Source: Acidobacteriaceae bacterium
GTDB lineage: Bacteria; Acidobacteriota; Terriglobia; Terriglobales; Acidobacteriaceae
DNA length: 64,000 bases
Direction: 5' to 3'
NCBI GenBank assembly: GCA_003156805.1
Contig: PMHV01000059.1
Location: 121,983-185,982, forward strand
In this document: one piece after another, positions 1 through 64,000 of the stretch
Position numbering within the stretch: the first letter of the stretch is position 1
Layout: every line of letters begins with the position of its first letter
Notes under the pieces: generated by a model
What the model saw: the letters and a program-made list of their open reading frames with translations, nothing else
Database searches by the model: none
Told to the model about the DNA's origin: nothing
Program-made: the position numbers and the translations under genes

Positions 1-1
1 G

Positions 2-376
2 CATCGCCTGCGCGTCGCCGGCTTTGCCGGAGGGAGCCTGTTTACCGCTCAGGCGCTGGCGTCGCTGACTGAAATCACCGAAGGGATTCCCCGCAACATC
101 AACAATTTTTGCTTCAATGCGCTGTCGCTGGCCTGCGCCCTGCGGCAGAAGGTGATTGATGACGCAATTGTGCAGGAGGTAGTCTCCGATCTGGACATCT
201 CCCGGCACCTTTCGCAACCTGGGACTGGACGGCTGGCCGATCGCGGTAATTTCGACTACGAGTCGACCGCGAAGCGGATGGACGCCGATCGCGGAAAGGT
301 GGGAGCGCTGACGCCTACCGAAGCGCGTTCGTATCTGGAGCAGGTGGCGCGATCGCTCAAGAGCTGGCAGTCTTAA
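2..376 (+). CDS. ExeA-like AAA+ ATPase, C-terminal part (5' truncated)
   Basis: This reading frame is open from the window edge to a TAA at 374-376. It encodes the last ~124 residues of a larger protein. The segment containing G-I-P-R-N-I-N-N-F-C, followed by the helix L-S-L-A-C-A-L, is the sensor-2 region typical of GspA/ExeA-type AAA ATPases, and the residues before it (A-L-A-S-L-T-E-I-T-E-G) fit the same domain. In EPS and exosortase-type loci such ATPases precede a CpsD-like kinase, as here. The Walker motifs lie upstream of the window. The last ~60 residues (after V-I-D-D-A-I-V) are a poorly conserved tail. No start can be given. Family assignment is from motif recognition only. Confidence 0.75.
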   Translation, partial: HRLRVAGFAGGSLFTAQALASLTEITEGIPRNINNFCFNALSLACALRQKVIDDAIVQEVVSDLDISRHLSQPGTGRLADRGNFDYESTAKRMDADRGKVGALTPTEARSYLEQVARSLKSWQS

Positions 377-394
377 GAAGAAGTCTTAAGAAGA
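369..394. repeat. perfect 13-bp tandem duplication over a stop codon
   Basis: AGTCTTAAGAAGA occurs twice back to back (369-381 and 382-394). The first copy contains the TAA stop of the ExeA-like gene. It looks like a recent local tandem duplication at the gene end. The rest of the gap to 515 holds only a weak purine-rich stretch. Confidence 0.85.
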
Positions 395-515
395 GAACAG
401 AGACGGCAGGACGGGAAACGGCTGGGAAACAGTGAACGTGGAGTTGGCATTCCAAGCTTGGAAAGGGCGGCGTCGGCGTGATGCGGCGAATTGACGAGCC
501 CAGGGAACCTTAAAG

Positions 516-1307
516 ATGAGTAGAAACTTCGAGCTGCTGCAAAGAATCGGGAAAGAGCAGGAGTATTTCGAAGCTCCTGAAGACGTTCTGCAACCTGCGG
601 ACGAGCCTGCCGTCGCCTTCACTGCGGAAGAAGCTCCCGCGCCTGTTCCCGAGATCGGCAGCGCTCCGCTGGATCTCGATGCCGGGGAATTGGAAGAAGT
701 AGGCAAGCTGGTGCAGCGGGTTTTTCTGCTGCCGGGAATCGATTCGCCACGCTCGGTGGTGTTCGTGGGCACGGAGCCGGGCAACGGCTGCAGTTGGATG
801 TGCGCCCGGGCCGCGGAAGTCCTCGCCGCACAGGTGACGGGTTCGGTTTGCCTGGTGGATGCGAACCTGCGCGAGCCGGCGCTGCATGAGATGTTCGGCG
901 TTCCCAATCATCATGGACTTTCCGATGCTCTGCGGTTTACCGAACCGATCCGCAGTTTTACCCAAACCCTCTCGCGGCGCAATCTGCACCTGGTGAGTTG
1001 CGGGTCTGCGGCGGAGACCTGGCAGTCGCTGATCGGGTCGGAGCGCATGCGGCTGCGCCTGGCGGAGTTGCGCACCGAATTCGATTACGTGCTGATCGAC
1101 ACGCCTGCCATGAGCGGCAGCAACGATGCGGTGGCGCTGGGTGCGGCCGCCGACGGCGTGGTACTGGTGTTGAAAGCCAACTCGTCGCGCCGCGAATCCG
1201 CGCGCAAGGTGGTCAGCGAGTTGCAGGCGGCGAAAGCGCGGGTGTTGGGCGCGGTGCTGAATCAGCGGACGTTCCCCATCCCCGACGCGATTTATAATAA
1301 GCTTTAG
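516..1307 (+). CDS. CpsD/CapB-like (BY-kinase-type) EPS protein with degenerate Walker A
   Basis: 263 residues. The P-loop NTPase fold of the cytoplasmic kinase half of Wzc/CpsD is recognisable: V-V-F-V-G-T-E-P-G-N-G-C-S-W (Walker A position, residues 81-94), V-C-L-V-D-A-N-L-R-E-P (Walker A' with its Asp), and F-D-Y-V-L-I-D-T-P (Walker B). The Walker A lysine is missing: G85-T-E-P-G-N-G-C92-S93, where family members have G-K-[ST]. The C-terminus has one tyrosine (I-P-D-A-I-Y-N-K-L) instead of a Tyr cluster. It should act on chain-length control or export of the EPS, but it may be a non-catalytic scaffold. It sits between the ExeA-like ATPase and an acetyltransferase. The ATG at 516 follows a weak AGGGA. 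Confidence 0.8.
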   Translation: MSRNFELLQRIGKEQEYFEAPEDVLQPADEPAVAFTAEEAPAPVPEIGSAPLDLDAGELEEVGKLVQRVFLLPGIDSPRSVVFVGTEPGNGCSWMCARAAEVLAAQVTGSVCLVDANLREPALHEMFGVPNHHGLSDALRFTEPIRSFTQTLSRRNLHLVSCGSAAETWQSLIGSERMRLRLAELRTEFDYVLIDTPAMSGSNDAVALGAAADGVVLVLKANSSRRESARKVVSELQAAKARVLGAVLNQRTFPIPDAIYNKL

Positions 1308-1365
1308 GCGTGCGGCGTCAGCCGCGCTTCTGGTCGATTGTTCCTTCGGCGAATGTCAATTCGGC

Positions 1366-1403
1366 GATCATCACTTCGTCGATCGTTACTTCGTCGACCA
1401 TCG
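1366..1403. repeat. 15-bp tandem repeat just upstream of the acetyltransferase start
   Basis: GATCATCACTTCGTC (1366-1380) and GATCGTTACTTCGTC (1381-1395) are tandem 15-bp units, with a third half unit GACCATCG. If translation began at the GTG at 1310 this would encode a Ser/Thr/Ile-rich N-terminal tail. I think it lies in the leader. It belongs to the 15-bp repeat set described in the findings. Confidence 0.8.
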
Positions 1404-1435
1404 AAACCAAGCCAACGAAAGAGCCAGCTTCCAAA

Positions 1436-2161
1436 ATGTTTGACAATTTACGCGCTGATTTCCAGGCCGCCATGGGAGACCGCAAGATGGAGAGCGGCTG
1501 GTGGCGGGTTTTGTTTCACGTTGAAATGCCCGCCCTGTTGTGCTACCGCTACTCCCACTGGGTTGTGAATCTCAAGGTTCCGGTAGTGCGCCAGTTGCTC
1601 ATGATTCCGGCGCTGTTCTGGCAGCGCTTCAATCAGTTATTTCTGGGAGTGTTCATTTCACCCGACGCCGAGATTGGGCCGGGACTGGTCATTCATACGC
1701 CGCAAGGAGTCTACATTCCGCCGGTGAAGATCGGGCAAGGCGCGACGTTTCAGTCGGGTGTGTTGATTGGGTCGGGATGCCGCGGCGTGGGCGACAACGT
1801 TTATTTCGGCGCGGGCTGCAAGATTGTGGGCGACGCCAAGATCGGCAATAACGTGGTGATTGTGGCCAACAGCGTGGTGATCACCGACGTGCCCGACAAC
1901 ACCACCATCATGGGCGTACCGGCGCGGATCAAGCTGCCCGGCGGCAAGCCGCGGCGCTTCCCCTGGAAAGTCTCGGCAACCGAGGAAGAGACTAAGAATG
2001 CTGCGGCGAAAGCCAACGGCAACGCGGTGAAGGCCAATGGAACGCAAGCGAAGGCCAACGGAGCCGAGCCGAAGGTGAGCGAGCCAAGGACAAGCGAGCC
2101 GAAAACAAATGGCGCGCAAGAAAACGCGTTAGGTCAGACAGCTTCGGCCGCACGAAACTAG
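1436..2161 (+). CDS. hexapeptide-repeat (CysE/SAT-like) acetyltransferase of EPS locus
   Basis: 241 residues from the ATG at 1436. An upstream in-frame GTG at 1310 would add 42 low-complexity residues and is less likely. The protein starts M-F-D-N-L-R-A-D-F-Q-A-A-M, has a hydrophobic helix (L-L-M-I-P-A-L-F-W), then left-handed beta-helix hexapeptides: I-G-P-G-L-V-I-H, I-G-Q-G-A-T-F, V-G-D-N-V-Y-F-G-A-G, I-G-N-N-V-V-I, I-M-G-V-P-A-R. The H-T-P-Q-G-V-Y segment is as in serine acetyltransferase-type enzymes. The N-terminal CysE domain is short, as in EPS-locus versions, so it likely O- or N-acetylates a sugar. The last ~55 residues are a Lys/Ala/Asn/Gly/Glu/Pro repeat tail. Confidence 0.8.
   Translation: MFDNLRADFQAAMGDRKMESGWWRVLFHVEMPALLCYRYSHWVVNLKVPVVRQLLMIPALFWQRFNQLFLGVFISPDAEIGPGLVIHTPQGVYIPPVKIGQGATFQSGVLIGSGCRGVGDNVYFGAGCKIVGDAKIGNNVVIVANSVVITDVPDNTTIMGVPARIKLPGGKPRRFPWKVSATEEETKNAAAKANGNAVKANGTQAKANGAEPKVSEPRTSEPKTNGAQENALGQTASAARN
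2006..2113 (+). repeat. in-frame 21-bp and 15-bp tandem repeats (C-terminal tail)
   Basis: Three degenerate 21-bp units (2006-2026, 2027-2047, 2048-2068; each reads [AV]-K-A-N-G plus two residues) are followed by three 15-bp units (2069-2083, 2084-2098, 2099-2113; theme P-K-x-S-E). They encode a hydrophilic, probably disordered tail of the acetyltransferase. Confidence 0.8.
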
Positions 2162-2221
2162 CCGCCAGACCGTTATCAGCCAGAGCATCAGCAGCCACAC
2201 CCAGGGGAGAGAGAAAGAACT

Positions 2222-3367
2222 TTGGATTTTTCGTGGAGCGAAGAGCAAGCCGCGTTTCGCAAAGAGGTTATCCGTTTTGCCAAACAGGAATTGCAGGACG
2301 ATCTGGAACGGCGCGACCGGGAAGAAGAATTTCCCCGGGAGTTCTGGCAGAAATGCGCACAGTTCGGGATTCAGGGGCTGGTCGCGCCTCCGGAGTACGG
2401 CGGCGGCGGGGCCGACACTTTAACCACGGTTTGCGCGCTGGAAGCCCTCGGCTACGGCTGCAAGGACAATGGATTCTTGTTTTCTCTGAACGCCCACATG
2501 TGGACGACAGAGATTCCACTGCTGGCCTTCGGCACCGAAGAGCAGAAGCGCAAGTACCTGCCCAAGCTGATCAACGGAGAGTGGATCGGGCTGCACTGCA
2601 TGACCGAGCCGATGTCCGGGTCCGACGCCTACAGCTTGCGCACCCGCGCCGAACGCAAAGGCGACCGCTACGTCCTCAACGGCACCAAGACCTTCATCAC
2701 CAACACGATTCATGGGGACCTGTTCATCGTCTTCGCCAATGTCGATCCGGCGAAGGGCGCGAATGGCGTCACCGGATTTCTGGTGGAGAAGGGAACTCCG
2801 GGGCTGGTGGTGGGCAAGAAGCTGCACAAGATGGGCCTGCGCACCTCGCCCATGTCGGAAGTGGCGCTGGTGGATTGCGAAGTTCCGGCAGAAAGTATTC
2901 TGGGCAAGGAAGGCAGCGGGCAGGCGATCTTCACCCACTCGATGGAGTGGGAGCGCACCTGCATCCTGGCCAGCCATCTGGGCATGCAGCAGAGGTTGAT
3001 CGAAACCTGCGTCAAATACGCTCGCGAGCGCCAGCAGTTTGGCGCGCCCATCGGAAAATACTCTGCCATTGCCAACAAGGTCGCCGACATGGAAGTGCGC
3101 CTCGAAACTGGGCGACTGCTGCTCTACAAGGCGGCGTGGCTGAAGAGCCAGGGACGGCATGCGCTGCGCGAGGCCTCGATGGCCAAGCTCTACGTGAGCG
3201 AAACTACGGTGCAGACCTGCCTGGACGCGATTCAGATTCACGGCGGCTACGGCTACATGGCGGAATACGAAATGGAACGCGATCTGCGCGACGCCATTTC
3301 CGGCAAGATTTATTCCGGCACTTCCGAGATTCAGAAGGTGATCATCGCAGGATTTCAGGGGCTGTAG
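2222..3367 (+). CDS. acyl-CoA-dehydrogenase-fold flavoprotein, candidate aminoacyl(prolyl)-PCP dehydrogenase
   Basis: 381 residues, full length for the family. TTG start at 2222 after GGGGAGAG. N-terminal helices (W-S-E-E-Q-A-A-F-R) lead to the FAD/substrate region (C-M-T-E-P-M-S-G-S-D, then T-F-I-T-N) and the C-terminal I-H-G-G-Y-G-Y and I-Y-S-G-T-S-E-I-Q. The Glu of the medium-chain type I-Y-E-G-T motif is Ser here. A Glu is present at residue 244 (S-M-E-W-E-R-T), which aligns with the isovaleryl-CoA-dehydrogenase-type base. The next two genes are a stand-alone adenylation enzyme and a carrier protein, the gene set of PltE/PltF/PltL and PigA/PigI/PigG, which convert prolyl-PCP to pyrrolyl-2-carboxyl-PCP. 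Role inferred; an ordinary acyl-CoA dehydrogenase cannot be excluded. Confidence 0.85.
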   Translation: MDFSWSEEQAAFRKEVIRFAKQELQDDLERRDREEEFPREFWQKCAQFGIQGLVAPPEYGGGGADTLTTVCALEALGYGCKDNGFLFSLNAHMWTTEIPLLAFGTEEQKRKYLPKLINGEWIGLHCMTEPMSGSDAYSLRTRAERKGDRYVLNGTKTFITNTIHGDLFIVFANVDPAKGANGVTGFLVEKGTPGLVVGKKLHKMGLRTSPMSEVALVDCEVPAESILGKEGSGQAIFTHSMEWERTCILASHLGMQQRLIETCVKYARERQQFGAPIGKYSAIANKVADMEVRLETGRLLLYKAAWLKSQGRHALREASMAKLYVSETTVQTCLDAIQIHGGYGYMAEYEMERDLRDAISGKIYSGTSEIQKVIIAGFQGL

Positions 3368-3400
3368 TCCGCATCTGGAACCCGAAGCTTGAATCCCGGC

Positions 3401-3454
3401 CCAGCTTCAAGTCCTGAGCCAGCTTCAAATCTCAAGCCAGTTTCCAATCCTAAG
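3401..3454. repeat. 18-bp tandem repeat in the gap before the adenylation gene
   Basis: Three 18-bp units: 3401-3418, 3419-3436 and 3437-3454, theme CCAGCTTCAAxTCxxxAG, with a decayed unit before them. They fill the spacer between the dehydrogenase stop and the ribosome-binding site AAGAGAGA of the next gene. Confidence 0.85.
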
Positions 3455-3465
3455 TAAGAGAGACC

Positions 3466-5040
3466 ATGGCATATATTCTCCAGCAGCTACTGAAAAAGAG
3501 CGCGGCTCTGTATCCGGGAAAAACTGCGGTGTGGGCGCGCGGGCGCAGCATTACTTACCGCGAGTTGGAGGAGAAATCAAATCGGTTGGCCCATCTGCTG
3601 CAGCAACATGGCGTGCGCAAAGGCGACCGCGTGGGGCTGTATTTTCCCAAGGCGGTGGAGTCCATCATCAGCATGTTCGGCGTGCTCAAGGCGGGCGGCG
3701 TTTACGTTCCGCTGGACCCGCAGGCGCCGGCCGACCGCGTGGGCTACATCCTCGGCAACTGCGGCGTCCGCGTGCTGATTACCAACGACGAAAAGCGCCG
3801 CGGGCTGAGCTCGGAGACTCTGGCGGCGCTCGAATTATCGGTGCTGACCGCAGGCGATACCAAGTCGAGCAACGGCGGCAAAGTTGTTCCGTGGAGCATT
3901 CTGGCCGAATTTCCCGCAGATCACGAGCCGAAAGTTACGCTCACCGAAACCGACCTGGCCTACATTCTCTACACTTCGGGTTCGACGGGCCGGCCCAAGG
4001 GAGTGATGCTTTCGCACCAGAACGCGCTGACCTTCGTGGAGTGGTGCGCCGAGACCTTCAAGATCACGAGCGACGACCATCTTTCGAACCATGCTCCGCT
4101 GCACTTCGACCTTTCGGTGTTCGACGTCTACAACACCATCGAAGCGGGCGCCACAATGTTCCTTGTGACCGAAGACTTGGCGCTGTTTCCCACGACCCTG
4201 GCGAACTTTATCGAGAGCAAGGGCATCACGGTGTGGTATTCGGTGCCTTCGGCGCTGATCCTTTTGCTGCTGCACGCCAACATCAAGCGCGAAAGATTTC
4301 CCAGCCTGCGAACGGTTTTGTTTGCCGGGGAGGTTTTCCCCATGAAATATCTGCGGCGACTGGCGGAATCGCTGCCCGGAGTGGATCTTTACAACCTCTA
4401 CGGACCCACCGAAACCAACGTATGCACTTACTACAAGGTGGAACCGGCGCGGCTCGAGAGCCTGGACAAGCTGCCCATCGGCATCGCCTGCGAGAATACG
4501 GAAGTCTTTGCGGTCAACGACCAGGACCAAATCGTCACTCAGCCCGATGAAAGCGGCGAACTCTACGTGCGCGGTCCGGCGGTGACGTATGGCTACTGGG
4601 CGGACGCGGAAAAGACCGCGAAGATGGTGGTGTCCAACCGGTTTCAGAAACACTTTCAAGAAAATATGTACCGCACCGGCGATCTGGTCACGCTGGCTGA
4701 GGATGGCAACTATTATTTTCTCGGCCGCCGCGACAGCATGATCAAGAGCCGCGGCTACCGCATCGAACTGGGAGAAATCGAGAGCGCGCTGCTCAGCCAT
4801 CCCGGGGTGAAGGAAGCCGCCGCCATCGCGGTTCCTGACGACATCGTGGGCAATCGCATCAAGGCCGTGGTATCCGCCCACGATTCGACTGCGCTCAAGC
4901 CCGCCGAATTGCAGCAGTTTTGCGCGGCACGCATTCCGAAATACATGATTCCGGAGATCATTGAATTTCTGGAAGACTTGCCCAAAACTTCGACTGGAAA
5001 AATCGACCGCGTGCGTCTGCTGGAGACTGTACCGGCTTAA
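3466..5040 (+). CDS. stand-alone amino-acid adenylation enzyme (prolyl-AMP ligase / exosortase-type ligase family)
   Basis: 524 residues. AMP-binding cores are in order: L-A-Y-I-L-Y-T-S-G-S-T-G (A3, from residue ~164), N-L-Y-G-P-T-E-T-N (A5), G-E-L-Y-V-R-G (A6), Y-R-T-G-D (A7), R-G-Y-R-I-E-L-G-E-I-E (A8), T-G-K-I-D-R (A10). No condensation or carrier domain is attached; the carrier is the next gene. Reading the binding pocket by GrsA alignment gives D-L-F-S-L-A-L-V-C-(K). As I recall, PltF/RedM-type prolyl-AMP ligases read D-L-L-Y-L-A-L-V-C-K, so eight of ten agree. The N-terminus also resembles the AMP-forming ligases of exosortase-A loci. Expected reaction: ATP-dependent activation of proline or a related acid and loading on the Ser47 carrier. 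Substrate is inferred. Confidence 0.88.
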   Translation: MAYILQQLLKKSAALYPGKTAVWARGRSITYRELEEKSNRLAHLLQQHGVRKGDRVGLYFPKAVESIISMFGVLKAGGVYVPLDPQAPADRVGYILGNCGVRVLITNDEKRRGLSSETLAALELSVLTAGDTKSSNGGKVVPWSILAEFPADHEPKVTLTETDLAYILYTSGSTGRPKGVMLSHQNALTFVEWCAETFKITSDDHLSNHAPLHFDLSVFDVYNTIEAGATMFLVTEDLALFPTTLANFIESKGITVWYSVPSALILLLLHANIKRERFPSLRTVLFAGEVFPMKYLRRLAESLPGVDLYNLYGPTETNVCTYYKVEPARLESLDKLPIGIACENTEVFAVNDQDQIVTQPDESGELYVRGPAVTYGYWADAEKTAKMVVSNRFQKHFQENMYRTGDLVTLAEDGNYYFLGRRDSMIKSRGYRIELGEIESALLSHPGVKEAAAIAVPDDIVGNRIKAVVSAHDSTALKPAELQQFCAARIPKYMIPEIIEFLEDLPKTSTGKIDRVRLLETVPA

Positions 5041-5127
5041 TCGCGGCCGGGAGTCGGGAATAAAGAGTTTGGCAGTAAGAGTTTAGCAATTTCCATTCAC
5101 AGACCCTGGGAGGAAGAAAGAGCCGTC

Positions 5128-5403
5128 ATGCCGACTGCAAAAGAAAGCACCGAACCCGCTATTAAAACTCAGATTCGCCAATTCATCCAAGAAAACCTCG
5201 CCGAAGTCAAAGGCATCTCGTCGTTCCGGGATGACGAATCGCTGATGGAGAACGGAGTCATCGACTCACTGGGAATCTTCCGTGTCGTATCCTTCCTGGA
5301 AGAAAACTTCGGGGTGCGCGTCGGAGATGAAGAGATCAACCCGGAGAACCTCAGCAGCGTCGACACCATTGAAAAGCTGGTAACTGCGAAGCTCAACAAG
5401 TAA
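5128..5403 (+). CDS. free-standing peptidyl/acyl carrier protein
   Basis: 91 residues, the usual size for PltL/PigG-type carriers. The phosphopantetheine site is G-V-I-D-S47-L-G-I-F, with the acidic recognition helix after it (V-V-S-F-L-E-E-N-F). Strong Shine-Dalgarno GGGAGGAAG about 9 bases before the ATG. It follows the adenylation enzyme by 87 bp and completes the dehydrogenase / ligase / carrier trio. It should be made active by a phosphopantetheinyl transferase, which I do not see in the window. Confidence 0.9.
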   Translation: MPTAKESTEPAIKTQIRQFIQENLAEVKGISSFRDDESLMENGVIDSLGIFRVVSFLEENFGVRVGDEEINPENLSSVDTIEKLVTAKLNK

Positions 5404-5560
5404 GCCGTTAAAAAAAACTAAGAATTGAAGAAGCGTAGCGGAGTCGCCGCATGCGGCGTTCCGCATTCCCCGTCTCCCATGCAGTGTTCGCGCCGTTAGG
5501 CGAACCTTCCCCCCAATCCCAATTGCAAGCTAGCCGCACAGGTTCCCGGAGGGTTGTCTC

Positions 5561-7003
5561 GTGGGTCATTTCCGTCGTCAGATTCTGCTGAATTCGCTGA
5601 AGCTGTTTGACTTGGGTCTTATGGTGGTCGCGTTTGCCGCGGCCACCGTCGCAGTCTCGGAAACCAACGGCGCTTTCACCCTGGAGCAGTTTCTTTCCAT
5701 GCGGGTGAAGATCGCCAATTTTGTCGTCTTCGCCGGCCTGCTCCTGGTGTGGCACCTGGTTTTTTCGGTATTCGGCATCTACCACTCCCGGCGTCTCTCG
5801 AGCAGGTTTGAGGAGATTGCCGACATTCTCAAGGCGAGCACGGTGGGAACGCTGGGCATCCTGCTGGGGGCGGCGGTGTTCCATATCCAAATGATCACCG
5901 TGATATTTGCGGTGGTGTTCTGGGTGGTGGGCACGCTCACCACAATATCGAGCCGGGTGATCTTGCGCTCCGCGCTGAAGCAGGTGCGGGTGCATGGCCG
6001 CAATCTGCGCGACATGCTGATCGTCGGCACTAACGCCCGGGCTGTGCAGTTCGCGCACAAGATCGAAACCCAGAGCGGACTGGGCTACCGCATCCTCGGC
6101 TTTGTGGACGAGCCGTGGGCGGGAATGACGGAGTTTGGCGCGTCGGGATACCGGGTAGTGTGCAATCTGGCGGAACTGCCGCACTTTCTGCGCACCAATG
6201 TCGTGGACGAGGTGGTGATGGCGCTGCCTATGCGCTCGCAGCACTCCTGCGCTTCCGAAGTGGCGGCGCTGTGCGAGGAGCAGGGCATTCTGCTGCGCTT
6301 CACTCCCAACCTTTTCAATCTCAAACTGGCGCGCTCCAAAGCGGATGAGTTCGAGGGCGACTCCATGATCACGCACTATACCGGCGGGATGATGGAGCGA
6401 CCATCGTTTGTGGTGAAACGCCTGATCGATTTTGTGGTCTCCCTGACGGCTATCGTGATGCTCTCGCCGGTATATCTGCTGACCGCTCTTTCGATCAAGC
6501 TCACCTCGCGCGGGCCGGTGCTGTTTGCGCAAAACCGGCTGGGCCTGAACAAGCGGCGCTTCAAGATTTACAAGTTTCGAACCATGGTGCCCGATGCGGA
6601 GAAGCGCATGAAAGAGATCGAACACCTCAACGAAGTGAGCGGCCCGGTGTTCAAAATCAAGAACGATCCGCGCATCACACCGGTGGGCAGGTTGCTGAGG
6701 AAAACCAGCCTCGATGAACTGCCGCAACTGTTGAACGTGCTCAGCGGCGATATGAGCCTGGTCGGCCCGCGTCCATTGCCGGTGCGCGATTATGAGGGCT
6801 TCAGCGAAGACTGGCAACGGCGGCGCTTCAGTGTTCGTCCCGGAATCACCTGCACCTGGCAGGTAGGCGGTCGAAGCTCGATTTCGTTCGAGAAATGGAT
6901 GGAATTGGATCTGCAGTACATCGACAAATGGTCGCTATGGCTGGATCTGCAGATTCTCCTGAAGACGATACCGGCGGTTTTGAGAGGGTCGGGCGCGGCG
7001 TGA
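5561..7003 (+). CDS. EPS polyprenyl glycosylphosphotransferase (WcaJ/ExoY-type)
   Basis: 480 residues, GTG start with GGAGGG 8 bases upstream. Four or five N-terminal membrane helices are followed by a Rossmann-like segment ([11 protein letters not shown], ~residue 150), then the bacterial sugar-transferase domain: [38 protein letters not shown] and V-G-P-R-P (residues ~285-410). It moves a sugar-1-phosphate from a UDP-sugar to undecaprenyl phosphate at the inner membrane, the first step of repeat-unit assembly. A second, unrelated initiating enzyme (WecA/MraY-like) is encoded at 59.4 kb, so the window may serve two glycans or two steps. Confidence 0.93.
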
Positions 7004-7042
7004 TCCTGGCCGCGCGCCGAAAGCGAAGCTACACCTGGATGA

Positions 7043-9055
7043 ATGAAGTGTGTTATGTCTGAGCCGTCTTTCTTAAGTAAGTCGGAGCCCAACTCTTTGC
7101 TAAGCGTTGCCAGTCCTGATCCCGTGGAAATGCTTGCGCACGCGGAGTCGCGCACGCTGTGTCTTCCTGCGCGAATCGCGGAGCAGGCAGCGGCCAATCC
7201 GGCTGCGCCGGCCGTGACCGACGGCGCCGTGACTCTGACATATGGGGAACTGGAAGGCCGCTCGAACCAGTTGGCGCGCTTTCTGCAGTCGGCCGGGGTG
7301 GGCGCGGAGCATGTGGTTGGATTGTATCTGGAGCGGACGCCGGAAATGGTGGTCGCCGCCCTGGCCATCCTGAAAGCGGGCGCCGCTTATCTGCCGCTTC
7401 CGCCCGATTCGCCTCGGGAGCGGCTGGCGTTCACGCTGCTCGATGCCCAGGTGACCTCGCTGGTTACCACGTCTGGCCTTGCCGGCGAACTGGCGGCAGG
7501 CGACTATCACACGGTCGTTGTTGATCGCGACGCTAAGGAAATTGCGAAACACAGCGCCGGACCGGTCGCGTGCCATTTGCACGAAGACGCTCTGGCCTAT
7601 GTGATCTATACCTCGGGATCCTCGGGCCAGCCCAAGGGTGTCGAGATCCTGCATCGCGGATTGCTCAATCTGATTGGCTGGCACCTGCGCGCGTTTCAGG
7701 TGACTTCTGCGGATCGCGCCAGCCATCTGGCCGCGTTAGGATTCGATGCGGCGGTATGGGAATTGTGGCCGTATCTGGCGGCGGGCGCCAGCGTACATTT
7801 GGCCAAGGAATCGATTCGGCAAAATCCGGAAGCGCTGCGCGACTGGCTGGTGGCACAGCAGATTACGGTCGCATTTGTGGCTACCCCGCTCGCGGAACGG
7901 TTAATGCTGCTCGATTGGCCGAAGGGAACGGTATTGCGGATTCTTTTGACCGGAGCCGACACTTTGCATCACTGTCCCCCGGCGAGCCTTCCCTTCATGC
8001 TGGTCAACAACTACGGACCCACGGAATACACGGTGGTTGCCACTTCGGGGCAGGTTTTACCTTCGGGTTCTGCTAGCCGCCGGCCCTCGATTGGGCGCCC
8101 CATTGACAACACGCAGATCTATGTTCTTGATGGAGACATGAAGGAAGTGGCCGCAGGTACGCGAGGAGAGCTCTACATCGGCGGCGCGGGCATGGCGCGA
8201 GGATACCGCAATCATGCCCAATGGACCGAGCAAAGATTCGTAGCTAATCCCTTTCATTCCACTTCGGCAGATTCGGCGAAGGGACGCGCAAATGGAAACG
8301 GTTGCGCAAAAAATCACCTCGATGATCGCCTGTATCGCACAGGCGACGAGGTGCGTTGCCTGCCCAACGGTGAAATCGAGTTTCTTGGCCGCTTCGATGA
8401 GCAGGTAAAAATCCGCGGCTACCGGATCGAGCCGGGGGAAATTGTGAATGTGCTCGATGCTCACCCGGAGGTCGTGACCAGCGCGGTCGTAGCGCGCGAA
8501 CTTGAAGAAGGTGGCGAGAAAAGTCTGATCGCGTATGTGGTGCTGGCTGCGAATGCGAAGCTGACCGCAGCAACTCTGCGCGAATATCTGAGCAAACGCC
8601 TGCCGCCGTACATGGTTCCGGGTCGCTTTGTGCGCGTGGCGGCGATGCCGGTCACGTCGAACGGAAAAGTTGATCGCGCGGCATTGCCGGTGCCCAATAC
8701 TGCAAATTGTCTGCCCGATGAAGCATTCGTGTCGCCGCGCACTCTGGTGGAACAGAGGCTGGCCGCGATTCTTTCGACGCTGTTGCACGTGAAACAAGTG
8801 GGAGTGAACGACAATTTCTTTTTGCTCGGGGGCCATTCGCTGCTGGGCACGCAGTTGCTCACGCGCATCAGCCAGTCGTTTGGCGTCGATCTCACTCTGC
8901 TCGCGTTGTTCAACCATCCGACGCTGGCGGAAATGTCGGAAGAGATCGAAAAACTGATTCTGGCGAAGCTCGAAGCCGCGGGCACGGATGCGGATGAAGA
9001 CGTCGGCGGCGGACAGGCAAAGGTCTCGCCGTCGCACCCGGGAGGTGGCCGCTAG
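7043..9055 (+). CDS. NRPS A-PCP didomain protein
   Basis: 670 residues. Adenylation domain ~35-540 with all cores: L-A-Y-V-I-Y-T-S-G-S-S-G (~184), Y-G-P-T-E-Y-T, G-E-L-Y-I-G-G, Y-R-T-G-D, V-K-I-R-G-Y-R-I-E-P-G-E-I, N-G-K-V-D-R. A carrier domain follows with F-L-L-G-G-H-S599-L-L. No condensation or thioesterase domain is present. Pocket code read from GrsA positions: D-A-W-L-L-T-N-V-V-(K), closest to aliphatic (Leu-type D-A-W-F-L-G-N-V-V-K) codes I know; low certainty. ATG at 7043, with a second Met at 7055. The stop TAG overlaps the GTG of the P450-NRPS by one base, so the two should be translated together. It probably supplies an aminoacyl-PCP that the next protein modifies or uses. Confidence 0.93.
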   Translation: MKCVMSEPSFLSKSEPNSLLSVASPDPVEMLAHAESRTLCLPARIAEQAAANPAAPAVTDGAVTLTYGELEGRSNQLARFLQSAGVGAEHVVGLYLERTPEMVVAALAILKAGAAYLPLPPDSPRERLAFTLLDAQVTSLVTTSGLAGELAAGDYHTVVVDRDAKEIAKHSAGPVACHLHEDALAYVIYTSGSSGQPKGVEILHRGLLNLIGWHLRAFQVTSADRASHLAALGFDAAVWELWPYLAAGASVHLAKESIRQNPEALRDWLVAQQITVAFVATPLAERLMLLDWPKGTVLRILLTGADTLHHCPPASLPFMLVNNYGPTEYTVVATSGQVLPSGSASRRPSIGRPIDNTQIYVLDGDMKEVAAGTRGELYIGGAGMARGYRNHAQWTEQRFVANPFHSTSADSAKGRANGNGCAKNHLDDRLYRTGDEVRCLPNGEIEFLGRFDEQVKIRGYRIEPGEIVNVLDAHPEVVTSAVVARELEEGGEKSLIAYVVLAANAKLTAATLREYLSKRLPPYMVPGRFVRVAAMPVTSNGKVDRAALPVPNTANCLPDEAFVSPRTLVEQRLAAILSTLLHVKQVGVNDNFFLLGGHSLLGTQLLTRISQSFGVDLTLLALFNHPTLAEMSEEIEKLILAKLEAAGTDADEDVGGGQAKVSPSHPGGGR

Positions 9056-12000
9056 TGACGCCGGGAGCACAATCTGTTTCACAGGAAACCCGTGCCGACC
9101 AGGCGTTGAGCCTGTACCGGCTGCTCGATCCCGAGATTCTCGCCAATCCTTATCCTCTATTTCAGAGGTTGCGGGAAGAAGATCCGGTGCACTGGGATCC
9201 CTTCCTGCACGCCTGGGTAGTGACGCGCTACGCGGATGTGCTGGAGGTGCTGCATACTTTTTCCGCGGACCGCACCCCCACTCCCGAGCAATTGGCCAGC
9301 ATGGGCCTTTCGCATCTGGGGCCCATCGCGCAAGTGATGGTGAAGCAGATGCTGTTCATGGACGGAGCGGCGCACGCGCGGCTGCGCGGTCTGGCTTCCG
9401 CGGCCTTCACGCCGGCGCGGGTGAATGCGCTGAAGTCGCATATTCAGGAGATTGTGAACAGCCTTCTGGATGCGGTGGAGAAGCGCGGCCACATGGACGT
9501 GATCGCGGATTTGGCCGAGCCTGTGCCAGCCATTGTGACTGCGGAAATGCTGGGCGTTCCGGTCAGCGACCGGCAGCAGTTGAAAGAGTGGTCGGCGAAT
9601 TTCGCGGAGATGCTGGGAAATTTCCAGCACAATCCCGAGCGCGCGCAATTGATGCTGCGCACGGTGGAAGACATGACCGCGTATTTCCGCGAGGCCATTC
9701 GCGAAACCCAGCGTCACCCGCGCGAGGGACTGATTCATTCGCTGCTCACGGCGGAAATCGACGGAGACCGTTTAGCGGAAGAGGAAATCGTCGCCAACAC
9801 CATCGTAACCATGGTCGGCGGCCAGGAAACTACCACCAACCTGATCGGCAACGGAGTGCTCACGCTGCTGCGCCATCCCGATCAGATGCAAAAGTTGCGC
9901 AATGATCTGTCTTTGATTCCGCTGGCGGTGGAAGAATTGCTGCGCTACGAGAGTCCCAGCCAGCATACCGCCAGGCTGGCGCCGTGCGACCGCGAGTTGG
10001 GAGGCAAACAGATTCGCCAGCGCGAAGCCGTGATTGCGGTGATGGCGGCCGCGAATCGCGATCCGGAAAGATTTCCCAACCCGGACGCCTTTGAGATTGC
10101 CCGCAGCGATAACCGTCATCTGGCATTCGGATATGCCGCGCATTTCTGTTTTGGCGCACCTCTGGCGCGGCTGGAGGGTCAGATCGTGTTCGAGACGCTT
10201 CTGCGCCGCCTGCCTCATCTGCGTCTGGAACCGCAAAAATTCGTCTGGCGAACCAACCTGGGGCTGCGCGGACTTACTTCTTTGAAAGTCAGGTTTGACG
10301 CAGAGTCGGGAGCGCGGGAGAGCGCCTCGGAGCAGGAGCCGCGGGCTCTCGAATCGTCCATTCCGACCGCCGGAGTTAAGACGTCCGCTGCAGACGTACC
10401 ACTGGCGAACGTATCATCGGCCATTGCCTCTTCGATAGCTTCGTCACCGGTTTCGTCGGTTCAGAACCCGCTGTCTCAGAGCGATGATTTGCAGCGGCTG
10501 CTGGCCGAATGGAACAACACGCAGGCGGAGTATCCTTCCGAGCAATGCGTTCACCAGTTGGTGGAAGCGCAAGTTCGCCGAACGCCGGATGCCAGTGCAG
10601 TTATACAAGGAGCGACGCGGTCTCGAGAAAAACGGCGGCTGAGCTATCGCGAACTGAATCGGAGCGCCAACCAGTTGGCGCATTACCTTAAGAAAAAATC
10701 CGTCGGGCCGGAAGTTGTGGTCGGAATCTGTTTGAGGCGGTCGCCCGAGCTGATGATTGCGTTACTCGGTGTTCTGAAGGCCGGGGGCGCATGCCTGCCG
10801 CTCGATCCGGATTATCCAAAAGAGCGGTTGGCTTACATGCTGGAAGATTCGCAGGCTTCCGTGTTGCTGACGCAGCCGGATTTGCTTCCGCGATTGGGGA
10901 AAGTCAATGCAGAAGTTGTGCTCATGGAGCCGAAGCTGGCCATCCTCGAGGGCGAGAGCGGGGAGAATCCTGAAGCGGCTGCGACCGCCGGCAGTCTCGC
11001 TTACCTGATCTACACCTCTGGATCGACGGGAAAACCCCGGGGCGTGCTGCTGACGCATCGCGGCCTGGTCAATCACAATGTGGCGGCGATTCCGCTTTAC
11101 GGGATCGAAGCCAGCGACCGCGTGCTGCAATTTGCTTCCATTAGTTTCGATATTGCGATTGAGGAAATCTGGCCGAGTTGGATGGCCGGGGCCACGCTGG
11201 TATTGCGCACGGCAGAGATGCCCATGGGCGCATCGGAGTTTCTCGGATGGATTCGCGAGCAGCGGCTGACGGTTCTGAACCTGCCCACCGCCTACTGGCA
11301 CGAGTTGGTGCGCGAGTTGGCCGAATCCGGGCAGACGGTGCCGGAGAATCTGCGGCTCGTGATTGTGGGCGGCGAGAAGGCTTCGTCGGCGGCCTACAAA
11401 TCCTGGCTCAAAGCCGGCGGCGACCGGGTGCGCTGGATCAACACGTACGGCCCGACCGAGGCCAGCGTCATCGCCACATCGTACGAGCCAAATCCGGCAC
11501 AGGCAGTGCCGCAGAACTTGCCTATCGGGCGGCCCATTGCGAATACCGAAATCTACATTCTCGATGAAAACCTGAAGCCCGTTCCGGTTGGCACTCCCGG
11601 CGAACTGCACATTGGCGGCCCGGGGCTGGCGCGTGGATATCTGAACCGTCCGGAGATGACCGCCGCAAAGTTTATTCTCCACCCGTTCCGGAACCATGAC
11701 GCCCGCCTCTACAAGACCGGCGACTCGGCGCGATACCTGCCCACCGGGGACATCGAATTTATCGGCCGTACCGATTTCCAGGTAAAGATTCGCGGCTACC
11801 GGGTTGAGCTGGGAGAAATTGAAGCGGCGCTGGAAAAAGTTCCCGGTGTCCGCGAGTGTGTGGTCATCGCCTGCGAAGAAGACGGCGAGAAACGACTGGC
11901 GGGCTATGTCGTCGCTTCTCTGGAGCGCGCTCCCACGCCATCTGATCTCAGAGGATTTCTGAAGAAAGAGTTGCCGGAATACATGGTTCCGGCAGACTTT

Positions 12001-13128
12001 GTTTTTCTGAAGGCGCTTCCGCTCACGCCCAACGGGAAAGTGGACCGGCGAGCTTTGCCTGCGCCCGAAGCTTCGGCGGCGATCGCGCACGGCGAGGCAA
12101 TGGCCCCGCGAGACGCGGTCGAAACGCAGTTGGTGAAAATCTGGGAACAAGTCTTGAGCACGCGGCCCATCGGCGTGCACGACAATTTCTTTGAGCTCGG
12201 CGGGCACTCTCTGATGGCGGTGCGCCTCATGGGTCGGGTGGAAAAGGCTTTTGCAAGACAATTTCCGATTACCGCGCTGGTGCAAGCTCCCACGATTGCG
12301 CAATTCGCCGAACTGGTGCGGAACGACGAAACCGGCGATTTGTGGTCGTCGCTGATTCCGCTGCAGGCCGAGGGATCGAAGCCGCCGTTCTTTTTCGTGC
12401 ATGGATTGGGCGGCACAGTTCTGCGTTACCACGAATTAGCTGTCCACATGGCTCCCGATCAGCCATTTTACGGGATACAGGCTCCGGGACTCGATGGCAA
12501 ACAGACGCGCCTGGAAAGTGTCGACAGCCTGGCGGCTCATTACCTGGGACAGGTTCGCGGAGTTCAACCGGAAGGGCCCTATTTTCTCGGCGGATATTCT
12601 TTCGGCGGACTGGTTGCGCTGGAGATGGCGCGGTCGTTGCTGGCGCAAGGCTACCAAGTGGCGCTACTGGCGATGGTCGATACTTATCCCGGCGTGCCGA
12701 AATCGACGGGATCTTTGCTGGACCGTTTTTTCGGCCTGACGCCGAAACAGAAGCTGGCGTACACGAAGAAGCGGCTCAAGCGCTATGGGAAGGGAATCAA
12801 GCGGCGGATCGATCTGCTGTCGATGCCGCTGCCGCTGAAGCAAGTGCGCGAAGCTTGCGCCGTGGCCGAGCGGCGGTACGTGCCGCAGGTTTATCCCGGC
12901 AAGATCGTGTTGTTCCGGGCCAGCGAAAAGGCGTTGCGCGGGCTGGATGATGCGCAGGGAGGGTGGAGTCAGTACGCGTCGGGCGGACTGGAGATCCGCG
13001 AAATCGACGCCGATCACGGCAACATTTTGAACGGCGTGCAGGTAGCGCGGCTGGCGGAGGCTATGCGCGCGTCGCTGGAACAAGCCCGCTCTGATCATCC
13101 CGAGCCAATACTCGCGAGCGTTTCCTGA
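9055..13128 (+). CDS. cytochrome P450 - NRPS (A-PCP-TE) fusion protein
   Basis: 1357 residues. Residues 1-~415 are a complete bacterial class I P450: I-helix G-G-Q-E-T-T-T-N, E-E-L-L-R (ExxR), and heme loop F-G-Y-A-A-H-F-C365-F-G (the usual second Gly of FGxGxHxCxG is Ala). A ~60-residue low-complexity linker follows, then an adenylation domain (A3 at ~648; Y-G-P-T-E-A-S; V-K-I-R-G-Y-R-V-E-L-G-E-I; N-G-K-V-D-R), a carrier (G-G-H-S1052-L-M) and a thioesterase (F-V-H-G-L-G-G; G-Y-S1182-F-G-G; late His in D-A-D-H-G-N). Pocket code read as D-I-E-A-I-G-T-V-I-(K); I do not assign a substrate. No condensation domain. The P450 likely oxidises an aminoacyl thioester on this or a neighbouring carrier; the TE releases it. 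GTG start overlaps the previous stop; the next ATG overlaps its TGA. Confidence 0.92.
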   Translation: MTPGAQSVSQETRADQALSLYRLLDPEILANPYPLFQRLREEDPVHWDPFLHAWVVTRYADVLEVLHTFSADRTPTPEQLASMGLSHLGPIAQVMVKQMLFMDGAAHARLRGLASAAFTPARVNALKSHIQEIVNSLLDAVEKRGHMDVIADLAEPVPAIVTAEMLGVPVSDRQQLKEWSANFAEMLGNFQHNPERAQLMLRTVEDMTAYFREAIRETQRHPREGLIHSLLTAEIDGDRLAEEEIVANTIVTMVGGQETTTNLIGNGVLTLLRHPDQMQKLRNDLSLIPLAVEELLRYESPSQHTARLAPCDRELGGKQIRQREAVIAVMAAANRDPERFPNPDAFEIARSDNRHLAFGYAAHFCFGAPLARLEGQIVFETLLRRLPHLRLEPQKFVWRTNLGLRGLTSLKVRFDAESGARESASEQEPRALESSIPTAGVKTSAADVPLANVSSAIASSIASSPVSSVQNPLSQSDDLQRLLAEWNNTQAEYPSEQCVHQLVEAQVRRTPDASAVIQGATRSREKRRLSYRELNRSANQLAHYLKKKSVGPEVVVGICLRRSPELMIALLGVLKAGGACLPLDPDYPKERLAYMLEDSQASVLLTQPDLLPRLGKVNAEVVLMEPKLAILEGESGENPEAAATAGSLAYLIYTSGSTGKPRGVLLTHRGLVNHNVAAIPLYGIEASDRVLQFASISFDIAIEEIWPSWMAGATLVLRTAEMPMGASEFLGWIREQRLTVLNLPTAYWHELVRELAESGQTVPENLRLVIVGGEKASSAAYKSWLKAGGDRVRWINTYGPTEASVIATSYEPNPAQAVPQNLPIGRPIANTEIYILDENLKPVPVGTPGELHIGGPGLARGYLNRPEMTAAKFILHPFRNHDARLYKTGDSARYLPTGDIEFIGRTDFQVKIRGYRVELGEIEAALEKVPGVRECVVIACEEDGEKRLAGYVVASLERAPTPSDLRGFLKKELPEYMVPADFVFLKALPLTPNGKVDRRALPAPEASAAIAHGEAMAPRDAVETQLVKIWEQVLSTRPIGVHDNFFELGGHSLMAVRLMGRVEKAFARQFPITALVQAPTIAQFAELVRNDETGDLWSSLIPLQAEGSKPPFFFVHGLGGTVLRYHELAVHMAPDQPFYGIQAPGLDGKQTRLESVDSLAAHYLGQVRGVQPEGPYFLGGYSFGGLVALEMARSLLAQGYQVALLAMVDTYPGVPKSTGSLLDRFFGLTPKQKLAYTKKRLKRYGKGIKRRIDLLSMPLPLKQVREACAVAERRYVPQVYPGKIVLFRASEKALRGLDDAQGGWSQYASGGLEIREIDADHGNILNGVQVARLAEAMRASLEQARSDHPEPILASVS
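10414..10458 (+). repeat. 15-bp tandem repeat in the P450-adenylation linker
   Basis: Units 10414-10428, 10429-10443 and 10444-10458 (theme TCxTCGxxxxxxTCG). They encode Ser/Ala/Val-rich pentapeptides at residues ~454-468, exactly between the P450 and adenylation domains. Confidence 0.75.
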
Positions 13129-13820
13129 TGCCAAGTTCGCTGACGACGAACTCTGAGCCGTCTCTGTTGCCTGCCGATGGCAAGTCCGTGCAGACGCGAG
13201 CCGTGATGCGCCGACTCAGCAAGGCGGAGATCGGTCAGACGCCGCTGACTTTGCCGGAATTGTATACGCTCACCGACCAGGCTTTGGCCGATCAACCCAA
13301 GCCTCCTTGTTCCCTGCGCACCTGCAACGGTTGCTGCTGGTCTCCTCCTACAATTACCGACATAGAGTTTCTGCACATTCAGAATCATGTGCAGATCGAG
13401 GAGATCAAACCCGCGGGGGAACCGTGGTGCCGCTTTTATGAGGAGAGCACAGGTGGATGCCGGATTTATGCGGTGCGTCCGCTGGAGTGCCGACTGGTGG
13501 CCGTGCTCGACACTTACCGGTTCAATTGTTGCGCGCCTGCGGCGCAGCCCGAGTTGATGCCGCAATGGGCCGGCCTGCTGAGGGAATTGCTCTATCGCGC
13601 GCTGTATGTGGTGAACGGCGGTGTCGGAGAAACGCACATCAATGTTCTGTTTGATCGAGCGCGCAAGAATGGCGGGCAGGCTGTTTCAGTGGGACGCGTT
13701 GAGGCAAAACCATTGCGCGCGAGATTGAGTTCGGGCTTGCTGACGATTTCGTTTCGTTTGGTCCGCGCCGCAAGGTGGCTGGCCAAGCCCCGGATGGAGA
13801 GCCGGAAGACCGGTGCTTGA
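13128..13820 (+). CDS. YkgJ-family cysteine-cluster protein
   Basis: 230 residues. The middle carries the Cys-cluster pattern: P-P-C-S-L-R-T-C-N-G-C-C-W, then W-C-R-F-Y with G-G-C-R-I-Y-A-V-R-P-L-E-C-R, and a later N-C-C-A. This is the layout of the YkgJ (UPF0153) putative Zn/Fe-chelating proteins. The ATG overlaps the NRPS stop (TGATG), so it is translationally coupled to the P450-NRPS. Its role is unknown. Coupling to a P450 makes a metal-cluster or redox helper, or a modifying enzyme for the peptide, worth considering. The N-terminal ~45 residues and the basic C-terminus are not conserved-looking. Confidence 0.8.
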   Translation: MPSSLTTNSEPSLLPADGKSVQTRAVMRRLSKAEIGQTPLTLPELYTLTDQALADQPKPPCSLRTCNGCCWSPPTITDIEFLHIQNHVQIEEIKPAGEPWCRFYEESTGGCRIYAVRPLECRLVAVLDTYRFNCCAPAAQPELMPQWAGLLRELLYRALYVVNGGVGETHINVLFDRARKNGGQAVSVGRVEAKPLRARLSSGLLTISFRLVRAARWLAKPRMESRKTGA

Positions 13821-15277
13821 ACAACAAACTAGTGCGCGACTCTGACGTCTTCAGACGACGGAATCCTCTGAACCAAAAAGAACCATTAAAAAATCGAGCC
13901 TGTGATCGGGAGTCGAGATTGCAAGAAGTTGTTCAAGAAGCAACCAGCGCTAGTGAAGCCGCCAGTCAAGCGGGAAAGCTGGCAAAATTTGTGCGCTGGA
14001 TGACCAAGGGCGGTCTCGCCATTCTCGATAATGGCTTGATCTCGGGATCGAACTTTCTGCTGGGGATTTTGCTGGCGCGCTGGCTTTCGCCGGACGAATA
14101 CGGCGCCTATGCGCTGGCCTTCAGCCTCTTCATTCTCGTAGGGTTTTTGTACCAGGCGTTGCTGCTGGAACCGCTTTCGGTCTTCGCCGGCACCACGTTC
14201 CGCGATAATCTCCGCGGCTATCTCAAGAAGGCATTGTGGATTCATTGGGCTATTTCGCTCACCGTTGGCGTGGCGCTGGGAGCGGCAGCGCTGGTGGCGA
14301 AGGTGTTCGGGCATTCCCCGGTATTGCCTGTCGCTCTGGCGGGAGTGGCCGTCGCGGTGCCGTTCTTGTGTATCCACGCCATGGCGCGCCGCAGCTTTTA
14401 CCTGCGGCTTTCTCCTGGGCCGGCCGCGTTCGGCGCAGCTTTTTATTGCGCCATGGTGACCGGGGGAATTTTCGTCGTGTACCGGTTGGGCCGGCTGACT
14501 TGCTTTACCGCATTCCTGATCATGGCGTTGGCGGCGCTGGTCAGCGCGGTGGTCATGCTGTTGCAGTTGAATAAGGCGCTGGAGCGCACCGGCGGCGAGC
14601 CCCGTCTAAGGGAAACCTGGTGGCAGCATTGGGAGTACGGCCGCTGGGCCCTGGCGACTTGCGTGGTGGGCTGGATTCCGAACTACGTGTACATTCCCCT
14701 GGTCAGCACATTTTCTGGAATGGCCGCGGCGGGCGAGTTGCGGGCGCTCATGAACCTGGCCGCTCCCGTGTTGCAGACTTATGCTGCGCTTTCCATGTTG
14801 TTCCTGCCCTACGCGGCGCGGGTGTCCGATGAAGAGGGCAGGGAAGCAGCCTCTACTCTCACGCGCCGACTGGCGGCGCTGTTCGTGGCCGGCGCGGTGG
14901 TCTACTGGGCCGTGCTGATTCCGCTGCGGCACCCGCTTTTTCAGTTTCTCTATGCCGGCAAGTACATGGATTCCGCGTATCTGATTCCACTGTTCGGTCT
15001 GGAAACGATTGTGTGGAGCGCCAGCCTGGGGCCGGCGATTGTGCTGCGGGCGATGAAGCATCCACAGTCTTTGTTTTGGGCCAATGGCGCGGCCAGCCTG
15101 GTGGCGCTGGTCGTAGGCATTCCTGCCACGCGCTATTTTGGCTTGCAGGGCGTGATCTGGAGCATGATCGCCGCCAACGCTCTCTACGTGGTGGTGGCGT
15201 TCGTTTTGTACAGCCGCAAAGTTGCCACGCTCAGAATGCCGTGTATCGAACTGGCCCAGGCGGCCCAGGCGGATTGA
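13817..15277 (+). CDS. Wzx-like polysaccharide flippase (MATE/MVF-type)
   Basis: About 486 residues with roughly 12 hydrophobic segments from residue ~70 on (G-L-I-S-G-S-N-F-L-L-G-I-L-L-A-R-W-L-S opens the first). The segment L-S-P-D-E-Y-G-A-Y-A-L-A is the classic polysaccharide-transporter start. It should flip undecaprenyl-linked repeat units across the inner membrane. Start uncertain: TTG at 13817 overlaps the previous stop (TTGA) and has GGAAG upstream; an ATG at 13775 would overlap the previous gene by 46 bp; an ATG at 13999 would remove a polar Glu/Ala/Ser-rich tail. Partner polymerase: 22.6 kb gene. Confidence 0.85.
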   Translation: MNNKLVRDSDVFRRRNPLNQKEPLKNRACDRESRLQEVVQEATSASEAASQAGKLAKFVRWMTKGGLAILDNGLISGSNFLLGILLARWLSPDEYGAYALAFSLFILVGFLYQALLLEPLSVFAGTTFRDNLRGYLKKALWIHWAISLTVGVALGAAALVAKVFGHSPVLPVALAGVAVAVPFLCIHAMARRSFYLRLSPGPAAFGAAFYCAMVTGGIFVVYRLGRLTCFTAFLIMALAALVSAVVMLLQLNKALERTGGEPRLRETWWQHWEYGRWALATCVVGWIPNYVYIPLVSTFSGMAAAGELRALMNLAAPVLQTYAALSMLFLPYAARVSDEEGREAASTLTRRLAALFVAGAVVYWAVLIPLRHPLFQFLYAGKYMDSAYLIPLFGLETIVWSASLGPAIVLRAMKHPQSLFWANGAASLVALVVGIPATRYFGLQGVIWSMIAANALYVVVAFVLYSRKVATLRMPCIELAQAAQAD

Positions 15278-15360
15278 TTGCAGCGCACTTTCAACCAGCA
15301 CCACTTTCAACAGGTTCTTTCGAATCTGAAGTTTTTCCAGTCTTAAGGGGCGGGCCCAGC

Positions 15361-16578
15361 TTGAACGTCGTTTCGGTACACAATCGGTATCTTCTGCGGG
15401 GCGGGGAAGACGAGGTATTCGAATCGGAAGCGAGCTTGCTGACGCAGTACGGCTGGCAAGTGACGCCGGTGGTCGAGCAGAACGCCTATCCCGACAGCGT
15501 TTCCAAGAAGATCGGCGTGGCCCTCGATTGCGTCTGGTCGCGGCGCTGGTATCGGGAATTCGGCGCGCTGCTGGAGAGAACCAAGCCGGATGTCGTGCAC
15601 GTCCACAATTTCTTCCCGCTGATTTCTCCCTCCGTGTACTACGCCTGCAAGAAGGCGGGGGTGCCGGTGGTGCAAACGCTGCACAATTACCGCTTGCTGT
15701 GCCCGGCGGCAACTCTTTACCGCGACGGCAATGTCTGCGAAGAATGCCTGGTGCATGGATTGCTGCGCGGCGTGCGGCATGGCTGCTACCAAGGCTCGAA
15801 GATGGGAACTTCGGCGATTGCGCTCATGTTGCAGGTCCATCGCCGGTTGCGCACCTGGAGCAAGATGGTGGATTGCTACATCGCTCTGACCGAGTTTTCC
15901 CGCCGCAAGCTGATCGACGGCGGACTTCCGGCGGCGAAGATCCGGGTGAAACCCAATTTTGTGCTGCCCGATCCGGGGATGCGGGAAAAGCGCGGCCAGT
16001 ATGCGCTGTTTGCGGGACGGCTGGTCGACCCGAAGGGATTGCCGACCTTGCTCGCGGCCTGGAAGCAGTTGCGCACCGCGGTGCCGCTGGTCGTCATCGG
16101 GGACGGCCCCAATCGCGAGAGCCTGGAGTTGCAACTAAAGGAAGACCCCGCGCTGAGCGAGGTTACCTACCGCGGGCGGTTGGCGCACGACGCGACCATT
16201 GAGGCGATGAAGGGCGCGCGCTTCCTCGTATTTCCCAGCGAATGGTATGAAGGGTTTCCGGTTACCATCGCGGAGTCGTTTGCCTGTGGCGTGCCCGTCA
16301 TCTGTTCGCGTCTGGGCTCGATGCAGGAGATCGTAGCCGATGGCCGCACCGGCCTTCATTTCCGGCCCACCGAGGCAGACGATCTGGCGAGCAAGGTGGA
16401 GTGGGCGTGGAATCACCCCGAACAGATGGAGGCCATGGGACGCGGGGCCCGGCTGGAGTTTGAAGCCAAGTACACGGCGGGACGCAACTTCTATTTGTTG
16501 AAAGAGATTTACGAATTTGCTATGGGTTCGCGGGCCGATCGCGCGGAGATTGACGAAGAGGAAGCTGTATCCGTCTGA
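15361..16578 (+). CDS. glycosyltransferase, GT4 family
   Basis: 405 residues from a TTG at 15361, chosen because AAGGGG lies about 12 bases upstream and the family N-terminus begins here (L-N-V-V-S-V-H-N-R-Y with the R-G-G-E-D donor-side loop). GT-B fold: N-terminal V-V-H-V-H-N-F-F-P-L, a Cys pair C-E-E-C in the acceptor lobe, then Y-A-L-F-A-G-R-L, V-V-I-G-D-G-P, and F-P-S-E-W-Y-E-G-F-P-V-T-I-A-E-S (the E-x7-E region). Transfers a sugar to the lipid-linked repeat unit in the cytoplasm. The frame is open further upstream, but those codons overlap the flippase gene. Confidence 0.88.
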   Translation: MNVVSVHNRYLLRGGEDEVFESEASLLTQYGWQVTPVVEQNAYPDSVSKKIGVALDCVWSRRWYREFGALLERTKPDVVHVHNFFPLISPSVYYACKKAGVPVVQTLHNYRLLCPAATLYRDGNVCEECLVHGLLRGVRHGCYQGSKMGTSAIALMLQVHRRLRTWSKMVDCYIALTEFSRRKLIDGGLPAAKIRVKPNFVLPDPGMREKRGQYALFAGRLVDPKGLPTLLAAWKQLRTAVPLVVIGDGPNRESLELQLKEDPALSEVTYRGRLAHDATIEAMKGARFLVFPSEWYEGFPVTIAESFACGVPVICSRLGSMQEIVADGRTGLHFRPTEADDLASKVEWAWNHPEQMEAMGRGARLEFEAKYTAGRNFYLLKEIYEFAMGSRADRAEIDEEEAVSV

Positions 16579-16595
16579 TCCATGATTGCCATTCA

Positions 16596-17408
16596 ATGAC
16601 TGCCATGGTCAACCAAATGCCGTCTGTCGCAACTTCGCGCGTGATCGTGACCACAAGTTGGGATGACGATGCCGCGAGCGGCTTGCGAGTGGCGGAGATG
16701 CTCGCCTCAAAAGGACTGGCGGGCACGTTCTACGTTCCCACTGGCCGTTTGGGCGAAGGATCGGCTCTGCGCGCCAGCGACCTGCGCTCGCTTTCCGCAA
16801 ACGGGTTCGAGATTGGCGCTCATACCGTTTCGCATGCGATTCTGACGCAAGTGCGCGGACCGGACCTGCGCCGCGAAGTTGAGGAGTGCAAACAAGTGTT
16901 GCAGCAAATTCTGGGCGAGCCCGTGACCACGTTTTGCTATCCCAAAGGCCGCTTTAACGCCGAGGTGGTACGGATCGTGCGCGAGGCAGGGTATCAGGGT
17001 GCGCGCAGCACCCGGATGCTGGCTTCGGACGCTTTATTTTCTCAGTTCGCCATGCCCACTACCGTGCAAGCTTATCCTCACACGCGCGCGAACTACGTAA
17101 GGAATCTGCTGCGGCCGGGCGCTATAGGCGCCCTGGTAACTTCGGCGCCGGATCTGATTTCTTTCGGGAACTGGCTGCAACTGGGGAAGAGATTGTTCGA
17201 CCGCGTTCTGCGCCACGGCGGAATCTGGCATTTGTACGGACATCCGTGGGAGATCGAAAAACTGAATCTCTGGCCGCAACTGGAAGAAATATTCGCCTAC
17301 GTCAGCCGCCGCGAATCGGTTACCTATTGCACGAACGGTCAACTGTTGAAGCCGGCGCCAGAGCGCGCCGCCGCGGAACCGATCGAATCGAAGCACGCCA
17401 CCGCCTGA
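16596..17408 (+). CDS. polysaccharide deacetylase (NodB/CE4-type)
   Basis: 270 residues. CE4 motifs: T-T-S-W-D-D-D (motif 1, with the Asp pair), H-T-V-S-H (motif 2 metal histidines, ~residue 75), Y-P-K-G-R-F-N (motif 3), and a late L-Y-G-H-P-W (motif 5). Probable metal-dependent N-deacetylation of an amino sugar in the EPS or its precursor. No signal peptide is visible, so the site of action may be cytoplasmic or the N-terminus atypical. ATG 16596 or 16605. It lies 17 bp after the glycosyltransferase and 10 bp before the NRPS, one transcription unit. Confidence 0.88.
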   Translation: MTAMVNQMPSVATSRVIVTTSWDDDAASGLRVAEMLASKGLAGTFYVPTGRLGEGSALRASDLRSLSANGFEIGAHTVSHAILTQVRGPDLRREVEECKQVLQQILGEPVTTFCYPKGRFNAEVVRIVREAGYQGARSTRMLASDALFSQFAMPTTVQAYPHTRANYVRNLLRPGAIGALVTSAPDLISFGNWLQLGKRLFDRVLRHGGIWHLYGHPWEIEKLNLWPQLEEIFAYVSRRESVTYCTNGQLLKPAPERAAAEPIESKHATA

Positions 17409-17418
17409 TTTACTAAGC

Positions 17419-20400
17419 ATGCCGGAAACGCTGCAAATCTCGGAGCAGAAGCGCAAGATGCTGGAGCAGTATCTGCAGTTGCGCGCCGAGCCCGCCTTGG
17501 CCGGGCCGGTAGCCCGGCTTCATGCGCAGGCTGAATACAGCGCGCCGCTGACTTTCGCACAACAGCAGTTGTGGCTGCATGCCCAGCTCGCTCTGAACAC
17601 CCCGCTTTATAACGAGCCATTCACCATTCATCGTTACGGTGCTCTCGAGATTGCAACTCTTGAAAAGACCCTCACCGAAATCGTTCGCCGCCATGAAGCC
17701 TGGCGCACAACATTTCCCCGCGTCAACGGACAGCCGGTACAGGTCGTGCACGCGCCCTTTGCGGTGAAGATCCCGGTGATTGATTTGCGCCACTTGACTC
17801 AGCCGGAGCGGGAAAACGAGGCCCTGCGTGTGGCCACCGAGGACGCTCGCAAGCCGTTCGATCTGACCCGGGGACCGCTGTTCCGCTCGCGCCTGATCCG
17901 GATGGCCGACGAAGAGTTTCGATTCTGCATCACCGCCCATCACATCATTTTTGATGGGGTAACCGGATACCAGATTTTTCTTCCCGAGCTGGCGGCTCTT
18001 TACGACGGATTCAGCCGCAATGCAGATCCTGGGCTGCCGGTACTGGACTTTCAGTATGCCGATTATGCCGTGTGGCAACGGCAATCACGAGCAAGCGGAG
18101 CTTCCCAGCCGAGTCTGGAGTACTGGCGTAAGCAGCTTGCCGGACCTCTACCTGCGCTGCAGTTGCCCACCGACCGGCCGCGTCCTGCGGTGCAGACGTT
18201 TCGTGGGGCGCTCCAGCCGTTCGCGCTGTCGCCCGTTCTGAGCGAGGCGCTGCGCGAGCTTAGCCGGCGCGAAGGCGTCACCCTGTTTATGACGCTGCTC
18301 GCCGCTTTCAACGCGCTGCTCCATCGTTATTCGGGGCAACAAGACATCCTGATGGGCAGCATCACGGCGGGCCGGAATTGTCCCGGAACCGAGAAGCTTC
18401 TGGGTTTCTTTCTGAACACGGTGGTGCTACGCACCGGCCTGGAGGGTGACCCGGCGTTCCGCGAACTGCTGCAGAGGGTTCGCACTGTGACCCTCGGCGC
18501 GCTGGCTCACGATGATGTACCGCTGGATCAACTGGTAAAAGAGCTTCAGCCGGAGCGCGACCTGAGCGGCAATCCCCTGTTCCAGGTGCTGTTGTCGTTC
18601 GAACCAGCACTGTCTGCAGTCGATTCGGCCTGGAACCTCACGGCCATTGATGCGGAAACCGGCACGGCAAAATTCGATTTGTGTCTGGTTTTGGACGACC
18701 GCCCGGAAGGCCTGCAGGGGCGCTTCATCTACAGCACCGACCTGTTCGACGCGGAAACCATTGCCCGCATGGTCGGGCACTGGCAGGTTCTGCTTGAGTC
18801 GGCGGTGGCCGATCCCGGCTGCCGCGTAAGCCGGCTGCGAATTCTTCCCGAAGAAGAGAGCCGTCAGCTACTGACCGAATGGGCAGGCACAGGCCAGGCT
18901 TACCCTCTCACTTCCGTGCAGGAGCGGTTTGCCGAGCAAGCCGCACGCACACCGGACGCAGTTGCCGTGAAGTGTGGCAATCACTCGCTGACATTCCACG
19001 AGCTCGACTGTCGCGCCAACCAGTTGGCGCGTTATTTGCAAAGCACGGGAGTCGGACCGGAGATTCCGGTTGCGCTGTGCGTCGAGCGTTCGCTCGAAAT
19101 GATCGTGGGTATCCTGGGAGTTCTGAAAGCCGGCGGCGCTTATGTGCCGCTTGATGCTACCCATCCTCTGGAACGTTTGGAATACATGCTCACCGATTGC
19201 CAAGCGCTGGTGCTGCTGACCCAGGGGCATCTGCCGCCGCCGGTAAATGTGCCAGAATTCCTGCGCCGGATTTGCCTAGATTCCGGCTGGGATGCGATCT
19301 CCCGGCAGTCAGACGAGGCTCCGCCAGCGGCCCCCGATCCGGAAGATCTCGCCTATGTGATCTATACTTCCGGCTCGACCGGAAAGCCCAAGGGGGTTCA
19401 GATCACGCATCGCAATCTGGCCCAATCCACGCAAGCCCGGATGGATTATTACCGGGAACCGGTTGGCAAATATCTGCTGCTCTCGCCCATTGGCTTTGAC
19501 AGTTCCGTCGCCGTGATCTTTCACGCGCTCTGTGCCGGGGGAACCTTGGTGCTGCCGGAGCCGGAATTCGGCTGGGAACTTAAACAGTTGGCGGATCTGA
19601 TTGGCCAGAACCGGATTTCCCATGCGCTCTGCGTGCCTTCGCTGTATGCGGAGTTGCTCGAAGCGGCCGAACCCGAACAATTGGCGTCTCTTGGTACGGT
19701 CGTGGTTGCGGGCGAGGCCTGCCCGACCCGTCTAGTCGAGTCGCATTACCAAATGATTCCGCAAGCGTCGTTGTTTAATGAGTACGGTCCAACCGAAGCC
19801 ACGGTTTGGAGCAGCGTTTATAGCTGCGATCCTTCCGCTGCCTACAATTCCGTTCCCATTGGGCGCCCCGTGCCCAACACGCTGGTTTATGTGCTGGACC
19901 GCAATCTTCAGCCGGTGCCCGCGGGCGTTCCCGGGGAACTCTACATTGGCGGAGACGGCGTGGCCCGCGGTTATCAGGGGCAGCCAGATCTTACGCGGGA
20001 AAAATTTCTTTCCAATCCGTTCGCCGCTGCGCCCGCTGCTCGCATGTACAAAACCGGGGATTCGGTTCGTTATCTCGCCGACGGCAACCTCGAGTTTCTC
20101 GGCCGCTTGGATCAGCAGGTGAAGATTCGCGGACTGCGCATCGAACTGAAGGAGATTGAGTCTGCTCTGGGCGAACATCCCGACGTGCGGGAAGTTGTAG
20201 TCGTGGCCGAAGACAGCGACTCCGGCACCTCATTGGTAGCGTATGTCGTGGCGCGACGCGAGTACGCGACTTCCGCCGCAGAGCTGCGGGCGTTTTTGAA
20301 GAGCCGCCTGCCCGCCTATATGGTTCCGGCGTTGTTTACTCTGCTGCCGGCGTTGCCGCGCATGGCCAATGGCAAAGTGGACCGCCAGGCGCTACCGGCC

Positions 20401-21513
20401 TGCGAGGGCGCGCAAGATCGCGCGCCCGCGACGCCTGCCCCTGCGCCGCGTGATTTTATCGAGGCGCGGTTGCTGGCCATTTGGAAGGATGTTCTCGGCA
20501 CCGAGAGTCTGGATGTGACTCAGGATTTCTTCGAGCTGGGCGGCCATTCGCTGTTGGCGGCGAAACTGCTTGATCGCATCGAAACCGATTTTGGCGAGAC
20601 TCTATCGCTGGCCTTTGTGTTTCAGGCGTCCACCGTAGAGCTCATGGCGGAACTGCTGCGCAATCCCGACCCGAGTTTGCGGGCGCGCGCTATCATCCCG
20701 GTGCAGCCGGAGGGAACGCGTTTGCCGTTGTTCTGGGTGCGGGGCGGGCCGCGTTTCCGGCTGTTAGCGCAGAAGCTTGGACCCGATCAGCCTTTCCTTG
20801 GCCTCGATCTTCCGTTTTCCGACGCCAGCAAGTTGCGCGCTCCTTACCGGCTCGAAGATATTGCCGCCTACTTGGTCAAGGCCATGCGCGAAGTACAACC
20901 CCACGGACCCTATCTGCTGGCCGGCCTGTGCGTGAATGCAGTCATCGCCTATGAGGTCGCGCAGCAGGTGGTGGCTCAGGGAGAAGAAGTGGCCCTAGTT
21001 GCCATGTTCGACGGCCACAACCATGCGTACTACAAGAATCCTCTGCGCGACGGCCGATACACCGGCAGAATCAAGTATCACCTCGCGAATCTCTTTCGTA
21101 CCGATGTGCGGGAAAGCTCCGCGTATCTTCTCGAACGGCTGGAGGAAGCCCGGCGAAAGATCGAGCGCACCATCTGGCAACTTTCTTCGTCGGGCGGCAA
21201 GCACGGAAATGGCGACCGGCCGCACAATACCGATTTCATCGTGCATCCCGCCTTCCATCGCTATGAACCGCGCGCTTATCCGGGGAAGGTTACGTTATTT
21301 CAGTCCAGCGACTGGCCCGAAGGACCCTATTTCGACTTCAAGCTGGGATGGATGGAACTCGCGGCGGGCGGAGTGGAATTTCACCGCATACCGGGCAACC
21401 ATCCGTCGATGTTTACCGAACCGAATGTGAATCTGGTGGCTGCGGAACTGAGCGCCCAACTGGAAGAAATTCAGGCTCGCCGGAGCGGCTTAGGCCGGGT
21501 CTTGAGTGCCTGA
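17419..21513 (+). CDS. NRPS module C-A-PCP-TE with Cys-type thioesterase
   Basis: 1364 residues. Condensation domain ~45-470 with H174-H-I-I-F-D179-G intact. Adenylation domain ~490-1000: L-A-Y-V-I-Y-T-S-G-S-T-G (~644), Y-G-P-T-E-A-T, R-M-Y-K-T-G-D, V-K-I-R-G-L-R-I-E, N-G-K-V-D-R. Carrier G-G-H-S1044-L-L. Thioesterase ~1085-1350, where the nucleophile elbow is A-G-L-C1171-V-N rather than GxSxG; a later D-G-H and G-N-H-P-S supply the candidate acid and base. Pocket code read as D-S-A-S-V-A-E-V-W-(K); substrate not assigned. It has the only condensation domain in the window, so it likely joins an upstream aminoacyl (pyrrolyl?) thioester to its own residue and releases or transfers the product. 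Confidence 0.94.
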   Translation: MPETLQISEQKRKMLEQYLQLRAEPALAGPVARLHAQAEYSAPLTFAQQQLWLHAQLALNTPLYNEPFTIHRYGALEIATLEKTLTEIVRRHEAWRTTFPRVNGQPVQVVHAPFAVKIPVIDLRHLTQPERENEALRVATEDARKPFDLTRGPLFRSRLIRMADEEFRFCITAHHIIFDGVTGYQIFLPELAALYDGFSRNADPGLPVLDFQYADYAVWQRQSRASGASQPSLEYWRKQLAGPLPALQLPTDRPRPAVQTFRGALQPFALSPVLSEALRELSRREGVTLFMTLLAAFNALLHRYSGQQDILMGSITAGRNCPGTEKLLGFFLNTVVLRTGLEGDPAFRELLQRVRTVTLGALAHDDVPLDQLVKELQPERDLSGNPLFQVLLSFEPALSAVDSAWNLTAIDAETGTAKFDLCLVLDDRPEGLQGRFIYSTDLFDAETIARMVGHWQVLLESAVADPGCRVSRLRILPEEESRQLLTEWAGTGQAYPLTSVQERFAEQAARTPDAVAVKCGNHSLTFHELDCRANQLARYLQSTGVGPEIPVALCVERSLEMIVGILGVLKAGGAYVPLDATHPLERLEYMLTDCQALVLLTQGHLPPPVNVPEFLRRICLDSGWDAISRQSDEAPPAAPDPEDLAYVIYTSGSTGKPKGVQITHRNLAQSTQARMDYYREPVGKYLLLSPIGFDSSVAVIFHALCAGGTLVLPEPEFGWELKQLADLIGQNRISHALCVPSLYAELLEAAEPEQLASLGTVVVAGEACPTRLVESHYQMIPQASLFNEYGPTEATVWSSVYSCDPSAAYNSVPIGRPVPNTLVYVLDRNLQPVPAGVPGELYIGGDGVARGYQGQPDLTREKFLSNPFAAAPAARMYKTGDSVRYLADGNLEFLGRLDQQVKIRGLRIELKEIESALGEHPDVREVVVVAEDSDSGTSLVAYVVARREYATSAAELRAFLKSRLPAYMVPALFTLLPALPRMANGKVDRQALPACEGAQDRAPATPAPAPRDFIEARLLAIWKDVLGTESLDVTQDFFELGGHSLLAAKLLDRIETDFGETLSLAFVFQASTVELMAELLRNPDPSLRARAIIPVQPEGTRLPLFWVRGGPRFRLLAQKLGPDQPFLGLDLPFSDASKLRAPYRLEDIAAYLVKAMREVQPHGPYLLAGLCVNAVIAYEVAQQVVAQGEEVALVAMFDGHNHAYYKNPLRDGRYTGRIKYHLANLFRTDVRESSAYLLERLEEARRKIERTIWQLSSSGGKHGNGDRPHNTDFIVHPAFHRYEPRAYPGKVTLFQSSDWPEGPYFDFKLGWMELAAGGVEFHRIPGNHPSMFTEPNVNLVAAELSAQLEEIQARRSGLGRVLSA

Positions 21514-21709
21514 GAGTATACTCCGCTGCCGTTCCTTGGCGCGGTCTGGCTATCCAGGGTTCGAATACCACAAGGCCAGGGGCAGCGGTAACTGGTGCCA
21601 GGAGTTTGCATCTTCTAGATTTTGAGAATATCGGTAGCCTCAGCAATGTCGTCAGCGCAGAGGATTACACAGGTTTAATGTTCACGATCACGATTCGGAG
21701 TTACTGAGA

Positions 21710-22537
21710 ATGCCAACGTTGCGCTTGGTCCGTCATAAGCTCTCGAAAACGGGGTTGCGCTCGCCATTGTTGTGGGTGCGGCATCGCGGCTTTCAAGCCA
21801 GCGACGTCTTTACCGCGTCTTATCCGCGGTCGGGAAGCACCTGGCTGCGTTTTATTCTGGTGGAACTTCTGGCCGGGCAATCCAGCGGCTTCAAGAACGT
21901 GAACCAGCTCAGTCCCGACGTGGGCGAGCACTCTGGCGCATATCCTCTGCTGCCAGAGGCCGGTCGGTTGATCAAGACCCACGAGCTTTATCAGGACGCG
22001 TACAAGCGCGCGATCTATTTGTCTCGCGATCCGAGAGATGTGGTTCTTTCCGAATACGCGTATCAGAATGCACTGGGAGTGACCAGCAAGAGCTTCGATG
22101 CGTTCCTCGACGATTTTCTGCAGAACGGAGTGAATCCCTTCGGCTTGTGGATCGACCACGTGAATTCCTGGCTGGACGCTGCAGAATCGAAGGGTTGCCA
22201 GTTGCTGGTGGTGCGCTTCGAGGATATGCGCCGCGAAACCGAGGGGAGCCTGGCCAGGATGATGGACTTTCTGCGCGTTCCGGTGGAGGCGTCTGCGATC
22301 CGGAAGGCGATTGAAAACAATTCGCTCGAACAGATGAAAGCCAAAGAAAAGGTTACGCCGCAACGGGCTTCTGCCAAGGGACGTTTCGTGGGCAGCGGTT
22401 CGGTGGCGGGGTGGAAAGACAGAATTACTCCCGCCCAGCTTCAGCGCATCGACCAGCGCGCCGGAAGCGCCATGTCCCGATTGGGGTACGCGCCGGCGGG
22501 TGAAGCGGCGGAAGCGCTGCAAGAGGTGCAGGCGTAG
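21710..22537 (+). CDS. PAPS-dependent sulfotransferase (Sulfotransfer_1 type)
   Basis: 275 residues. 5'-phosphosulfate loop T-A-S-Y-P-R-S-G-S-T-W-L-R-F (~residue 34-47) and 3'-phosphate motif Y-L-S-R-D-P-R-D-V-V-L-S-E-Y, then G-S-G-S-V-A-G-W-K near the end (the family's R-K-G-x-x-G-D-W-K equivalent, degraded). Transfers sulfate from PAPS to a hydroxyl or amine, here probably a sugar of the EPS or the NRPS product. It follows the NRPS by ~195 bp. In that gap I see no gene and no convincing promoter. Confidence 0.9.
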   Translation: MPTLRLVRHKLSKTGLRSPLLWVRHRGFQASDVFTASYPRSGSTWLRFILVELLAGQSSGFKNVNQLSPDVGEHSGAYPLLPEAGRLIKTHELYQDAYKRAIYLSRDPRDVVLSEYAYQNALGVTSKSFDAFLDDFLQNGVNPFGLWIDHVNSWLDAAESKGCQLLVVRFEDMRRETEGSLARMMDFLRVPVEASAIRKAIENNSLEQMKAKEKVTPQRASAKGRFVGSGSVAGWKDRITPAQLQRIDQRAGSAMSRLGYAPAGEAAEALQEVQA

Positions 22538-22591
22538 TTTCCGGTCAGGCGGAGACAGATTTCAGCTTCAACATATTCAAGAGCCACACTC

Positions 22592-24067
22592 ATGGAAACG
22601 GCAAGCAACCAAATTCAGATCTCGCGCAGCCCCGGTTTCAACTGGCGGACCGCGGGAATTGTGGCCGCATTGTGTGTGACCAGTGCAGTTTTCCTGGAGA
22701 TGATGGCTGACAATTTGGTCTCGCAGGAGATGATTACCGTCATCTGTGTGGCGGGAGTGTTCTTTGTCGTCCTGGGATTCTGCGCGGCCCGCAGCCGGGC
22801 GCTGGCCGAGCGTCCCAAGTGGTTCATCTTCGCGGTATGGGGTCTGTTGCTGGCGTCGGAGGAGATTTTTTCCTACATCAACGACGCAGGCAGCACTTAC
22901 GAATCGCAGTATGCTTTTGCCGCCTATGCCCAGGCCGCCATCTGGACCCTGGTTGCCGTCGGTCTACTCATCTTCTTGCTGGGCAATCCCGAGTCTTTGC
23001 GCGGGCTGTTCTCGGGTCCTTACAAATGGCCGTCGCTGTTTGCGCTGGTGGCGCTGCTCTCCGTGGCCTACGCGCCACAACTGTCTTTTTCTCTGGCTTG
23101 GGCGTTCAAGCTCTGTCTGGCGGTCATGATCCTGCAGGCCATTTCCAAGCAGTTGCTCAATCTGGATGACATTTCCGCTTTCTTTCTGGCCACGATCATC
23201 GCCTACGTTTTTCTGGTCGCCGCTCCGTCGATCCGGTCGATGATTCCCGACCCAACCAACGATTACGGTTCGAACGAATTTGAAACTCGCATGCGCGAAG
23301 GTCCAACCGGTCTCTCGGCTGCCGCTGGAACATTTGCGCTGCTGGCCCTCACGCTCTACACACCTGGGAAGAAAAAAGCCCTGCTGTACCTTTCGATTGC
23401 CGGTATGGCAGTGATGATCGTCGCCGGCGGCAAGGCGGCAATTGCGGCGGGGATTTTGTCGGGCATCTTGTTCTTCGGCCTGCAGAAGCGGGTTGGAGCT
23501 ACTTTGGGATTTATCGGCGGCATCGCGCTTATTTTCTGGTTGGCGCTCGAATTTACTCCTCTGTCTGCTTACATGGGGGCGTATACCAATTCCGGGCAGG
23601 TGACCAGCTTGACCGGCCGCACCGAGCTCTGGGCATTTGTTTGGCCGGCGATCAAACAGAAAATCATTTACGGGCACGGATACGTTTCTTCCCGCTTCGT
23701 TTCCGTCGCCATGCCGGGTACCCCATTTCAGGCCGGACACATGCACAACGGGTTTCTGGAAGCGCTCTACAACAATGGATTGATCGGCCTGGTCCTGATT
23801 GTGATGGTGCATGTGGTCATCGTGCTCAATCTCTGGAAGACGATGAAGAGCCCGGTTTCGCCGCGCGCGCAGCGCCTGGCCATCGGTTCGATGGCGATTT
23901 ACACCAACCTTCTGATCAACGGAATGTTCAACGCGACCTTCAGCGGGCGAGCCGGCGCGCAGTTCATGATGCTGCTGGCTCTGGTGATGGTAAGCGAACG
24001 GTTAGCCAGTGAGATTCCCCAGGCTGAGCCGGAGAGAGCACGGAAGGTCGCGTCCGCGTGGGCATAG
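22592..24067 (+). CDS. O-antigen ligase / Wzy-type polymerase
   Basis: 491 residues with about 12 hydrophobic helices. The family signature is the periplasmic loop plus helix G-H-M-H-N-G-F-L-E-A-L-Y-N-N-G-L-I-G (~residue 383), preceded by Y-G-H-G-Y-V-S-S-R-F. It should polymerise lipid-linked repeat units, or ligate glycan to an acceptor, on the periplasmic side, with the flippase at 13.8 kb. The N-terminus is polar and starts M-E-T-A-S-N-Q. It ends 58 bp before a WecG/TagA gene. Confidence 0.88.
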   Translation: METASNQIQISRSPGFNWRTAGIVAALCVTSAVFLEMMADNLVSQEMITVICVAGVFFVVLGFCAARSRALAERPKWFIFAVWGLLLASEEIFSYINDAGSTYESQYAFAAYAQAAIWTLVAVGLLIFLLGNPESLRGLFSGPYKWPSLFALVALLSVAYAPQLSFSLAWAFKLCLAVMILQAISKQLLNLDDISAFFLATIIAYVFLVAAPSIRSMIPDPTNDYGSNEFETRMREGPTGLSAAAGTFALLALTLYTPGKKKALLYLSIAGMAVMIVAGGKAAIAAGILSGILFFGLQKRVGATLGFIGGIALIFWLALEFTPLSAYMGAYTNSGQVTSLTGRTELWAFVWPAIKQKIIYGHGYVSSRFVSVAMPGTPFQAGHMHNGFLEALYNNGLIGLVLIVMVHVVIVLNLWKTMKSPVSPRAQRLAIGSMAIYTNLLINGMFNATFSGRAGAQFMMLLALVMVSERLASEIPQAEPERARKVASAWA

Positions 24068-24125
24068 GCTTAATGATTGCAAGGATATGTAGCGAGTTCC
24101 TCACCGGAAACTCAAACTGAAACCA

Positions 24126-24911
24126 ATGATGACAACGACGACCACAGTGGCTCCCATGCCCGAGTTCCGGGTGCTGGGTATTCCCGTGAACGCGGTGCAG
24201 ATTCCCGAGGTTGTGGCCTGGATGGAAGAGTGCATCGCCGAACGTGGCCCCGCCCGCTACGTTGCGGTGACCGGCATGCACGGAGTGACGGAATCGCAGG
24301 AGAACGCGGAATTTCGCACCATGCTCAAGGAAGCGGATTTGGTGGTGCCCGATGGCATGCCGCTGGTTTGGCTGGGGCGCTGGCGCGGTTTTCCCCATCT
24401 GGCGCGCCGCGTCTACGGTCCTGAGCTGATGGAAACCTTCTGCCGCGAAACCGGGAACAAGTACCGCCACTTTTTCTATGGTGGCGCGCCGGGCGTGGCC
24501 GATCATCTGGCCCAGGTGGAACACGAGCGCTATGGCATCCGCATCGCGGGAACCTGGTGCCCTCCATTTCGCGCGCTGACGGAAGAAGAAGACAGGGAAG
24601 TGGTTTCACGGATCAACCAGGCTGCTCCGGATGTTTTGTGGGTGGGATTGAGCACGCCCAAGCAGGAGCGTTGGATGTATGAGCACCGTGACCGGCTTCG
24701 CGTGCCGCTACTGCTCGGAGTGGGCGCCGCATTCGACTTGAACACCGGCCGGTTACAGCAAGCTCCCGCCTGGATGCGGGAGAACGGTCTGGAATGGTTG
24801 TTTCGCTTGCTGGCCGAGCCCAAGCGCCTGTGGCGGAGATATCTGGTGCAGGGGTCGAGATTTGTCTGGAACGTGTTGTTGGAAATCACCACTTTGCGGG
24901 TTTACGAGTAA
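24126..24911 (+). CDS. WecG/TagA/CpsF-family glycosyltransferase
   Basis: 261 residues (M-M start; a Met at 24156 would trim the Thr-rich tail). Family motifs: V-L-G-I-P-V-N-A-V, V-T-G-M-H-G-V-T (substrate Thr), A-D-L-V-V-P-D-G-M-P-L-V-W (catalytic Asp), Y-G-P-E-L-M, F-F-Y-G-G-A-P-G-V-A, V-G-L-S-T-P-K-Q-E-R-W and the C-terminal R-P-Q/A-P-A-W-M-R-E-N-G-L-E-W. Members (GT26) add N-acetyl-mannosamine(uronate) or glucose to a lipid-linked acceptor on the inner membrane. Expected second or later sugar of the repeat unit. Confidence 0.92.
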   Translation: MMTTTTTVAPMPEFRVLGIPVNAVQIPEVVAWMEECIAERGPARYVAVTGMHGVTESQENAEFRTMLKEADLVVPDGMPLVWLGRWRGFPHLARRVYGPELMETFCRETGNKYRHFFYGGAPGVADHLAQVEHERYGIRIAGTWCPPFRALTEEEDREVVSRINQAAPDVLWVGLSTPKQERWMYEHRDRLRVPLLLGVGAAFDLNTGRLQQAPAWMRENGLEWLFRLLAEPKRLWRRYLVQGSRFVWNVLLEITTLRVYE

Positions 24912-24997
24912 GCCGTTGATTGTTGCAGAGGGGGATTTGAAAAGAACGTATTTCTGGCGGTAGGTCGAAAACTCAGGGAGAGGAAAATAACGAATTC

Positions 24998-25996
24998 ATG
25001 AACAAGCAAAAGAGAATACTGGTAACGGGTGCAGGGGGCTTCATTGGTCATCATCTGGTGAAGCGGTTGAAGGCCGACGGTTTCTGGGTGCGCGGCGCCG
25101 ATGTGAAGTATCCCGAATATGAATCCAGCGCTGCCGACGAAATGGAGCTTCTCGATCTGCGCAAGACCGACGCTTGTCTTCTCGCCACCCGCGGTGGCAT
25201 CGACGAGGTCTACAACCTGGCTGCGGACATGGGCGGCATCGGCTACATCACCGCCAACCACGCCGACATCAGCCGCAACAATATTCTGATCAATGCTCAC
25301 ATGCTCGAAGCCGCGCGGCAAAACGGCGTCAAGCGTTTCCTGTTCTCTTCCTCCGCTTGCGTATACAACCAGGCGAAGCAGAAAGATCCTGATGTGAAAC
25401 CGCTGAAGGAAGAAGACGCTTATCCCGCCGATCCCGAGCCAGGTTACGGCTGGGAAAAGCTGTTCGCCGAAGAACTCTGCCGCTATTACTACAAGGACTA
25501 CGGTTTCGAAACCCGCATCGTGCGTTTCCACAACGTGTACGGCCCGCTGGGCACCTACGACGGCGGCAAGGAAAAAGCTCCCGCGGCCATTTCCCGCAAG
25601 GTTGCGTTGGCAACGGAGGGCGGCGAAATCGAAATTTGGGGCGATGGCGAACAGACACGTTCTTTCATGTACGTGGATGACTGCGTGGAAGGCCTCACTC
25701 GCATCATGGCTTCGGATTGCCGCGATGCTCTGAACCTGGGCACCGATGAATTGGTAACCATTAACGGACTGGTGGATATGATCTCCGGAATCGCCGGCAA
25801 ACGGCTGGTCAAGCGCCACAACTTGACCGGACCCCAAGGCGTGCGCGGGCGCAACAGCGACAATACGCTTCTGCACAGCGTGATTGGCTGGGAGCCGTCG
25901 ATCCCGTTGCGGCAGGGGCTGGCGGTTACGTATAAATGGATCGCTTCGCAAGTCACGAAACCGGTTGCGAAGCGCGAGCTGGTCTCAACCCGCTAG
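24998..25996 (+). CDS. NAD-dependent sugar epimerase, GDP-mannose 3,5-epimerase-like
   Basis: 332 residues with a strong GGGAGAGG before the ATG. Extended SDR: V-T-G-A-G-G-F-I-G-H (nucleotide loop), N-L-A-A-D-M-G-G-I-G-Y-I, S-S-S-A-C-V-Y (catalytic Cys position of GDP-mannose 3,5-epimerase) and Y-G-W-E-K (Tyr/Lys pair). The A-D-M-G-G motif and the Cys in S-S-A-C-[IV]-Y set this enzyme apart from ordinary UDP-glucose 4-epimerases. Expected product GDP-L-galactose and/or GDP-L-gulose for the EPS. Assignment by motif; another C5-epimerase-type substrate remains possible. Confidence 0.87.
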   Translation: MNKQKRILVTGAGGFIGHHLVKRLKADGFWVRGADVKYPEYESSAADEMELLDLRKTDACLLATRGGIDEVYNLAADMGGIGYITANHADISRNNILINAHMLEAARQNGVKRFLFSSSACVYNQAKQKDPDVKPLKEEDAYPADPEPGYGWEKLFAEELCRYYYKDYGFETRIVRFHNVYGPLGTYDGGKEKAPAAISRKVALATEGGEIEIWGDGEQTRSFMYVDDCVEGLTRIMASDCRDALNLGTDELVTINGLVDMISGIAGKRLVKRHNLTGPQGVRGRNSDNTLLHSVIGWEPSIPLRQGLAVTYKWIASQVTKPVAKRELVSTR

Positions 25997-26106
25997 CCGC
26001 TCGCATTGAGACAGTCGGAGCGAATTGGCCGTCCCGCGCGGGCGGCCAGATCGACTGGCTTGAAAATATGGGTTGTGTCCTGGACATCGCCAAGAATATG
26101 AAACGG

Positions 26107-26137
26107 TTCGAGTTGCAGAGCCTTCCTCTTATAAAAT
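26107..26137 (+). promoter_or_regulatory. candidate promoter giving a leaderless mRNA
   Basis: TATAAA (26130-26135), overlapping TAAAAT (26132-26137), lies 17 bp after TTCGAG (26107-26112, weak -35). The ATG of the sulfotransferase is at 26141, where transcription would start, and no Shine-Dalgarno is present in the preceding 30 bases. This fits a leaderless transcript. Predicted by eye only. Confidence 0.4.
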
Positions 26138-26140
26138 CCT

Positions 26141-27253
26141 ATGGCAACTATTGTATTGACGGAAAACCGGGCGTTGGCTGAAGCCGATCTTCAGGCGGAC
26201 GCTCCGGCCTTGCGTCCGGGCCCTCTGTTTGTGGTCGGAATGTGGCGGTCGGGGACATCGTTGCTCTATGCGCTGCTGAATCAGCACCCGCAGATTGCTT
26301 TGATGTATGAAGCCGAGTTGCCCATCTTAAGGCCGCTTTTCTGGAAGCGCGGCGGAACCTCAGACTGGGCAGAGCGATGGAATTTTTGGAACCAGGCTCT
26401 GGATCGCCACCAGATCCGGGCGGCGGATATTCCGGCAGACCAGCCCACCCTGGCCGATGCTATGCGCGCGGTCTATACCAATTACTCGCGACGCAAAGGC
26501 GCGACTATCTGGGGCGGTAAGTCTCCCAATTATTACGATTCCCTGACCTGGCTGGCGCGGATATTTCCGCAGGCGCAGTTCATCGTGATCTGGCGCGACC
26601 CTGCCGACATTTGCCGCAGCGCTATGCGCGCGGCCGAGAGTGATGAATGGTTCAGCAAACGCGGCATCAGCCACCGTTCTCTCTTTGGCTTGCAGCAGAT
26701 GAAGCGGCAGTGCGACCGACTCGTAAGCCAAGGCGTTCCCGTCCATCAGATCCATTATGAGGATCTGATTCACAATACGGCGGCCACGATGGCGGGCATC
26801 TGCGGTTTTTTGAACATCGCCTTCGATGCGCGGATGACTTCGTTGTCCGGGGCAGACCGTTCCGCCGTATATGAAGGCGAACATCACGCCGGGGTCAATA
26901 GCGAAGCCATCGTCCGCAAGAAACGCCGTCCCGAAGTACTATCGGCGGCGCTGCTCGAAAAAATTCAACGCTACATGTTCTTGTGGCGCAGGCAGTACGG
27001 CGAGGCGTGGCTTCCGGCTCGGGAAGCGCAGGCTGCGAATCCGGGTGTGCCTGGTGTTTTAGAGAGAGCGAAGGACCGCTTTCTGTTTCGCGCGTTGCGC
27101 ACGCTGGATGCGGCGGTAGTCGTCACTTATTGCTTTGCCCCGCTGTCTCTATTGCGGAAATACCGAGCGCTGAAGTCCCAGAATCGAGAAGCCGTTTCCG
27201 CCGGCATCACCGCTGGCCACGACCGGCAGTCGGATACGGCATCGGCCGATTGA
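26141..27253 (+). CDS. sulfotransferase (Sulfotransfer_3 type)
   Basis: 370 residues. PAPS loop V-V-G-M-W-R-S-G-T-S-L-L-Y (~residues 31-43) and 3'-phosphate motif F-I-V-I-W-R-D-P-A-D-I-C-R-S; both key elements are intact. Two hydrophobic patches near the end (A-V-V-V-T-Y-C-F-A-P-L-S-L-L) may anchor it to the membrane. It differs clearly in sequence from the other sulfotransferase at 21.7 kb, so the two probably sulfate different positions or substrates. No ribosome-binding site precedes the ATG (see the promoter entry). The 144-bp gap from the epimerase suggests its own promoter. Confidence 0.88.
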   Translation: MATIVLTENRALAEADLQADAPALRPGPLFVVGMWRSGTSLLYALLNQHPQIALMYEAELPILRPLFWKRGGTSDWAERWNFWNQALDRHQIRAADIPADQPTLADAMRAVYTNYSRRKGATIWGGKSPNYYDSLTWLARIFPQAQFIVIWRDPADICRSAMRAAESDEWFSKRGISHRSLFGLQQMKRQCDRLVSQGVPVHQIHYEDLIHNTAATMAGICGFLNIAFDARMTSLSGADRSAVYEGEHHAGVNSEAIVRKKRRPEVLSAALLEKIQRYMFLWRRQYGEAWLPAREAQAANPGVPGVLERAKDRFLFRALRTLDAAVVVTYCFAPLSLLRKYRALKSQNREAVSAGITAGHDRQSDTASAD

Positions 27254-27294
27254 AAGCACAGCGGGCGCCGTTGAGAAAGAGTCTCCTCCCCCAG

Positions 27295-28539
27295 ATGAAA
27301 CTCATCGCAAGCCGTTTGGCAGTTGTGGCTTTGTTTTTGACCTCCCTCACCATTTTGATTTGGGGAAGCGTGCAGTCGTCGGACGAGGTGCTGAAGCCGC
27401 CGCTGGTTCCGGTTCCGGCCACGTTTTTCGGCATGCACATTCATCGTGCCGCTGTTTCCACACCGTGGCCGCCGGTCTCGTTCAAAGCGTGGCGGCTATG
27501 GGATACGCACACCACCTGGGTTCAACTCGAGCCTCGCAAAGGCGATTGGGATTGGCGGATGCTCGACCGGACGGTCAACGTCGCGCAGGCGCACGGAGTG
27601 GAGTTGCTGTACACCATGGGTCGTACTCCGCAATGGGCGTCGGCGCGTCCGCAAGAGATGGGAGAAAATCCGAACGCGCAGCCCGGCGGCATGGCCGAAC
27701 CGAAGAATCTGGAAGATTGGCGTAATTATGTTCGCACCGTGGCCACCCGTTACAAGGGACGTATCAAGGCTTACGAAGTATGGAACGAACCGAACCTGCC
27801 AAATTTCTACAGCGGCACGCCTCAGGCGATGGTCGATCTGGCGCGGGAAGCGTACACGGTGTTGAAGCAGGTGGACCCTGAGGTGATTGTTGTCTCCCCT
27901 TCCGCCGTCGGCCCCACAGGGCTGCCCTGGCTGGAGAAATATCTGGAGCTCGGCGGGGGCAAGTATGCCGATGTGATTGGCTATCATTTTTATGTGCGGG
28001 GCCAGGAACCGGAGGCCATGCTCGATTTCATCCGTCAGGTGCGCGACATCACCTCGAAATACGGCGTTGCCGAAAAGCCGCTGTGGAATACCGAAGCGGG
28101 ATGGTTGCAGCCCTATCGCATCGATCCTGAAGATGGGCCGGGCTATGTTGCACGGGCCTATGTTTTGAACTGGGCCGGCGGTGTGACCCGTTTTTACTGG
28201 TACGCGTGGGATAATCAGGGTGCCAGAGTTCGCATGACCGAATCCGATGAAACCACCGTCACGAGCAGCGCCAAAGCCTACGCAGAAATCCAGCAATGGT
28301 TGATTGGGGCGCGCATGGACTCCCTCCAACAGAAAGATGGCATCTGGATCAGTCAGCTCAGCCGGGACGGAGCCAATTCCTGGATCGTGTGGACTCCGGA
28401 TCGCAATGCCCGCTTCGACGTGCCCAAGTCATTCGATGTAAACGAGATACGAAGCCTGTCTGGGGAAATCGTCAAGTTCCCCGGCGGAAAAATTGAAATC
28501 GGTCCAGCGCCTGTGCTGCTGGAAAAATCTGTTCGCTGA
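27295..28539 (+). CDS. secreted or anchored clan-A glycoside hydrolase (GH39/GH5-like)
   Basis: 414 residues from the ATG at 27295, which opens a clear N-terminal hydrophobic segment (L-A-V-V-A-L-F-L-T-S-L-T-I-L-I-W) with no obvious cleavage site; a TTG at 27271 is possible. TIM-barrel landmarks: E-V-W-N-E165-P-N (acid/base after beta-4) and L-W-N-T-E267-A-G (nucleophile after beta-7), plus Y-H-F-Y after beta-6. EPS loci often carry a hydrolase that edits or trims the polymer during export. The linkage cut cannot be told from sequence. It overlaps no neighbour and ends 132 bp before the paralogue array. Confidence 0.82.
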   Translation: MKLIASRLAVVALFLTSLTILIWGSVQSSDEVLKPPLVPVPATFFGMHIHRAAVSTPWPPVSFKAWRLWDTHTTWVQLEPRKGDWDWRMLDRTVNVAQAHGVELLYTMGRTPQWASARPQEMGENPNAQPGGMAEPKNLEDWRNYVRTVATRYKGRIKAYEVWNEPNLPNFYSGTPQAMVDLAREAYTVLKQVDPEVIVVSPSAVGPTGLPWLEKYLELGGGKYADVIGYHFYVRGQEPEAMLDFIRQVRDITSKYGVAEKPLWNTEAGWLQPYRIDPEDGPGYVARAYVLNWAGGVTRFYWYAWDNQGARVRMTESDETTVTSSAKAYAEIQQWLIGARMDSLQQKDGIWISQLSRDGANSWIVWTPDRNARFDVPKSFDVNEIRSLSGEIVKFPGGKIEIGPAPVLLEKSVR

Positions 28540-28671
28540 ATACGAATGTCCCCGCATTCAACGCTAAGTCCATTGCCGGTCACGCGCACCTGCGCTGACG
28601 GCACACCATGATCTGAAAAGTTTGGGGCGTGCTCGACCGCCGTAGAAATCTAATTCCCAGGAGATGCGTCT

Positions 28672-30618
28672 ATGAAAACTTTTGGCATGTTTCGTTCAGC
28701 CCAAAAAGTGAGCCGGGCCGTCCTCTTTATGCTGGCGCTCGCTGCCATTCCGGCTGCGACTGCCCAAACCTATTCCATTACCCCCACTGCGTTGGCGTTC
28801 AAACAGGTGACGGTGGGCACAGTCGGACTCGCCTATACCATCACGGTACAAAACACGGCGAAGACAGGCGATGTGATTATCAACAGTTACAGCGTGACGC
28901 CTTCCGAGTTCCAGTTTTTCTACGGATGGTCGCCGGTGACGCTGCCGCCGGGACAGTTAATTAACTACTCGTTGCGGTTTGCGCCGGATGCGGCGCAGAC
29001 GTTCAACGGTACCTTCACCATGACTATCCAGGGCGTGACCAACCCGATTGTCATTCCCCTGACCGGGACTGGCGTGGCCACCAGCGCCAAGGGTTCGGTG
29101 ACTCCAAGCTCACTTAGCTTCTCGACGAAGGGAGCCGGGGGTAACAGTACCTCTCAAGCCGTGACCGTCACCAACGTCGGCACCACCGGCACGACGGTGA
29201 ACTCGGTCACCATAGACGCGCCCTTTCAGGTGAGTGGCTTCACTGCGGCGAAAGTTCTGCAGCCGGGAAAGTCCATGACCGTGGACGTCGAGTTAGTGGG
29301 AACAAAGGCAGGCACCTACAACAACGAGCTCACCGTCGGGTATAGCAACCTGCTCTCGCAGGGAACCGATCTCACAGGCACTGTGGGGACCGGGGTTGCT
29401 CTGGGCATCAATAGCTACCCGACTCTGCCCGATTCCGTTCAAGGAAGCGCCTATCAGGCCATCCTCTCGGCTGTGGGAGGAACAACGCCTTATACCTGGA
29501 GCCTCGCGGCTGGGTCGAGCCTGCCCTCCGGCCTTACTCTCTCCAGCGCCGGCGTCATCACTGGAACGGTGGCATCCACGGTTCCTCTTGGAAGCTACCC
29601 GTTTAGTGTCACGGCCACCGCGGCCAACTCCAAGAGCGTCACCAAGAAGTTGACCCTCCCGGTGATGGCGCAAACGGGGGCGAACTGCAATAACATCATT
29701 TCCTACGTCACTGGTACGACCAACCCGCTGATCCCGATCAACGATCTGGGAACAGGCACCTATGAGGGATCGGAGGCTGGTCTCTATCCCAATGGCCTCA
29801 ACACGCGTCCTGCAGCCTTTGACGCCGCTGGAGTATCCATTGCGCAATCCATACAGCCGTTGGATGCCGATGGAACCGTCGATCCGGTCAACGGCAAAAT
29901 CGGCTTCATGACCATCGGTATGTCGGCGCTATTTGACACGTTCCTGCAGTACACCACCGACTTCTACGCGGATCCAGGGGTGAACCCTCACGTCGTGCTG
30001 GTGCCCGGAGCGCAACCGCGCGCTTACGCCGCGAATTTCGCCGATCCCAACGACTGGTTCTGGAACCCGATTTTCCAGAGCTTCTTGCCGGAGTCGGGCC
30101 TCACGGCGGCGCAAGTGCAGGTCGTGTACGTCAAAGATATCGATCCCACACCAACTGGGACCTTTCCTGCAGATATGGCGAAGCTGCAATCCGAATACGA
30201 ATTGATTCCGCAGAACGTGCTGGCCAAGTTCCCCAACGTAAAGCTGCTCTACTGGGGTGGGCCAATCTACACCGGATATTCCGACGGCCTCACCACCGGT
30301 CTGATCGACCCGGAGCCATATGAATATGAGTCCGCCTTTGCCGTGAAGTGGGCCATTCAGGATCAGATCAACGGCAACGCCAATCTGAACTGGAATTCCG
30401 CCAATGGGCCGGTGCTCGCTCCCTGGATGTCGTGGGGTGCTTATCCCTGGGCTAACGGACTTCTGGCCCGCCAGGACGGAACTTATTGGTCGTGTCCGGA
30501 CATCAAGTACGACGGTTTCCATCCTTCCGAGCTCTATGGCCGTGAGAAGGAAACGAACTTGATGCTCAACTTTTTCAAGAGCGACGACACCACGACTCCG
30601 TGGTTCCTCGCCCAGTAA
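28672..30618 (+). CDS. secreted choice-of-anchor-D / putative SGNH-like protein, paralogue 1
   Basis: 648 residues, AGGAG before the ATG. Signal peptide with A-A-T-A-Q-T cleavage near residue 32. N-terminal part: two choice-of-anchor-D (ASH-like) beta domains (~33-240) and a putative-Ig/cadherin-like domain (Y-T-W-S-L-A-A-G-S-S-L-P-S-G-L, ~245-335). C-terminal ~310 residues form an uncharacterised domain: P-I-N-D-L-G-T-G-T-Y, I-G-M-S418, V-P-G-A-Q-P-R, D-P-E-P-Y-E-Y-E, K-W-A-I-Q-D-Q-I-N-G, A-P-W-M-S-W, and Y-D614-G-F-H617-P-S near the end. A nucleophile-like Ser and a late D-x-x-H about 200 residues apart recall SGNH esterases; this is inference. The family is repeated five more times downstream. 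Confidence 0.85.
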   Translation: MKTFGMFRSAQKVSRAVLFMLALAAIPAATAQTYSITPTALAFKQVTVGTVGLAYTITVQNTAKTGDVIINSYSVTPSEFQFFYGWSPVTLPPGQLINYSLRFAPDAAQTFNGTFTMTIQGVTNPIVIPLTGTGVATSAKGSVTPSSLSFSTKGAGGNSTSQAVTVTNVGTTGTTVNSVTIDAPFQVSGFTAAKVLQPGKSMTVDVELVGTKAGTYNNELTVGYSNLLSQGTDLTGTVGTGVALGINSYPTLPDSVQGSAYQAILSAVGGTTPYTWSLAAGSSLPSGLTLSSAGVITGTVASTVPLGSYPFSVTATAANSKSVTKKLTLPVMAQTGANCNNIISYVTGTTNPLIPINDLGTGTYEGSEAGLYPNGLNTRPAAFDAAGVSIAQSIQPLDADGTVDPVNGKIGFMTIGMSALFDTFLQYTTDFYADPGVNPHVVLVPGAQPRAYAANFADPNDWFWNPIFQSFLPESGLTAAQVQVVYVKDIDPTPTGTFPADMAKLQSEYELIPQNVLAKFPNVKLLYWGGPIYTGYSDGLTTGLIDPEPYEYESAFAVKWAIQDQINGNANLNWNSANGPVLAPWMSWGAYPWANGLLARQDGTYWSCPDIKYDGFHPSELYGREKETNLMLNFFKSDDTTTPWFLAQ

Positions 30619-30786
30619 AGAACTGCGCACCCGCGACGCACGTGTGATTGGCCCAGTTCCCAAGCCCATCACCAGTTGGGCGCTGCGGGCGCGCTGCTCG
30701 CAGCCGGTCAGCCTCCTAGTGGTTTAGGCGTGTGCTCGATCACAAGCAGAAATCCAAATCTCAAGAACAAATTGCTCGGAGCTTCC

Positions 30787-32724
30787 ATGAAGATGTTGTG
30801 CATGTTTCGTTCGGCTCGCAGGGTGAGCTCGGCGGTCCTCTTTATGCTTGCCCTCGCTGCCGTTCCGGCTGCGACGGCCCAAAATTATTCCATCACGCCC
30901 AAGTCGGTGGCCTTCAAGCAGGTGACCGTGGGCACGGTCGGGCTGGCCTACACCGTCACCGTGCAGAACACAGGGAAAACGGGCGATGTCATCATCAACA
31001 GCTACAGCGTGACGCCTTCCGAGTTCCAGTTCTTCTACGGCTGGTCTCCGGTCACGCTCCCGCCGGGACAGTTGATTAACTTCTCGTTGCGGTTTGCGCC
31101 GGACTCGGCTGAGACCTTCAATGGGACCTTCACGATCAACATCCAGGGTGTGACCAATCCGATTGTCGTTCCCTTGACCGGAACCGGTGTGGCCACTGGC
31201 GCCAAGGGATCGGTCGCTCCGGGTGCGCTAACCTTCGCCGCCACCGCCGCGGGCGCCACCAGCGCGAGTCAGTCGGTGAAGATTACAAACGTGGGCACCA
31301 CCGGCACGACCGTCAACTCAATCACGATCGACGCACCATTCCAGGTGACTGGCTTCAAAACGCAGGTTCTGCAGCCTGGCAAGTCGTTGACCGTCGGCGT
31401 CGACTTAACCGGCACGATACCGGGCAGCTACAACAACGTGATGACCGTCGGCTACAGCAATCTGAACTCACAAGGCACGAATCTTGTTGGGACCGTGGGC
31501 CCCGGCTCGGCTCTGGGCGTCAGCATCTATCCCACCATGCCGGCTCCGGTGGTGGGTGGCGCCTATCTTTCCAACCTGACGGCTGCGGGCGGAACACCTC
31601 CCTACAGTTGGGCTCTGGCCACCGGATCGAGCCTGCCGTCCGGGCTGTCGCTCTCTTCCACCGGGGTCATCACCGGGACGGTCGCATCTACCGTAGCCAT
31701 TGCCAGCTACAGCTTCACGGTCAATGTGACCGATTCCGCCAACAACAAGACGAGTGCGCTGCTGACGCTTCCGGTGATGGCGCAAACCGGAGCGAAGTGC
31801 AATAACATCATTTCTTACATCACCGGCACAACCACTCCGCTGGTCCCGATTAACGATCTGGGAACGGGCACCTATGAGGGATCGGAGGGCGGCCTCTATC
31901 CGAATGGCAGCAACATGCGTCCGGCCGCTTTTGATGCGGCGGGAGTGGCCGCCGCCCAAAGCATTCAACCTCTGGATGCGAATGGAACCGTGGACACGGT
32001 GAACGGCAAGATTGGGCTGATGACCGTTGGCATGTCGGCGCTGTTCGATACGTTCCTGCAGTTCACGACGGATTTTTATGCGGATCCGTCGGTGAACCCG
32101 CAGGTCGTATTAGTGCCGGGTGCGCAGCCGCGAGCTTATGCAGCAAACTTCGCCAATCCTACCGATTGGTTCTGGAATCCGATTTTCCAGAGCTTTCTGC
32201 CGGAAGCCGGACTCACTGCGGCGCAGGTGCAGGTGGTCTACATTAAAGACATCGACCCCAGCCCAACGGGAACCTTTCCTGCCGACCGGTTGCAGTTACA
32301 GGCGGAATACGAGTCGATTGTTCAGAATGTGTACGCCAAATTTCCCAATGTGAAGATCGCCTATTTTGGCGGGCCGATCTACACGGGATACTCCAACGGA
32401 CTGAACACCATCGACCCGGAGCCGTACGAGTACGAGTCGGCGTTTGCGGTGAAGTGGGCGATCCAGGATCAGATCAACGGCAACGCCAATCTGAACTGGA
32501 ATCCCGCCAACGGGCCGGTGATGGCTCCCTGGATGTCGTGGGGAGCGTATCCCTGGGCGAACGGGTTGCTCGCGCGCAGCGACGGGACGACGTGGTCTTG
32601 TCCTGACATCAAGTACGACGGTTTCCATCCCTCGGAGCTGTATGGTCGAGAGATTGAAAGCAATCTGATGCTGAACTTCTTCAAGAGCGACGACACCTCG
32701 ACTCCGTGGTTCCTCGCCCCATAG
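30787..32724 (+). CDS. secreted choice-of-anchor-D / putative SGNH-like protein, paralogue 2
   Basis: 645 residues from the ATG at 30787. The frame is open upstream, but this Met aligns with paralogue 1 (M-K-x-x-x-M-F-R-S-A) and is followed by the same signal peptide (L-A-L-A-A-V-P-A-A-T-A-Q). Closest relative of paralogue 1: long stretches are identical or nearly so at the DNA level, and the leader (GTTTxGGxGTG ... GCTCGA ... AGAAATC) is also shared, so the whole unit including its 5' region was duplicated. Same domain order. Candidate catalytic residues G-M-S417 and D611-G-F-H614-P-S. The acceptor or substrate is unknown. Confidence 0.85.
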   Translation: MKMLCMFRSARRVSSAVLFMLALAAVPAATAQNYSITPKSVAFKQVTVGTVGLAYTVTVQNTGKTGDVIINSYSVTPSEFQFFYGWSPVTLPPGQLINFSLRFAPDSAETFNGTFTINIQGVTNPIVVPLTGTGVATGAKGSVAPGALTFAATAAGATSASQSVKITNVGTTGTTVNSITIDAPFQVTGFKTQVLQPGKSLTVGVDLTGTIPGSYNNVMTVGYSNLNSQGTNLVGTVGPGSALGVSIYPTMPAPVVGGAYLSNLTAAGGTPPYSWALATGSSLPSGLSLSSTGVITGTVASTVAIASYSFTVNVTDSANNKTSALLTLPVMAQTGAKCNNIISYITGTTTPLVPINDLGTGTYEGSEGGLYPNGSNMRPAAFDAAGVAAAQSIQPLDANGTVDTVNGKIGLMTVGMSALFDTFLQFTTDFYADPSVNPQVVLVPGAQPRAYAANFANPTDWFWNPIFQSFLPEAGLTAAQVQVVYIKDIDPSPTGTFPADRLQLQAEYESIVQNVYAKFPNVKIAYFGGPIYTGYSNGLNTIDPEPYEYESAFAVKWAIQDQINGNANLNWNPANGPVMAPWMSWGAYPWANGLLARSDGTTWSCPDIKYDGFHPSELYGREIESNLMLNFFKSDDTSTPWFLAP

Positions 32725-32766
32725 ATCGTAACTAAGTGAAATCTCCGGCGGCGTCGTGGGTAATGG

Positions 32767-32784
32767 TGCAGTTTCAAAACTGCA
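32767..32784. other. inverted repeat in the gap after paralogue 2
   Basis: TGCAGTTT-CA-AAACTGCA forms an 8-bp perfect hairpin with a 2-base centre (too tight for a simple RNA loop, so pairing would open to about 7 bp). No T-run follows. It could be a weak terminator or a protein site. The rest of the 218-bp gap shows only the AGGAGG ribosome site of the next gene. Confidence 0.4.
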
Positions 32785-32942
32785 GCGCCATCGCATTTCA
32801 TACTTTGGCACGCCACAGAGAATACGAGCGTACAATTGCGAACGCTCTAGCTCCCCCAGCTAGTTTTCCACACTAGGCCCCCAGTCGGTGGAAGAAGTAG
32901 ATCCAGGTCCCAGCGATCTTTGAGTTCTACCCAGGAGGCGAG

Positions 32943-34880
32943 ATGCGTATACAAGGTCAGCGCTACCTTGTGCTTTGGTTCTTGACGGGTTGTTGTCTTA
33001 GCCTGGCTTCGAGTTCGGCCGCCGGGCAAACTTTCACCTATAGCCCAAAGAAGCTCCAGTTCGGCGATGTAACCATAGGAACCTACAGCACGAACCTGAC
33101 GGTCACTGTCACCAACACCAGTCCGGCGCCGCTGACCATCAACAGCTACAGCATCACACCTTCCCAGTTTTATCTCGACTACGGATATGCTCCCGTTACC
33201 ATAGAGGTCAACCACACGTTTCAGTTCTCCATTTGGTTCGTTCCCACCTCTACCGCGACAGTTTCTGGACAGCTGACCCTCAACATCGGCGGCACCGATG
33301 CCGTGGTTCTGCTGCGAGGCAAGGGCATTACCACCGGAGCCGTCGCCAGCCTGAGTACGAACGCATTGAGCTTCAACAATGTTCTTGTGGGAACAACGAG
33401 CCCGCCGCAACCGGTCACGGTTACAAACACCGGAACTTACAATCTCACCGTCGAGTCCGTCCACGCCGACGCGCCCTTTGTGGTTACGGGCTTCACTTCC
33501 CCGGTCGTTCTGTCGCCGCAGCAAAACCTTCCTCTGCAGGTGACCTTTACCGGCACCATGCCCCAATATTTCGCCAACGTGCTCACCCTGACTTACGATG
33601 TTCTTCCCGGAAATGGTGTAAGTCTGAGCGCGACGGCAGTGCCGGCTACCTCCATGGTCGTCAGCACATTTCCCACGCTGCCCAGTGGGGTTGTGGAATA
33701 TCCGTACCTTGCAACCTTGCAGGCAACGAGCGGAACGCCACCTTATACGTGGAGCGTGGTTGCAGGATCCAGTTTGCCCGCCGGCCTTAGTCTCTCCAGC
33801 TCCGGAACCATTACTGGAACGCTAGCCTCAAGCGTTGGGGTAGGGAGCTATTCCTTTCAAGTATCGGCAACCGATTCATCCTCGCCTGCGCAGAATGCCA
33901 GCGCACCTTTGACCTTGCCGGTAGCTGCGCCTACCAGTTCGAATTGCAACAATATCGTTTTCGATATCGCGAAAACCACGAATCCGCTGATCGATCTGCC
34001 AGACCTCGGTACGGGCACGTATTTCGGATACGAGGGCGGTCTCTATCCGAATGGAAGCAATCAGCGTCCCGCTGTGCAGGACGCCGCGGGCCAGGCCATT
34101 GCCAACGCGATTCAGCCGCTGGATGCCGACGGCAATCCCGATCCCAAAGGAAAATACGCCTTGCTGTCCGTGGGCATGTCGGCCAGCGCCGATGCTTTTA
34201 ACCTCTTCCAGTCTTATGCCGCTGCGGATTCCGCCACCAATCCACATCTGGCATTTGTTCTCGGCGCGCAACCGCGTGCCGAGGCGGATCAGTTTGCGAA
34301 TCCCGAGAGCGGCACCTGGACCGCGATCTTCGAAAGTTTCCTGCCCCAAGCTGGCGTAACTGCAAACCAGGTGGTCGCGGCGTGGATCGCCGACGTGGAT
34401 TCCGATCCTACCGGCAAATTTCCCGACGACATGGCCACGTTGCAGTCCGAACTGGAAAGCATCGTTCAGAACTTGCATATGTACTTTCCCAACCTGCAGC
34501 TCGCCTACTTCGACACGCGTATCTATGCCGGATATTCCGTAGGCATCAAGGCGGTAAAACCGCAAGATCCCGAGCCCTATGGGTACGAATCGGGTTTCGC
34601 CACCAAGTGGGCGATTCAGGACCAGCTCAACGGCAACGCCGACCTCAACTACAATCCCCTCGTCGGGCCGGTGATGGCTCCCTGGATGTCCTGGTCTTCC
34701 TACGATTGGGCGAACGGACTGCTGGCGCGCCAGGACGGCCTGGTCTGGGCATGTCCCGACCTGAAGTGGGACGGCACTCACCCCTCCGACCCTATTGGCA
34801 GACAGAAGGAAGCAAATTTGATTCTCAATTTCTTTCGAACCGACGACACTACCGCTCCCTGGTATCTGGCGCCGCAATAG
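32943..34880 (+). CDS. secreted choice-of-anchor-D / putative SGNH-like protein, paralogue 3
   Basis: 645 residues, excellent AGGAGG before the ATG. Signal peptide M-R-I-Q-G-Q-R-Y-L-V-L-W-F-L ending near S-S-A-A-G-Q. Same architecture as paralogues 1-2 but more diverged in the beta domains (V-T-V-T-N-T-S-P-A-P-L-T-I-N-S-Y-S). C-terminal domain retains D-L-G-T-G-T-Y-F-G-Y-E-G-G-L-Y-P-N-G, G-M-S413, L-G-A-Q-P-R-A, E-P-Y-G-Y-E, K-W-A-I-Q-D-Q-L-N-G, A-P-W-M-S-W and D610-G-T-H613-P-S. Conservation is far higher in this C-terminal part than in the Ig-like part, so selection acts on the C-terminal domain. Confidence 0.85.
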   Translation: MRIQGQRYLVLWFLTGCCLSLASSSAAGQTFTYSPKKLQFGDVTIGTYSTNLTVTVTNTSPAPLTINSYSITPSQFYLDYGYAPVTIEVNHTFQFSIWFVPTSTATVSGQLTLNIGGTDAVVLLRGKGITTGAVASLSTNALSFNNVLVGTTSPPQPVTVTNTGTYNLTVESVHADAPFVVTGFTSPVVLSPQQNLPLQVTFTGTMPQYFANVLTLTYDVLPGNGVSLSATAVPATSMVVSTFPTLPSGVVEYPYLATLQATSGTPPYTWSVVAGSSLPAGLSLSSSGTITGTLASSVGVGSYSFQVSATDSSSPAQNASAPLTLPVAAPTSSNCNNIVFDIAKTTNPLIDLPDLGTGTYFGYEGGLYPNGSNQRPAVQDAAGQAIANAIQPLDADGNPDPKGKYALLSVGMSASADAFNLFQSYAAADSATNPHLAFVLGAQPRAEADQFANPESGTWTAIFESFLPQAGVTANQVVAAWIADVDSDPTGKFPDDMATLQSELESIVQNLHMYFPNLQLAYFDTRIYAGYSVGIKAVKPQDPEPYGYESGFATKWAIQDQLNGNADLNYNPLVGPVMAPWMSWSSYDWANGLLARQDGLVWACPDLKWDGTHPSDPIGRQKEANLILNFFRTDDTTAPWYLAPQ

Positions 34881-34974
34881 AGTTCCAATGACTGAATGAT
34901 GAGCCGAAGAGAGCGGCCTCTAAAGATCTCAAAGACTAAGGAACGGCTCCGTAGAGAGCTGGATGTGAATTGCC

Positions 34975-36903
34975 ATGAAGCTCCCGTGCGGCAATTGGTT
35001 GTGGATTCAGACTCTTCTGGCGGCCACGCTCGTGGCCGGTTACTTCAGCCCTGCATGGGCTCAGATTTCGTTCACCGAGAAACCCGCCGCCGGTCATTTC
35101 GCCAAGACCACCGTCGGGTTATTCAGTCACAACATTAACTTCTACGTCACCAACACTGGAAGCAGTAACTTCACGGTCGAGAACGTAACCATCAATCCGT
35201 CGGAATTCCAACTCATCAACGGCTGGACGCCCTATGTGGTGCAACCCGGGCACGATGTGCGCTACGCGCTTAATTTTGTTCCAGATGCGGCACAATTATT
35301 CAATGGACAGTTGACTATCAACATCGCCGGAGTGGCTCCGATTGTGATTCCGCTGAACGGCACCGGAGCCAGCACGGCTGCGGTGCCGTCGCTGAATGTC
35401 TCGTCCCTGAACTTCTCCAATGATCCGGTAGGCGCGGCCAGCATCCAGACCGTTACGGTTACCAATACCGGAACTTCCACGCTGAACGTGGAAGCCGTCA
35501 TGGTCGAGCCGCCCTTTGCTGTTACCGGCTTCACTCCTCCCGTCGAGCTCGAACCGAAAGCGTCTCTTCCTTTGCAGGTTAGTTTTATACCCTCGATGAC
35601 GGGAACTTTTACCGACAATATGGTGGTTGAGTATGACGTCGTGCCCGCCACCGGAATTGACTTGTCTGGCACCGCCGTGCGCGCGACGGCGCTAGCCGTT
35701 ACCAGTTTTCCCACATTGCCAGCCGCCACCCAAGCCGCTAGCTATTTGGCTACACTAACCGCGGCAGGTGGAACCGGAACCCTGACCTTCACTCTGAACT
35801 CGCAATCCGCTTTGCCTTCGGGTTTAGCGTTGGCAGCGTCCGGAGCGATCACTGGCACGGTCGCATCCTCGGTCGCGACGGGCAATTACTCTTTCGGAGT
35901 CAATGTCAAAGATGATCGCGGAGACCGCGCCACAGCCCAATTCACTCTGCCGGTCCTGGCGCCCACGGGAGCGACCTGCAACAACATCACATGGAACATT
36001 CCCGGGAGCACGGCGCCGATGGTTCCGCTCACTGACCTCGGCACCGGCACATTTTTGGGTTCCGAGGGCGGACTTTATCCTGACGGAAGCAACATCGACC
36101 CTGCGGCGCATGAAGCAGCAGGGTTGGCAATGGCGCAGTCCATTCAGCCTTTGGACGCCGCCGGCAATCCCGACCCCAACGGCCAGTACGCCATGATTTC
36201 AATTGGCATGTCTGCCGCTTCGGCCACCTACGACCAGTTCATCATCGATGCTAACGCCGATCCCCTCAAGAGCCCTTACCTGGTGACTGCGCGAGGTGCG
36301 CAGCCAGACGCGGGCGCGGTCCAGTACGCGGATATCAGGGACGGTGTGTGGAACACCATTCTGCAGTTCTATCTGCCCCAGGCTGGCGTCACTCCCAACC
36401 AGGTGGTCGCTGCGTGGATTCTGCAAGTCGATGGCTTTCCTTCGGGAAAGTTCCCGACCGACATGTCCGCTCTGCAATCGCAATACGAAAGTATTATGCA
36501 AAATCTGTACACGCTCTTCCCCAACATTAAGCTGGCTTATTTCACTAGCAAGTTCTATGACGGATACGCCAACGGGACCCACGCTCCGAGCGATCCCGAG
36601 CCCTATGCTTACGAGTCCAGCTTCGCGGTCAAATGGGCGATTCAGGATCAAATCAACGGGAGCCCAAACCTGAATTACGATCCAACGCTGGGGCCAGTCA
36701 TGGCGCCGTGGATGGCATGGGGGCCTTATGACTGGGCGAACGGATTATCGGCGCGCAGCGATGGGCTGGTTTGGGACTGCCAGGAGCTCACCTCCGATGG
36801 CATCCACCCCTCCAATCCCGTGGGCCGGGAAAAAGAATCGAACATCCTGCTCAATTTCTTCAAGAGTGATGAAACCGCCGTTCCCTGGTTCGTGACGAAG
36901 TAG
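34975..36903 (+). CDS. secreted choice-of-anchor-D / putative SGNH-like protein, paralogue 4
   Basis: 642 residues. Signal peptide (L-L-A-A-T-L-V-A-G-Y-F-S-P-A-W-A-Q). Two anchor-D-like domains, one Ig-like domain (A-L-P-S-G-L-A-L-A-A-S-G-A-I-T-G-T), then the conserved C-terminal domain: T-D-L-G-T-G-T-F-L-G-S-E-G-G-L-Y, I-G-M-S413, R-G-A-Q-P-D, E-P-Y-A-Y-E-S-S-F-A-V-K-W, D608-G-I-H611-P-S. Ends with P-W-F-V-T-K, the shared F-F-K-S-D-E-T...P-W-F tail of the family. Gap to the previous gene only 94 bp, consistent with co-transcription. Confidence 0.85.
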   Translation: MKLPCGNWLWIQTLLAATLVAGYFSPAWAQISFTEKPAAGHFAKTTVGLFSHNINFYVTNTGSSNFTVENVTINPSEFQLINGWTPYVVQPGHDVRYALNFVPDAAQLFNGQLTINIAGVAPIVIPLNGTGASTAAVPSLNVSSLNFSNDPVGAASIQTVTVTNTGTSTLNVEAVMVEPPFAVTGFTPPVELEPKASLPLQVSFIPSMTGTFTDNMVVEYDVVPATGIDLSGTAVRATALAVTSFPTLPAATQAASYLATLTAAGGTGTLTFTLNSQSALPSGLALAASGAITGTVASSVATGNYSFGVNVKDDRGDRATAQFTLPVLAPTGATCNNITWNIPGSTAPMVPLTDLGTGTFLGSEGGLYPDGSNIDPAAHEAAGLAMAQSIQPLDAAGNPDPNGQYAMISIGMSAASATYDQFIIDANADPLKSPYLVTARGAQPDAGAVQYADIRDGVWNTILQFYLPQAGVTPNQVVAAWILQVDGFPSGKFPTDMSALQSQYESIMQNLYTLFPNIKLAYFTSKFYDGYANGTHAPSDPEPYAYESSFAVKWAIQDQINGSPNLNYDPTLGPVMAPWMAWGPYDWANGLSARSDGLVWDCQELTSDGIHPSNPVGREKESNILLNFFKSDETAVPWFVTK

Positions 36904-37013
36904 GCATCTTTGCTGGCCGAGTCGAATCCCGCGGAAAAATCACCGGGTGCATTGATACCGGCCTTGGCTTTGATATTGGAACGGTACCGATTTTCTGAAT
37001 TGGAGATTATGTT

Positions 37014-38921
37014 ATGAATTCGTTTCGTGCGGCATTCGTGGTATTGGCTTTGACCGTTTGCGCTGCTCAGGCACGGTCGCAAGTTTCGTTCTCGTACAAG
37101 CCCACTTCGGCCAGTTTCGCCCAGACGGTGGTGGGGCTGGCCAGTCACGATGTGACTTTCGTTGTCACCAATACCGGGACCTCCAACATCACCGTGCAAG
37201 ACATCAGCATCGACGCGCCTGCTTTCCAGTTGGTGAATGGCTTTTGGCCCATTACCCTGGTGCCGAGGCAAAACGCCGACTTCACCGTGAATTTTGTCCC
37301 CAAAGCAGCGGGTACCTTTCAGGGGCACTTGACCATCACTATAACGGGCGCGACCCCCATCGAGCTGCCTCTGCAGGGACTGGCGATTACGACCACAGCC
37401 GCGGCCAGCCTGAGTGTTTCTTCGATGACATTCAATCAGGGAGTGGGCACGACCAGCCCCGCTCAAACTGTGACCTTGACCAACACCGGAACCGCGCCCT
37501 TCACGGTCGATACCGTCTCGGCGGACCCTCCGTTCTCTTCGTCCGCCAACCCCGGAGCCACGACTCTGCAGCCGGGAGATTCACTTCCGGTTCAGGTCAC
37601 CTATAAGGGGACTGCGGTCGGTACGCAAACCGACGTGCTGGTGTTTTCCTATGATGTGTTGCCGCCGAGCGGCGTCGCACTCACCGGCACCGCCACTGCG
37701 GCGATTCCTCCGGAGATCAGCACATTTCCCCAGCTTGAGTACGCAACTATCGGTTATCAATATCTGTTTGCCCTATCCGCAGCCGGTGGCACGGGCCCGT
37801 ACACCTGGAGTTTGACCTCGGGTTCGACACTGCCCCAGGGTCTCACGCTCAATTCCAACGGTACTCTGACCGGCACTGTTGCTTCGACCGTAACGGCCGG
37901 CAATTACACCTTCGGCGTTGAAGCGATTGATTCAAAGAAGGGCAAAGCAACCGCTAAGTTGACTTTGCCCGTACAGCCGACAACGGGCGCGGAATGCCAG
38001 AATATTTTCTGGGATGTCGCGGGCACGTCGACCCCGATGATTGCCATCAACGATCTGGGCACCGGCACCTACCTTGGCTCTGAGGGAGGACTCTATCCCA
38101 ATGGCAGCAACGTCATGCCTCCCAGTCACGAAGCCGACGGTATCGCTCTGGCCCAGGGAATTCAACCTCTGAACGCCGCCGGCAATCCCGACCCCAACGG
38201 CTCCTACGGAATTCTTTCCATTGGCGAGTCGGCCACGGCGCATACTTGGAGCCAATTCATGAATGACGCCGACGCCGACCCCTCCAAGAATACCCACTTG
38301 GTAATTTCGCGAGGCGCTCAGCCCAAGACCGGCGCCGTACATTTCGCAAACATCAACGACGGCGCATGGAATACGATCATCGACTTCTATCTTCCTCAGG
38401 CGGGCCTTACGCCGAACCAGGTCGTAGCGGCTTGGGTGCTCTCGGTCAACGGCTACCCAACCGGCGTCTTTCCCGCTGACATGAGCCAGCTGAAGAGCGA
38501 GTACGAAGACATCGCTCGGAACCTTCACACTCTGTTTCCCAACATCAAGCTCGCGTACTTCACCAGCAAGTTCTACGACGGCTACGCCAATGGCCTGCCC
38601 AAGCCTATTTTTCCTGAGCCTTACGCCTATGAAGACGGTTTTGCCGTCAAATGGGCCATTCAGGACCAGATCAACGGCGTCGGAAACCTGAACTATAATC
38701 CCGCCCTCGGCCCAGTGGTGGCTCCCTGGATGGCCTGGGCAGCGTATGACTGGACCAACGGACTGATCGCCCGCAGCGATGGTTTGACATGGAGCTGCCA
38801 GGACGTCAGGGACGACGGAGTCCATCCCAGCGCCCCCATCGGCCAGGAAAAAGAAGCCAACATCCTGATGAATTTCTTCAAAGCCGATGAGACCACCACG
38901 CCCTGGTTCCTCGCCCCTTAA
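37014..38921 (+). CDS. secreted choice-of-anchor-D / putative SGNH-like protein, paralogue 5 (G-E-S variant)
   Basis: 635 residues. Signal peptide M-N-S-F-R-A-A-F-V-V-L-A-L-T-V-C-A-A-Q-A-R-S-Q. Same order of domains. The nucleophile-like motif is S-I-G-E-S406 instead of G-M-S; the Ser is kept while its neighbour changes. Late motif D601-G-V-H604-P-S and E-P-Y-A-Y-E-D-G-F-A-V-K-W are kept. Closest to paralogue 4 in the C-terminal half (F-T-S-K-F-Y-D-G-Y-A-N-G is shared). Probably secreted to the periplasm or cell surface. Confidence 0.85.
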   Translation: MNSFRAAFVVLALTVCAAQARSQVSFSYKPTSASFAQTVVGLASHDVTFVVTNTGTSNITVQDISIDAPAFQLVNGFWPITLVPRQNADFTVNFVPKAAGTFQGHLTITITGATPIELPLQGLAITTTAAASLSVSSMTFNQGVGTTSPAQTVTLTNTGTAPFTVDTVSADPPFSSSANPGATTLQPGDSLPVQVTYKGTAVGTQTDVLVFSYDVLPPSGVALTGTATAAIPPEISTFPQLEYATIGYQYLFALSAAGGTGPYTWSLTSGSTLPQGLTLNSNGTLTGTVASTVTAGNYTFGVEAIDSKKGKATAKLTLPVQPTTGAECQNIFWDVAGTSTPMIAINDLGTGTYLGSEGGLYPNGSNVMPPSHEADGIALAQGIQPLNAAGNPDPNGSYGILSIGESATAHTWSQFMNDADADPSKNTHLVISRGAQPKTGAVHFANINDGAWNTIIDFYLPQAGLTPNQVVAAWVLSVNGYPTGVFPADMSQLKSEYEDIARNLHTLFPNIKLAYFTSKFYDGYANGLPKPIFPEPYAYEDGFAVKWAIQDQINGVGNLNYNPALGPVVAPWMAWAAYDWTNGLIARSDGLTWSCQDVRDDGVHPSAPIGQEKEANILMNFFKADETTTPWFLAP

Positions 38922-38950
38922 GACTTCCTTCCAGTTTGGCGCAACTTCAT

Positions 38951-38988
38951 GGTTTGCTTCGGGTTAAATAGTAAAGTTGAAGCAAACC
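38951..38988. terminator. long inverted repeat, possible terminator
   Basis: GGTTTGCTTC (38951-38960) and GAAGCAAACC (38979-38988) pair perfectly over 10 bp around an 18-base A/T-rich loop. It is 30 bp after the stop of paralogue 5. The downstream T-run is short (GGGTTTTG), so termination is possible but not certain. Confidence 0.45.
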
Positions 38989-39094
38989 CGAGCCAGGGTT
39001 TTGTGATTCTTGCTCAGAGCAGCTCATCGCAAGCCCACAGGCTTCGTCCCGGTTGGCCCGGTCTCCGGCCAGTTTAGAATCGCTACCCGAGCCT

Positions 39095-41137
39095 ATGGCG
39101 CAAGCAAACCCCCAACCAGCGTGTCGACTGAGGCTCCTCATCTTTGGCTTCAGCCTCGTTCTGCTGGCGGGATTGCCGGGATGCGGCGGAGGTACCGCTG
39201 CCGCTCCCAATGCGGTCGTTCCCCGCACCGTCACCTCTCTTGCGGTCGGCCCCGCTTCCGCTTCCATTAACTTCGGCGCCACACAGGCATTCACCGCTAC
39301 GGCTTCTTACAGCGATGGTTCCACCGGCGACGTCACCGGTTCGGCGAGTTGGTCCTCGTCCGACACAACCAAGGCCACCGTCGAAACTATAGGTGAGACC
39401 ACTCCTGGATTGGCTACGGCGATTGGCGCAGGCAGCGCTACCATCACCGCTTCTTTAGGCGGACAACTTGGAACCGCCGCGCTGACGGTCAAATCCGCAA
39501 CACTGACAGCGCTCTCTGTAACTCCCACCAATCCTACTATCTCGACGAGTGCGACCCAGCAGTTCACGGCTACCGGAACCTATAGCGACCAATCCACCAG
39601 CGCTGTGACCAGCTCGGCGACCTGGGCTTCGTCGAATCCGAACATCGCCACGATTCAGACTTCCGGACAAACCAGCTCCGGCCTTGCCACCGCGGTAGCG
39701 AACGGCTCATCCAACATTCAGGCTACTTTCGCTGGAATTACCGGCCTCACAATATTGAACGTGAGCACGCCGGGCGGCACGCAGACATCGTTGGGCCTGA
39801 GCGAGATCGATCCTTCAATTTCAATCTCGCCCAGCGAGGGTTCGACCCTGCAGTTCAGCGCGGTGGCGATCTATAACAACGGCTCGAACCAGAAAGTAAC
39901 TTCCACCGCGACTTGGACTTCTTCGAATCCTGCCGTAGCTACCGTTCAAAACGCGGGAGGGGCGAACCCGGGTTTGGTCACCGGGTTGAGCGCGGGCACA
40001 ACCATGATCGCCGCCAGTTCCGGTGGCTTCAACCAGAGCGCCACGGTCACTGTGGCCGCCAACGCCGTGCCGATCCCGCTCATGGACATGACCGGCTCGG
40101 ACAACTACCTTGGTTTTGCCGGAGGACTTTACGGCGGCAACAGCAATGCAGTGCAGTCCGGCCATGACTCCGACGGCCAGGCAGCCGCCGCTTTGATCCA
40201 GCCTCTGGATCAAAACGGCAACCCAAGCGCCACCGGCGCGGTTGTTTTCCTCGGCATCGGCATGTCGAATGCGACGCTCGAGTTCAGCGCATTCAAGACG
40301 ACTGCGCAGCAGAGCACGAGCGTAAACCAGACCACCCTCGCCATTGAAGACGGCGCTTATGGATCGGTGACTGCCTGTGAATGGACGGTCGCGCAAGGCT
40401 CTCCAACTCCCACGCCTTGTCCGGGACTCACCGGCGTGCCGGCGGAAAATCAATATGATCGCGTGCGGGACACGGTTCTCGCCACCGCGACCACTGCTCC
40501 TTCCGCTCCCGCAGGCTGTGGAACAACCGCAGACCCATGCCTCACCGAGGCGCAAGTGCAGATCCTGTGGATCAAGAACGCGAACCCGCAGCCGGCGTTT
40601 AACGCTTTGGGATCGATGAGTTCTTCTACGGACTGCGCCAGCGAGGTTGCGGACTTCACCACCGAAGCCTGCAATTACGAATCGCAGTTGGGACAAACCA
40701 TTCGCGCGGCGAGAAGCCGTTATCCGAATCTCAAGCAGATATTCCTCTCAACCCGCATTTATGCTGGCTACGCGACTGTGCCGTTGAATCCCGAACCCTA
40801 CGCCTACGAGTATGGATACTCGGCCCAGTGGTTGATCCAGGCGCAGGTCAATCAGATGAACACTACCGTGATTGATCCGGTAGCAGGCGATCTGAGCTAT
40901 ACCGATGGCTCTGCCGCCTGGACCGCTTGGTCCGGCTATCTCTGGGCCGACGGCGACAACCCGCGATCTGACGGACTTATTTGGTGCGGCGGGCAACCCA
41001 GCGCCCCCTGCAACGGCGAAGATGACTACCAGTCCGACGGAACTCACCCCAACACCACGTTTGGCGTGCCTAAGGTGGTAAACCTGCTGATGAACTTCTT
41101 TACCACGTCCGTTTACACGTCCTGGTTCCGGCCATAA
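39095..41137 (+). CDS. lipoprotein with BIG2-like repeats and the same putative SGNH-like domain, paralogue 6
   Basis: 680 residues from the ATG at 39095, the Met that gives a proper lipoprotein signal (L-L-A-G-L-P-G-C lipobox). The N-terminal part is not anchor-D but three bacterial Ig-like (BIG2) repeats, each with S-A-T-W-x-S-S-[DN]-x-x-x-A-T-[VI] (~50-330). The C-terminal domain is a distant copy: G-F-A-G-G-L-Y, L-G-I-G-M-S391, N-P-E-P-Y-A-Y-E-Y-G-Y-S-A-Q-W-L-I-Q, W-T-A-W-S-G-Y-L-W-A-D-G and S-D648-G-T-H651-P-N. G-A-Q-P is lost and a Cys-containing insertion is present. Membrane anchoring suggests action at the outer membrane, unlike the five soluble paralogues. Confidence 0.85.
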   Translation: MAQANPQPACRLRLLIFGFSLVLLAGLPGCGGGTAAAPNAVVPRTVTSLAVGPASASINFGATQAFTATASYSDGSTGDVTGSASWSSSDTTKATVETIGETTPGLATAIGAGSATITASLGGQLGTAALTVKSATLTALSVTPTNPTISTSATQQFTATGTYSDQSTSAVTSSATWASSNPNIATIQTSGQTSSGLATAVANGSSNIQATFAGITGLTILNVSTPGGTQTSLGLSEIDPSISISPSEGSTLQFSAVAIYNNGSNQKVTSTATWTSSNPAVATVQNAGGANPGLVTGLSAGTTMIAASSGGFNQSATVTVAANAVPIPLMDMTGSDNYLGFAGGLYGGNSNAVQSGHDSDGQAAAALIQPLDQNGNPSATGAVVFLGIGMSNATLEFSAFKTTAQQSTSVNQTTLAIEDGAYGSVTACEWTVAQGSPTPTPCPGLTGVPAENQYDRVRDTVLATATTAPSAPAGCGTTADPCLTEAQVQILWIKNANPQPAFNALGSMSSSTDCASEVADFTTEACNYESQLGQTIRAARSRYPNLKQIFLSTRIYAGYATVPLNPEPYAYEYGYSAQWLIQAQVNQMNTTVIDPVAGDLSYTDGSAAWTAWSGYLWADGDNPRSDGLIWCGGQPSAPCNGEDDYQSDGTHPNTTFGVPKVVNLLMNFFTTSVYTSWFRP

Positions 41138-41211
41138 CCCGCCAGTCTACGCTGGTTTTAGAGGTATCCGATCGTCGCTGGACGTTCGAGTAGTATGCAG
41201 AATCTTTCATC

Positions 41212-41240
41212 TTGACAGTCCTTTTGCACCCCTCGAAAAT
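41212..41240 (+). promoter_or_regulatory. candidate sigma-70 type promoter
   Basis: TTGACA (41212-41217), 17-bp spacer, GAAAAT (41235-41240; four of six to TATAAT). It lies 114 bp before the phosphoesterase ATG, leaving a long leader. The perfect -35 is the main support. Confidence 0.5.
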
Positions 41241-41354
41241 GAGGAATCAATGGTCGTCTGAGGAGAAACTTCTCCTCGCTTACTGATCCCCCCGTTACTG
41301 CGCTCTTCAGCGGTCGCTTCTCGCGCACGCGACCCTAGGATCTTGGAGGTCCTC

Positions 41355-43547
41355 ATGTCTCTGCATGTCCGTGCCGCCACACCAGTGGGCCGGCGAATCC
41401 CCGAGATGGCCGTTGCGTTAATCCTTTCTTTCTGCATGGTGGCCGCCACCCCCATAAGCTGGGCACAGAGTGCCTCCGCGCCGAAAGCGAAGGCCACTAG
41501 CGCCGCGAAGCCCAAGGACATCACACAGATTCAACACATCATCTTCATCATCAAAGAAAACCGGACGTTCGATAATTATTTCGGGACCTACCCCGGCGCC
41601 AACGGCACAACCACCGCAACGATTTCCACCGGGCAAACGGTTCCCCTCATTCGCACGCCGGACCAGACGCCCCGCGATATTTCCGGGCACGGCTGGTTCG
41701 ACGCCATCGCCGGATACGACAACGGTGCCATGGATCATTTCGATCTCATTCCCGGCGCCAGCTTGAACGGCGACATGCTCGGGCTGAGCGAGCTGCAACA
41801 GGCAGATATTCCGAATTACTTCGCCTACGCCCAGAATTTCGTTCTGGCCGACAATACGTATTCGTCTCTCAAAGGCGCCAGTTGGGCCAATCATCTCTAT
41901 ATCGTCGGAGCTCAATCCGGCGGAGCCTTCACCATTCCCAACACCACCGTGGACTCATGGGGCTGCGACGCCAATCCCACTGCGTCGGTGCAAGTCTGGA
42001 ACGACGATGACACCGTGACCGATCCCTTTCCTTGTTTTGATTTCCAGACCATCGCGGACGAGTTGCAGGCGGCCGGAGTAAGTTGGAAGTTTTATGCGCC
42101 ATCCGATGGCGATCCCGCCTACGTCTATTCGCCCTTGGATGCCATCGACCACATCCGGTTCGGACCGCTCTGGACGACCAACGTAGTCAACTACAGCCAG
42201 TTCGCCACCGACGCGGCCAGCGGCAATCTGCCCGCGGTGAGTTGGCTGGTGACCGCAGCCACTTGGAACGAGCATCCGCCCAGCGGATCGTGCGTGGGAG
42301 AAAACTGGACCGTCAGCCAACTCAACGACCTGATGCAGGGGCCGGACTGGGCCACCAGCGCGGTATTCCTCACCTGGGACGATTTCGGCGGCTTCTACGA
42401 TCACGTTCCGCCGCCCATATTGGACAAGTTTGGACTCGGTCCTCGCGTTCCCCTGCTGATCATTTCGCCCTACGCCCAGCCCGGATATATCTCGCACACG
42501 CAATACGAATTCTCTTCGGTGCTGAAGTTCATTGAAGAGCGTTTTGGCCTGGCTCCGCTGACCGATCGCGACGCGGAAGCGAACGATACCACCGACAGCT
42601 TCAATTTTTCGCAACCTCCGCTACAGCCGCTCATCCTCACGCAGCGCGTCTGCCCGTTCATCAACGCGGTCAGCGATGTCGGTGTGGGAGTGCTGGGCAA
42701 GCCCACGCTTACCAAGCTGAATTTCATCAACCGCAGCCCCGGAAAGCTCACCATGAGCGGCATCACCACCACCGGAGATTTCAGCCAGACCAACAACTGC
42801 CCGGCGACTTTGGCCAAAGGAGCTACCTGCGCCATAACGTTGACGTTTACTCCCACTGCAACCGGAACCCGTACCGGCACCGTGAGCGTAGCCGATAGCT
42901 ATACCGGCAGTCCGCAGGTTACACAGCTCACCGGAATTGGAACCTCCATCTTCCTTACCGCTCCGAAAATTTTCGGGCGGCTCGTCATCGGCACTACGGC
43001 CACCCAGAGCTACACCCTCACAAATAACGGCCCCAACGTCCTGGACATTTCCAAGTTTGCTATGGTCGGCAACTACAGCGAGACCACCAACTGCAAAAAG
43101 ACGGTGCAGCCCAAGGCCTCGTGTCAGATCAAAGTGGTGTTTGCTCCCACCCAGTCGGGAAATCTTTACGGCGCGCTGGACGTTTATTCCAACGATGCTT
43201 ACAGTCCCTACGAAGTGGTCCTGCAAGGTGCGGGCCAGCAAATCTCGTTCACTCCGACCAAGTTGACGTTTGGCAGCCAGGCTGTCGGCACCACCAGCGC
43301 GGCTCAAACTTTCGTCGTCACCAACCCCTCCACCACTGCGGCTCTCGCCATGGGCGCGATTACAACCACGGGCGCTTACTCCGCCTCCAACAATTGCCCC
43401 ACGTCTCTCGCCGCGGAAGGCACGTGCACAGTTTCCGTAACCTTCACTCCGACCGCCGACGGCACCAGCACCGGCACGGTGAGTGTGATCAGCAGCGACT
43501 GGAATAGTCCGCAAACGGTCAGTTTGACCGGAACAGGCATCGACTAA
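41355..43547 (+). CDS. secreted phosphoesterase (phospholipase C / acid phosphatase family) with anchor-D domains
   Basis: 730 residues. The ATG at 41355 is preferred over the TTG at 41343 because GGAGG sits 5 bases before it. Signal peptide ([19 protein letters not shown]). Alkaline-phosphatase-superfamily phosphoesterase domain ~60-430: I-I-F-I-I-K-E68-N-R-T71[10 protein letters not shown] (metal and nucleophile region), then [17 protein letters not shown] and the late [12 protein letters not shown]. About 300 further residues hold three choice-of-anchor-D repeats ([25 protein letters not shown]). Likely hydrolyses phosphodiesters or phosphomonoesters outside the cell. Typical of acidobacterial secretomes. 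Confidence 0.9.
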
Positions 43548-43585
43548 CCCAGCCGTACGAACAACATTTATCCCCGAGGACAAAT

Positions 43586-46471
43586 ATGAACATTGGCAAT
43601 CAGGTATCTCGTTCGCGAGGCAAAATCAGCGCGGCAAAAACCACGGCTTCCGTGGTGGTGGCTTTGTGTGTCCTGGCCTTCGGGTTATGCCTGCCGACCA
43701 GTACTTTTGGGTCGAAAATCCGCTCCAAAGCTGCGCCGCAAATCAGCGGCACCGTCAACATCTATCCGGCGGGCCTGGCCTTCTTCGACCAACTGGTGAA
43801 CACGATGAGTCCTGCCGAAGCCGTGACCCTGGTCAACAACGGCGCCACCGCGTTGAGCATTACCAAGATCGCGGTCACCGCCGGTTTCTCACAGACCAAT
43901 AATTGCAAAACCTCGGTGGCAGCCGGCGCCGCGTGCACGATCACAATTCACTTCAAGCCCAGCTCTGCGGCGGTGCATACGGGAAGCTTGTCGGTGACCG
44001 ATAGCGCTTCCGGCAGTCCGCAAATTATCAGCCTGCAAGGCACCGGCGTCACCAATGCGATCAGCTTTATTCCCTCCAGCCTCAACCTTGAAACTTGGCC
44101 CGTGGGTTCGGCCGGAGGCCCGGTGTCGGCTACCGTCACCAACATCAGCGGAAGCCCGGTCACCATCAGCAGCATCGTGGCGACCGGCGATTTCACCGAG
44201 ACCAATAGCTGCACCAGTCCGCTTTCGCCTTCTTCCGGTACTGCCTGCCGCATCGACGTTACGTTCAAACCTTCCGCCGGCGGAACCAGAACCGGCGCCG
44301 TCACCATCACGGACAGCGCCCCCGGCAGTCCGCACGTGCTCAATCTCACTGGAGTCGGCGGCGTTTCGAACGTAGCCTTCTCACCGGCCACTCTGGCGTT
44401 CGGAAACACCAATCTGGGCAAGACGAGCGCCACGAAGAATGTGACCGTTACCAACAACAACACCGCGCCCATCACCTTTATCAGCATCGTCGGCGACGGC
44501 GACTACACCGAGAGCAACACCTGCGGCACTTCGTTGAATGCCGGAGCCACCTGCACCGTCACCGTAAGCTTTTCTCCCACAGCCGCGGGCAAACGGTCGG
44601 GCCGCGTGACCTTCAGCGATACCGATACGTCCAACCTGCAGACTTTGACTCTATCGGGAGTGGGGGTGGTTCCCACCAGCACAGTGGCCATCAGCCCGGG
44701 GAACGCTACGCTGACTTCGCAGCAAACCGAACAGTACTCGGCAACGATCAGTGGAGCGTCCAGCGACGCCATCACCTGGGCCGTCGATGGAGTGACCGGA
44801 GGCAACGCGACGGTCGGCAAGATCTCCAAGATCGGCGTCTACACCCCTCCCACCACCGCCGGACGCCACGCCATCAAAGCCACCAGCACTGCCGATTCCA
44901 CGCAGATGGCAATTGCCTTTGCTTACGTCACCAATTACGCGGGCACGTTCACCTATCACAACGACACCATGCGTACCGGGCAGAACTTGAACGAAACGGT
45001 TCTCACGCCGGGTAACGTGAACTCGACCCAGTTCGGCAAAGTATTCTCGTTTCCTGTGGATGGCAAAGTCTACGCCCAGCCGCTCTATGTTCCCAACGTC
45101 GCCATTCCCAGCCAGGGCACCCATAACGTCGTCTATGTGGCCACTGAACATGACAGCGTTTTCGCCTTTGATGCCGATAACCTCGTCACTGCGCCGCTCT
45201 GGCAGACCAGCTTCATCAATCCCCCTGACGGCGTCACCACAATTGCCATCGGCACTACCGGTACCGAGGATATTACCTGCGACAGCATGTCGCCCGAGGT
45301 TGGCATTACCGGGACCCCGGTCATCGATCCAACTACCAACACCATGTACCTCGTGGTGCGGACGAAAGAAGTCAGCGGCCCGACCACCAACTTCGTCCAG
45401 CGGCTGCACGCGATCGACATCACCACCGGCGCGGAGAAGCCAAACAGTCCAATGGTGATTCAGGCCTCGGTTCCCGGCAACGGAACCGGCAACGATGGCA
45501 ACGGCAACGTCGCTTTCGATCCGCTCAACGAAAACCAGCGTTCCGGCCTCCTGCTGCTGAATGGCACCCTCTACATAGCATGGGCTTCCTTCTGCGATCC
45601 TCCCGTTTATCACGGGTGGGTGATGAGCTATGACGAAGCCTCCTTGCAGCAGCTCTCGGTATTCAATACCACGCCCAACGGCTGGGCTGGAGGCATCTGG
45701 AACGCCGGCGACGCTCCCGCCGCCGACGCCAGCGGCAATATCTACGTCATCACCGGCAACGGCACATTCGACGCCAATTTCGGAGGCTCCGACTACGCCG
45801 ACAGTATTCTGAAACTCTCCACGACTGGTGGCGCTCTCTCTCTGGCCGATTACTTTACCCCCTACAACCAGTATTTCCTGGTTGCGCCCGACAAGGATCT
45901 CGGTTCCAGCGGAGTCACGCTGATTCCGGATCAAACCTCTGGCCCTACCCATCTGTTATTCGGGGGCGGCAAGAGTGGCAATATCTATTTGGTGAATCGC
46001 GACAGCATGGGCGAGTACGACTCTTCCAGCGATCAGAACCAACAGACGCTGGTTCATGGCGCGGGCGGTCCCACCTGGAATGGCCTCTGGCCCAAAGGCG
46101 CATATTGGCAGAACCAGATCTACTACGTCGGTACCGGTGACGTGCCCAAGGCCTTCCGCCTGTACAACGGGCTGCTCTCCCCGGCTCCGATCTCCGAAGG
46201 CAACTTCACCTTCCAATATCCCGGCGGGCTGCCTGCGATTTCCTCCAACGGAAGCTCCAACGGCATCGTGTGGCTGGTCTGGGAGGCGACGCCGGTCCAG
46301 GCGGAGACCGTTCTTTATGCCTTCGAAGCCGATAACCTCAGCGTACAACTCTATAACAGCACCGGAACCACAACCGGCCTCGGAGTTCAGTTCGGCATCC
46401 CGACGGTAGCCAATGGCAAGGTCTATGTCGGTACTGTCAGCGAACTCGATGTCTACGGACTTCTCCCCTGA
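43586..46471 (+). CDS. secreted anchor-D repeat / PQQ-like beta-propeller protein
   Basis: 961 residues, CGAGGA before the ATG. Signal segment (A-S-V-V-V-A-L-C-V-L-A-F-G-L-C-L). Three choice-of-anchor-D repeats (~55-370; theme F-x-x-T-N-[NS]-C-x-x-x-[VLS] and S-G-S-P-Q-[IV]-x-x-L), one Ig-like unit (~375-455), then ~500 residues of beta-propeller with Y-V-A-T-E-H-D-S-V-F-A-F-D-A-D, Y-L-V-V-R-T-K, I-Y-V-I-T-G-N-G-T-F and I-Y-L-V-N-R-D. The blades resemble the quinoprotein (PQQ-like) fold. I do not see a full set of dehydrogenase active-site residues, so a binding or scaffolding role is as likely as an enzyme. The gene pairs with the phosphoesterase (38-bp gap) and precedes a strong terminator. 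Confidence 0.85.
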   Translation: MNIGNQVSRSRGKISAAKTTASVVVALCVLAFGLCLPTSTFGSKIRSKAAPQISGTVNIYPAGLAFFDQLVNTMSPAEAVTLVNNGATALSITKIAVTAGFSQTNNCKTSVAAGAACTITIHFKPSSAAVHTGSLSVTDSASGSPQIISLQGTGVTNAISFIPSSLNLETWPVGSAGGPVSATVTNISGSPVTISSIVATGDFTETNSCTSPLSPSSGTACRIDVTFKPSAGGTRTGAVTITDSAPGSPHVLNLTGVGGVSNVAFSPATLAFGNTNLGKTSATKNVTVTNNNTAPITFISIVGDGDYTESNTCGTSLNAGATCTVTVSFSPTAAGKRSGRVTFSDTDTSNLQTLTLSGVGVVPTSTVAISPGNATLTSQQTEQYSATISGASSDAITWAVDGVTGGNATVGKISKIGVYTPPTTAGRHAIKATSTADSTQMAIAFAYVTNYAGTFTYHNDTMRTGQNLNETVLTPGNVNSTQFGKVFSFPVDGKVYAQPLYVPNVAIPSQGTHNVVYVATEHDSVFAFDADNLVTAPLWQTSFINPPDGVTTIAIGTTGTEDITCDSMSPEVGITGTPVIDPTTNTMYLVVRTKEVSGPTTNFVQRLHAIDITTGAEKPNSPMVIQASVPGNGTGNDGNGNVAFDPLNENQRSGLLLLNGTLYIAWASFCDPPVYHGWVMSYDEASLQQLSVFNTTPNGWAGGIWNAGDAPAADASGNIYVITGNGTFDANFGGSDYADSILKLSTTGGALSLADYFTPYNQYFLVAPDKDLGSSGVTLIPDQTSGPTHLLFGGGKSGNIYLVNRDSMGEYDSSSDQNQQTLVHGAGGPTWNGLWPKGAYWQNQIYYVGTGDVPKAFRLYNGLLSPAPISEGNFTFQYPGGLPAISSNGSSNGIVWLVWEATPVQAETVLYAFEADNLSVQLYNSTGTTTGLGVQFGIPTVANGKVYVGTVSELDVYGLLP

Positions 46472-46533
46472 CCGCGCAGGTACGGGCCGGCAATCTCAGT
46501 AACGCGTAAGCGGGAGTCTTTGAAGTTTCAACG

Positions 46534-46565
46534 AAAAGGGAAGCCGTCACCGGCTTCCCTTTTTT
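46534..46565 (+). terminator. rho-independent terminator
   Basis: A 13-bp GC-rich stem (AAAAGGGAAGCCG / CGGCTTCCCTTTT) closes a TCAC loop and runs into T6-T8. It lies 63 bp after the propeller-protein stop. The A-run on the 5' side could make it work for the other strand as well. Confidence 0.92.
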
Positions 46566-46791
46566 GCTTTCAGGAATCAAGGAACTGGCCCAGGGCGGCC
46601 CGAGCCACACGTCTTAGGGCTTGGACTCGCGGCTCTGGATTCGTCCAGTCGCCGAGCCGAAAATTCTGCTAGCCATCCTCGTCGCCCGCTGCTAGTTCGC
46701 TTGCCGATATTTCGGCACCCCCGCAATCCCAGGCAGCCAAAAGACTTCCTGGCGCAGCAACAACGTTTTCCACATTTTCCTCAATTTCCAC

Positions 46792-46811
46792 AATGTTCCC
46801 ATGGGAACATT
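46792..46811. promoter_or_regulatory. perfect 20-bp palindrome, probable operator
   Basis: AATGTTCCCATGGGAACATT is a perfect inverted repeat with no spacer, 64 bp before the preferred start of the first gene of the second operon. Its length and symmetry fit a site for a dimeric helix-turn-helix regulator. The regulator is not identifiable in the window. Confidence 0.6.
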
Positions 46812-46874
46812 ACACGTGCCCCGCCCCGTATACCAACCCTACTTCGTGTCGAAGCGGTTGCTTCTTCGCGTAAG

Positions 46875-47834
46875 ATGAATGGCAACATCTCACACAGACT
46901 GGCACGCAACATGGAACAGGTTCAGGAAATCCGCGAAGCCGCGATCGGCGCCGCAAGAAAGCTTCCCGTCAGCGTCATCATTGCCGCGCGCAATGAAGCA
47001 AGAAATCTGCCGCGTTGTTTGCACGCGCTAAGAGGTGCTGGCGAAGTGTATGTGATCGATTCGCAGAGCACCGACGACACGGTAGAGATCGCGCGCGTGC
47101 ACGGCGCGCAGGTCGTGCAGTTTCATTATCGAGGCGGATGGCCCAAGAAGCGCCAGTGGGCCATGAACACGCTGCCGCTCGCGCACGACTGGATTTTGCT
47201 TCTGGACGCCGACGAAGTGCTCACTCCAGAACTGGCGGAAGAAATGAGTCGCGCGATTCAGAATCCTGCGATCGATGGTTGTTACGTTCAGCTTCGCACA
47301 TGGTTTCTGGGCCGTGTGCTGCGGCACGGCGGCGTCGGCCTGTTGAAGCTTTCTTTGTTTCGCAAGGGCAAGGGCCGCTACGAATGCCGCCTGAGAGAGC
47401 AGGACGCTTCCATGGCTGACATGGAAGTGCACGAGCACGTCGTCGTCGATGGCGCAACCGTGCGGTTGAAGAATCCGTTGATCCATCACAACGTGGAGTC
47501 GCTCTCGCGCTACATCCAGAAGCACGACGAATATTCCAACTGGGAATCTCGCGTGCTGTTGCAGCGCAGCGAAGATGCCGAATCCTCATCCTCGCGTCTG
47601 GGGACGCAAGCCCGGCGCCGCCGCTGGTTGAAGAGAAAACTTTTCGCGCTGCCGGGTTCGCCGGTTTTCCTTTTTGTTTATCGTTACTTCTTGCGGCTGG
47701 GATTTCTGGATGGCGTGCCCGGGCTGATCTATTGCGGCTTTCAGGCCGTTCAGATGTTTCACACCAAGGCTAAGATGTTTGAAATACGCACCCTCGAAAT
47801 GCGCTCCCAGGAAAAACCAGGTCAGGGGAATTAG
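46875..47834 (+). CDS. glycosyltransferase family 2 (WaaE/KdtX-like)
   Basis: 319 residues from the ATG at 46875 (another Met at 46911 is possible). GT-A motifs: L-P-V-S-V-I-I-A-A-R-N-E-A-R-N-L-P, V-I-D-S-Q-S-T-D-D-T, then W-P-K-K-R-Q-W-A and W-I-L-L-L-D-A-D-E-V-L (DxD-type metal site). The W-x-x-[KR]-x-x-A spacing is like LPS-core glucosyltransferases of the WaaE type. C-terminus amphipathic or hydrophobic (F-L-F-V-Y-R-Y-F-L-R-L-G-F-L-D-G-V-P-G), typical for membrane association. First gene of the compact 46.9-57.9 kb operon, 6 bp from the next gene. Confidence 0.87.
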   Translation: MNGNISHRLARNMEQVQEIREAAIGAARKLPVSVIIAARNEARNLPRCLHALRGAGEVYVIDSQSTDDTVEIARVHGAQVVQFHYRGGWPKKRQWAMNTLPLAHDWILLLDADEVLTPELAEEMSRAIQNPAIDGCYVQLRTWFLGRVLRHGGVGLLKLSLFRKGKGRYECRLREQDASMADMEVHEHVVVDGATVRLKNPLIHHNVESLSRYIQKHDEYSNWESRVLLQRSEDAESSSSRLGTQARRRRWLKRKLFALPGSPVFLFVYRYFLRLGFLDGVPGLIYCGFQAVQMFHTKAKMFEIRTLEMRSQEKPGQGN

Positions 47835-47840
47835 TTCATC

Positions 47841-49838
47841 ATGTGCGGTATCGCCGGGCTGGCCAATTGGGGAGATCGCGAAACGCTGAGCCGCATGACG
47901 CACGTGCAGGCGCATCGCGGTCCCGACGACTCCGGTCTGTGGGAGCGAAGGTTCCCTGACGGCTCTTATGTTGGGCTGGGCAGCCGCCGCCTCGCGATCC
48001 TTGACCTCTCATCCGGCGGGCACATGCCCATGTGCAATGAAGACCGCACGGTTTGGATTACTTACAACGGCGAAATCTACAACTTCGCCGACCTCCGCCG
48101 CGAACTTCAGGGAAAAGGCCATCGCTTCACATCCGCTACCGACACCGAAGTGGTTCTCCACCTCTACGAAGAGGAAGGCGCGGAGTGCGTGAAGCGCCTG
48201 AACGGAATGTTTGCGTTCTCCGTCTGCGATCTGCGCTCGGGCAAGCCCGTGTTGTTTCTGGCGCGCGATCATTTCGGCGTGAAGCCGCTGTACTACGCGC
48301 ATCGCGGCCGGCGGCTGGCTTTCGCTTCGGAAGCGAAAGCATTGCTGCATGTGCAGGAAATTCAAGCTGAGCTCGACCTCGAATCGCTGCATCAGTATCT
48401 GACCTTTCTGTGGGTGCCCGATCCAAAAACCATGTTCCGCGGAATCTACAAATTACCTGCGGGACATTACGCGACATTTTGTGACGGCGAGTTGAAGATC
48501 GAGCAATACTGGGATCTGAGTTTTCCTCGCGCCGGTGTGCAATACCCGCGTTCCGAAGCCGATCTTGCCGACGAAGTCCGCGAGAGATTCCGGCGTTCGG
48601 TGACAGGGCAGATGGTGAGCGACGTGCCGATCGGCGCGTTTCTCAGCGCGGGCCTGGATTCTTCGAGCATCGTCGCCATGATGACGATGTGCGCGGCGGC
48701 GAAACAGCCTGTGCGAACCTACACGATTACTTTCCCGAAAAAATACCGCATCGGCGAAACCACGCTCGACGATCCGAATGTGCCGGCGCGTCTGGCGCGG
48801 AAACTGGGCTGCGAGAATCACCAAATTGTGGTTGAGCCGGATGTGGCCGGGTTATTGCCACGACTCACCTGGCACATGGATGAGCCCACAGCAGATCCTG
48901 CGATTATTCCGGCGTATCTGGTGTGCCGCGAAGCCCGCAAGCAGGCGACGGTGCTGCTCTCGGGCGTGGGCGGAGACGAGCTCTTTGCCGGATACCGCAA
49001 GTACTCCGCGCATTATTGGGCGCAGGCATATCAGAAAATGCCCGCGCCTCTGAGAACACTGGCGGAGGCGGGACTGGGCGCTCTGCCTGGACTGCGCGGT
49101 ACGGTGCTGAAAGGAACAGTCCGGCTGGCCAAGAAGATGGCGCGCAGCGCGTCGTTGACTGCGGAAGACCGCTTCATTCGCAACTGTACCTATCTCGACG
49201 CCGGGCAGAAGATGGATTTGTATTCGCTTGAGATGCAAGACCAGCTGCGTAATTCTGACGCTTCGGTTCGTCATCGCGATTGCTTCGAAGCGGTGCGGGA
49301 CGCTGACTTCCTGAACCAGATGCTTTATCTCGACAGCAAAATCTTCATGCCCAGCCTGAACCTGACTTACAACGACAAAATGAGCATGGCCTCGTCGGTG
49401 GAAGTGCGTGTGCCGTTTCTCGACCGTGAACTGGCGGAGTTTGTGGCCTGGGATGTTCCGCCCCATCTCAAACTGAAAGGATTCTTCCAGCCTACGACGA
49501 AACACATCTTGCGCAGGGCGATGCGAGACATTCTGCCGCGGGAGGTGTTGGAGCAGCCCAAGGCGGCCTTCGCGGCTCCGGTGGATTATTGGCTCGCGAA
49601 CGATTTGCGGGAGATGGTGGACGATCAACTTTCTGAATCGAGCATCCGTAAACGTGGAGTGTTCCGCCCTGAAGCGGTGCGCAGATTTGTGGATGAACAT
49701 CGGAGTGGGAAGCACGATTGGTCGATGCAGATCTGGCAGTTCCTGACTCTGGAGTTCTGGATGAGAATTTTTCTCGACGCCGGCGCCGAGCAGCGAGCAG
49801 AAGAATTCAATCCCGAGCGGGAGGCGGCGACAGCATGA
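47841..49838 (+). CDS. asnB: asparagine synthase-type glutamine amidotransferase
   Basis: 665 residues. Class II glutaminase with processed Cys2 (M-C-G-I-A-G-L), A-H-R-G-P-D-D-S-G and Y-N-G-E-I-Y-N. The synthetase half has the pyrophosphate loop S-A-G-L-D-S-S-S-I-V (first Gly of S-G-G is Ala) and S-G-V-G-G-D-E-L-F-A-G-Y. Ordinary AsnB makes asparagine. AsnB-like proteins inside EPS/exosortase loci are thought to amidate sugar acids or related acceptors, which fits this neighbourhood. The TGA overlaps the ATG of the next gene (ATGA). Confidence 0.88.
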   Translation: MCGIAGLANWGDRETLSRMTHVQAHRGPDDSGLWERRFPDGSYVGLGSRRLAILDLSSGGHMPMCNEDRTVWITYNGEIYNFADLRRELQGKGHRFTSATDTEVVLHLYEEEGAECVKRLNGMFAFSVCDLRSGKPVLFLARDHFGVKPLYYAHRGRRLAFASEAKALLHVQEIQAELDLESLHQYLTFLWVPDPKTMFRGIYKLPAGHYATFCDGELKIEQYWDLSFPRAGVQYPRSEADLADEVRERFRRSVTGQMVSDVPIGAFLSAGLDSSSIVAMMTMCAAAKQPVRTYTITFPKKYRIGETTLDDPNVPARLARKLGCENHQIVVEPDVAGLLPRLTWHMDEPTADPAIIPAYLVCREARKQATVLLSGVGGDELFAGYRKYSAHYWAQAYQKMPAPLRTLAEAGLGALPGLRGTVLKGTVRLAKKMARSASLTAEDRFIRNCTYLDAGQKMDLYSLEMQDQLRNSDASVRHRDCFEAVRDADFLNQMLYLDSKIFMPSLNLTYNDKMSMASSVEVRVPFLDRELAEFVAWDVPPHLKLKGFFQPTTKHILRRAMRDILPREVLEQPKAAFAAPVDYWLANDLREMVDDQLSESSIRKRGVFRPEAVRRFVDEHRSGKHDWSMQIWQFLTLEFWMRIFLDAGAEQRAEEFNPEREAATA

Positions 49839-51184
49839 GTTCCACCGGCTCGGGAAGGGCTTATTCTCCGATGACGAAATACGCGGCCGCTTCGGGCGCC
49901 GACGCAACTTCCCCTGTCGATGTCTCGGCCGCTGCCGGCGCCCATGGCCATTCCGGTGTGAAGGCAGGCCGCATCGCCAGAATTCTGGCGGAGTCGGCCG
50001 GGTTGCTGCGCGGCCCCCAGCGCTTGTTTCCTCTGATTCACAGCCTTGCGCACGACAAGATCCGAATCACATTCGAACAGCGGCATCTTTATTCGTATAC
50101 GAAGACGAAGCGGCCGACCGCGGAGGCGCTCGAATCTGTGGTCCGCTGGATTCTCGACGCGCAGAGACCCGACGGCGGCATCGCGGCCTATTACAGCCTG
50201 CTCACGGGACTTTCGGAATCGTATCCGGAGGTGACCGGCTACATCATTCCCACGCTCTACGATTTTGCGCGTGCGTCGGGCGAGCAATGCGCGCTATCTG
50301 CCGCACAACATGCCACGCGGTGGTTGCTGTCGCTGCAAATGGAGTCGGGGGCATTTCCCGGAGGATTGCAGGGAAGCGATTCGCAACCTTCGGTGTTCAA
50401 TACCGGCCAAATTCTGCAGGGGCTGGTCCGCGCATGCGCAGAAAGCGGAAGCGCAGACATTCGCAACTCGGCTATAGCTGCGGGCAATTGGCTGGCTGAC
50501 ACGCAGCAGTCCGACGGATCGTGGTCGGGCGCAGGTGCTTACCAGGAATCGGCTCACACTTACTACAGCATGGTGGCGTGGTCGTTGGCAGAGCTGGCGG
50601 AATGCGCGGCGGACGAGCGCTTCGGCTTGGCCGCGGAGAGAAATCTGGAGTGGGTCCTTTCATATTTCAGGCCCAGCGGCTGGGTGGATGGCATCAACTT
50701 GCGCGGCCATCCGGATTATTTGCACTTCATCGCGTATGCGCTGCAGGGCGTGCTGGAGTGCGCCATTCTGCGGCGGCGAAAAGACGCATTCGAGGCAGTG
50801 GAAAAGCCGGCGTGGGTGTTGCTGCGCAAGTTTGAGACGGGGAAACATCTGGCCGGTGCGTATGAACAGGATTTTAAGGGCGGGCGCAAATTTTCTTGCG
50901 TTACTGGGAACGCGCAGATGTCTTGCGTGTGGCTGCGTTTGTTTGAGGTAACGCATGATCTGCGTTATCTGAATGCGGCGCTCAAGATGAACGAAACGCT
51001 GAAGCAATTGCTTCCCTCGCGGGGACGGAAGGGAATTGTGGGCGGAGTGAGCGGCTCTTATCCGGTGTGGGGAGCGTATCAGCCGCTGCGCTACATCAGC
51101 TGGGGAAACAAGTTCGTTGCCGATGCCCTGATGATGGAACAGCGCCTGAAGCGGGAGTTCGAGGGAGCCTCATGCGCGTCGTAA
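49835..51184 (+). CDS. VpsJ-like (alpha/alpha)6-toroid polysaccharide biosynthesis protein
   Basis: 449 residues. The ATG at 49835 follows GGGAGG and overlaps the asnB stop by 4 bp. Several Q-x-x-D/x-G-[GS]-[IFW] repeats (A-Q-R-P-D-G-G-I-A, L-Q-M-E-S-G-A-F-P-G-G, T-Q-Q-S-D-G-S-W-S-G-A-G-A-Y) mark a terpenoid-cyclase-like or GH88/GH105-like alpha/alpha toroid. The length and context match proteins named VpsJ in EPS loci, whose reaction is unknown. No signal peptide. The first ~45 residues are Ala/Ser/Gly-rich and probably disordered. Confidence 0.78.
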   Translation: MSSTGSGRAYSPMTKYAAASGADATSPVDVSAAAGAHGHSGVKAGRIARILAESAGLLRGPQRLFPLIHSLAHDKIRITFEQRHLYSYTKTKRPTAEALESVVRWILDAQRPDGGIAAYYSLLTGLSESYPEVTGYIIPTLYDFARASGEQCALSAAQHATRWLLSLQMESGAFPGGLQGSDSQPSVFNTGQILQGLVRACAESGSADIRNSAIAAGNWLADTQQSDGSWSGAGAYQESAHTYYSMVAWSLAELAECAADERFGLAAERNLEWVLSYFRPSGWVDGINLRGHPDYLHFIAYALQGVLECAILRRRKDAFEAVEKPAWVLLRKFETGKHLAGAYEQDFKGGRKFSCVTGNAQMSCVWLRLFEVTHDLRYLNAALKMNETLKQLLPSRGRKGIVGGVSGSYPVWGAYQPLRYISWGNKFVADALMMEQRLKREFEGASCAS

Positions 51185-52011
51185 TTCTCTGTCCGAGCGT
51201 GTACAGCGAAACCGCGTGCGCGATGGCGGTGCGGCTGGCGCAAGCGGGGTATATTCCCGCTGGCGCGTTGACGCTGCCTACGGCGGATCGCGGAACTCTG
51301 TTGCGCAAGCTGGGGCAATGGGGAGTGCGCGAGGTCGTTCGCTACGCGCGGGCCAAAATGATTTCGCGAGGGGGCAAAGCGCAGAGCCGACTGCGCAATC
51401 CCTACCTGGCGCCGCTGCTTTCGCGCAAGGGAAAAGCATTTCGCAATCTGCGGGAAGTTGCGGCAGCCGACGGCTTTCCGATCGTGACATGCAGCGACCA
51501 GAATTCGCGGAGATCTATTGCACAACTTAGAGCATGGTCGCCCGACCTGGTGGTGTTCGCCGGGGGCAGCATTTTGCGAAAGCCTTTGCTGGCTGTGCCG
51601 CGGATGGGCGCGATCAACGTGCATCTAGCCCTGCTGCCCGAGATACGCGGAATGAACTCTCCGGAATGGTCTTTGCTAAAAGATATTCCGAGCGGCGTTA
51701 CGATCCATTATATGGATGCCGGCATCGACACCGGGCCGATTCTGCGGCGGTGTGAATTTGCCGACGGCCTGCACTGTCAATCGCTGGAAGATTTGCGGAA
51801 CCGGCTTATCGCGTTCGGTATTGAGAAAGCCGCAGAGGTGGTTGCGGCGCTTGACCAGGGAAGTGTTTCAGCAACGCCGCAGCCAGAGATCGACTCCGAG
51901 ATCGGCAAGGACAATCAATTTTTCGTCATGCATGAATGGCTGCAGGCGCGGGCTGCCGAAAAGCTCATGCAGCGCAGCTTTGCGGCTGCGGCAGGAAAAT
52001 CCGATGGGTAA
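51172..52011 (+). CDS. formyltransferase (Fmt/ArnA-N-like)
   Basis: 279 residues from the ATG at 51172 (GAGGGAG upstream), overlapping the previous gene by 13 bp. Catalytic triad of 10-formyl-THF formyltransferases: I-N-V-H-L-A-L-L-P-E-I-R-G (Asn and His) and G-V-T-I-H-Y-M-D-A-G-I-D-T-G-P-I-L (Asp). Too divergent for the housekeeping Met-tRNA enzyme and embedded in a polysaccharide operon, so a sugar-amine N-formyltransferase is likely. The NRPS nearby means an amino-acid formylation role cannot be excluded. Confidence 0.87.
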   Translation: MRVVILCPSVYSETACAMAVRLAQAGYIPAGALTLPTADRGTLLRKLGQWGVREVVRYARAKMISRGGKAQSRLRNPYLAPLLSRKGKAFRNLREVAAADGFPIVTCSDQNSRRSIAQLRAWSPDLVVFAGGSILRKPLLAVPRMGAINVHLALLPEIRGMNSPEWSLLKDIPSGVTIHYMDAGIDTGPILRRCEFADGLHCQSLEDLRNRLIAFGIEKAAEVVAALDQGSVSATPQPEIDSEIGKDNQFFVMHEWLQARAAEKLMQRSFAAAAGKSDG

Positions 52012-54238
52012 GCTCGCGACCATCCTGCAGGTGGGGCGCACGTTTGGTGTGCGCGACGGCGCGCTGCGCCTGGGATATGAGTTGCAGCGGGGCAGCGGCG
52101 TGATGTCGCGCCGCATGAGGTCGGTGGAGGGCTGGAGTTCCTGGGAACTGAATCGTATAGCTCCGGGATTTAGCGGAGAAGATCTGCTTGCCGCTCGCCG
52201 CGATGGAACGCGTCCGTTTTTCTTTGCCGACGCGCCGGCCCTTGGGAAAGGCATCCGAGAAATTGTGTGCGCGGACGGAGAGCGCAGCATTATCGAAGAG
52301 GCGAAAAACATTCTTGCAGGCAGTTTGCCGTTTTTTGGAAGGCTGTGGTTTGCCTGCGGTTTTCCGCCGCAATGGTTGCGCAATCCGGCCACGGGGCAGC
52401 AGGTTTCACAGCAACGTCCGTGGACCACGATGCGTTTTGCCTCGCCTGCTTATGGCGACCTGAAATTTATCCTGGAGCCGTCGAGATTCTTGTTTGTTTA
52501 TCCCTTGGTTCGCGCCTACGCTCTCAGCGGCGACGAACAATACGCTGAAGCTTTTTGGATCGCGATTGAAGACTGGGCGCGAAACAGTCCGCCGATGGCC
52601 GGGCCGCTGTGGATATGCGGCCAGGAGTGCTCGTTGCGGATTCTGGCGTGGTCGTTCGGTTTGTATGCATTCATCCACGCGGCCGCTACTTCGGCCGAAA
52701 GAGTGGCTCTGCTGACGCGCATGATTGCAGCACACGTTTGGCGGATTCGAACAACTTTAAGCTATGCCCGCTCGCAGCGCAGCAATCACCTGGTGAGTGA
52801 GGCCGCCGGACTTTGGACCGCGGGCACGCTCTATCCTGAGTTGAAAGGCGCATGCGCGTGGCAGAATCTTGGCGCGCGGCTTTTGCGCGAGGCGGTTCTT
52901 GATCAGATTACGCCGCAGGGCGCGCCGCAGCAGCACTCCTTCAACTATCAGCGAATGGTGCTGCATTTAGTGTTGTGGACGCTGCGGCTGGCCGAGATTC
53001 ATCGCGCCGCGCTCGACCAAGACATCAGTGCCCGCGCGCACGCGGCTCTCGATTTCATGCGCGCTTGCGTGGATCCGGTGAGCGGGCACGCGCCGAAATA
53101 TGGCTCCGACGATGGCAGTTTGATTTTGCCGCTTACGCTTTGCGATTACGGCGATTATCGTCCGCTGCTGCAATTGGGCGCCGCAGTGCTCGGTCGCCCG
53201 GACTTGCCGCCGGGCCCTTGGGATGAGGCTGCGCTCTGGTTGTGCGGCGATCTTGGTCAAGTCCCGCAAGCCAGTAAGAAAAATGAAACGCCGCGAGTTT
53301 CTGCATCGACATCCGTCGAAACGGGCTACCATCGCCTGGGTGATGAAAACTCGTGGGCGCTGATTCGCGCGGGCCGATACGCTCGCCGTCCCGTGCAGGC
53401 GGATCAGTTGCACGTCGACTTGTGGTGGCGCGGCTTCAATGTGGCCCGCGATGCGGGGACGTATCTCTACAACGGCGAGCCGCCATGGAATAACGGATTT
53501 TCGCGCACCCTGGTTCACAACACAATCACAGTGGATGGTCGCGACCAGATGCGGCGCGCCGGCCGGTTTCTCTGGGTTGACTGGGCGCAAGCGTCCGGCG
53601 AGTCGTACTCTTCGGCGAAAGGCATTTGCGCAGACCGTTTCGAGGGCGAGCACGACGGCTATCGGCGTTTCGGCGTGCGGCATCGGCGAATGGTGCAGTG
53701 GCTGGAGGACGCCGGCTGGGTCATCGTGGACGATGTGCTGGGCAATGATGTGCTCGCAGACGATGAACTCGGCGCGGGTGAGCACGAGGTGCGTTTACAC
53801 TGGCTGGCTGCCGATTTGCCGTTCGAAGTTTCTCATTCACCGTTTCAAGTCGTGTTCGCCGCGACGGACGCGGACTTCCGCTGGAGTTTCTTCGCCAGCG
53901 CGCCCGGAAATGCGGCGGTGATTCGAGCGGGAGAGAGTTCTAGTCCGGAAGTCGCGGGCGCCGACGCGAAGTTGTTGGGCTGGGAGTCGCCCACCTATGG
54001 CGAGCTTCGGCCAGCAGTTTCGCTGGTCTATCAGATTCGTGCGCCGTTGCCGGTTCGCCTGGTCAGCGTGATTCTTGCGAACGAGGAATGCCGGGTCGAG
54101 ATCGAAGAAAAAAAGCCGGAAGAGAAAGAATTGATCGTTCGACGCCGTGAGTCCGAAATTTATCGGGTTAATTTTGCCGCGGACAGTCGCTATCGTGCAA
54201 CACCCGGCGGACGGAAAGCCACGGTGCGACAAGGATGA
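52004..54238 (+). CDS. heparinase II/III-family protein
   Basis: 744 residues from the ATG at 52004 (AGGA upstream, 8-bp overlap with the formyltransferase). N-terminal alpha/alpha toroid (I-L-A-G-S-L-P-F-F-G; S-N-H-L-V-S-E-A-A-G-L; Q-H-S-F-N-Y-Q-R-M-V, holding the conserved Asn/His and Tyr regions) and C-terminal beta-sandwich (H-L/A-D-Q-L-H-V-D-L-W-W-R-G, D-A-G-T-Y-L-Y-N, N-T-I-T-V-D-G-R-D-Q). Members in EPS loci are thought to be periplasmic uronate lyases, but no signal peptide is visible here. A 15-bp repeat insertion lies in the beta-sandwich part. Confidence 0.88.
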   Translation: MGKLATILQVGRTFGVRDGALRLGYELQRGSGVMSRRMRSVEGWSSWELNRIAPGFSGEDLLAARRDGTRPFFFADAPALGKGIREIVCADGERSIIEEAKNILAGSLPFFGRLWFACGFPPQWLRNPATGQQVSQQRPWTTMRFASPAYGDLKFILEPSRFLFVYPLVRAYALSGDEQYAEAFWIAIEDWARNSPPMAGPLWICGQECSLRILAWSFGLYAFIHAAATSAERVALLTRMIAAHVWRIRTTLSYARSQRSNHLVSEAAGLWTAGTLYPELKGACAWQNLGARLLREAVLDQITPQGAPQQHSFNYQRMVLHLVLWTLRLAEIHRAALDQDISARAHAALDFMRACVDPVSGHAPKYGSDDGSLILPLTLCDYGDYRPLLQLGAAVLGRPDLPPGPWDEAALWLCGDLGQVPQASKKNETPRVSASTSVETGYHRLGDENSWALIRAGRYARRPVQADQLHVDLWWRGFNVARDAGTYLYNGEPPWNNGFSRTLVHNTITVDGRDQMRRAGRFLWVDWAQASGESYSSAKGICADRFEGEHDGYRRFGVRHRRMVQWLEDAGWVIVDDVLGNDVLADDELGAGEHEVRLHWLAADLPFEVSHSPFQVVFAATDADFRWSFFASAPGNAAVIRAGESSSPEVAGADAKLLGWESPTYGELRPAVSLVYQIRAPLPVRLVSVILANEECRVEIEEKKPEEKELIVRRRESEIYRVNFAADSRYRATPGGRKATVRQG
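53732..53776 (+). repeat. 15-bp tandem repeat inside the heparinase-like gene
   Basis: GATGTGCTGGGCAAT, GATGTGCTCGCAGAC and GATGAACTCGGCGCG are tandem 15-bp units. They encode D-V-L-G-N, D-V-L-A-D and D-E-L-G-A in a loop between beta strands (after G-W-V-I-V-D). The middle unit matches a unit in the GT4 gene at 57274-57288 at 13 of 15 bases. Confidence 0.88.
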
Positions 54239-56580
54239 AGCAGGTTCTGCAGGACGCTCGCACGGGCGAGATCGAAGTCGCCGAAGTTCCCTCGCCAAGA
54301 TTGCTGGCGGGATGCGTTTTAGTGCGCACGGCCGCGTCTCTGGTTTCCGCGGGCACGGAGCGCGCGTCTTCCGAGTTTGCGCGGAAGAATCTGTTGCAAA
54401 AAGCAAAAGTGCGGCCCGACCTGGTCCGCGAGGTTCTCAACAAGATCAGCCGCGACGGTTTGCTGGCAACGATGTCAGCGGTTCGCACGCGTCTCGATCA
54501 GCCCGGCGTTTTGGGATACAGCAGCGCCGGAACGGTGGTCGCGGTGGGCGAGGGAATCGCCGATATTCAGGTGGGCGATCGAGTGTCGTGCGCCGGCACC
54601 GGCCATGCCGTACATGCGGAATTCGCCTGTGTTCCGCGCCTGCTGGCCGCGCGCATTCCGGCGGACTCGGTCAGTTTTGACGAAGCCGCATTTGCCACCG
54701 TTGGGGCCGTGGCGCTGCACGGCGTGCGCACCGCGGACGTCAAATTGGGCGACGTGGTTGCCGTGATCGGCCTGGGTTTGCTGGGTCAGTTGACGGTGCA
54801 GATTCTGAAGGCGGCTGGCTGTTGCGTGCTGGGCATGGACATTTCAGCCGAGCGCGCGCAGCTTGCGGCGCGCCTGGGCGCAGATGCTGTGAGCAGCTCA
54901 GCCTCTGGCTTTCTCGATTTATGCATGAGTCATTCTGCCGGGCATGGAGCTGACGCAGTCCTCATCACGGCGCAAACGGCCAATAACGATCCCGTGAATC
55001 TTGCCGCGGAAGTCGCTCGCGATCGCGCCGTGGTGGCTGCTGTGGGAACGATCGGCATGGATCTGCCGCGAAGATTCTTCTACCAGAAAGAACTAGACTT
55101 CCGCGTGTCCCGCTCCTATGGCCCCGGCCGTTATGATTCGGCCTACGAGCAGAAGGGAATTGATTATCCCATTGGCTATGTGCGCTGGACTGAAACGCGC
55201 AACATGGCAGCCTTTCTGAAGCTTCTCGCCGATCGCAAGCTCGATCTTCTTTCTCTGGTGACACATCGTTTTCCCGTCGATCGATCGCCCTCCGCATATG
55301 ACCTGATCGCCGGCAACGGCCATGAAGCGTTTCTCGGAGTGTTGATTACTTATCCGCAGCCAGCCGAACCAGCCCGAGCCGAACCAGCCCGAGCCGAACC
55401 AGCCCAGACCGAGCAATCCCAAGCCGGGCAAACTCAGGCCGGGCACGTTCATGGCGAAGAAGCCCGGCGACTAACCACGACAGGCTCTAACCTTGCCGGT
55501 ATTGATGTCGTCGGCGCAGCGACGAATTCGATTCGCATCGGTTTGCTCGGTGCAGGAAGCTTCGCCGTGGGCACGCTTCTCCCTGTGATCAAACAGCTTG
55601 GCGGTGTAGAGATGCGGACGGTCTGCGCCGCAAACGGCTCCCATGCGCGTCATGCAGCCTTAAAGTTCGGATTTCGTTCGCGCACCACCGATGAAGAAGA
55701 GATTTTTCGCGATTCCTCCGTGAACACGGTCGTGATTGCGACGCGGCATCATTTGCACGCTGCGCAGGTGATTGCCGCCATCCGTGCCGGCAAGCATGTG
55801 TACTGCGAAAAGCCGTTGTGCCTCAACGAATCGGAGTTGAGCAGGATTGCCGCCGCTCTCCATCCCCGAGTTGCGCTCGATCACCCGACTCGCACCCGGC
55901 GTCTTCTCATGGTCGGTTTCAATCGCCGCTTCGCTCCGCTGGCAGTGCGGATGAAAAGTTTCTTGAGCGAAGCCAACGAGCCGTTGGCGCTGCACTATCG
56001 CGTGAACGCTGGCTGGCTTCCAGCCGATCACTGGCTCAACGATCCCGAGCAGGGCGGAGGACGCATCCTCGGCGAGGTTTGCCACTTTGTGGACTTCCTG
56101 ACCTTCCTGACAGGATCGTCGCCAGTTGAAGTGCAAACTCGCAGCCTGGCCAATCCGGGGAAATATAGCAACGACAACGTGATGTGCTCGCTGCGCTTTG
56201 CCGACGGTTCGCAAGGCACAATCAGCTACCTGGCGAACGGCGATAAATCTTATTCGAAAGAACGAGTCGAAGTTTTCGGCGGCGGCGGCATTGCCGTGCT
56301 GGAAGATTTTCGCCGGCTCGAACTCGTTCGCCATGGGAAGAAGCGCACACTCCGATCGCACTTCCGCCCCGACAAGGGTCATCGCCGCGAATGGCAGGCG
56401 TTCGTCGCTGCGATCCAGACCGGAGCAGAGTCGCCCATTCCATTCCGCGAAATTGTCACTACCATGTTGGCGACGTTTGCCTTGCAAGAGTCACGATGCT
56501 TGGGGCAGCCGGTTACAGTTCGAGCACGCCAGGCAGATGAGCGTTCTTCGGGAATCACAGATTTTGATCGCGCTTCCTGA
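54235..56580 (+). CDS. bi-domain oxidoreductase: MDR dehydrogenase + GFO/IDH/MocA
   Basis: 781 residues, ATG overlapping the previous TGA by 4 bp. Residues 1-~372: medium-chain dehydrogenase/reductase with V-A-V-I-G-L-G-L-L-G-Q-L; no G-H-E zinc motif is evident. Residues ~377-425: repeat linker. Residues ~430-770: GFO/IDH/MocA domain with I-R-I-G-L-L-G-A-G-S-F-A, the E-K-P motif (Y-C-E-K-P-L-C) and G-G-R-I-L-G-E-V-C-H-F. This fusion recurs in polysaccharide loci next to heparinase-like genes and is thought to oxidise/reduce a nucleotide sugar or its intermediate. The exact substrate is unknown. Confidence 0.9.
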   Translation: MKQVLQDARTGEIEVAEVPSPRLLAGCVLVRTAASLVSAGTERASSEFARKNLLQKAKVRPDLVREVLNKISRDGLLATMSAVRTRLDQPGVLGYSSAGTVVAVGEGIADIQVGDRVSCAGTGHAVHAEFACVPRLLAARIPADSVSFDEAAFATVGAVALHGVRTADVKLGDVVAVIGLGLLGQLTVQILKAAGCCVLGMDISAERAQLAARLGADAVSSSASGFLDLCMSHSAGHGADAVLITAQTANNDPVNLAAEVARDRAVVAAVGTIGMDLPRRFFYQKELDFRVSRSYGPGRYDSAYEQKGIDYPIGYVRWTETRNMAAFLKLLADRKLDLLSLVTHRFPVDRSPSAYDLIAGNGHEAFLGVLITYPQPAEPARAEPARAEPAQTEQSQAGQTQAGHVHGEEARRLTTTGSNLAGIDVVGAATNSIRIGLLGAGSFAVGTLLPVIKQLGGVEMRTVCAANGSHARHAALKFGFRSRTTDEEEIFRDSSVNTVVIATRHHLHAAQVIAAIRAGKHVYCEKPLCLNESELSRIAAALHPRVALDHPTRTRRLLMVGFNRRFAPLAVRMKSFLSEANEPLALHYRVNAGWLPADHWLNDPEQGGGRILGEVCHFVDFLTFLTGSSPVEVQTRSLANPGKYSNDNVMCSLRFADGSQGTISYLANGDKSYSKERVEVFGGGGIAVLEDFRRLELVRHGKKRTLRSHFRPDKGHRREWQAFVAAIQTGAESPIPFREIVTTMLATFALQESRCLGQPVTVRARQADERSSGITDFDRAS
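55363..55452 (+). repeat. six-unit 15-bp repeat in the linker of the bi-domain oxidoreductase
   Basis: GCCGAACCAGCCCGA is repeated exactly at 55363-55377 and 55378-55392 and nearly at 55393-55407. Three decayed units follow (55408-55452). They encode A-E-P-A-R/Q pentapeptides, then T-E-Q-S-Q and A-G-Q-T-Q. The block sits exactly between the two enzyme domains. Confidence 0.95.
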
Positions 56581-56598
56581 CCAGCGATTCGCTTTCTC

Positions 56599-57936
56599 AT
56601 GAAGATTCTTTACGTCTCGCAATACTTTCCTCCGGAGATGGGAGCGCCGGCAGCGCGGGCGGCCGAATTGTCGCGGCATTGGGCCAGCGAGGGCCACGAG
56701 GTGACTGTGCTCACCGGGTTTCCCAACCATCCTGCCGGCATCGTGCCGCCGGAGTATCGCCACAAACTGCGGCGGCTGGTGATGCGCGAGCGCGTGCACA
56801 GTGTGGACGTCTTTCGCACCTGGCTCCTGCCGTTTCCTAACCGGAAGACCTACGAGCGCATGCTGAACTACGGCACGTTTTGCGCTTCAGCGGCCGTTAC
56901 AGGACTCTTTCTCCGCCGGCCGGACGTTGTGATTGCCACCTCGCCGCAATTGCTGGTTGGGCTTTCCGGTTGGTGGCTGGCGCGCTCGAAGCGCGTGCCT
57001 TTTGTTTTCGAGGTGCGCGATCTGTGGCCTGAATCCCTGGCTGCCGTGGGCGTGAGAAAGGACCATTCGCTCTTGTACTGGTCGCTCGGCAAGATTGCGG
57101 ACTTTCTCTATCGCCATTCCCGCCGCGTGGTGGTGGTCACACCCGCCTTTGCCGACTATCTGGTGAAGCACTGGAACGTAGCGCCCGAGAAAATCTCCGT
57201 GATCGAGAACGGGGTTGAAACTGATTTCTTTTCTCCGCAGCTGCACGATGGTCCGAGAAACGATGTTCTCACAGATGTTCTCGCAAACGATGTTCCCGGA
57301 GATGTTCCCAGAAGCGACGGCCTCAGAAGGGAACTGGGCGGGGAAGGCAAGTTCGTCGTCTCCTACATCGGCACCATAGGAATGGCGCAGGGGTTGGAAA
57401 TGATCGTCGATGCCGCTGCACGCCTGCAGAGTACGAATCCTGAGATTGTCTTCTGGATTGTCGGAGAAGGTGCGCAAAAAGATCACATTGCAGCTCTGCT
57501 CCAGAGCCGCGGCCTCAGCAATCTGAGAACGATCGCCCAGCAGCCGCGGCAGCAGATTCCGGCCTACATCGCCGCGTCGGATGTTTGCCTGGTCCTGCTC
57601 AAGAAAACCGAACTGTTCAAAACGGTCATTCCCACCAAGATGTTGGAGTTCATGTCTTGCGCGAGGCCGGTGATTCTTGGCGTCGAGGGCCAGGCCCGGA
57701 AGATTTTGCAGGAAGCCGATTGCGGACTCGCGATCGAACCTGAGAGTTCTGACGCCCTGGCGGATGCGATTCTCCGCCTGGCTGCCAGCCCGGAGTTAGC
57801 TCAGAAACTTGGGAAGAATGGCCGGGAATACGTGGTGCGCAAACTCTCTCGCCGACAAACGGCGGAAGATTACACGCAGATGTTGGAGGAGTTGTTGAAT
57901 CTGCCCCGGCGGGGTCGTTCGGCAGCCGCAGCCTGA
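56599..57936 (+). CDS. glycosyltransferase, GT4 family (WbuB-like)
   Basis: 445 residues. N-terminal I-L-Y-V-S-Q-Y-F-P-P-E-M-G-A-P-A-A-R, V-L-T-G-F-P-N-H-P and F-E-V-R-D-L-W-P-E-S are the signature of WbuB/L-fucosamine-transferase-type enzymes. C-terminal lobe: V-S-Y-I-G-T-I-G-M-A-Q-G-L, I-V-G-E-G-A, V-I-P-T-K-M-L-E-F-M-S-C-A-R-P-V. A repeat-encoded insertion of ~22 residues lies between the lobes. No good ribosome site precedes the ATG at 56599, which lies 18 bp after the oxidoreductase stop. Last gene of the operon, meeting the - strand Wza gene tail to tail. Confidence 0.9.
   Translation: MKILYVSQYFPPEMGAPAARAAELSRHWASEGHEVTVLTGFPNHPAGIVPPEYRHKLRRLVMRERVHSVDVFRTWLLPFPNRKTYERMLNYGTFCASAAVTGLFLRRPDVVIATSPQLLVGLSGWWLARSKRVPFVFEVRDLWPESLAAVGVRKDHSLLYWSLGKIADFLYRHSRRVVVVTPAFADYLVKHWNVAPEKISVIENGVETDFFSPQLHDGPRNDVLTDVLANDVPGDVPRSDGLRRELGGEGKFVVSYIGTIGMAQGLEMIVDAAARLQSTNPEIVFWIVGEGAQKDHIAALLQSRGLSNLRTIAQQPRQQIPAYIAASDVCLVLLKKTELFKTVIPTKMLEFMSCARPVILGVEGQARKILQEADCGLAIEPESSDALADAILRLAASPELAQKLGKNGREYVVRKLSRRQTAEDYTQMLEELLNLPRRGRSAAAA
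57247..57312 (+). repeat. mixed 15/12-bp tandem repeat inside the GT4 gene
   Basis: Units of 15, 12, 15, 12 and 12 bp, each starting GATG(G/T)TC, for example GATGTTCTCGCAAAC (57274-57288). They encode D-V-L/P-x-(x) repeats in the loop between the two Rossmann lobes, after E-N-G-V-E-T-D-F-F-S-P. All unit lengths are multiples of three. Confidence 0.88.
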
Positions 57937-57950
57937 AGAGTCTTTCTATC

Positions 57951-57982
57951 GGTTAAGGGTGCGCGCGGTTAAGGGTGTGCGG
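57951..57982. repeat. 16-bp tandem duplication between convergent genes
   Basis: GGTTAAGGGTGCGCGC and GGTTAAGGGTGTGCGG lie head to tail. The second copy contains the stop of the - strand Wza-type gene. No terminator hairpin is visible between the two converging genes. Confidence 0.8.
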
Positions 57983-59105
57983 CGTATACGCCTACTGCTG
58001 TTGCCATGGCCGTGGCAGCGTCAAAACCTTTTCCTGCCGCCACGCGAACTCCGCTGACCGGCACAAAAAGAATATCGTCGGCTTGCAAAACTACGTCCGG
58101 AGCCTTCGCTTCCAGCATCTTTTTCAGCGGCACGCGAGTCTCGGTCATTCCGCCTGGACCCTTGTGAATGATGCGAACGCCGCTCATCTTTGCCGTGTGA
58201 TTCGTTCCGCCCGCCAGCGCAATCGCCTGCAGCACCGTCAATGTGCCGTTATCCACGAGCAGGCCGCTGGGACGGCCCACGTCTCCCACCACATAAATCA
58301 CCGGCGCGCGCGGCACCGTGATCGTGTCTCCCGGAACTATCTCAATGTTATCCTGCAGATCGTCAGCCAGATTCCTCGGCAAAATCAACGTGATCGCTTG
58401 CGGCTGATTACGCCGGATGACGCTCACTTTTCTCGCGGCTGCAGCCGTGAAACCTCCCGCCGTCGAGATCAGATCGTACAACCGGTGGTCCCCCAGATCG
58501 GGGTAGATGCCGGGCCGGCCCACTTCTCCGAGGATGGTCACGCCCTGGGAAGCGGACTCGTCGCTGAAAATCGTGACGTGAGGACTGCGCACGAACCCGC
58601 CATCGGCCAGCCGTTTCTCGATCATCGCCTGTGCTTCTTCCACCGTCAGACCGCCGACGTGCACGTAGTCGATCAACGGCAGGTACACATCCCCGGAATT
58701 CCCCACTCTTGCCTTGGTGCTCAATTCCGGTACGTTGTAGACGCTGATTTCGAGAAGATCGCCGGGCCCCAGCCTTAGCAACGACGCGTCGTCATGATCG
58801 GTCGTAGCATGATCGGTCGTAGAAGCATCGGCCTTGGAATGGTCTGCCGTAGACGAAACTCCCGCAGGAACGCTGGTAACTGTCTGGGAAGCATCGGCAT
58901 CCCGGGGCGTGGTTCCGGTGGCTTGGGAGACTGGTTGAGCCGGTGGCCATGCGGAAGTGGCCGTCTGGGCGGGAGACGTGGGCTCCTGCTGCGCCCGCGC
59001 GCTGAAATTCGAGCTCACTACAAAAACCAAAACTGCCGCAATCAGGCTGCCGCGGCGGGCGAGATCGAATCTGCCGGACACCGTTCCCAGGCCCTTGTTG
59101 TGCAT
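57969..59105 (-). CDS. Wza-type polysaccharide export protein
   Basis: 378 residues from the ATG at 59105; an upstream ATG at 59186 would add 27 residues and bury the signal peptide. Signal segment R-R-G-S-L-I-A-A-V-L-V-F-V-V-S-S then A-R-A-Q; no lipobox Cys, unlike E. coli Wza. A Ser/Thr/Ala-rich spacer with the 15-bp repeats follows, then the poly-export domain (L-G-P-G-D-L-L-E-I-S-V-Y-N-V-P-E-L) and two SLBB-like units (V-T-I-L-G-E-V-G-R-P-G-I-Y; I-Y-V-V-G-D-V-G-R-P-S-G). Forms the outer-membrane or periplasmic export channel for the EPS. Only long gene on the - strand. Confidence 0.9.
   Translation of the reverse strand: MHNKGLGTVSGRFDLARRGSLIAAVLVFVVSSNFSARAQQEPTSPAQTATSAWPPAQPVSQATGTTPRDADASQTVTSVPAGVSSTADHSKADASTTDHATTDHDDASLLRLGPGDLLEISVYNVPELSTKARVGNSGDVYLPLIDYVHVGGLTVEEAQAMIEKRLADGGFVRSPHVTIFSDESASQGVTILGEVGRPGIYPDLGDHRLYDLISTAGGFTAAAARKVSVIRRNQPQAITLILPRNLADDLQDNIEIVPGDTITVPRAPVIYVVGDVGRPSGLLVDNGTLTVLQAIALAGGTNHTAKMSGVRIIHKGPGGMTETRVPLKKMLEAKAPDVVLQADDILFVPVSGVRVAAGKGFDAATAMATAVGVYAAHP
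58793..58852 (-). repeat. four-unit 15-bp repeat in the Wza-type gene
   Basis: CATGATCGGTCGTAG is perfectly duplicated (58793-58807, 58808-58822), followed by two diverged units. On the coding (-) strand it encodes the A-D-[HA]-S/x-[KT] theme of the disordered spacer after the signal peptide. The core CATGATCG recurs in the repeats at 59297 and 63552. Confidence 0.93.
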
Positions 59106-59206
59106 GAAGGATTCGTTCCGCAGTGTAGCACACATCCATTTGCAACCTGGCAGCAAAGCGGAATCGCTTCGCCCGGCGTTTTCCACAGATTTTGCGCGAA
59201 CGGGAA

Positions 59207-59235
59207 TTGAAAAGCGTCCTTCCGCCCTGTTAGAT
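59207..59235 (+). promoter_or_regulatory. weak candidate promoter for the WecA/MraY-like gene
   Basis: TTGAAA (59207-59212), 17-bp spacer, TTAGAT (59230-59235). It lies in the 287-bp divergent gap between the Wza-type gene and the transferase gene. The -10 is poor, so this is only a suggestion. Confidence 0.25.
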
Positions 59236-59296
59236 TTCCTGCACTCTCAAACGCAGACGGAACCTTGTAACGTACTTTCGGCAATCGACGCATGCT

Positions 59297-59356
59297 GCCA
59301 TGATCGCATTAACATGATCGGGCTAGCGTGATCGGCGCCAGAGTGATTGTGCGGGG
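59297..59356. repeat. four-unit 15-bp repeat in the divergent intergenic region
   Basis: GCCATGATCGCATTA, ACATGATCGGGCTAG, CGTGATCGGCGCCAG and AGTGATTGTGCGGGG follow each other exactly every 15 bp (theme x-[AG]TGATCGG). It is non-coding, 36 bp before the TTG start of the next gene, so the period is not simply a result of codon selection. Confidence 0.88.
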
Positions 59357-59392
59357 CGTCCATTTACCTGTGGTTGCCCTCAAGGGGGACAG

Positions 59393-61054
59393 TTGACGGT
59401 TGCTTTTTTCGTAATCTTTTTTCTGTCGCTGCTGTGCTCTTTCGTCCTGACCCGCTCGGTGCGCGACAAGGCCACCAAGCGCGCTTGGGTAGCCATTCCT
59501 TCCGATGGAAGACATCTCCACACCAAGCCGTTGCCCCGCCTGGGTGGAGTCGCAATTTTCATTTCGTTTTCGTTGAGCCTGGTGGCTGCGGCCGTCATGG
59601 CTTTCTGGAACAAAGAACTGCACTCCGCGCTGTCTCTCAAACCACTGTTGACCATCCTCGCGCCCGCTTCGCTGATATTTCTCCTGGGAGTTTATGACGA
59701 CCTTCATGGCGTGGGCCCCTACTTCAAGTTCGCGGTTCAAGGCATTGCCGCTACCATGCTGTTCGCCGGCGGCCTCCGGATTCTTGACGTTCCGGTATTG
59801 TTCGGGGCGCACCGCCTGCCTTGGTTTTTAGGCTTGCCGCTGACCATCCTGTGGGTCGTGGCCATCACCAATGCGTTCAACTTGATCGACGGACTGGACG
59901 GCCTGGCGGCGGGTTCGGCTTTGTTCTCGACGCTGGTGGCATTTGCGGTCGCACTGGTGAACGGCTATGCGCTAGTCACCGTGATGACCATCGCTCTGGC
60001 CGGCGCTATCCTCGGTTTTCTGCGCTACAATTTCAATCCGGCCACGATCTTTCTCGGAGATTCCGGTAGTCTGTTTATCGGATTTCTTCTCAGCGCTTTG
60101 GCGCTGGCTGGCGCGCAGAAGGCGCCGACCATCGTTGCCGTCGCCATTCCCGTAGTTTCCTTCGGCCTGCCGATTCTGGAGACATCGCTTTCCATTCTGC
60201 GCCGTTGGATCAGCGGCCGCCCGGTATTCACCGCCGACCGCGAACATATCCATCACAAACTTTTGCAGCACGGTCTCACGCACCGCCAGGTCGTCATCGT
60301 GCTTTACGGCGTCTCCGCCGTCTTCGCGCTTCTCAGTCTGTTCTTGCTTTGGCCCACCGGTAGTTCGCTGGGCTTGGTGTTGGCAGTCCTCGGCACCGGT
60401 ATCTGGATTGGCGTGCAGCGCCTGGGCTATCTCGAGCTTGGCGAGTTGGCTCGCATCGCCCAGCGCACCCTCGAACAGCGGCAGATTTTCATCAACAACC
60501 TCGCCATTCGCCGCGCCACCCAGGAACTGAAGGTGGTTCGTGATTACGAACAGATCTGGCGAATCCTGGAGGCAGCTTTCAGCTCCAATGATTTTGACGG
60601 GCTCGATGTCAAAGTCAAACTCTTTCCCGGCGAATATTTTCCTTTTGCCGGCGAATCTGCCGCCCAGCAGCGCCGCAGCGATCTTTCCTTTCACTGGGGA
60701 AAAAACCTCGGAGCAAAGAACGCCGGAGCAATGAATGCCGCAGCTATGACTGTCGAAGCAAAGAACGCCGGAGCAAAGACTGTCGGGGAAAAGCCTGGCG
60801 CATCGATGTCGCTTGAGGGCTTTCCCGTCTGGGCGCTCTCGTTCGATCTGGTCAGCACCTCCAATCGCCGGCGTGGCTCGCTGGTGCTGCACCGTCTATG
60901 CTCGCGCCCGGACCTGCAACTGGATATCAATCTGTTAACTTCAGCCTTCCCCATCGCACTCGCCGACGCGCTGGATCGCACTCTTCAGCCAGTAGTGGAA
61001 TTTATTCCGCGCACCGGAGAAGATCACGGCTTCATCGCCGCGCAAGCGGGATAG
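59393..61054 (+). CDS. WecA/TagO/MraY-type polyprenyl-phosphate sugar-1-phosphate transferase with long C-terminal extension
   Basis: 553 residues. TTG start with AAGGGGG 8 bases before it. PNPT core ~1-340: about 10 membrane helices, P-L-P-R-L-G-G, G-V-Y-D-D-L-H-G (Asp pair), N-A-F-N-L-I-D-G-L-D-G-L-A, F-L-G-D-S-G-S and the cytoplasmic H-I-H-H-K-L-L. It links a sugar-1-phosphate to undecaprenyl phosphate. The last ~200 residues (from L-A-R-I-A-Q-R-T-L-E-Q-R) are soluble, helical at first, of unknown function, and carry the 15-bp repeat block at ~440-469. Usual family members end near residue 350. Confidence 0.9.
   Translation: MTVAFFVIFFLSLLCSFVLTRSVRDKATKRAWVAIPSDGRHLHTKPLPRLGGVAIFISFSLSLVAAAVMAFWNKELHSALSLKPLLTILAPASLIFLLGVYDDLHGVGPYFKFAVQGIAATMLFAGGLRILDVPVLFGAHRLPWFLGLPLTILWVVAITNAFNLIDGLDGLAAGSALFSTLVAFAVALVNGYALVTVMTIALAGAILGFLRYNFNPATIFLGDSGSLFIGFLLSALALAGAQKAPTIVAVAIPVVSFGLPILETSLSILRRWISGRPVFTADREHIHHKLLQHGLTHRQVVIVLYGVSAVFALLSLFLLWPTGSSLGLVLAVLGTGIWIGVQRLGYLELGELARIAQRTLEQRQIFINNLAIRRATQELKVVRDYEQIWRILEAAFSSNDFDGLDVKVKLFPGEYFPFAGESAAQQRRSDLSFHWGKNLGAKNAGAMNAAAMTVEAKNAGAKTVGEKPGASMSLEGFPVWALSFDLVSTSNRRRGSLVLHRLCSRPDLQLDINLLTSAFPIALADALDRTLQPVVEFIPRTGEDHGFIAAQAG
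60710..60799 (+). repeat. six-unit 15-bp repeat in the transferase C-terminal extension
   Basis: GGAGCAAAGAACGCC and five variants follow in exact 15-bp steps (60710, 60725, 60740, 60755, 60770, 60785). They encode G-A-K-N-A, G-A-M-N-A, A-A-M-T-V, E-A-K-N-A, G-A-K-T-V and G-E-K-P-G. Confidence 0.95.
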
Positions 61055-61419
61055 CGCCGCCCAGGGAATCGCTGATTAGGTTTCGCAATCCCAACTTTGT
61101 CATCCCAGGTTTGTCATTCTGAGCGAAGCGAAGAATCCCTGTGCACGCCCTCGCCACCCGGCCCCGCAAGGCACTCCTGTCAGCGGCCGCGCAGCTTCGA
61201 TTTCTTTCCTGCTGGAACCTGTTCAGAGAGCCGCTGGCGGATCACAAACTGCTCACACTCATCGATGGGAATTGACAGCGAGGCTGGCAGAGCTTCGTTC
61301 GCCGACGTTCGTTCGGCTCTTCAGAAAAATATCGGGTCACAAACCAAACAAGCCTCAGCGCTCATCCGGCACTTAACCGGATGGCACGAGGCTTAATCTC
61401 TAAGAGGGAGGGTTGAAAG
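61055..61419. other. 365-bp intergenic region without a credible gene
   Basis: A frame at 61097-61396 is open but its start is produced by a dispersed repeat (see next entry) and the rest lacks family similarity. ATCCGG (61364-61369) and CCGGAT (61377-61382) form a small inverted repeat just after the pqqA gene on the - strand, a weak terminator candidate. Confidence 0.55.
61096..61140. repeat. dispersed 'HSERSEES'-type repeat with short tandem copies
   Basis: The core GTCATTCTGAGCGAAGCG (from 61113), followed by AAGAATCC, is a sequence found between genes in many bacteria, known for spurious peptides reading H-S-E-R-S-E-E-S. Here it is preceded by a 14-bp partial tandem copy (TTTGTCATCCCAGG at 61096-61109, then TTTGTCATTCTGAG). 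Confidence 0.75.
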
Positions 61420-61497
61420 TTACAGTTTCGCGCTGGCGTAAGAGTTGATCTCGCAATTCAAGCAAACTTCTTCAAAGGCGGGTGCTGTCCACTGCAT
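61420..61497 (-). CDS. pqqA: PqqA-type pyrroloquinoline quinone precursor peptide
   Basis: 25-codon gene. The peptide starts M-Q-W-T-A-P-A-F-E-E and ends C-E16-I-N-S-Y20-A-S-A-K-L. The W-T-x-P-x-F-x-E start and the Glu/Tyr pair four residues apart (E-x-x-x-Y) are the hallmarks of PqqA, whose Glu and Tyr are fused by PqqE to make PQQ. GGGGGA lies 4 bases before the ATG on this strand, a strong ribosome site. A longer in-frame ATG at 61725 has no similarity upstream of this Met. No pqqB, C, D or E gene is in the window, so this is an orphan copy or the maturation genes are elsewhere. An unrelated RiPP precursor is the alternative. Confidence 0.82.
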   Translation of the reverse strand: MQWTAPAFEEVCLNCEINSYASAKL

Positions 61498-61786
61498 GAG
61501 TTCCCCCAATCGGCTGGAGTAACTTCCTCCAAACCTACAAGCAAAGAATAACTCAGCCTTTCCCGGAATGCAATAGCCAGACTTCAGAGAATCCCCAAGC
61601 CCCGAAACCCTTGAAGGACAAGGCTTTCGTCCCTCACGCCGGGTTGCAAATTCTTGCACACCCTCTCGAAAGTATCGCCTCGCACTCGATCCGCGCTTTT
61701 CCACAGCGCGAACCAGTGCGGCCACTTACTCTCGTCGCGCCAACTATTTACCTTTCCCGCTGGCATGGAAGCGAGGATTCGGCCTC

Positions 61787-62752
61787 ATGTTTAGCGAGAG
61801 AACGTCTAGCAACACAATCTTTAGCAAGACAACGCTTAGCAAGACAAAGCTTAGCAAGAAAAAGTTTGGCAAGACCGTCTACGGCGGCACCTTCAAAGAC
61901 GTAAACTTTGTTCCTTTGCAGTTGGCCGCCTTTTGCGTCCAGTGTGAACTGATCGGCGCCAACGCCACTCCGCACTGTCTCGCGTGCGGCAGTCCAGCGT
62001 TGCTGAGTTTGTCGCGAGTTCTCGGCGGCTCGCTGAAACATCAGCAGACCGCGCATCTCATCACCGACTCCGAACTCGATAGGCTCGTCCGCGATCTGTT
62101 GCGCACCGTGCCCTCGCCCGACGAAGTCTCCGCCTCCGACCATCACTTCCGTGTGCCTTCGCTTGCCTTGCGCACTCAGCTCCGCGTCGCCAATGCCGCA
62201 CATCCAGCGTCGGGCTTTCATGCCGTCCACCTGACCGAAGAAGATTTCCATCCCGCCGAACTCAACCTTGAACCCGCCATCAGCGCTATCACCGAACGCG
62301 CCCGGCACCTCACCGGAGCCACCGGCGCCGCCATCGCCCTGCGCCGCGGCGAAGAGATCGTCTGCCGCGCTCGCTCCGGCCGCACTGCTCCCGATCTTGG
62401 CGTCCGCCTGCAAACCGACGCCGGCATTTCCGCCGAGTGCGTCCGCACCGGCGAAGTCATGTTGTGCCACGACGCCGAACGCAACCCGCGCGTCGATTTA
62501 GCCAGTTGCCGCCGCCTGGGAGTCCGCTCCATCCTCGTCTCTCCCCTGCGTCATTTCCGGCGCACGCTCGGCGTTTTCGAAGTATTGTCGTGCTCGCCTT
62601 CCGCCTTCGATCAAACCGATGTTGCCACCATGCAGCTTCTCTCCGGCCTCATGGTCGCCGCCATCGCCCGCATCTCCAGCCTGCACACTGCTCACCAACT
62701 GCAACGCGCCCACCAAACGGCAAACCGCCAACTGGCTGCCGAAAAATCCTGA
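61787..62752 (+). CDS. GAF-domain protein with N-terminal zinc-ribbon-like Cys pairs
   Basis: 321 residues. Residues 1-32 are the repeat-encoded Ser/Lys/Thr tail. A Cys pattern C-V-Q-C-(x9)-C-L-A-C (~residues 49-63) looks like a small zinc ribbon. The GAF domain spans ~165-305: A-T-G-A-A-I-A-L-R-R-G-E-E-I-V-C-R-A-R-S-G, G-I-S-A-E-C-V-R-T-G, V-R-S-I-L-V-S-P-L and L-G-V-F-E-V-L. No output domain is seen, so it may bind a small ligand or a partner. The 3' neighbour carries a second GAF of the same subtype (V-R-S-I-L theme), so the two are likely related and linked in function. Confidence 0.8.
   Translation: MFSERTSSNTIFSKTTLSKTKLSKKKFGKTVYGGTFKDVNFVPLQLAAFCVQCELIGANATPHCLACGSPALLSLSRVLGGSLKHQQTAHLITDSELDRLVRDLLRTVPSPDEVSASDHHFRVPSLALRTQLRVANAAHPASGFHAVHLTEEDFHPAELNLEPAISAITERARHLTGATGAAIALRRGEEIVCRARSGRTAPDLGVRLQTDAGISAECVRTGEVMLCHDAERNPRVDLASCRRLGVRSILVSPLRHFRRTLGVFEVLSCSPSAFDQTDVATMQLLSGLMVAAIARISSLHTAHQLQRAHQTANRQLAAEKS
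61791..61880 (+). repeat. six-unit 15-bp repeat at the 5' end of the GAF gene
   Basis: TTAGCAAGACAAAGC and five variants in exact 15-bp steps (61791, 61806, 61821, 61836, 61851, 61866; theme TTAGCAAGACAAxGC). Encodes S-x-T-x-L/S-x-K units, starting at the second codon of the GAF protein. Confidence 0.95.
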
Positions 62753-62975
62753 AGACACCCGCGAGCCGGGAAGGGGCACGACTTCGGTCGCGCCATAGGT
62801 CCAGCAGAATCAGACTGCGGCTTAGCCGCTGAGGCGGACTCTCGGCTCTCCTACGCCTGCTACGGCCCTCATTTCTTCCCTTTTTGCCCTTCCGATTTTC
62901 TTCCTGCTTTCTTTTCCTCATTCTCGCGGTAAGATGGTACCTCAGGGCTCACCCTCTTACCTCCGTAGGTTTGTC

Positions 62976-64000
62976 ATGATCTCCGGATTGCAGTCCGATC
63001 GCCGTCCCCGCCGTCGCGTGCGGCACAAGGTGCACGCTCCCGCCTATGCCAGCTTCAGCGGCGGCTCACAGAGCATCATGCTCGAGTTGAACGAGATTCT
63101 CGACATCAGTGAAGACGGCGTGAAGATCCAGTGCTCCTCGCCCATGGAAGCGGATCGATCCGTCGAGTTGTGCCTGGACCTCGCTGAATCCAGCGGCCAG
63201 ATTCACACCACCGGCCAGGTCGTTTGGTCCGACGGCGCCGGTCGCGTTGGCCTGCGCTTGCCCAACTTGGCCGATGCTCCACTGCGCCGTCTGCGCGAGT
63301 GGCTGTTTTTGAATGCGATGGTGGCCGCGGCCAATGCTGGCTCCTTCGTCAATGTCACGCCGCAACCGTCGTCGGAAGCCCCGGCGGTGAGGCCGAATTT
63401 CACCGACACGCTTACCGCGGTCTCCGCCGTGCAGAGAGAAGCCGAATCGCTGGGGTCGAGTCTCGATGCGCTGCTTGCGTTGGTCGCTTCTCGTGCGCAG
63501 ACCCTGCTCCAGGCTTCGGGTGCGGCCATTGCCTTAGCCGAGGAAGCCTTGATCGAAGCAGCCATGATCGAAACAGCCATGGCCGAAGCGGCAATGGAAG
63601 GAGGAGAAACGACCGAAGCAGCCATGGCCGAACCAGCCGCAGCCGCCGCCGGCGAGGCAGCCCAACCGCTGGTTGCAACTATGATTTGCCGCGCCAGCGC
63701 CGGCCCCAGCGCGCCGCCGGCCGGAGCCAGACTGCAAGTGGGCTTGGGTTTTTCCGGCGCATGCGTTCGCACCGGACTTCCCTTGCGCTGCGATGATGCC
63801 GCCACTGATCTGCGCGTCGATCGCGAAAGCTGTCGTGTTCTCGGCATCCGCTCCATCCTTGCCATTCCGCTGCGCATTGGCGAAAAGGTGATCGGTCTGC
63901 TCGAGGTCTTTTCTGACCAGCCTTCCAGATTTGCGGAAAACGACAGCGCCGCCATCCTGCAGCGCCTCGCCGAAACGATCCTGTCCGCGGTCCAACGCTC
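62976..64000 (+). CDS. PilZ-GAF protein (3' truncated by window end)
   Basis: 341 codons visible, no stop before the window end. Residues ~8-110 form a PilZ domain: basic R-R-P-R-R-R-V-R-H-K-V (RxxxR part of the c-di-GMP site) and D-I-S-E-D-G-V-K-I ([DN]-x-S-x-x-G). Residues ~150-341 form a GAF domain: A-S-G-A-A-I-A-L, then a 40-residue repeat insertion, then M-I-C-R-A-S-A-G, F-S-G-A-C-V-R-T-G and I-R-S-I-L-A-I-P-L. c-di-GMP-binding proteins often control EPS production post-translationally, so this may be the regulator of the locus. The ATG at 62976 has no clear ribosome site; the 223-bp gap before it has no other gene. Confidence 0.85.
   Translation, partial: MISGLQSDRRPRRRVRHKVHAPAYASFSGGSQSIMLELNEILDISEDGVKIQCSSPMEADRSVELCLDLAESSGQIHTTGQVVWSDGAGRVGLRLPNLADAPLRRLREWLFLNAMVAAANAGSFVNVTPQPSSEAPAVRPNFTDTLTAVSAVQREAESLGSSLDALLALVASRAQTLLQASGAAIALAEEALIEAAMIETAMAEAAMEGGETTEAAMAEPAAAAAGEAAQPLVATMICRASAGPSAPPAGARLQVGLGFSGACVRTGLPLRCDDAATDLRVDRESCRVLGIRSILAIPLRIGEKVIGLLEVFSDQPSRFAENDSAAILQRLAETILSAVQR
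63537..63656 (+). repeat. eight-unit 15-bp repeat inside the PilZ-GAF gene
   Basis: Units start every 15 bp from 63537; examples ATCGAAGCAGCCATG (63552), ATCGAAACAGCCATG (63567), ACCGAAGCAGCCATG (63612). They encode I/A/T-E-A/T-A-M pentapeptides. They interrupt the GAF domain between A-I-A-L and M-I-C-R-A, where the neighbouring GAF protein has only five residues. Confidence 0.95.

Follow-up and report, generated by a model that had tools for sequence, protein, structure and literature searches.

Short tandem arrays in the Terriglobales genome studied here very probably begin, judging from sequence comparisons, as homology-free duplications of 14–16 bp that are subsequently subject to a reading-frame filter in genes. 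The window, i.e., the whole 64-kb stretch of DNA that was analysed (G000:C13:121983-185982), belongs to a 5.03-Mb, Candidatus Sulfotelmatobacter-like genome. The bacteria concerned are uncultured soil organisms, and the duplications occur across their genus.

Short tandem arrays in the 64-kb window

Arrays in the window were detected with TRF, which is the source of all features below unless indicated otherwise, and weak sites were also read directly from the sequence. A 13-bp two-copy flush tandem duplication, AGTCTTAAGAAGA, is located at 369..394 (unstranded; 100% match, junction homology m=0). On the plus strand, the hexapeptide-transferase gene (1310-2161) bears a 15-bp array of 3.9 copies close to its N-terminus (1344..1402) and, in its C-terminal tail (2003..2108), a 21-bp array followed by a 15-bp array (2065-2108). 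An 18-bp array of 3.0 copies is intergenic (3401..3454, unstranded). Further plus-strand features are a weak 15-bp array, DDVLGNDVLADDELG, in a heparinase II/III-like gene (53729..53765), a 15-bp array in a fused oxidoreductase, between its alcohol-dehydrogenase and GFO/IDH/MocA domains (55362..55445), and a mixed 12/15-bp array in a group 1 glycosyltransferase (57258..57313; TRF for 12 bp at 57258-57295, and direct reading). Two convergent genes are separated by a 16-bp two-copy duplication with one mismatch, CGGTTAAGGGTGCGCG (57950..57981, unstranded). On the minus strand, the gene for a polysaccharide-export protein (57969-59105) contains, in its N-terminal spacer, a flush 15-bp duplication, CATGATCGGTCGTAG present twice, together with a decayed copy (58793..58831). 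A decayed non-coding array with TGATC-type motifs occupies 59300..59349 (unstranded; TRF at 59315-59347, and direct reading). Plus-strand 15-bp arrays also encode GAKNA-type pentapeptides in a glycosyl transferase family 4 gene (60709..60785; gene 59393-61054) and lengthen the N-terminus of a GAF protein (61790..61875), both from TRF and orthologs, and another lies in a PilZ-GAF protein (63545..63638).

This inventory largely reproduces the initial annotation, which had placed 15-bp periods at 1366, 2069, 53732, 55363, 58793, 59297, 60710, 61791 and 63537, with TRF arrays now at or near each of them; the 18-bp block at 3401 and the duplications of 13 bp at 369 and 16 bp at 57951 were each recovered by TRF, and the mixed 15/12-bp block given for 57247 corresponds to the 12/15-bp array described above. 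The blocks at 53732 and 59297 were detected, yet TRF scores of 45-46 mark them as weak or decayed, and the strict 15-bp period claimed for the latter does not hold, as the TGATC/TGATT motifs there, at 59301, 59315, 59329 and 59344, are spaced by 14, 14 and 15. Another 15-bp array, reported at 10414, is not supported, the best lag-15 match in the vicinity being 11/15 bases.

An intergenic 14-bp duplication adjoining TCATTCTGAGCGAAGCGAAGAATC was seen at 61088-61117. In its near-full exact form this motif has a single occurrence in the sampled 1.53 Mb of the genome, so that an exact repeat of high copy number can be discounted there. No RNA families were found within the window.

Arrays of about 15 bp are in excess across the genome

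The period spectrum was determined with TRF in 1.53 Mb of the genome, and triplets shuffled within 300 bp served as frame-preserving controls. The genome-wide 15-bp excess anticipated earlier was confirmed and is approximately tenfold: 79 arrays were observed vs 7.7 in shuffled sequence at a TRF score of at least 40, and 55 vs 1.3 at a score of at least 50. Since arrays of 14 bp (46 vs 5.3), 16 bp (22 vs 2.0), 12 bp (59 vs 14.3) and 7 bp (21 vs 0) also exceed the shuffles, a period of exactly 15 is limited to genes. Related sequences (1.66 Mb) gave a pattern like that of the window's genome.

The units of the arrays are mutually unrelated in sequence, and a BLAST search with one of the arrays gave nothing beyond weak matches; on these grounds a shared mobile repeat was rejected as their source. 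The arrays are clustered (variance 1.14 vs 0.67 expected per 10 kb), with clustering beyond chance in 10-kb bins at L046 and at 53.7-63.7 kb of the window. Inspection of the duplication list made no fixed breakpoint motif evident. As a separate observation in the genus set, GATC is over-represented in the units of 13-16 bp arrays (37 vs 16.3 expected) and CGCG is under-represented (6 vs 27.1 expected).

Duplication sizes in genes reflect a reading-frame filter

Genes were called with a simple codon-model caller, and arrays without internal substructure were taken for the pooled densities. In coding vs non-coding DNA, these were 11.2 vs 18.5 per Mb for 12 bp (ratio 0.61), 1.2 vs 15.6 for 13 bp (0.08), 0.8 vs 38.4 for 14 bp (0.02), 33.3 vs 42.6 for 15 bp (0.78), 0.8 vs 28.4 for 16 bp (0.03), 2.0 vs 1.4 for 17 bp and 3.6 vs 7.1 for 18 bp. 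In about half of the 14-bp arrays in non-coding DNA, the unit is a 7-bp dimer; these arrays form a class of their own and were removed from the pooled densities. A lag-7 signal is not present in the 15-bp units (0.22-0.24). When non-coding segments alone were rerun, 53 arrays were found at 14 bp, 33 at 15, 25 at 16 and 1 at 17, with shuffles at or below 1.4. The upper size edge in non-coding DNA is sharp, between 16 and 17 bp; the lower edge is less certain, because the TRF score limit conceals two-copy arrays below 12 bp. Exact non-coding duplications, which are free of this limit, likewise peak at 14-15.

As the 13-, 14- and 16-bp sizes are nearly missing from genes, and 14 and 16 bp are, like 15 bp, common in non-coding DNA, the generating process ignores frame, and the coding peak at 15 bp is therefore a reading-frame filter. 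The size of the duplications is fixed before selection, and genes retain the in-frame share at close to its non-coding density. The original description of the period as exactly 15 bp holds in genes and fails in non-coding DNA, where sizes are 14-16 bp; its argument that coding selection alone is insufficient stands.

The same densities bear on the idea that pentapeptide extensions were positively selected in surface or linker regions. Coding arrays do often lie in linkers, tails and loops, but this explanation is disfavoured by the non-coding arrays, which are equally or more dense, by the lack of sequence relationship among units and by the almost even spread of arrays along genes, so that we regard it as highly improbable.

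Isolated duplications lack junction microhomology

Mispairing at a direct repeat of m bases leaves m extra matches past the two copies; a homology-free event leaves chance matches. This logic was applied to isolated exact two-copy duplications of 12-60 bp in 3.19 Mb, a modest sample (n=30), in which m was 0 in 19 cases, 1 in 6, 2 in 2, 3 in 1 and 10-11 in two. All 30 were 12-20 bp long and none exceeded 20 bp. A value of m not above 2 was found in 27/30, which agrees with the no-homology null of 0.937 (p=0.29). The microhomology at duplication ends that is expected of a slippage-born minisatellite was thus not seen, while the flush duplication of local sequence expected of fill-in and end joining was. 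Larger m was seen mostly next to decayed copies, a setting in which the array is expected to have expanded later. Other Terriglobia contributed 3 isolated cases in 0.73 Mb (m 0, 3, 3), and no isolated two-copy cases were found in 0.55 Mb of E. coli and rhizobia.

Replication slippage had been put forward earlier as a birth route. In its ordinary form, short direct repeats about 15 bp apart mispair, the interval is duplicated, and selection retains the in-frame products. Slippage is the default account of minisatellites, it easily changes the copy number of multi-copy arrays, and junction extensions of 4-13 bp do occur in arrays with neighbouring copies. However, it is a poor account of the births themselves, since the isolated duplications are without junction microhomology and never longer than 20 bp; nor does it predict the 16-to-17 bp drop in non-coding DNA. 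We thus consider it unlikely as an overall explanation.

Flush junctions of this size might also be the footprints of a casposase-like transposase or integrase whose target-site duplications measure 14-16 bp and which has since departed. Casposases are known for target-site duplications of about 14-15 bp, and the size and the flush junctions are similar here. Against this, no inserted element was present in the arrays examined, no PF01867 (Cas1-family) match was found in the window's genome, which is 95% complete, and exact direct repeats 400-3500 bp apart become steadily rarer with increasing length and are not over-represented at 15-16 bp. Such an origin is therefore quite improbable.

Arrays copy local sequence and differ between lineages

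Comparisons with orthologs indicate where the units come from. In the window's GAF gene, the units copy the native first codons, TTTGGCAAGACCGTC (FGKTV). Inserted units in L107 copy the flanking native sequence GGTACCATGATCTGC in the ortholog DNA alignment, and its GTMIC units are recognisable as copies of neighbouring native codons. Similarly, IEHAP units precede native IEQWS in L103, and DSEKP-type units precede DSETG in L088.

The array in the family 4 glycosyl transferase is missing in about 85 orthologs; L107 carries a 15-bp array of independent origin at this position, where no more than one unit is present in its sister L089. Two lineages have gained unrelated 15-bp arrays at one site of this protein, a tolerated insertion point. 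At the fused oxidoreductase site, eight orthologs have roughly the ancestral stretch only, and at the heparinase II/III-like site the L107 and L089 orthologs carry a 12-bp array in the aligned region. Among coding arrays with at least two orthologs, 17/36 have a median ortholog occupancy below one half. Neighbouring copies are not more similar than others (0.791 vs 0.794), and with no such gradient the arrays look like the result of fast expansion and decay afterwards. One array is common to two species, L109 and L110.

The unit-number variation predicted by the initial annotation was seen between species, and its suggestion of a genome-wide process with birth and decay is supported by the excess in 1.53 Mb, the lineage-specific insertions and the diverged copies. 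The majority of the sequences are MAGs, hence an assembly artefact of metagenome bins has to be weighed. It is hardly credible, as the pattern repeats across MAG sets of different isolate naming series, including 0.8-2 Mb contigs, the units have diverged, L109 and L110 share one array, and an artefact would not produce frame filtering.

The surplus is specific to the 13-16 bp class and differs between taxa

Densities across taxa were compared for 13-16 bp arrays at a score of at least 50. The relatives are named Candidatus Sulfotelmatobacter, Acidobacteriaceae or Terriglobia MAGs, and most of the genomes are metagenome assemblies. The density was 65/Mb in the window's genome, 68/Mb in G014 and G019 together and 40/Mb in orthologous loci, vs 15/Mb in other family members and 23/Mb in other members of the order or class; the control samples were small, with 0/Mb in E. 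coli (0.15 Mb sampled) and 5/Mb in rhizobial replicons. Arrays of 17-24 bp occurred at about 19-38/Mb in all sets but E. coli, and this similarity makes the surplus specific to the 13-16 bp class.

Matches to Ku and to the LigD polymerase were found in the window's genome; they do not discriminate high- from low-density genomes. Ku was rejected as a discriminating factor, since low-density relatives (G064, G025, G026, G039 and G040) carry it too, and end joining alone thus fails to explain the enrichment.

A possible mechanism and its relation to known systems

The sharp size edge and the flush joints suggest a physical ruler. In the mechanism that we propose, a clade-wide mutation process would duplicate about 14-16 bp of any local sequence, with ends that need no homology. 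Two nicks or a staggered break would produce overhangs of roughly 15 nt; fill-in of both ends and their ligation by a Ku/LigD-type end-joining pathway would then duplicate the overhang and give just the size edge and flush joints observed. Once two copies are present, ordinary slippage or recombination could expand the array, which point mutation would then erode. Within genes, multiples of three alone would persist, hence the predominance of 15 bp there. This full account, combining homology-free births, the frame filter and staggered-break fill-in with end joining, is plausible, although we put it at somewhat below an even chance. A dedicated generator of repeats, as first envisaged, is possible. 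More specifically, staggered breaks might be made genome-wide by an enzyme or a repair intermediate that is peculiar to the clade and measures about 15 bp with a physical ruler, so generating in-frame insertions of five residues in proteins; we hold this to be rather doubtful, and no nicking or staggered-cutting enzyme was identified as the source of a 15-nt stagger.

In mammalian cells, offset nicks and Ku-dependent fill-in give small tandem duplications, while an alternative microhomology route gives larger ones with more microhomology (PMC8355091). The offset-nick duplications resemble the proposal made here in being small and local and in arising where breaks with complementary overhangs are end-joined; they differ in their eukaryotic factors, CST and Pol alpha-primase, and in overhangs set by the experimenter (PMC8355091). 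For duplications of 15 bp, the open literature yielded no bacterial counterpart.

Bacterial minisatellites and VNTRs share with the present arrays the short units, the lineage-variable unit number and the multiples of three in genes. Unlike these slippage-driven repeats, births here are genome-wide, from unrelated sequences, within a narrow 14-16 bp range and without junction homology. Heptanucleotide short tandem repeats (STRR) are known in cyanobacteria, and in the genomes studied here non-coding arrays of 7-bp units occur as well, as do 14-bp units made up of two 7-bp halves. The 15-bp class has no 7-bp unit or substructure that would place it among STRRs, and the 7-bp arrays reuse a few units (ACCTCGG, AACTGAG), which the 14-16 bp arrays do not. 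Non-coding 7-bp arrays number 22 vs 0 in shuffles (e.g., L015:14133-14256, L022:4905-4954 and L087:12553-12631); they are present in other Terriglobia too, resemble heptanucleotide STRRs and stand apart from the 14-16 bp arrays.

Multiples of three in genes are noted in a survey of satellites in prokaryotes, whose text does not contain 'acidobacteri' (PMC6749651); a study of KPC explains in-frame duplications of 3-84 bp by slippage or by routes that use microhomology (PMC12593533). No earlier report of a 14-16 bp class in this clade was found in the open literature. What the arrays point to is repair or cutting governed by a 15-bp ruler, of which the open bacterial literature searched gave no description. 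Short insertions are one route to protein linkers and extensions, and a bacterial lineage with plentiful duplications of near-fixed, frame-compatible size documents in nature the birth, filtering and loss of such insertions.

Follow-up and report, generated by a model that had tools for sequence, protein, structure and literature searches.

Unlinked and multicopy pqqA genes have already been published for methylotrophs, so the arrangement described here is of a known kind. In the alphaproteobacterium Methylosinus trichosporium OB3b, an unannotated pqqA was found by hand, away from pqqBCDE, and the accessible text of that report gives expression values of 11857 and 13927 for the unlinked gene versus 161 to 372 for pqqB, pqqC/D, and pqqE (PMC3615186). 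According to the available excerpt of a second paper, Methylophilaceae carry 3 to 12 copies of pqqA, mostly with one enzyme set (PMC4109929). At the protein level, PqqA is expressed about 20-fold above, for example, PqqC or PqqE, per earlier work cited in the excerpt of PMC2294125. Searches for PQQ producers can be operon based, as in the use of cblaster with PqqA-F in the accessible part of PMC12124388, which also notes that the enzymes of PQQ biosynthesis are absent from E. coli.

How does the present locus compare? Like the gene of OB3b, it is unannotated and unlinked to pqqBCDE. It differs in that OB3b is an alphaproteobacterium for whose pqqA the accessible text gives neither genus-wide synteny nor a leader hairpin (PMC3615186). 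As in the Methylophilaceae, pqqA is not tied one-to-one to pqqBCDE, but a single pqqA was found in the genome studied here; some of its family relatives resemble the multicopy case. What is new is a promoter-like element together with a leader hairpin of variable sequence, weak in the genome studied here but enriched among its close relatives. The genus in question appears to be Candidatus Sulfotelmatobacter with allied MAGs, and no literature on PQQ in Sulfotelmatobacter was found among open-licence papers.

The pqqA gene and its surroundings

The DNA analyzed, referred to here as the window, is a stretch of 64,000 nucleotides (contig C13:121983-185982) from a 5.03-Mb draft genome of 75 contigs with 95% completeness. 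The original prediction, made from these letters alone, had called a 25-codon gene on the minus strand at 61420-61497, and its position, strand, and length proved exact: the ATG is at 61497, and the stop codon that follows the 25 codons ends at 61420. The encoded peptide is MQWTAPAFEEVCLNCEINSYASAKL. It had been described as PqqA-type with a Glu16/Tyr20 pair, and both residues are indeed present, within a C-E-I-N-S-Y core whose E-x3-Y spacing is that of the cross-link and which is common to most family relatives seen here. The peptide also has the length and the W-x4-F start of known PqqA, and it passes both family cut-offs, scoring 29.7 bits against the NCBIfam equivalog TIGR02107 (cut-off 20, E 4e-7) and 24.3 bits against Pfam PF08042 (cut-off 21.1, E 3.4e-4 in a whole-genome search). 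PF08042 found no match in any of 14 control genomes. A sequence search of the PDB with the peptide returned no match.

Why might the gene be missed? The mechanical open reading frame call at this place is a longer GTG frame of 101 amino acids (61420-61725) that contains pqqA, so the short gene would be hidden. The peptide conserved among relatives starts at the pqqA ATG, 61497 in the window, in 36 of 36 loci.

The gene lies between two conserved neighbors, both on the plus strand. A wecA-like glycosyl transferase of family 4 (59393..61054; PF00953) is convergent with pqqA, and a GAF-domain protein (61787..62752; PF13185 and PF01590) is divergent from it. After pqqA, between the two convergent genes, folding energy marks a terminator-like hairpin on the minus strand (61349..61395). 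The 91-nt stretch containing it has a minimum free energy of -34.9 kcal/mol and a z of -5.0; the hairpin sequence is not conserved in an alignment of close relatives, and a terminator scan made no call at the hairpin or elsewhere there. An Rfam scan of 60900-62000 yielded nothing at gathering scores, and the neighboring frame at 63203-63955 has no domain match. No dedicated maturase adjoins pqqA among the neighbors tested, namely, the GAF, wecA-like, SLBB export, and glycosyltransferase proteins.

The PQQ enzymes in the genome and in relatives

Where, then, are the enzymes? The genome encodes pqqB, pqqC, pqqD, and pqqE at C46:130471-134585, on a contig other than that of pqqA and at a distance of at least about 289 kb as reckoned from the draft contigs. 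All four products exceed the NCBIfam cut-offs (PqqB 334.7, PqqC 325.9, PqqD 64.6, and PqqE 533.2 bits). None of them is encoded near the window gene; all PqqB, PqqC, and PqqE matches over cut-off, and all PqqD matches, lie elsewhere. Conversely, the 18-kb stretch of C46 around the enzyme genes yielded no pqqA. The window pqqA thus does not adjoin pqqB, directly upstream of which it would stand in a pqqABCDE operon. The label of orphan given by the original prediction therefore holds for the neighborhood but not for the genome, and its suggestion that the peptide feeds a distant maturase agrees with the enzyme set on C46. The prediction had also named what would count against it, a genome devoid of PqqE and PqqD and a peptide that is not conserved in relatives; PqqE and PqqD are both present, and the peptide is conserved. 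Within the enzyme cluster, a DUF433 gene (L012:8761-9033) occupies the opposite strand inside the roughly 940 bp that separate pqqD from pqqE.

PqqF is not seen above cut-off in this genome (best score 54 bits, versus a cut-off of 320). The PQQ dehydrogenase propeller family is represented by five loci (10 matches on five contigs). The window itself had been thought to encode a PQQ-like propeller at 43.6 kb; the large protein at 43586-46471 instead matches ASH/HYDIN/DUF1573 Ig-type domains, and at E<=0.001 it hits none of the PQQ families.

With these parts, the window gene would be translated as a 25-residue precursor, PqqD would present it to PqqE, and PqqE would link Glu16 with Tyr20. The remaining steps to PQQ, for use by the quinoprotein dehydrogenases of the cell, would fall to peptidases, PqqB, and PqqC.

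Profile searches of 150 genomes of the family show how closely the peptide keeps company with the enzymes. PqqA was found with TIGR02107 in 39 of them (37 over cut-off), PqqC over cut-off in 43, and PqqE in 40. PqqC is above cut-off in 37 of the 39 PqqA genomes; of the other two, one combines PqqE with a fragment of PqqC, and the other has a weak, 17-bit PqqA match. Six PqqC genomes have no TIGR02107 match. In five of these, pqqA was found in stretches around pqqC with an in-house profile, A1, built from 32 chosen peptides rather than all, the window's own included, which makes the E-values obtained with it in the genus partly circular. In the sixth (G071), the pqq genes are spread over different, partly short contigs. 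After this rescue, pqqA is present in 42 of 43 PqqC genomes, a one-sided figure because the rescue covered chosen loci, mostly from pqqC-positive genomes.

Within the genus, A1 detects pqqA in 40 of 45 genomes, including all 20 with a completeness of 90% or more and a contamination of 5% or less; of the 40 matches, the truncated one in G157 and the divergent one in G164 are weak. PqqC is found in 37 of 45 genomes and in 18/20 of the complete ones. Both genes occur in 35 genomes, and in none of the 35 do they share a contig. The mismatches (five genomes with pqqA and no pqqC, two with the reverse) may be assembly gaps, though completeness reaches 90% or more in two of the five.

Might the peptide instead be the substrate of another radical SAM RiPP system, with a product other than PQQ? 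The genome does hold two further PqqD-radical SAM pairs, on contigs C23 and C65, that could serve as examples. Their radical SAM proteins score 82 and 104 bits against PqqE, below the cut-off of 381, and the pairs are on contigs other than that of pqqA, beside genes resembling HprK-type kinases or ScmC (one likeness weak and below the NCBIfam cut-off, the other by P-loop inspection alone). The window peptide, for its part, passes the PqqA equivalog cut-off, and the presence of PqqA tracks that of PqqC across the 150 genomes with a Fisher p of 2e-26. Because of this strong co-occurrence, a RiPP of another kind, or a signal as the original prediction also allowed, is disfavored and must be considered highly improbable.

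A further idea was that the main copy resides elsewhere and the window gene merely adds to PQQ dosage as an extra copy. Precedents exist in relatives with extra copies, up to seven per genome, and in the 3 to 12 copies reported in the excerpt on Methylophilaceae (PMC4109929). In the window genome, however, no second PqqA was found with PF08042 (E<=0.001), TIGR02107 (E<=0.05), or A1 (E<=0.05), a result for which the draft state of 75 contigs at 95% completeness leaves some room for a second copy. Moreover, 30 of the 38 pqqC places located in the genus were searched, and none contains a pqqA scoring at least 12 bits; 26 of these 30 stretches extend to the first residue of pqqB. As no second PqqA was found, the dosage reading is unsupported, and we regard it as very unlikely. 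The whole is best explained by a genuine pqqA that is the only copy found in its genome, and we hold this with high confidence.

In the seven-copy relative (G045; L113-L119), each pqqA occupies a contig of its own. One copy directly precedes a PqqB gene, and that PqqB is on a contig other than that of pqqC.

Selection on the peptide and probable relocation of the gene

Selection on the peptide was gauged from the window and 35 named loci (L229-L263), the best 35 matches, whose peptides are 88 to 100% identical to that of the window; they were placed in the genus by similarity of peptide and neighbors, not locus by locus. The 36 loci comprise 35 distinct DNA forms encoding 13 peptides, and Met1, Trp3, Pro6, Glu16, and Tyr20 are invariant in 36/36. 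Over all pairs, single-base codon differences number 4211 synonymous and 479 not, for a crude dN/dS of about 0.03, a figure that ignores shared ancestry and drops codons with two or more differences.

The place of the gene is conserved as well. A wecA-like and/or GAF gene flanks pqqA in 39 of the 40 genus genomes that have it, and 39 of 42 genus matches are at this place (29/30 in one test set and 10/12 in the remainder). A decayed or chance frame without function, which a tiny frame inside a longer mechanical one might bring to mind, is refuted by this conservation of locus and by a peptide of such low dN/dS with Glu16 and Tyr20 invariant, and its probability is negligible.

Three matches lie elsewhere: the second copies of G006 and G179, and the single match of G164. 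This last is a divergent PqqA (A-E-C-T-A-Y; L223:2931-2996) just before a pqqB-like gene of 41% identity. G164 also carries a normal pqqC on another contig. In G143, the relocated pqqA is preceded, at about 204 bp, by a gene for a lactonase-type seven-bladed propeller (L112:6587-7807), which seems to lie between pqqA and the GAF gene.

Elsewhere in the family, pqqA is often 5 to 42 bp ahead of pqqB. Across 80 named loci, 38 share the wecA/GAF setting, namely, the 35 closest to that of the window plus three from other genera. In another 26, pqqB follows pqqA at about 5 to 42 bp, and one locus has a divergent pqqB. In eight, pqqA follows a secreted propeller-like gene by about 23 to 92 bp, and seven show none of these arrangements.

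How might the gene have come to leave the operon? Two relatives are informative. G014 has an intact pqqB-linked copy and an intact relocated copy. G086 has an intact relocated copy and, before pqqB, a decayed remnant (L146:5037-5075) that reads NREINSCASAKL, with deletions. These genomes point to duplication, relocation, and then loss of the linked copy, an order and direction that we infer from the sequences compared. The ancestor would have had pqqA immediately ahead of pqqB; a copy would have arisen between wecA and the GAF gene, and the pqqB-linked copy would subsequently have been lost.

The propeller-linked loci (L265, L270, L276, L285, L287, L288, L293, and L308) come from four genomes, five of them from one genome, and in each an extra pqqA copy is on the same strand as the gene upstream of it. 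The upstream genes are BNR-type or belong to a family without a Pfam match. A structural model of one such protein has a pLDDT of 51, and at this low confidence its best Foldseek matches, to quinohemoprotein alcohol dehydrogenases and BamB, are suggestive at most; a PDB sequence search with an alignment of the protein found nothing. Such proteins may be new quinoproteins, served by a precursor gene of their own.

Candidate control signals upstream of pqqA

What drives a pqqA that stands apart from its operon? The ribosome-binding site is GGGGGAA (61501..61507, minus strand), mostly conserved in close relatives, with GGGGGA ending 4 nt ahead of the ATG. The ribosome site had been called strong; it is plausible and conserved to that extent, but it is no perfect AGGAGG. 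Farther upstream is a promoter-like element, TTGCAT-N17-TATTCT (61545..61573, minus strand), put forward from a pattern in relatives. TTGNNN-N15-18-TANNNT occurs upstream of pqqA in 36/36 loci; three control windows have it in 1, 2, and 1 of 36. This pattern was picked after the alignment was viewed. A generic sigma-70 scan found nothing at the window pqqA.

Between the promoter-like element and the ribosome site, just after the putative promoter, simple hairpins are enriched. In an alignment-free test against dinucleotide shuffles, 25 of the 36 leaders reach p<=0.05, with a combined p of 9e-21 that treats related sequences as independent; five upstream control regions give 0 to 3 of 36. The window's own hairpin, TTGGAG-gaagtta-CTCCAG (61514..61532, minus strand), has six pairs and is not significant by itself (p 0.19). 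The same test gives 4/24 for pqqB-linked pqqA (24 of the 26 leaders, with L294 and L299 left out), 1/8 for propeller-linked pqqA, 1/11 for others, and 2/26 for genus pqqB. The hairpin looks specific to the genus because the relocated copies of other genera, counted among the 11 others, show it in 0/3.

The stem-loop sequence drifts between members of the genus while pairing is kept. In 33 of the 36 leaders (three with weak stems were dropped), there are 19 different inner 5-mers. When arms are swapped between leaders, pairing falls from 100% with own arms to 48%, a figure that is biased because the arms had been chosen for pairing. A DNA operator in place of an RNA hairpin was considered and rejected, since arm sequences differ widely between species. 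Two other approaches gave little or no signal: RNAalifold on a MAFFT alignment of the 36 leaders returned 0 pairs, and minimum-energy folding separates only weakly (mean z of -1.3 for genus leaders versus -0.8 for 23 pqqB-linked ones).

With its promoter-like element and leader hairpin, the relocated pqqA looks like a transcription unit of its own. A 5'-terminal stem-loop can stabilize a bacterial message. It is conceivable, and we offer it tentatively, that once outside the operon the pqqA of the genus acquired a structured leader of its own, in which a stem-loop at the putative 5' end of a very short mRNA would stabilize or regulate the precursor message independently of the PQQ enzymes. No literature on a stem-loop leader of pqqA was found among open-licence papers, as judged by title. 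Why would such a leader be useful? Each PQQ costs the cell one PqqA, whereas the enzymes act repeatedly. The likeliest benefit of relocation would be the separate, high expression of a consumed substrate, and a unit that has a promoter to itself and a stabilizing leader would be a natural route to a high supply of PqqA.

Nearly an entire genus of soil acidobacteria has this unlinked layout. Operon-based searches could miss or mis-score PQQ producers in which pqqA is tiny, unannotated, and unlinked. The relatives that have both copies, or a decayed remnant, offer a clear example of a substrate gene departing from its operon. Should the leader hairpin prove real, the matching of precursor supply to catalytic enzymes becomes testable.
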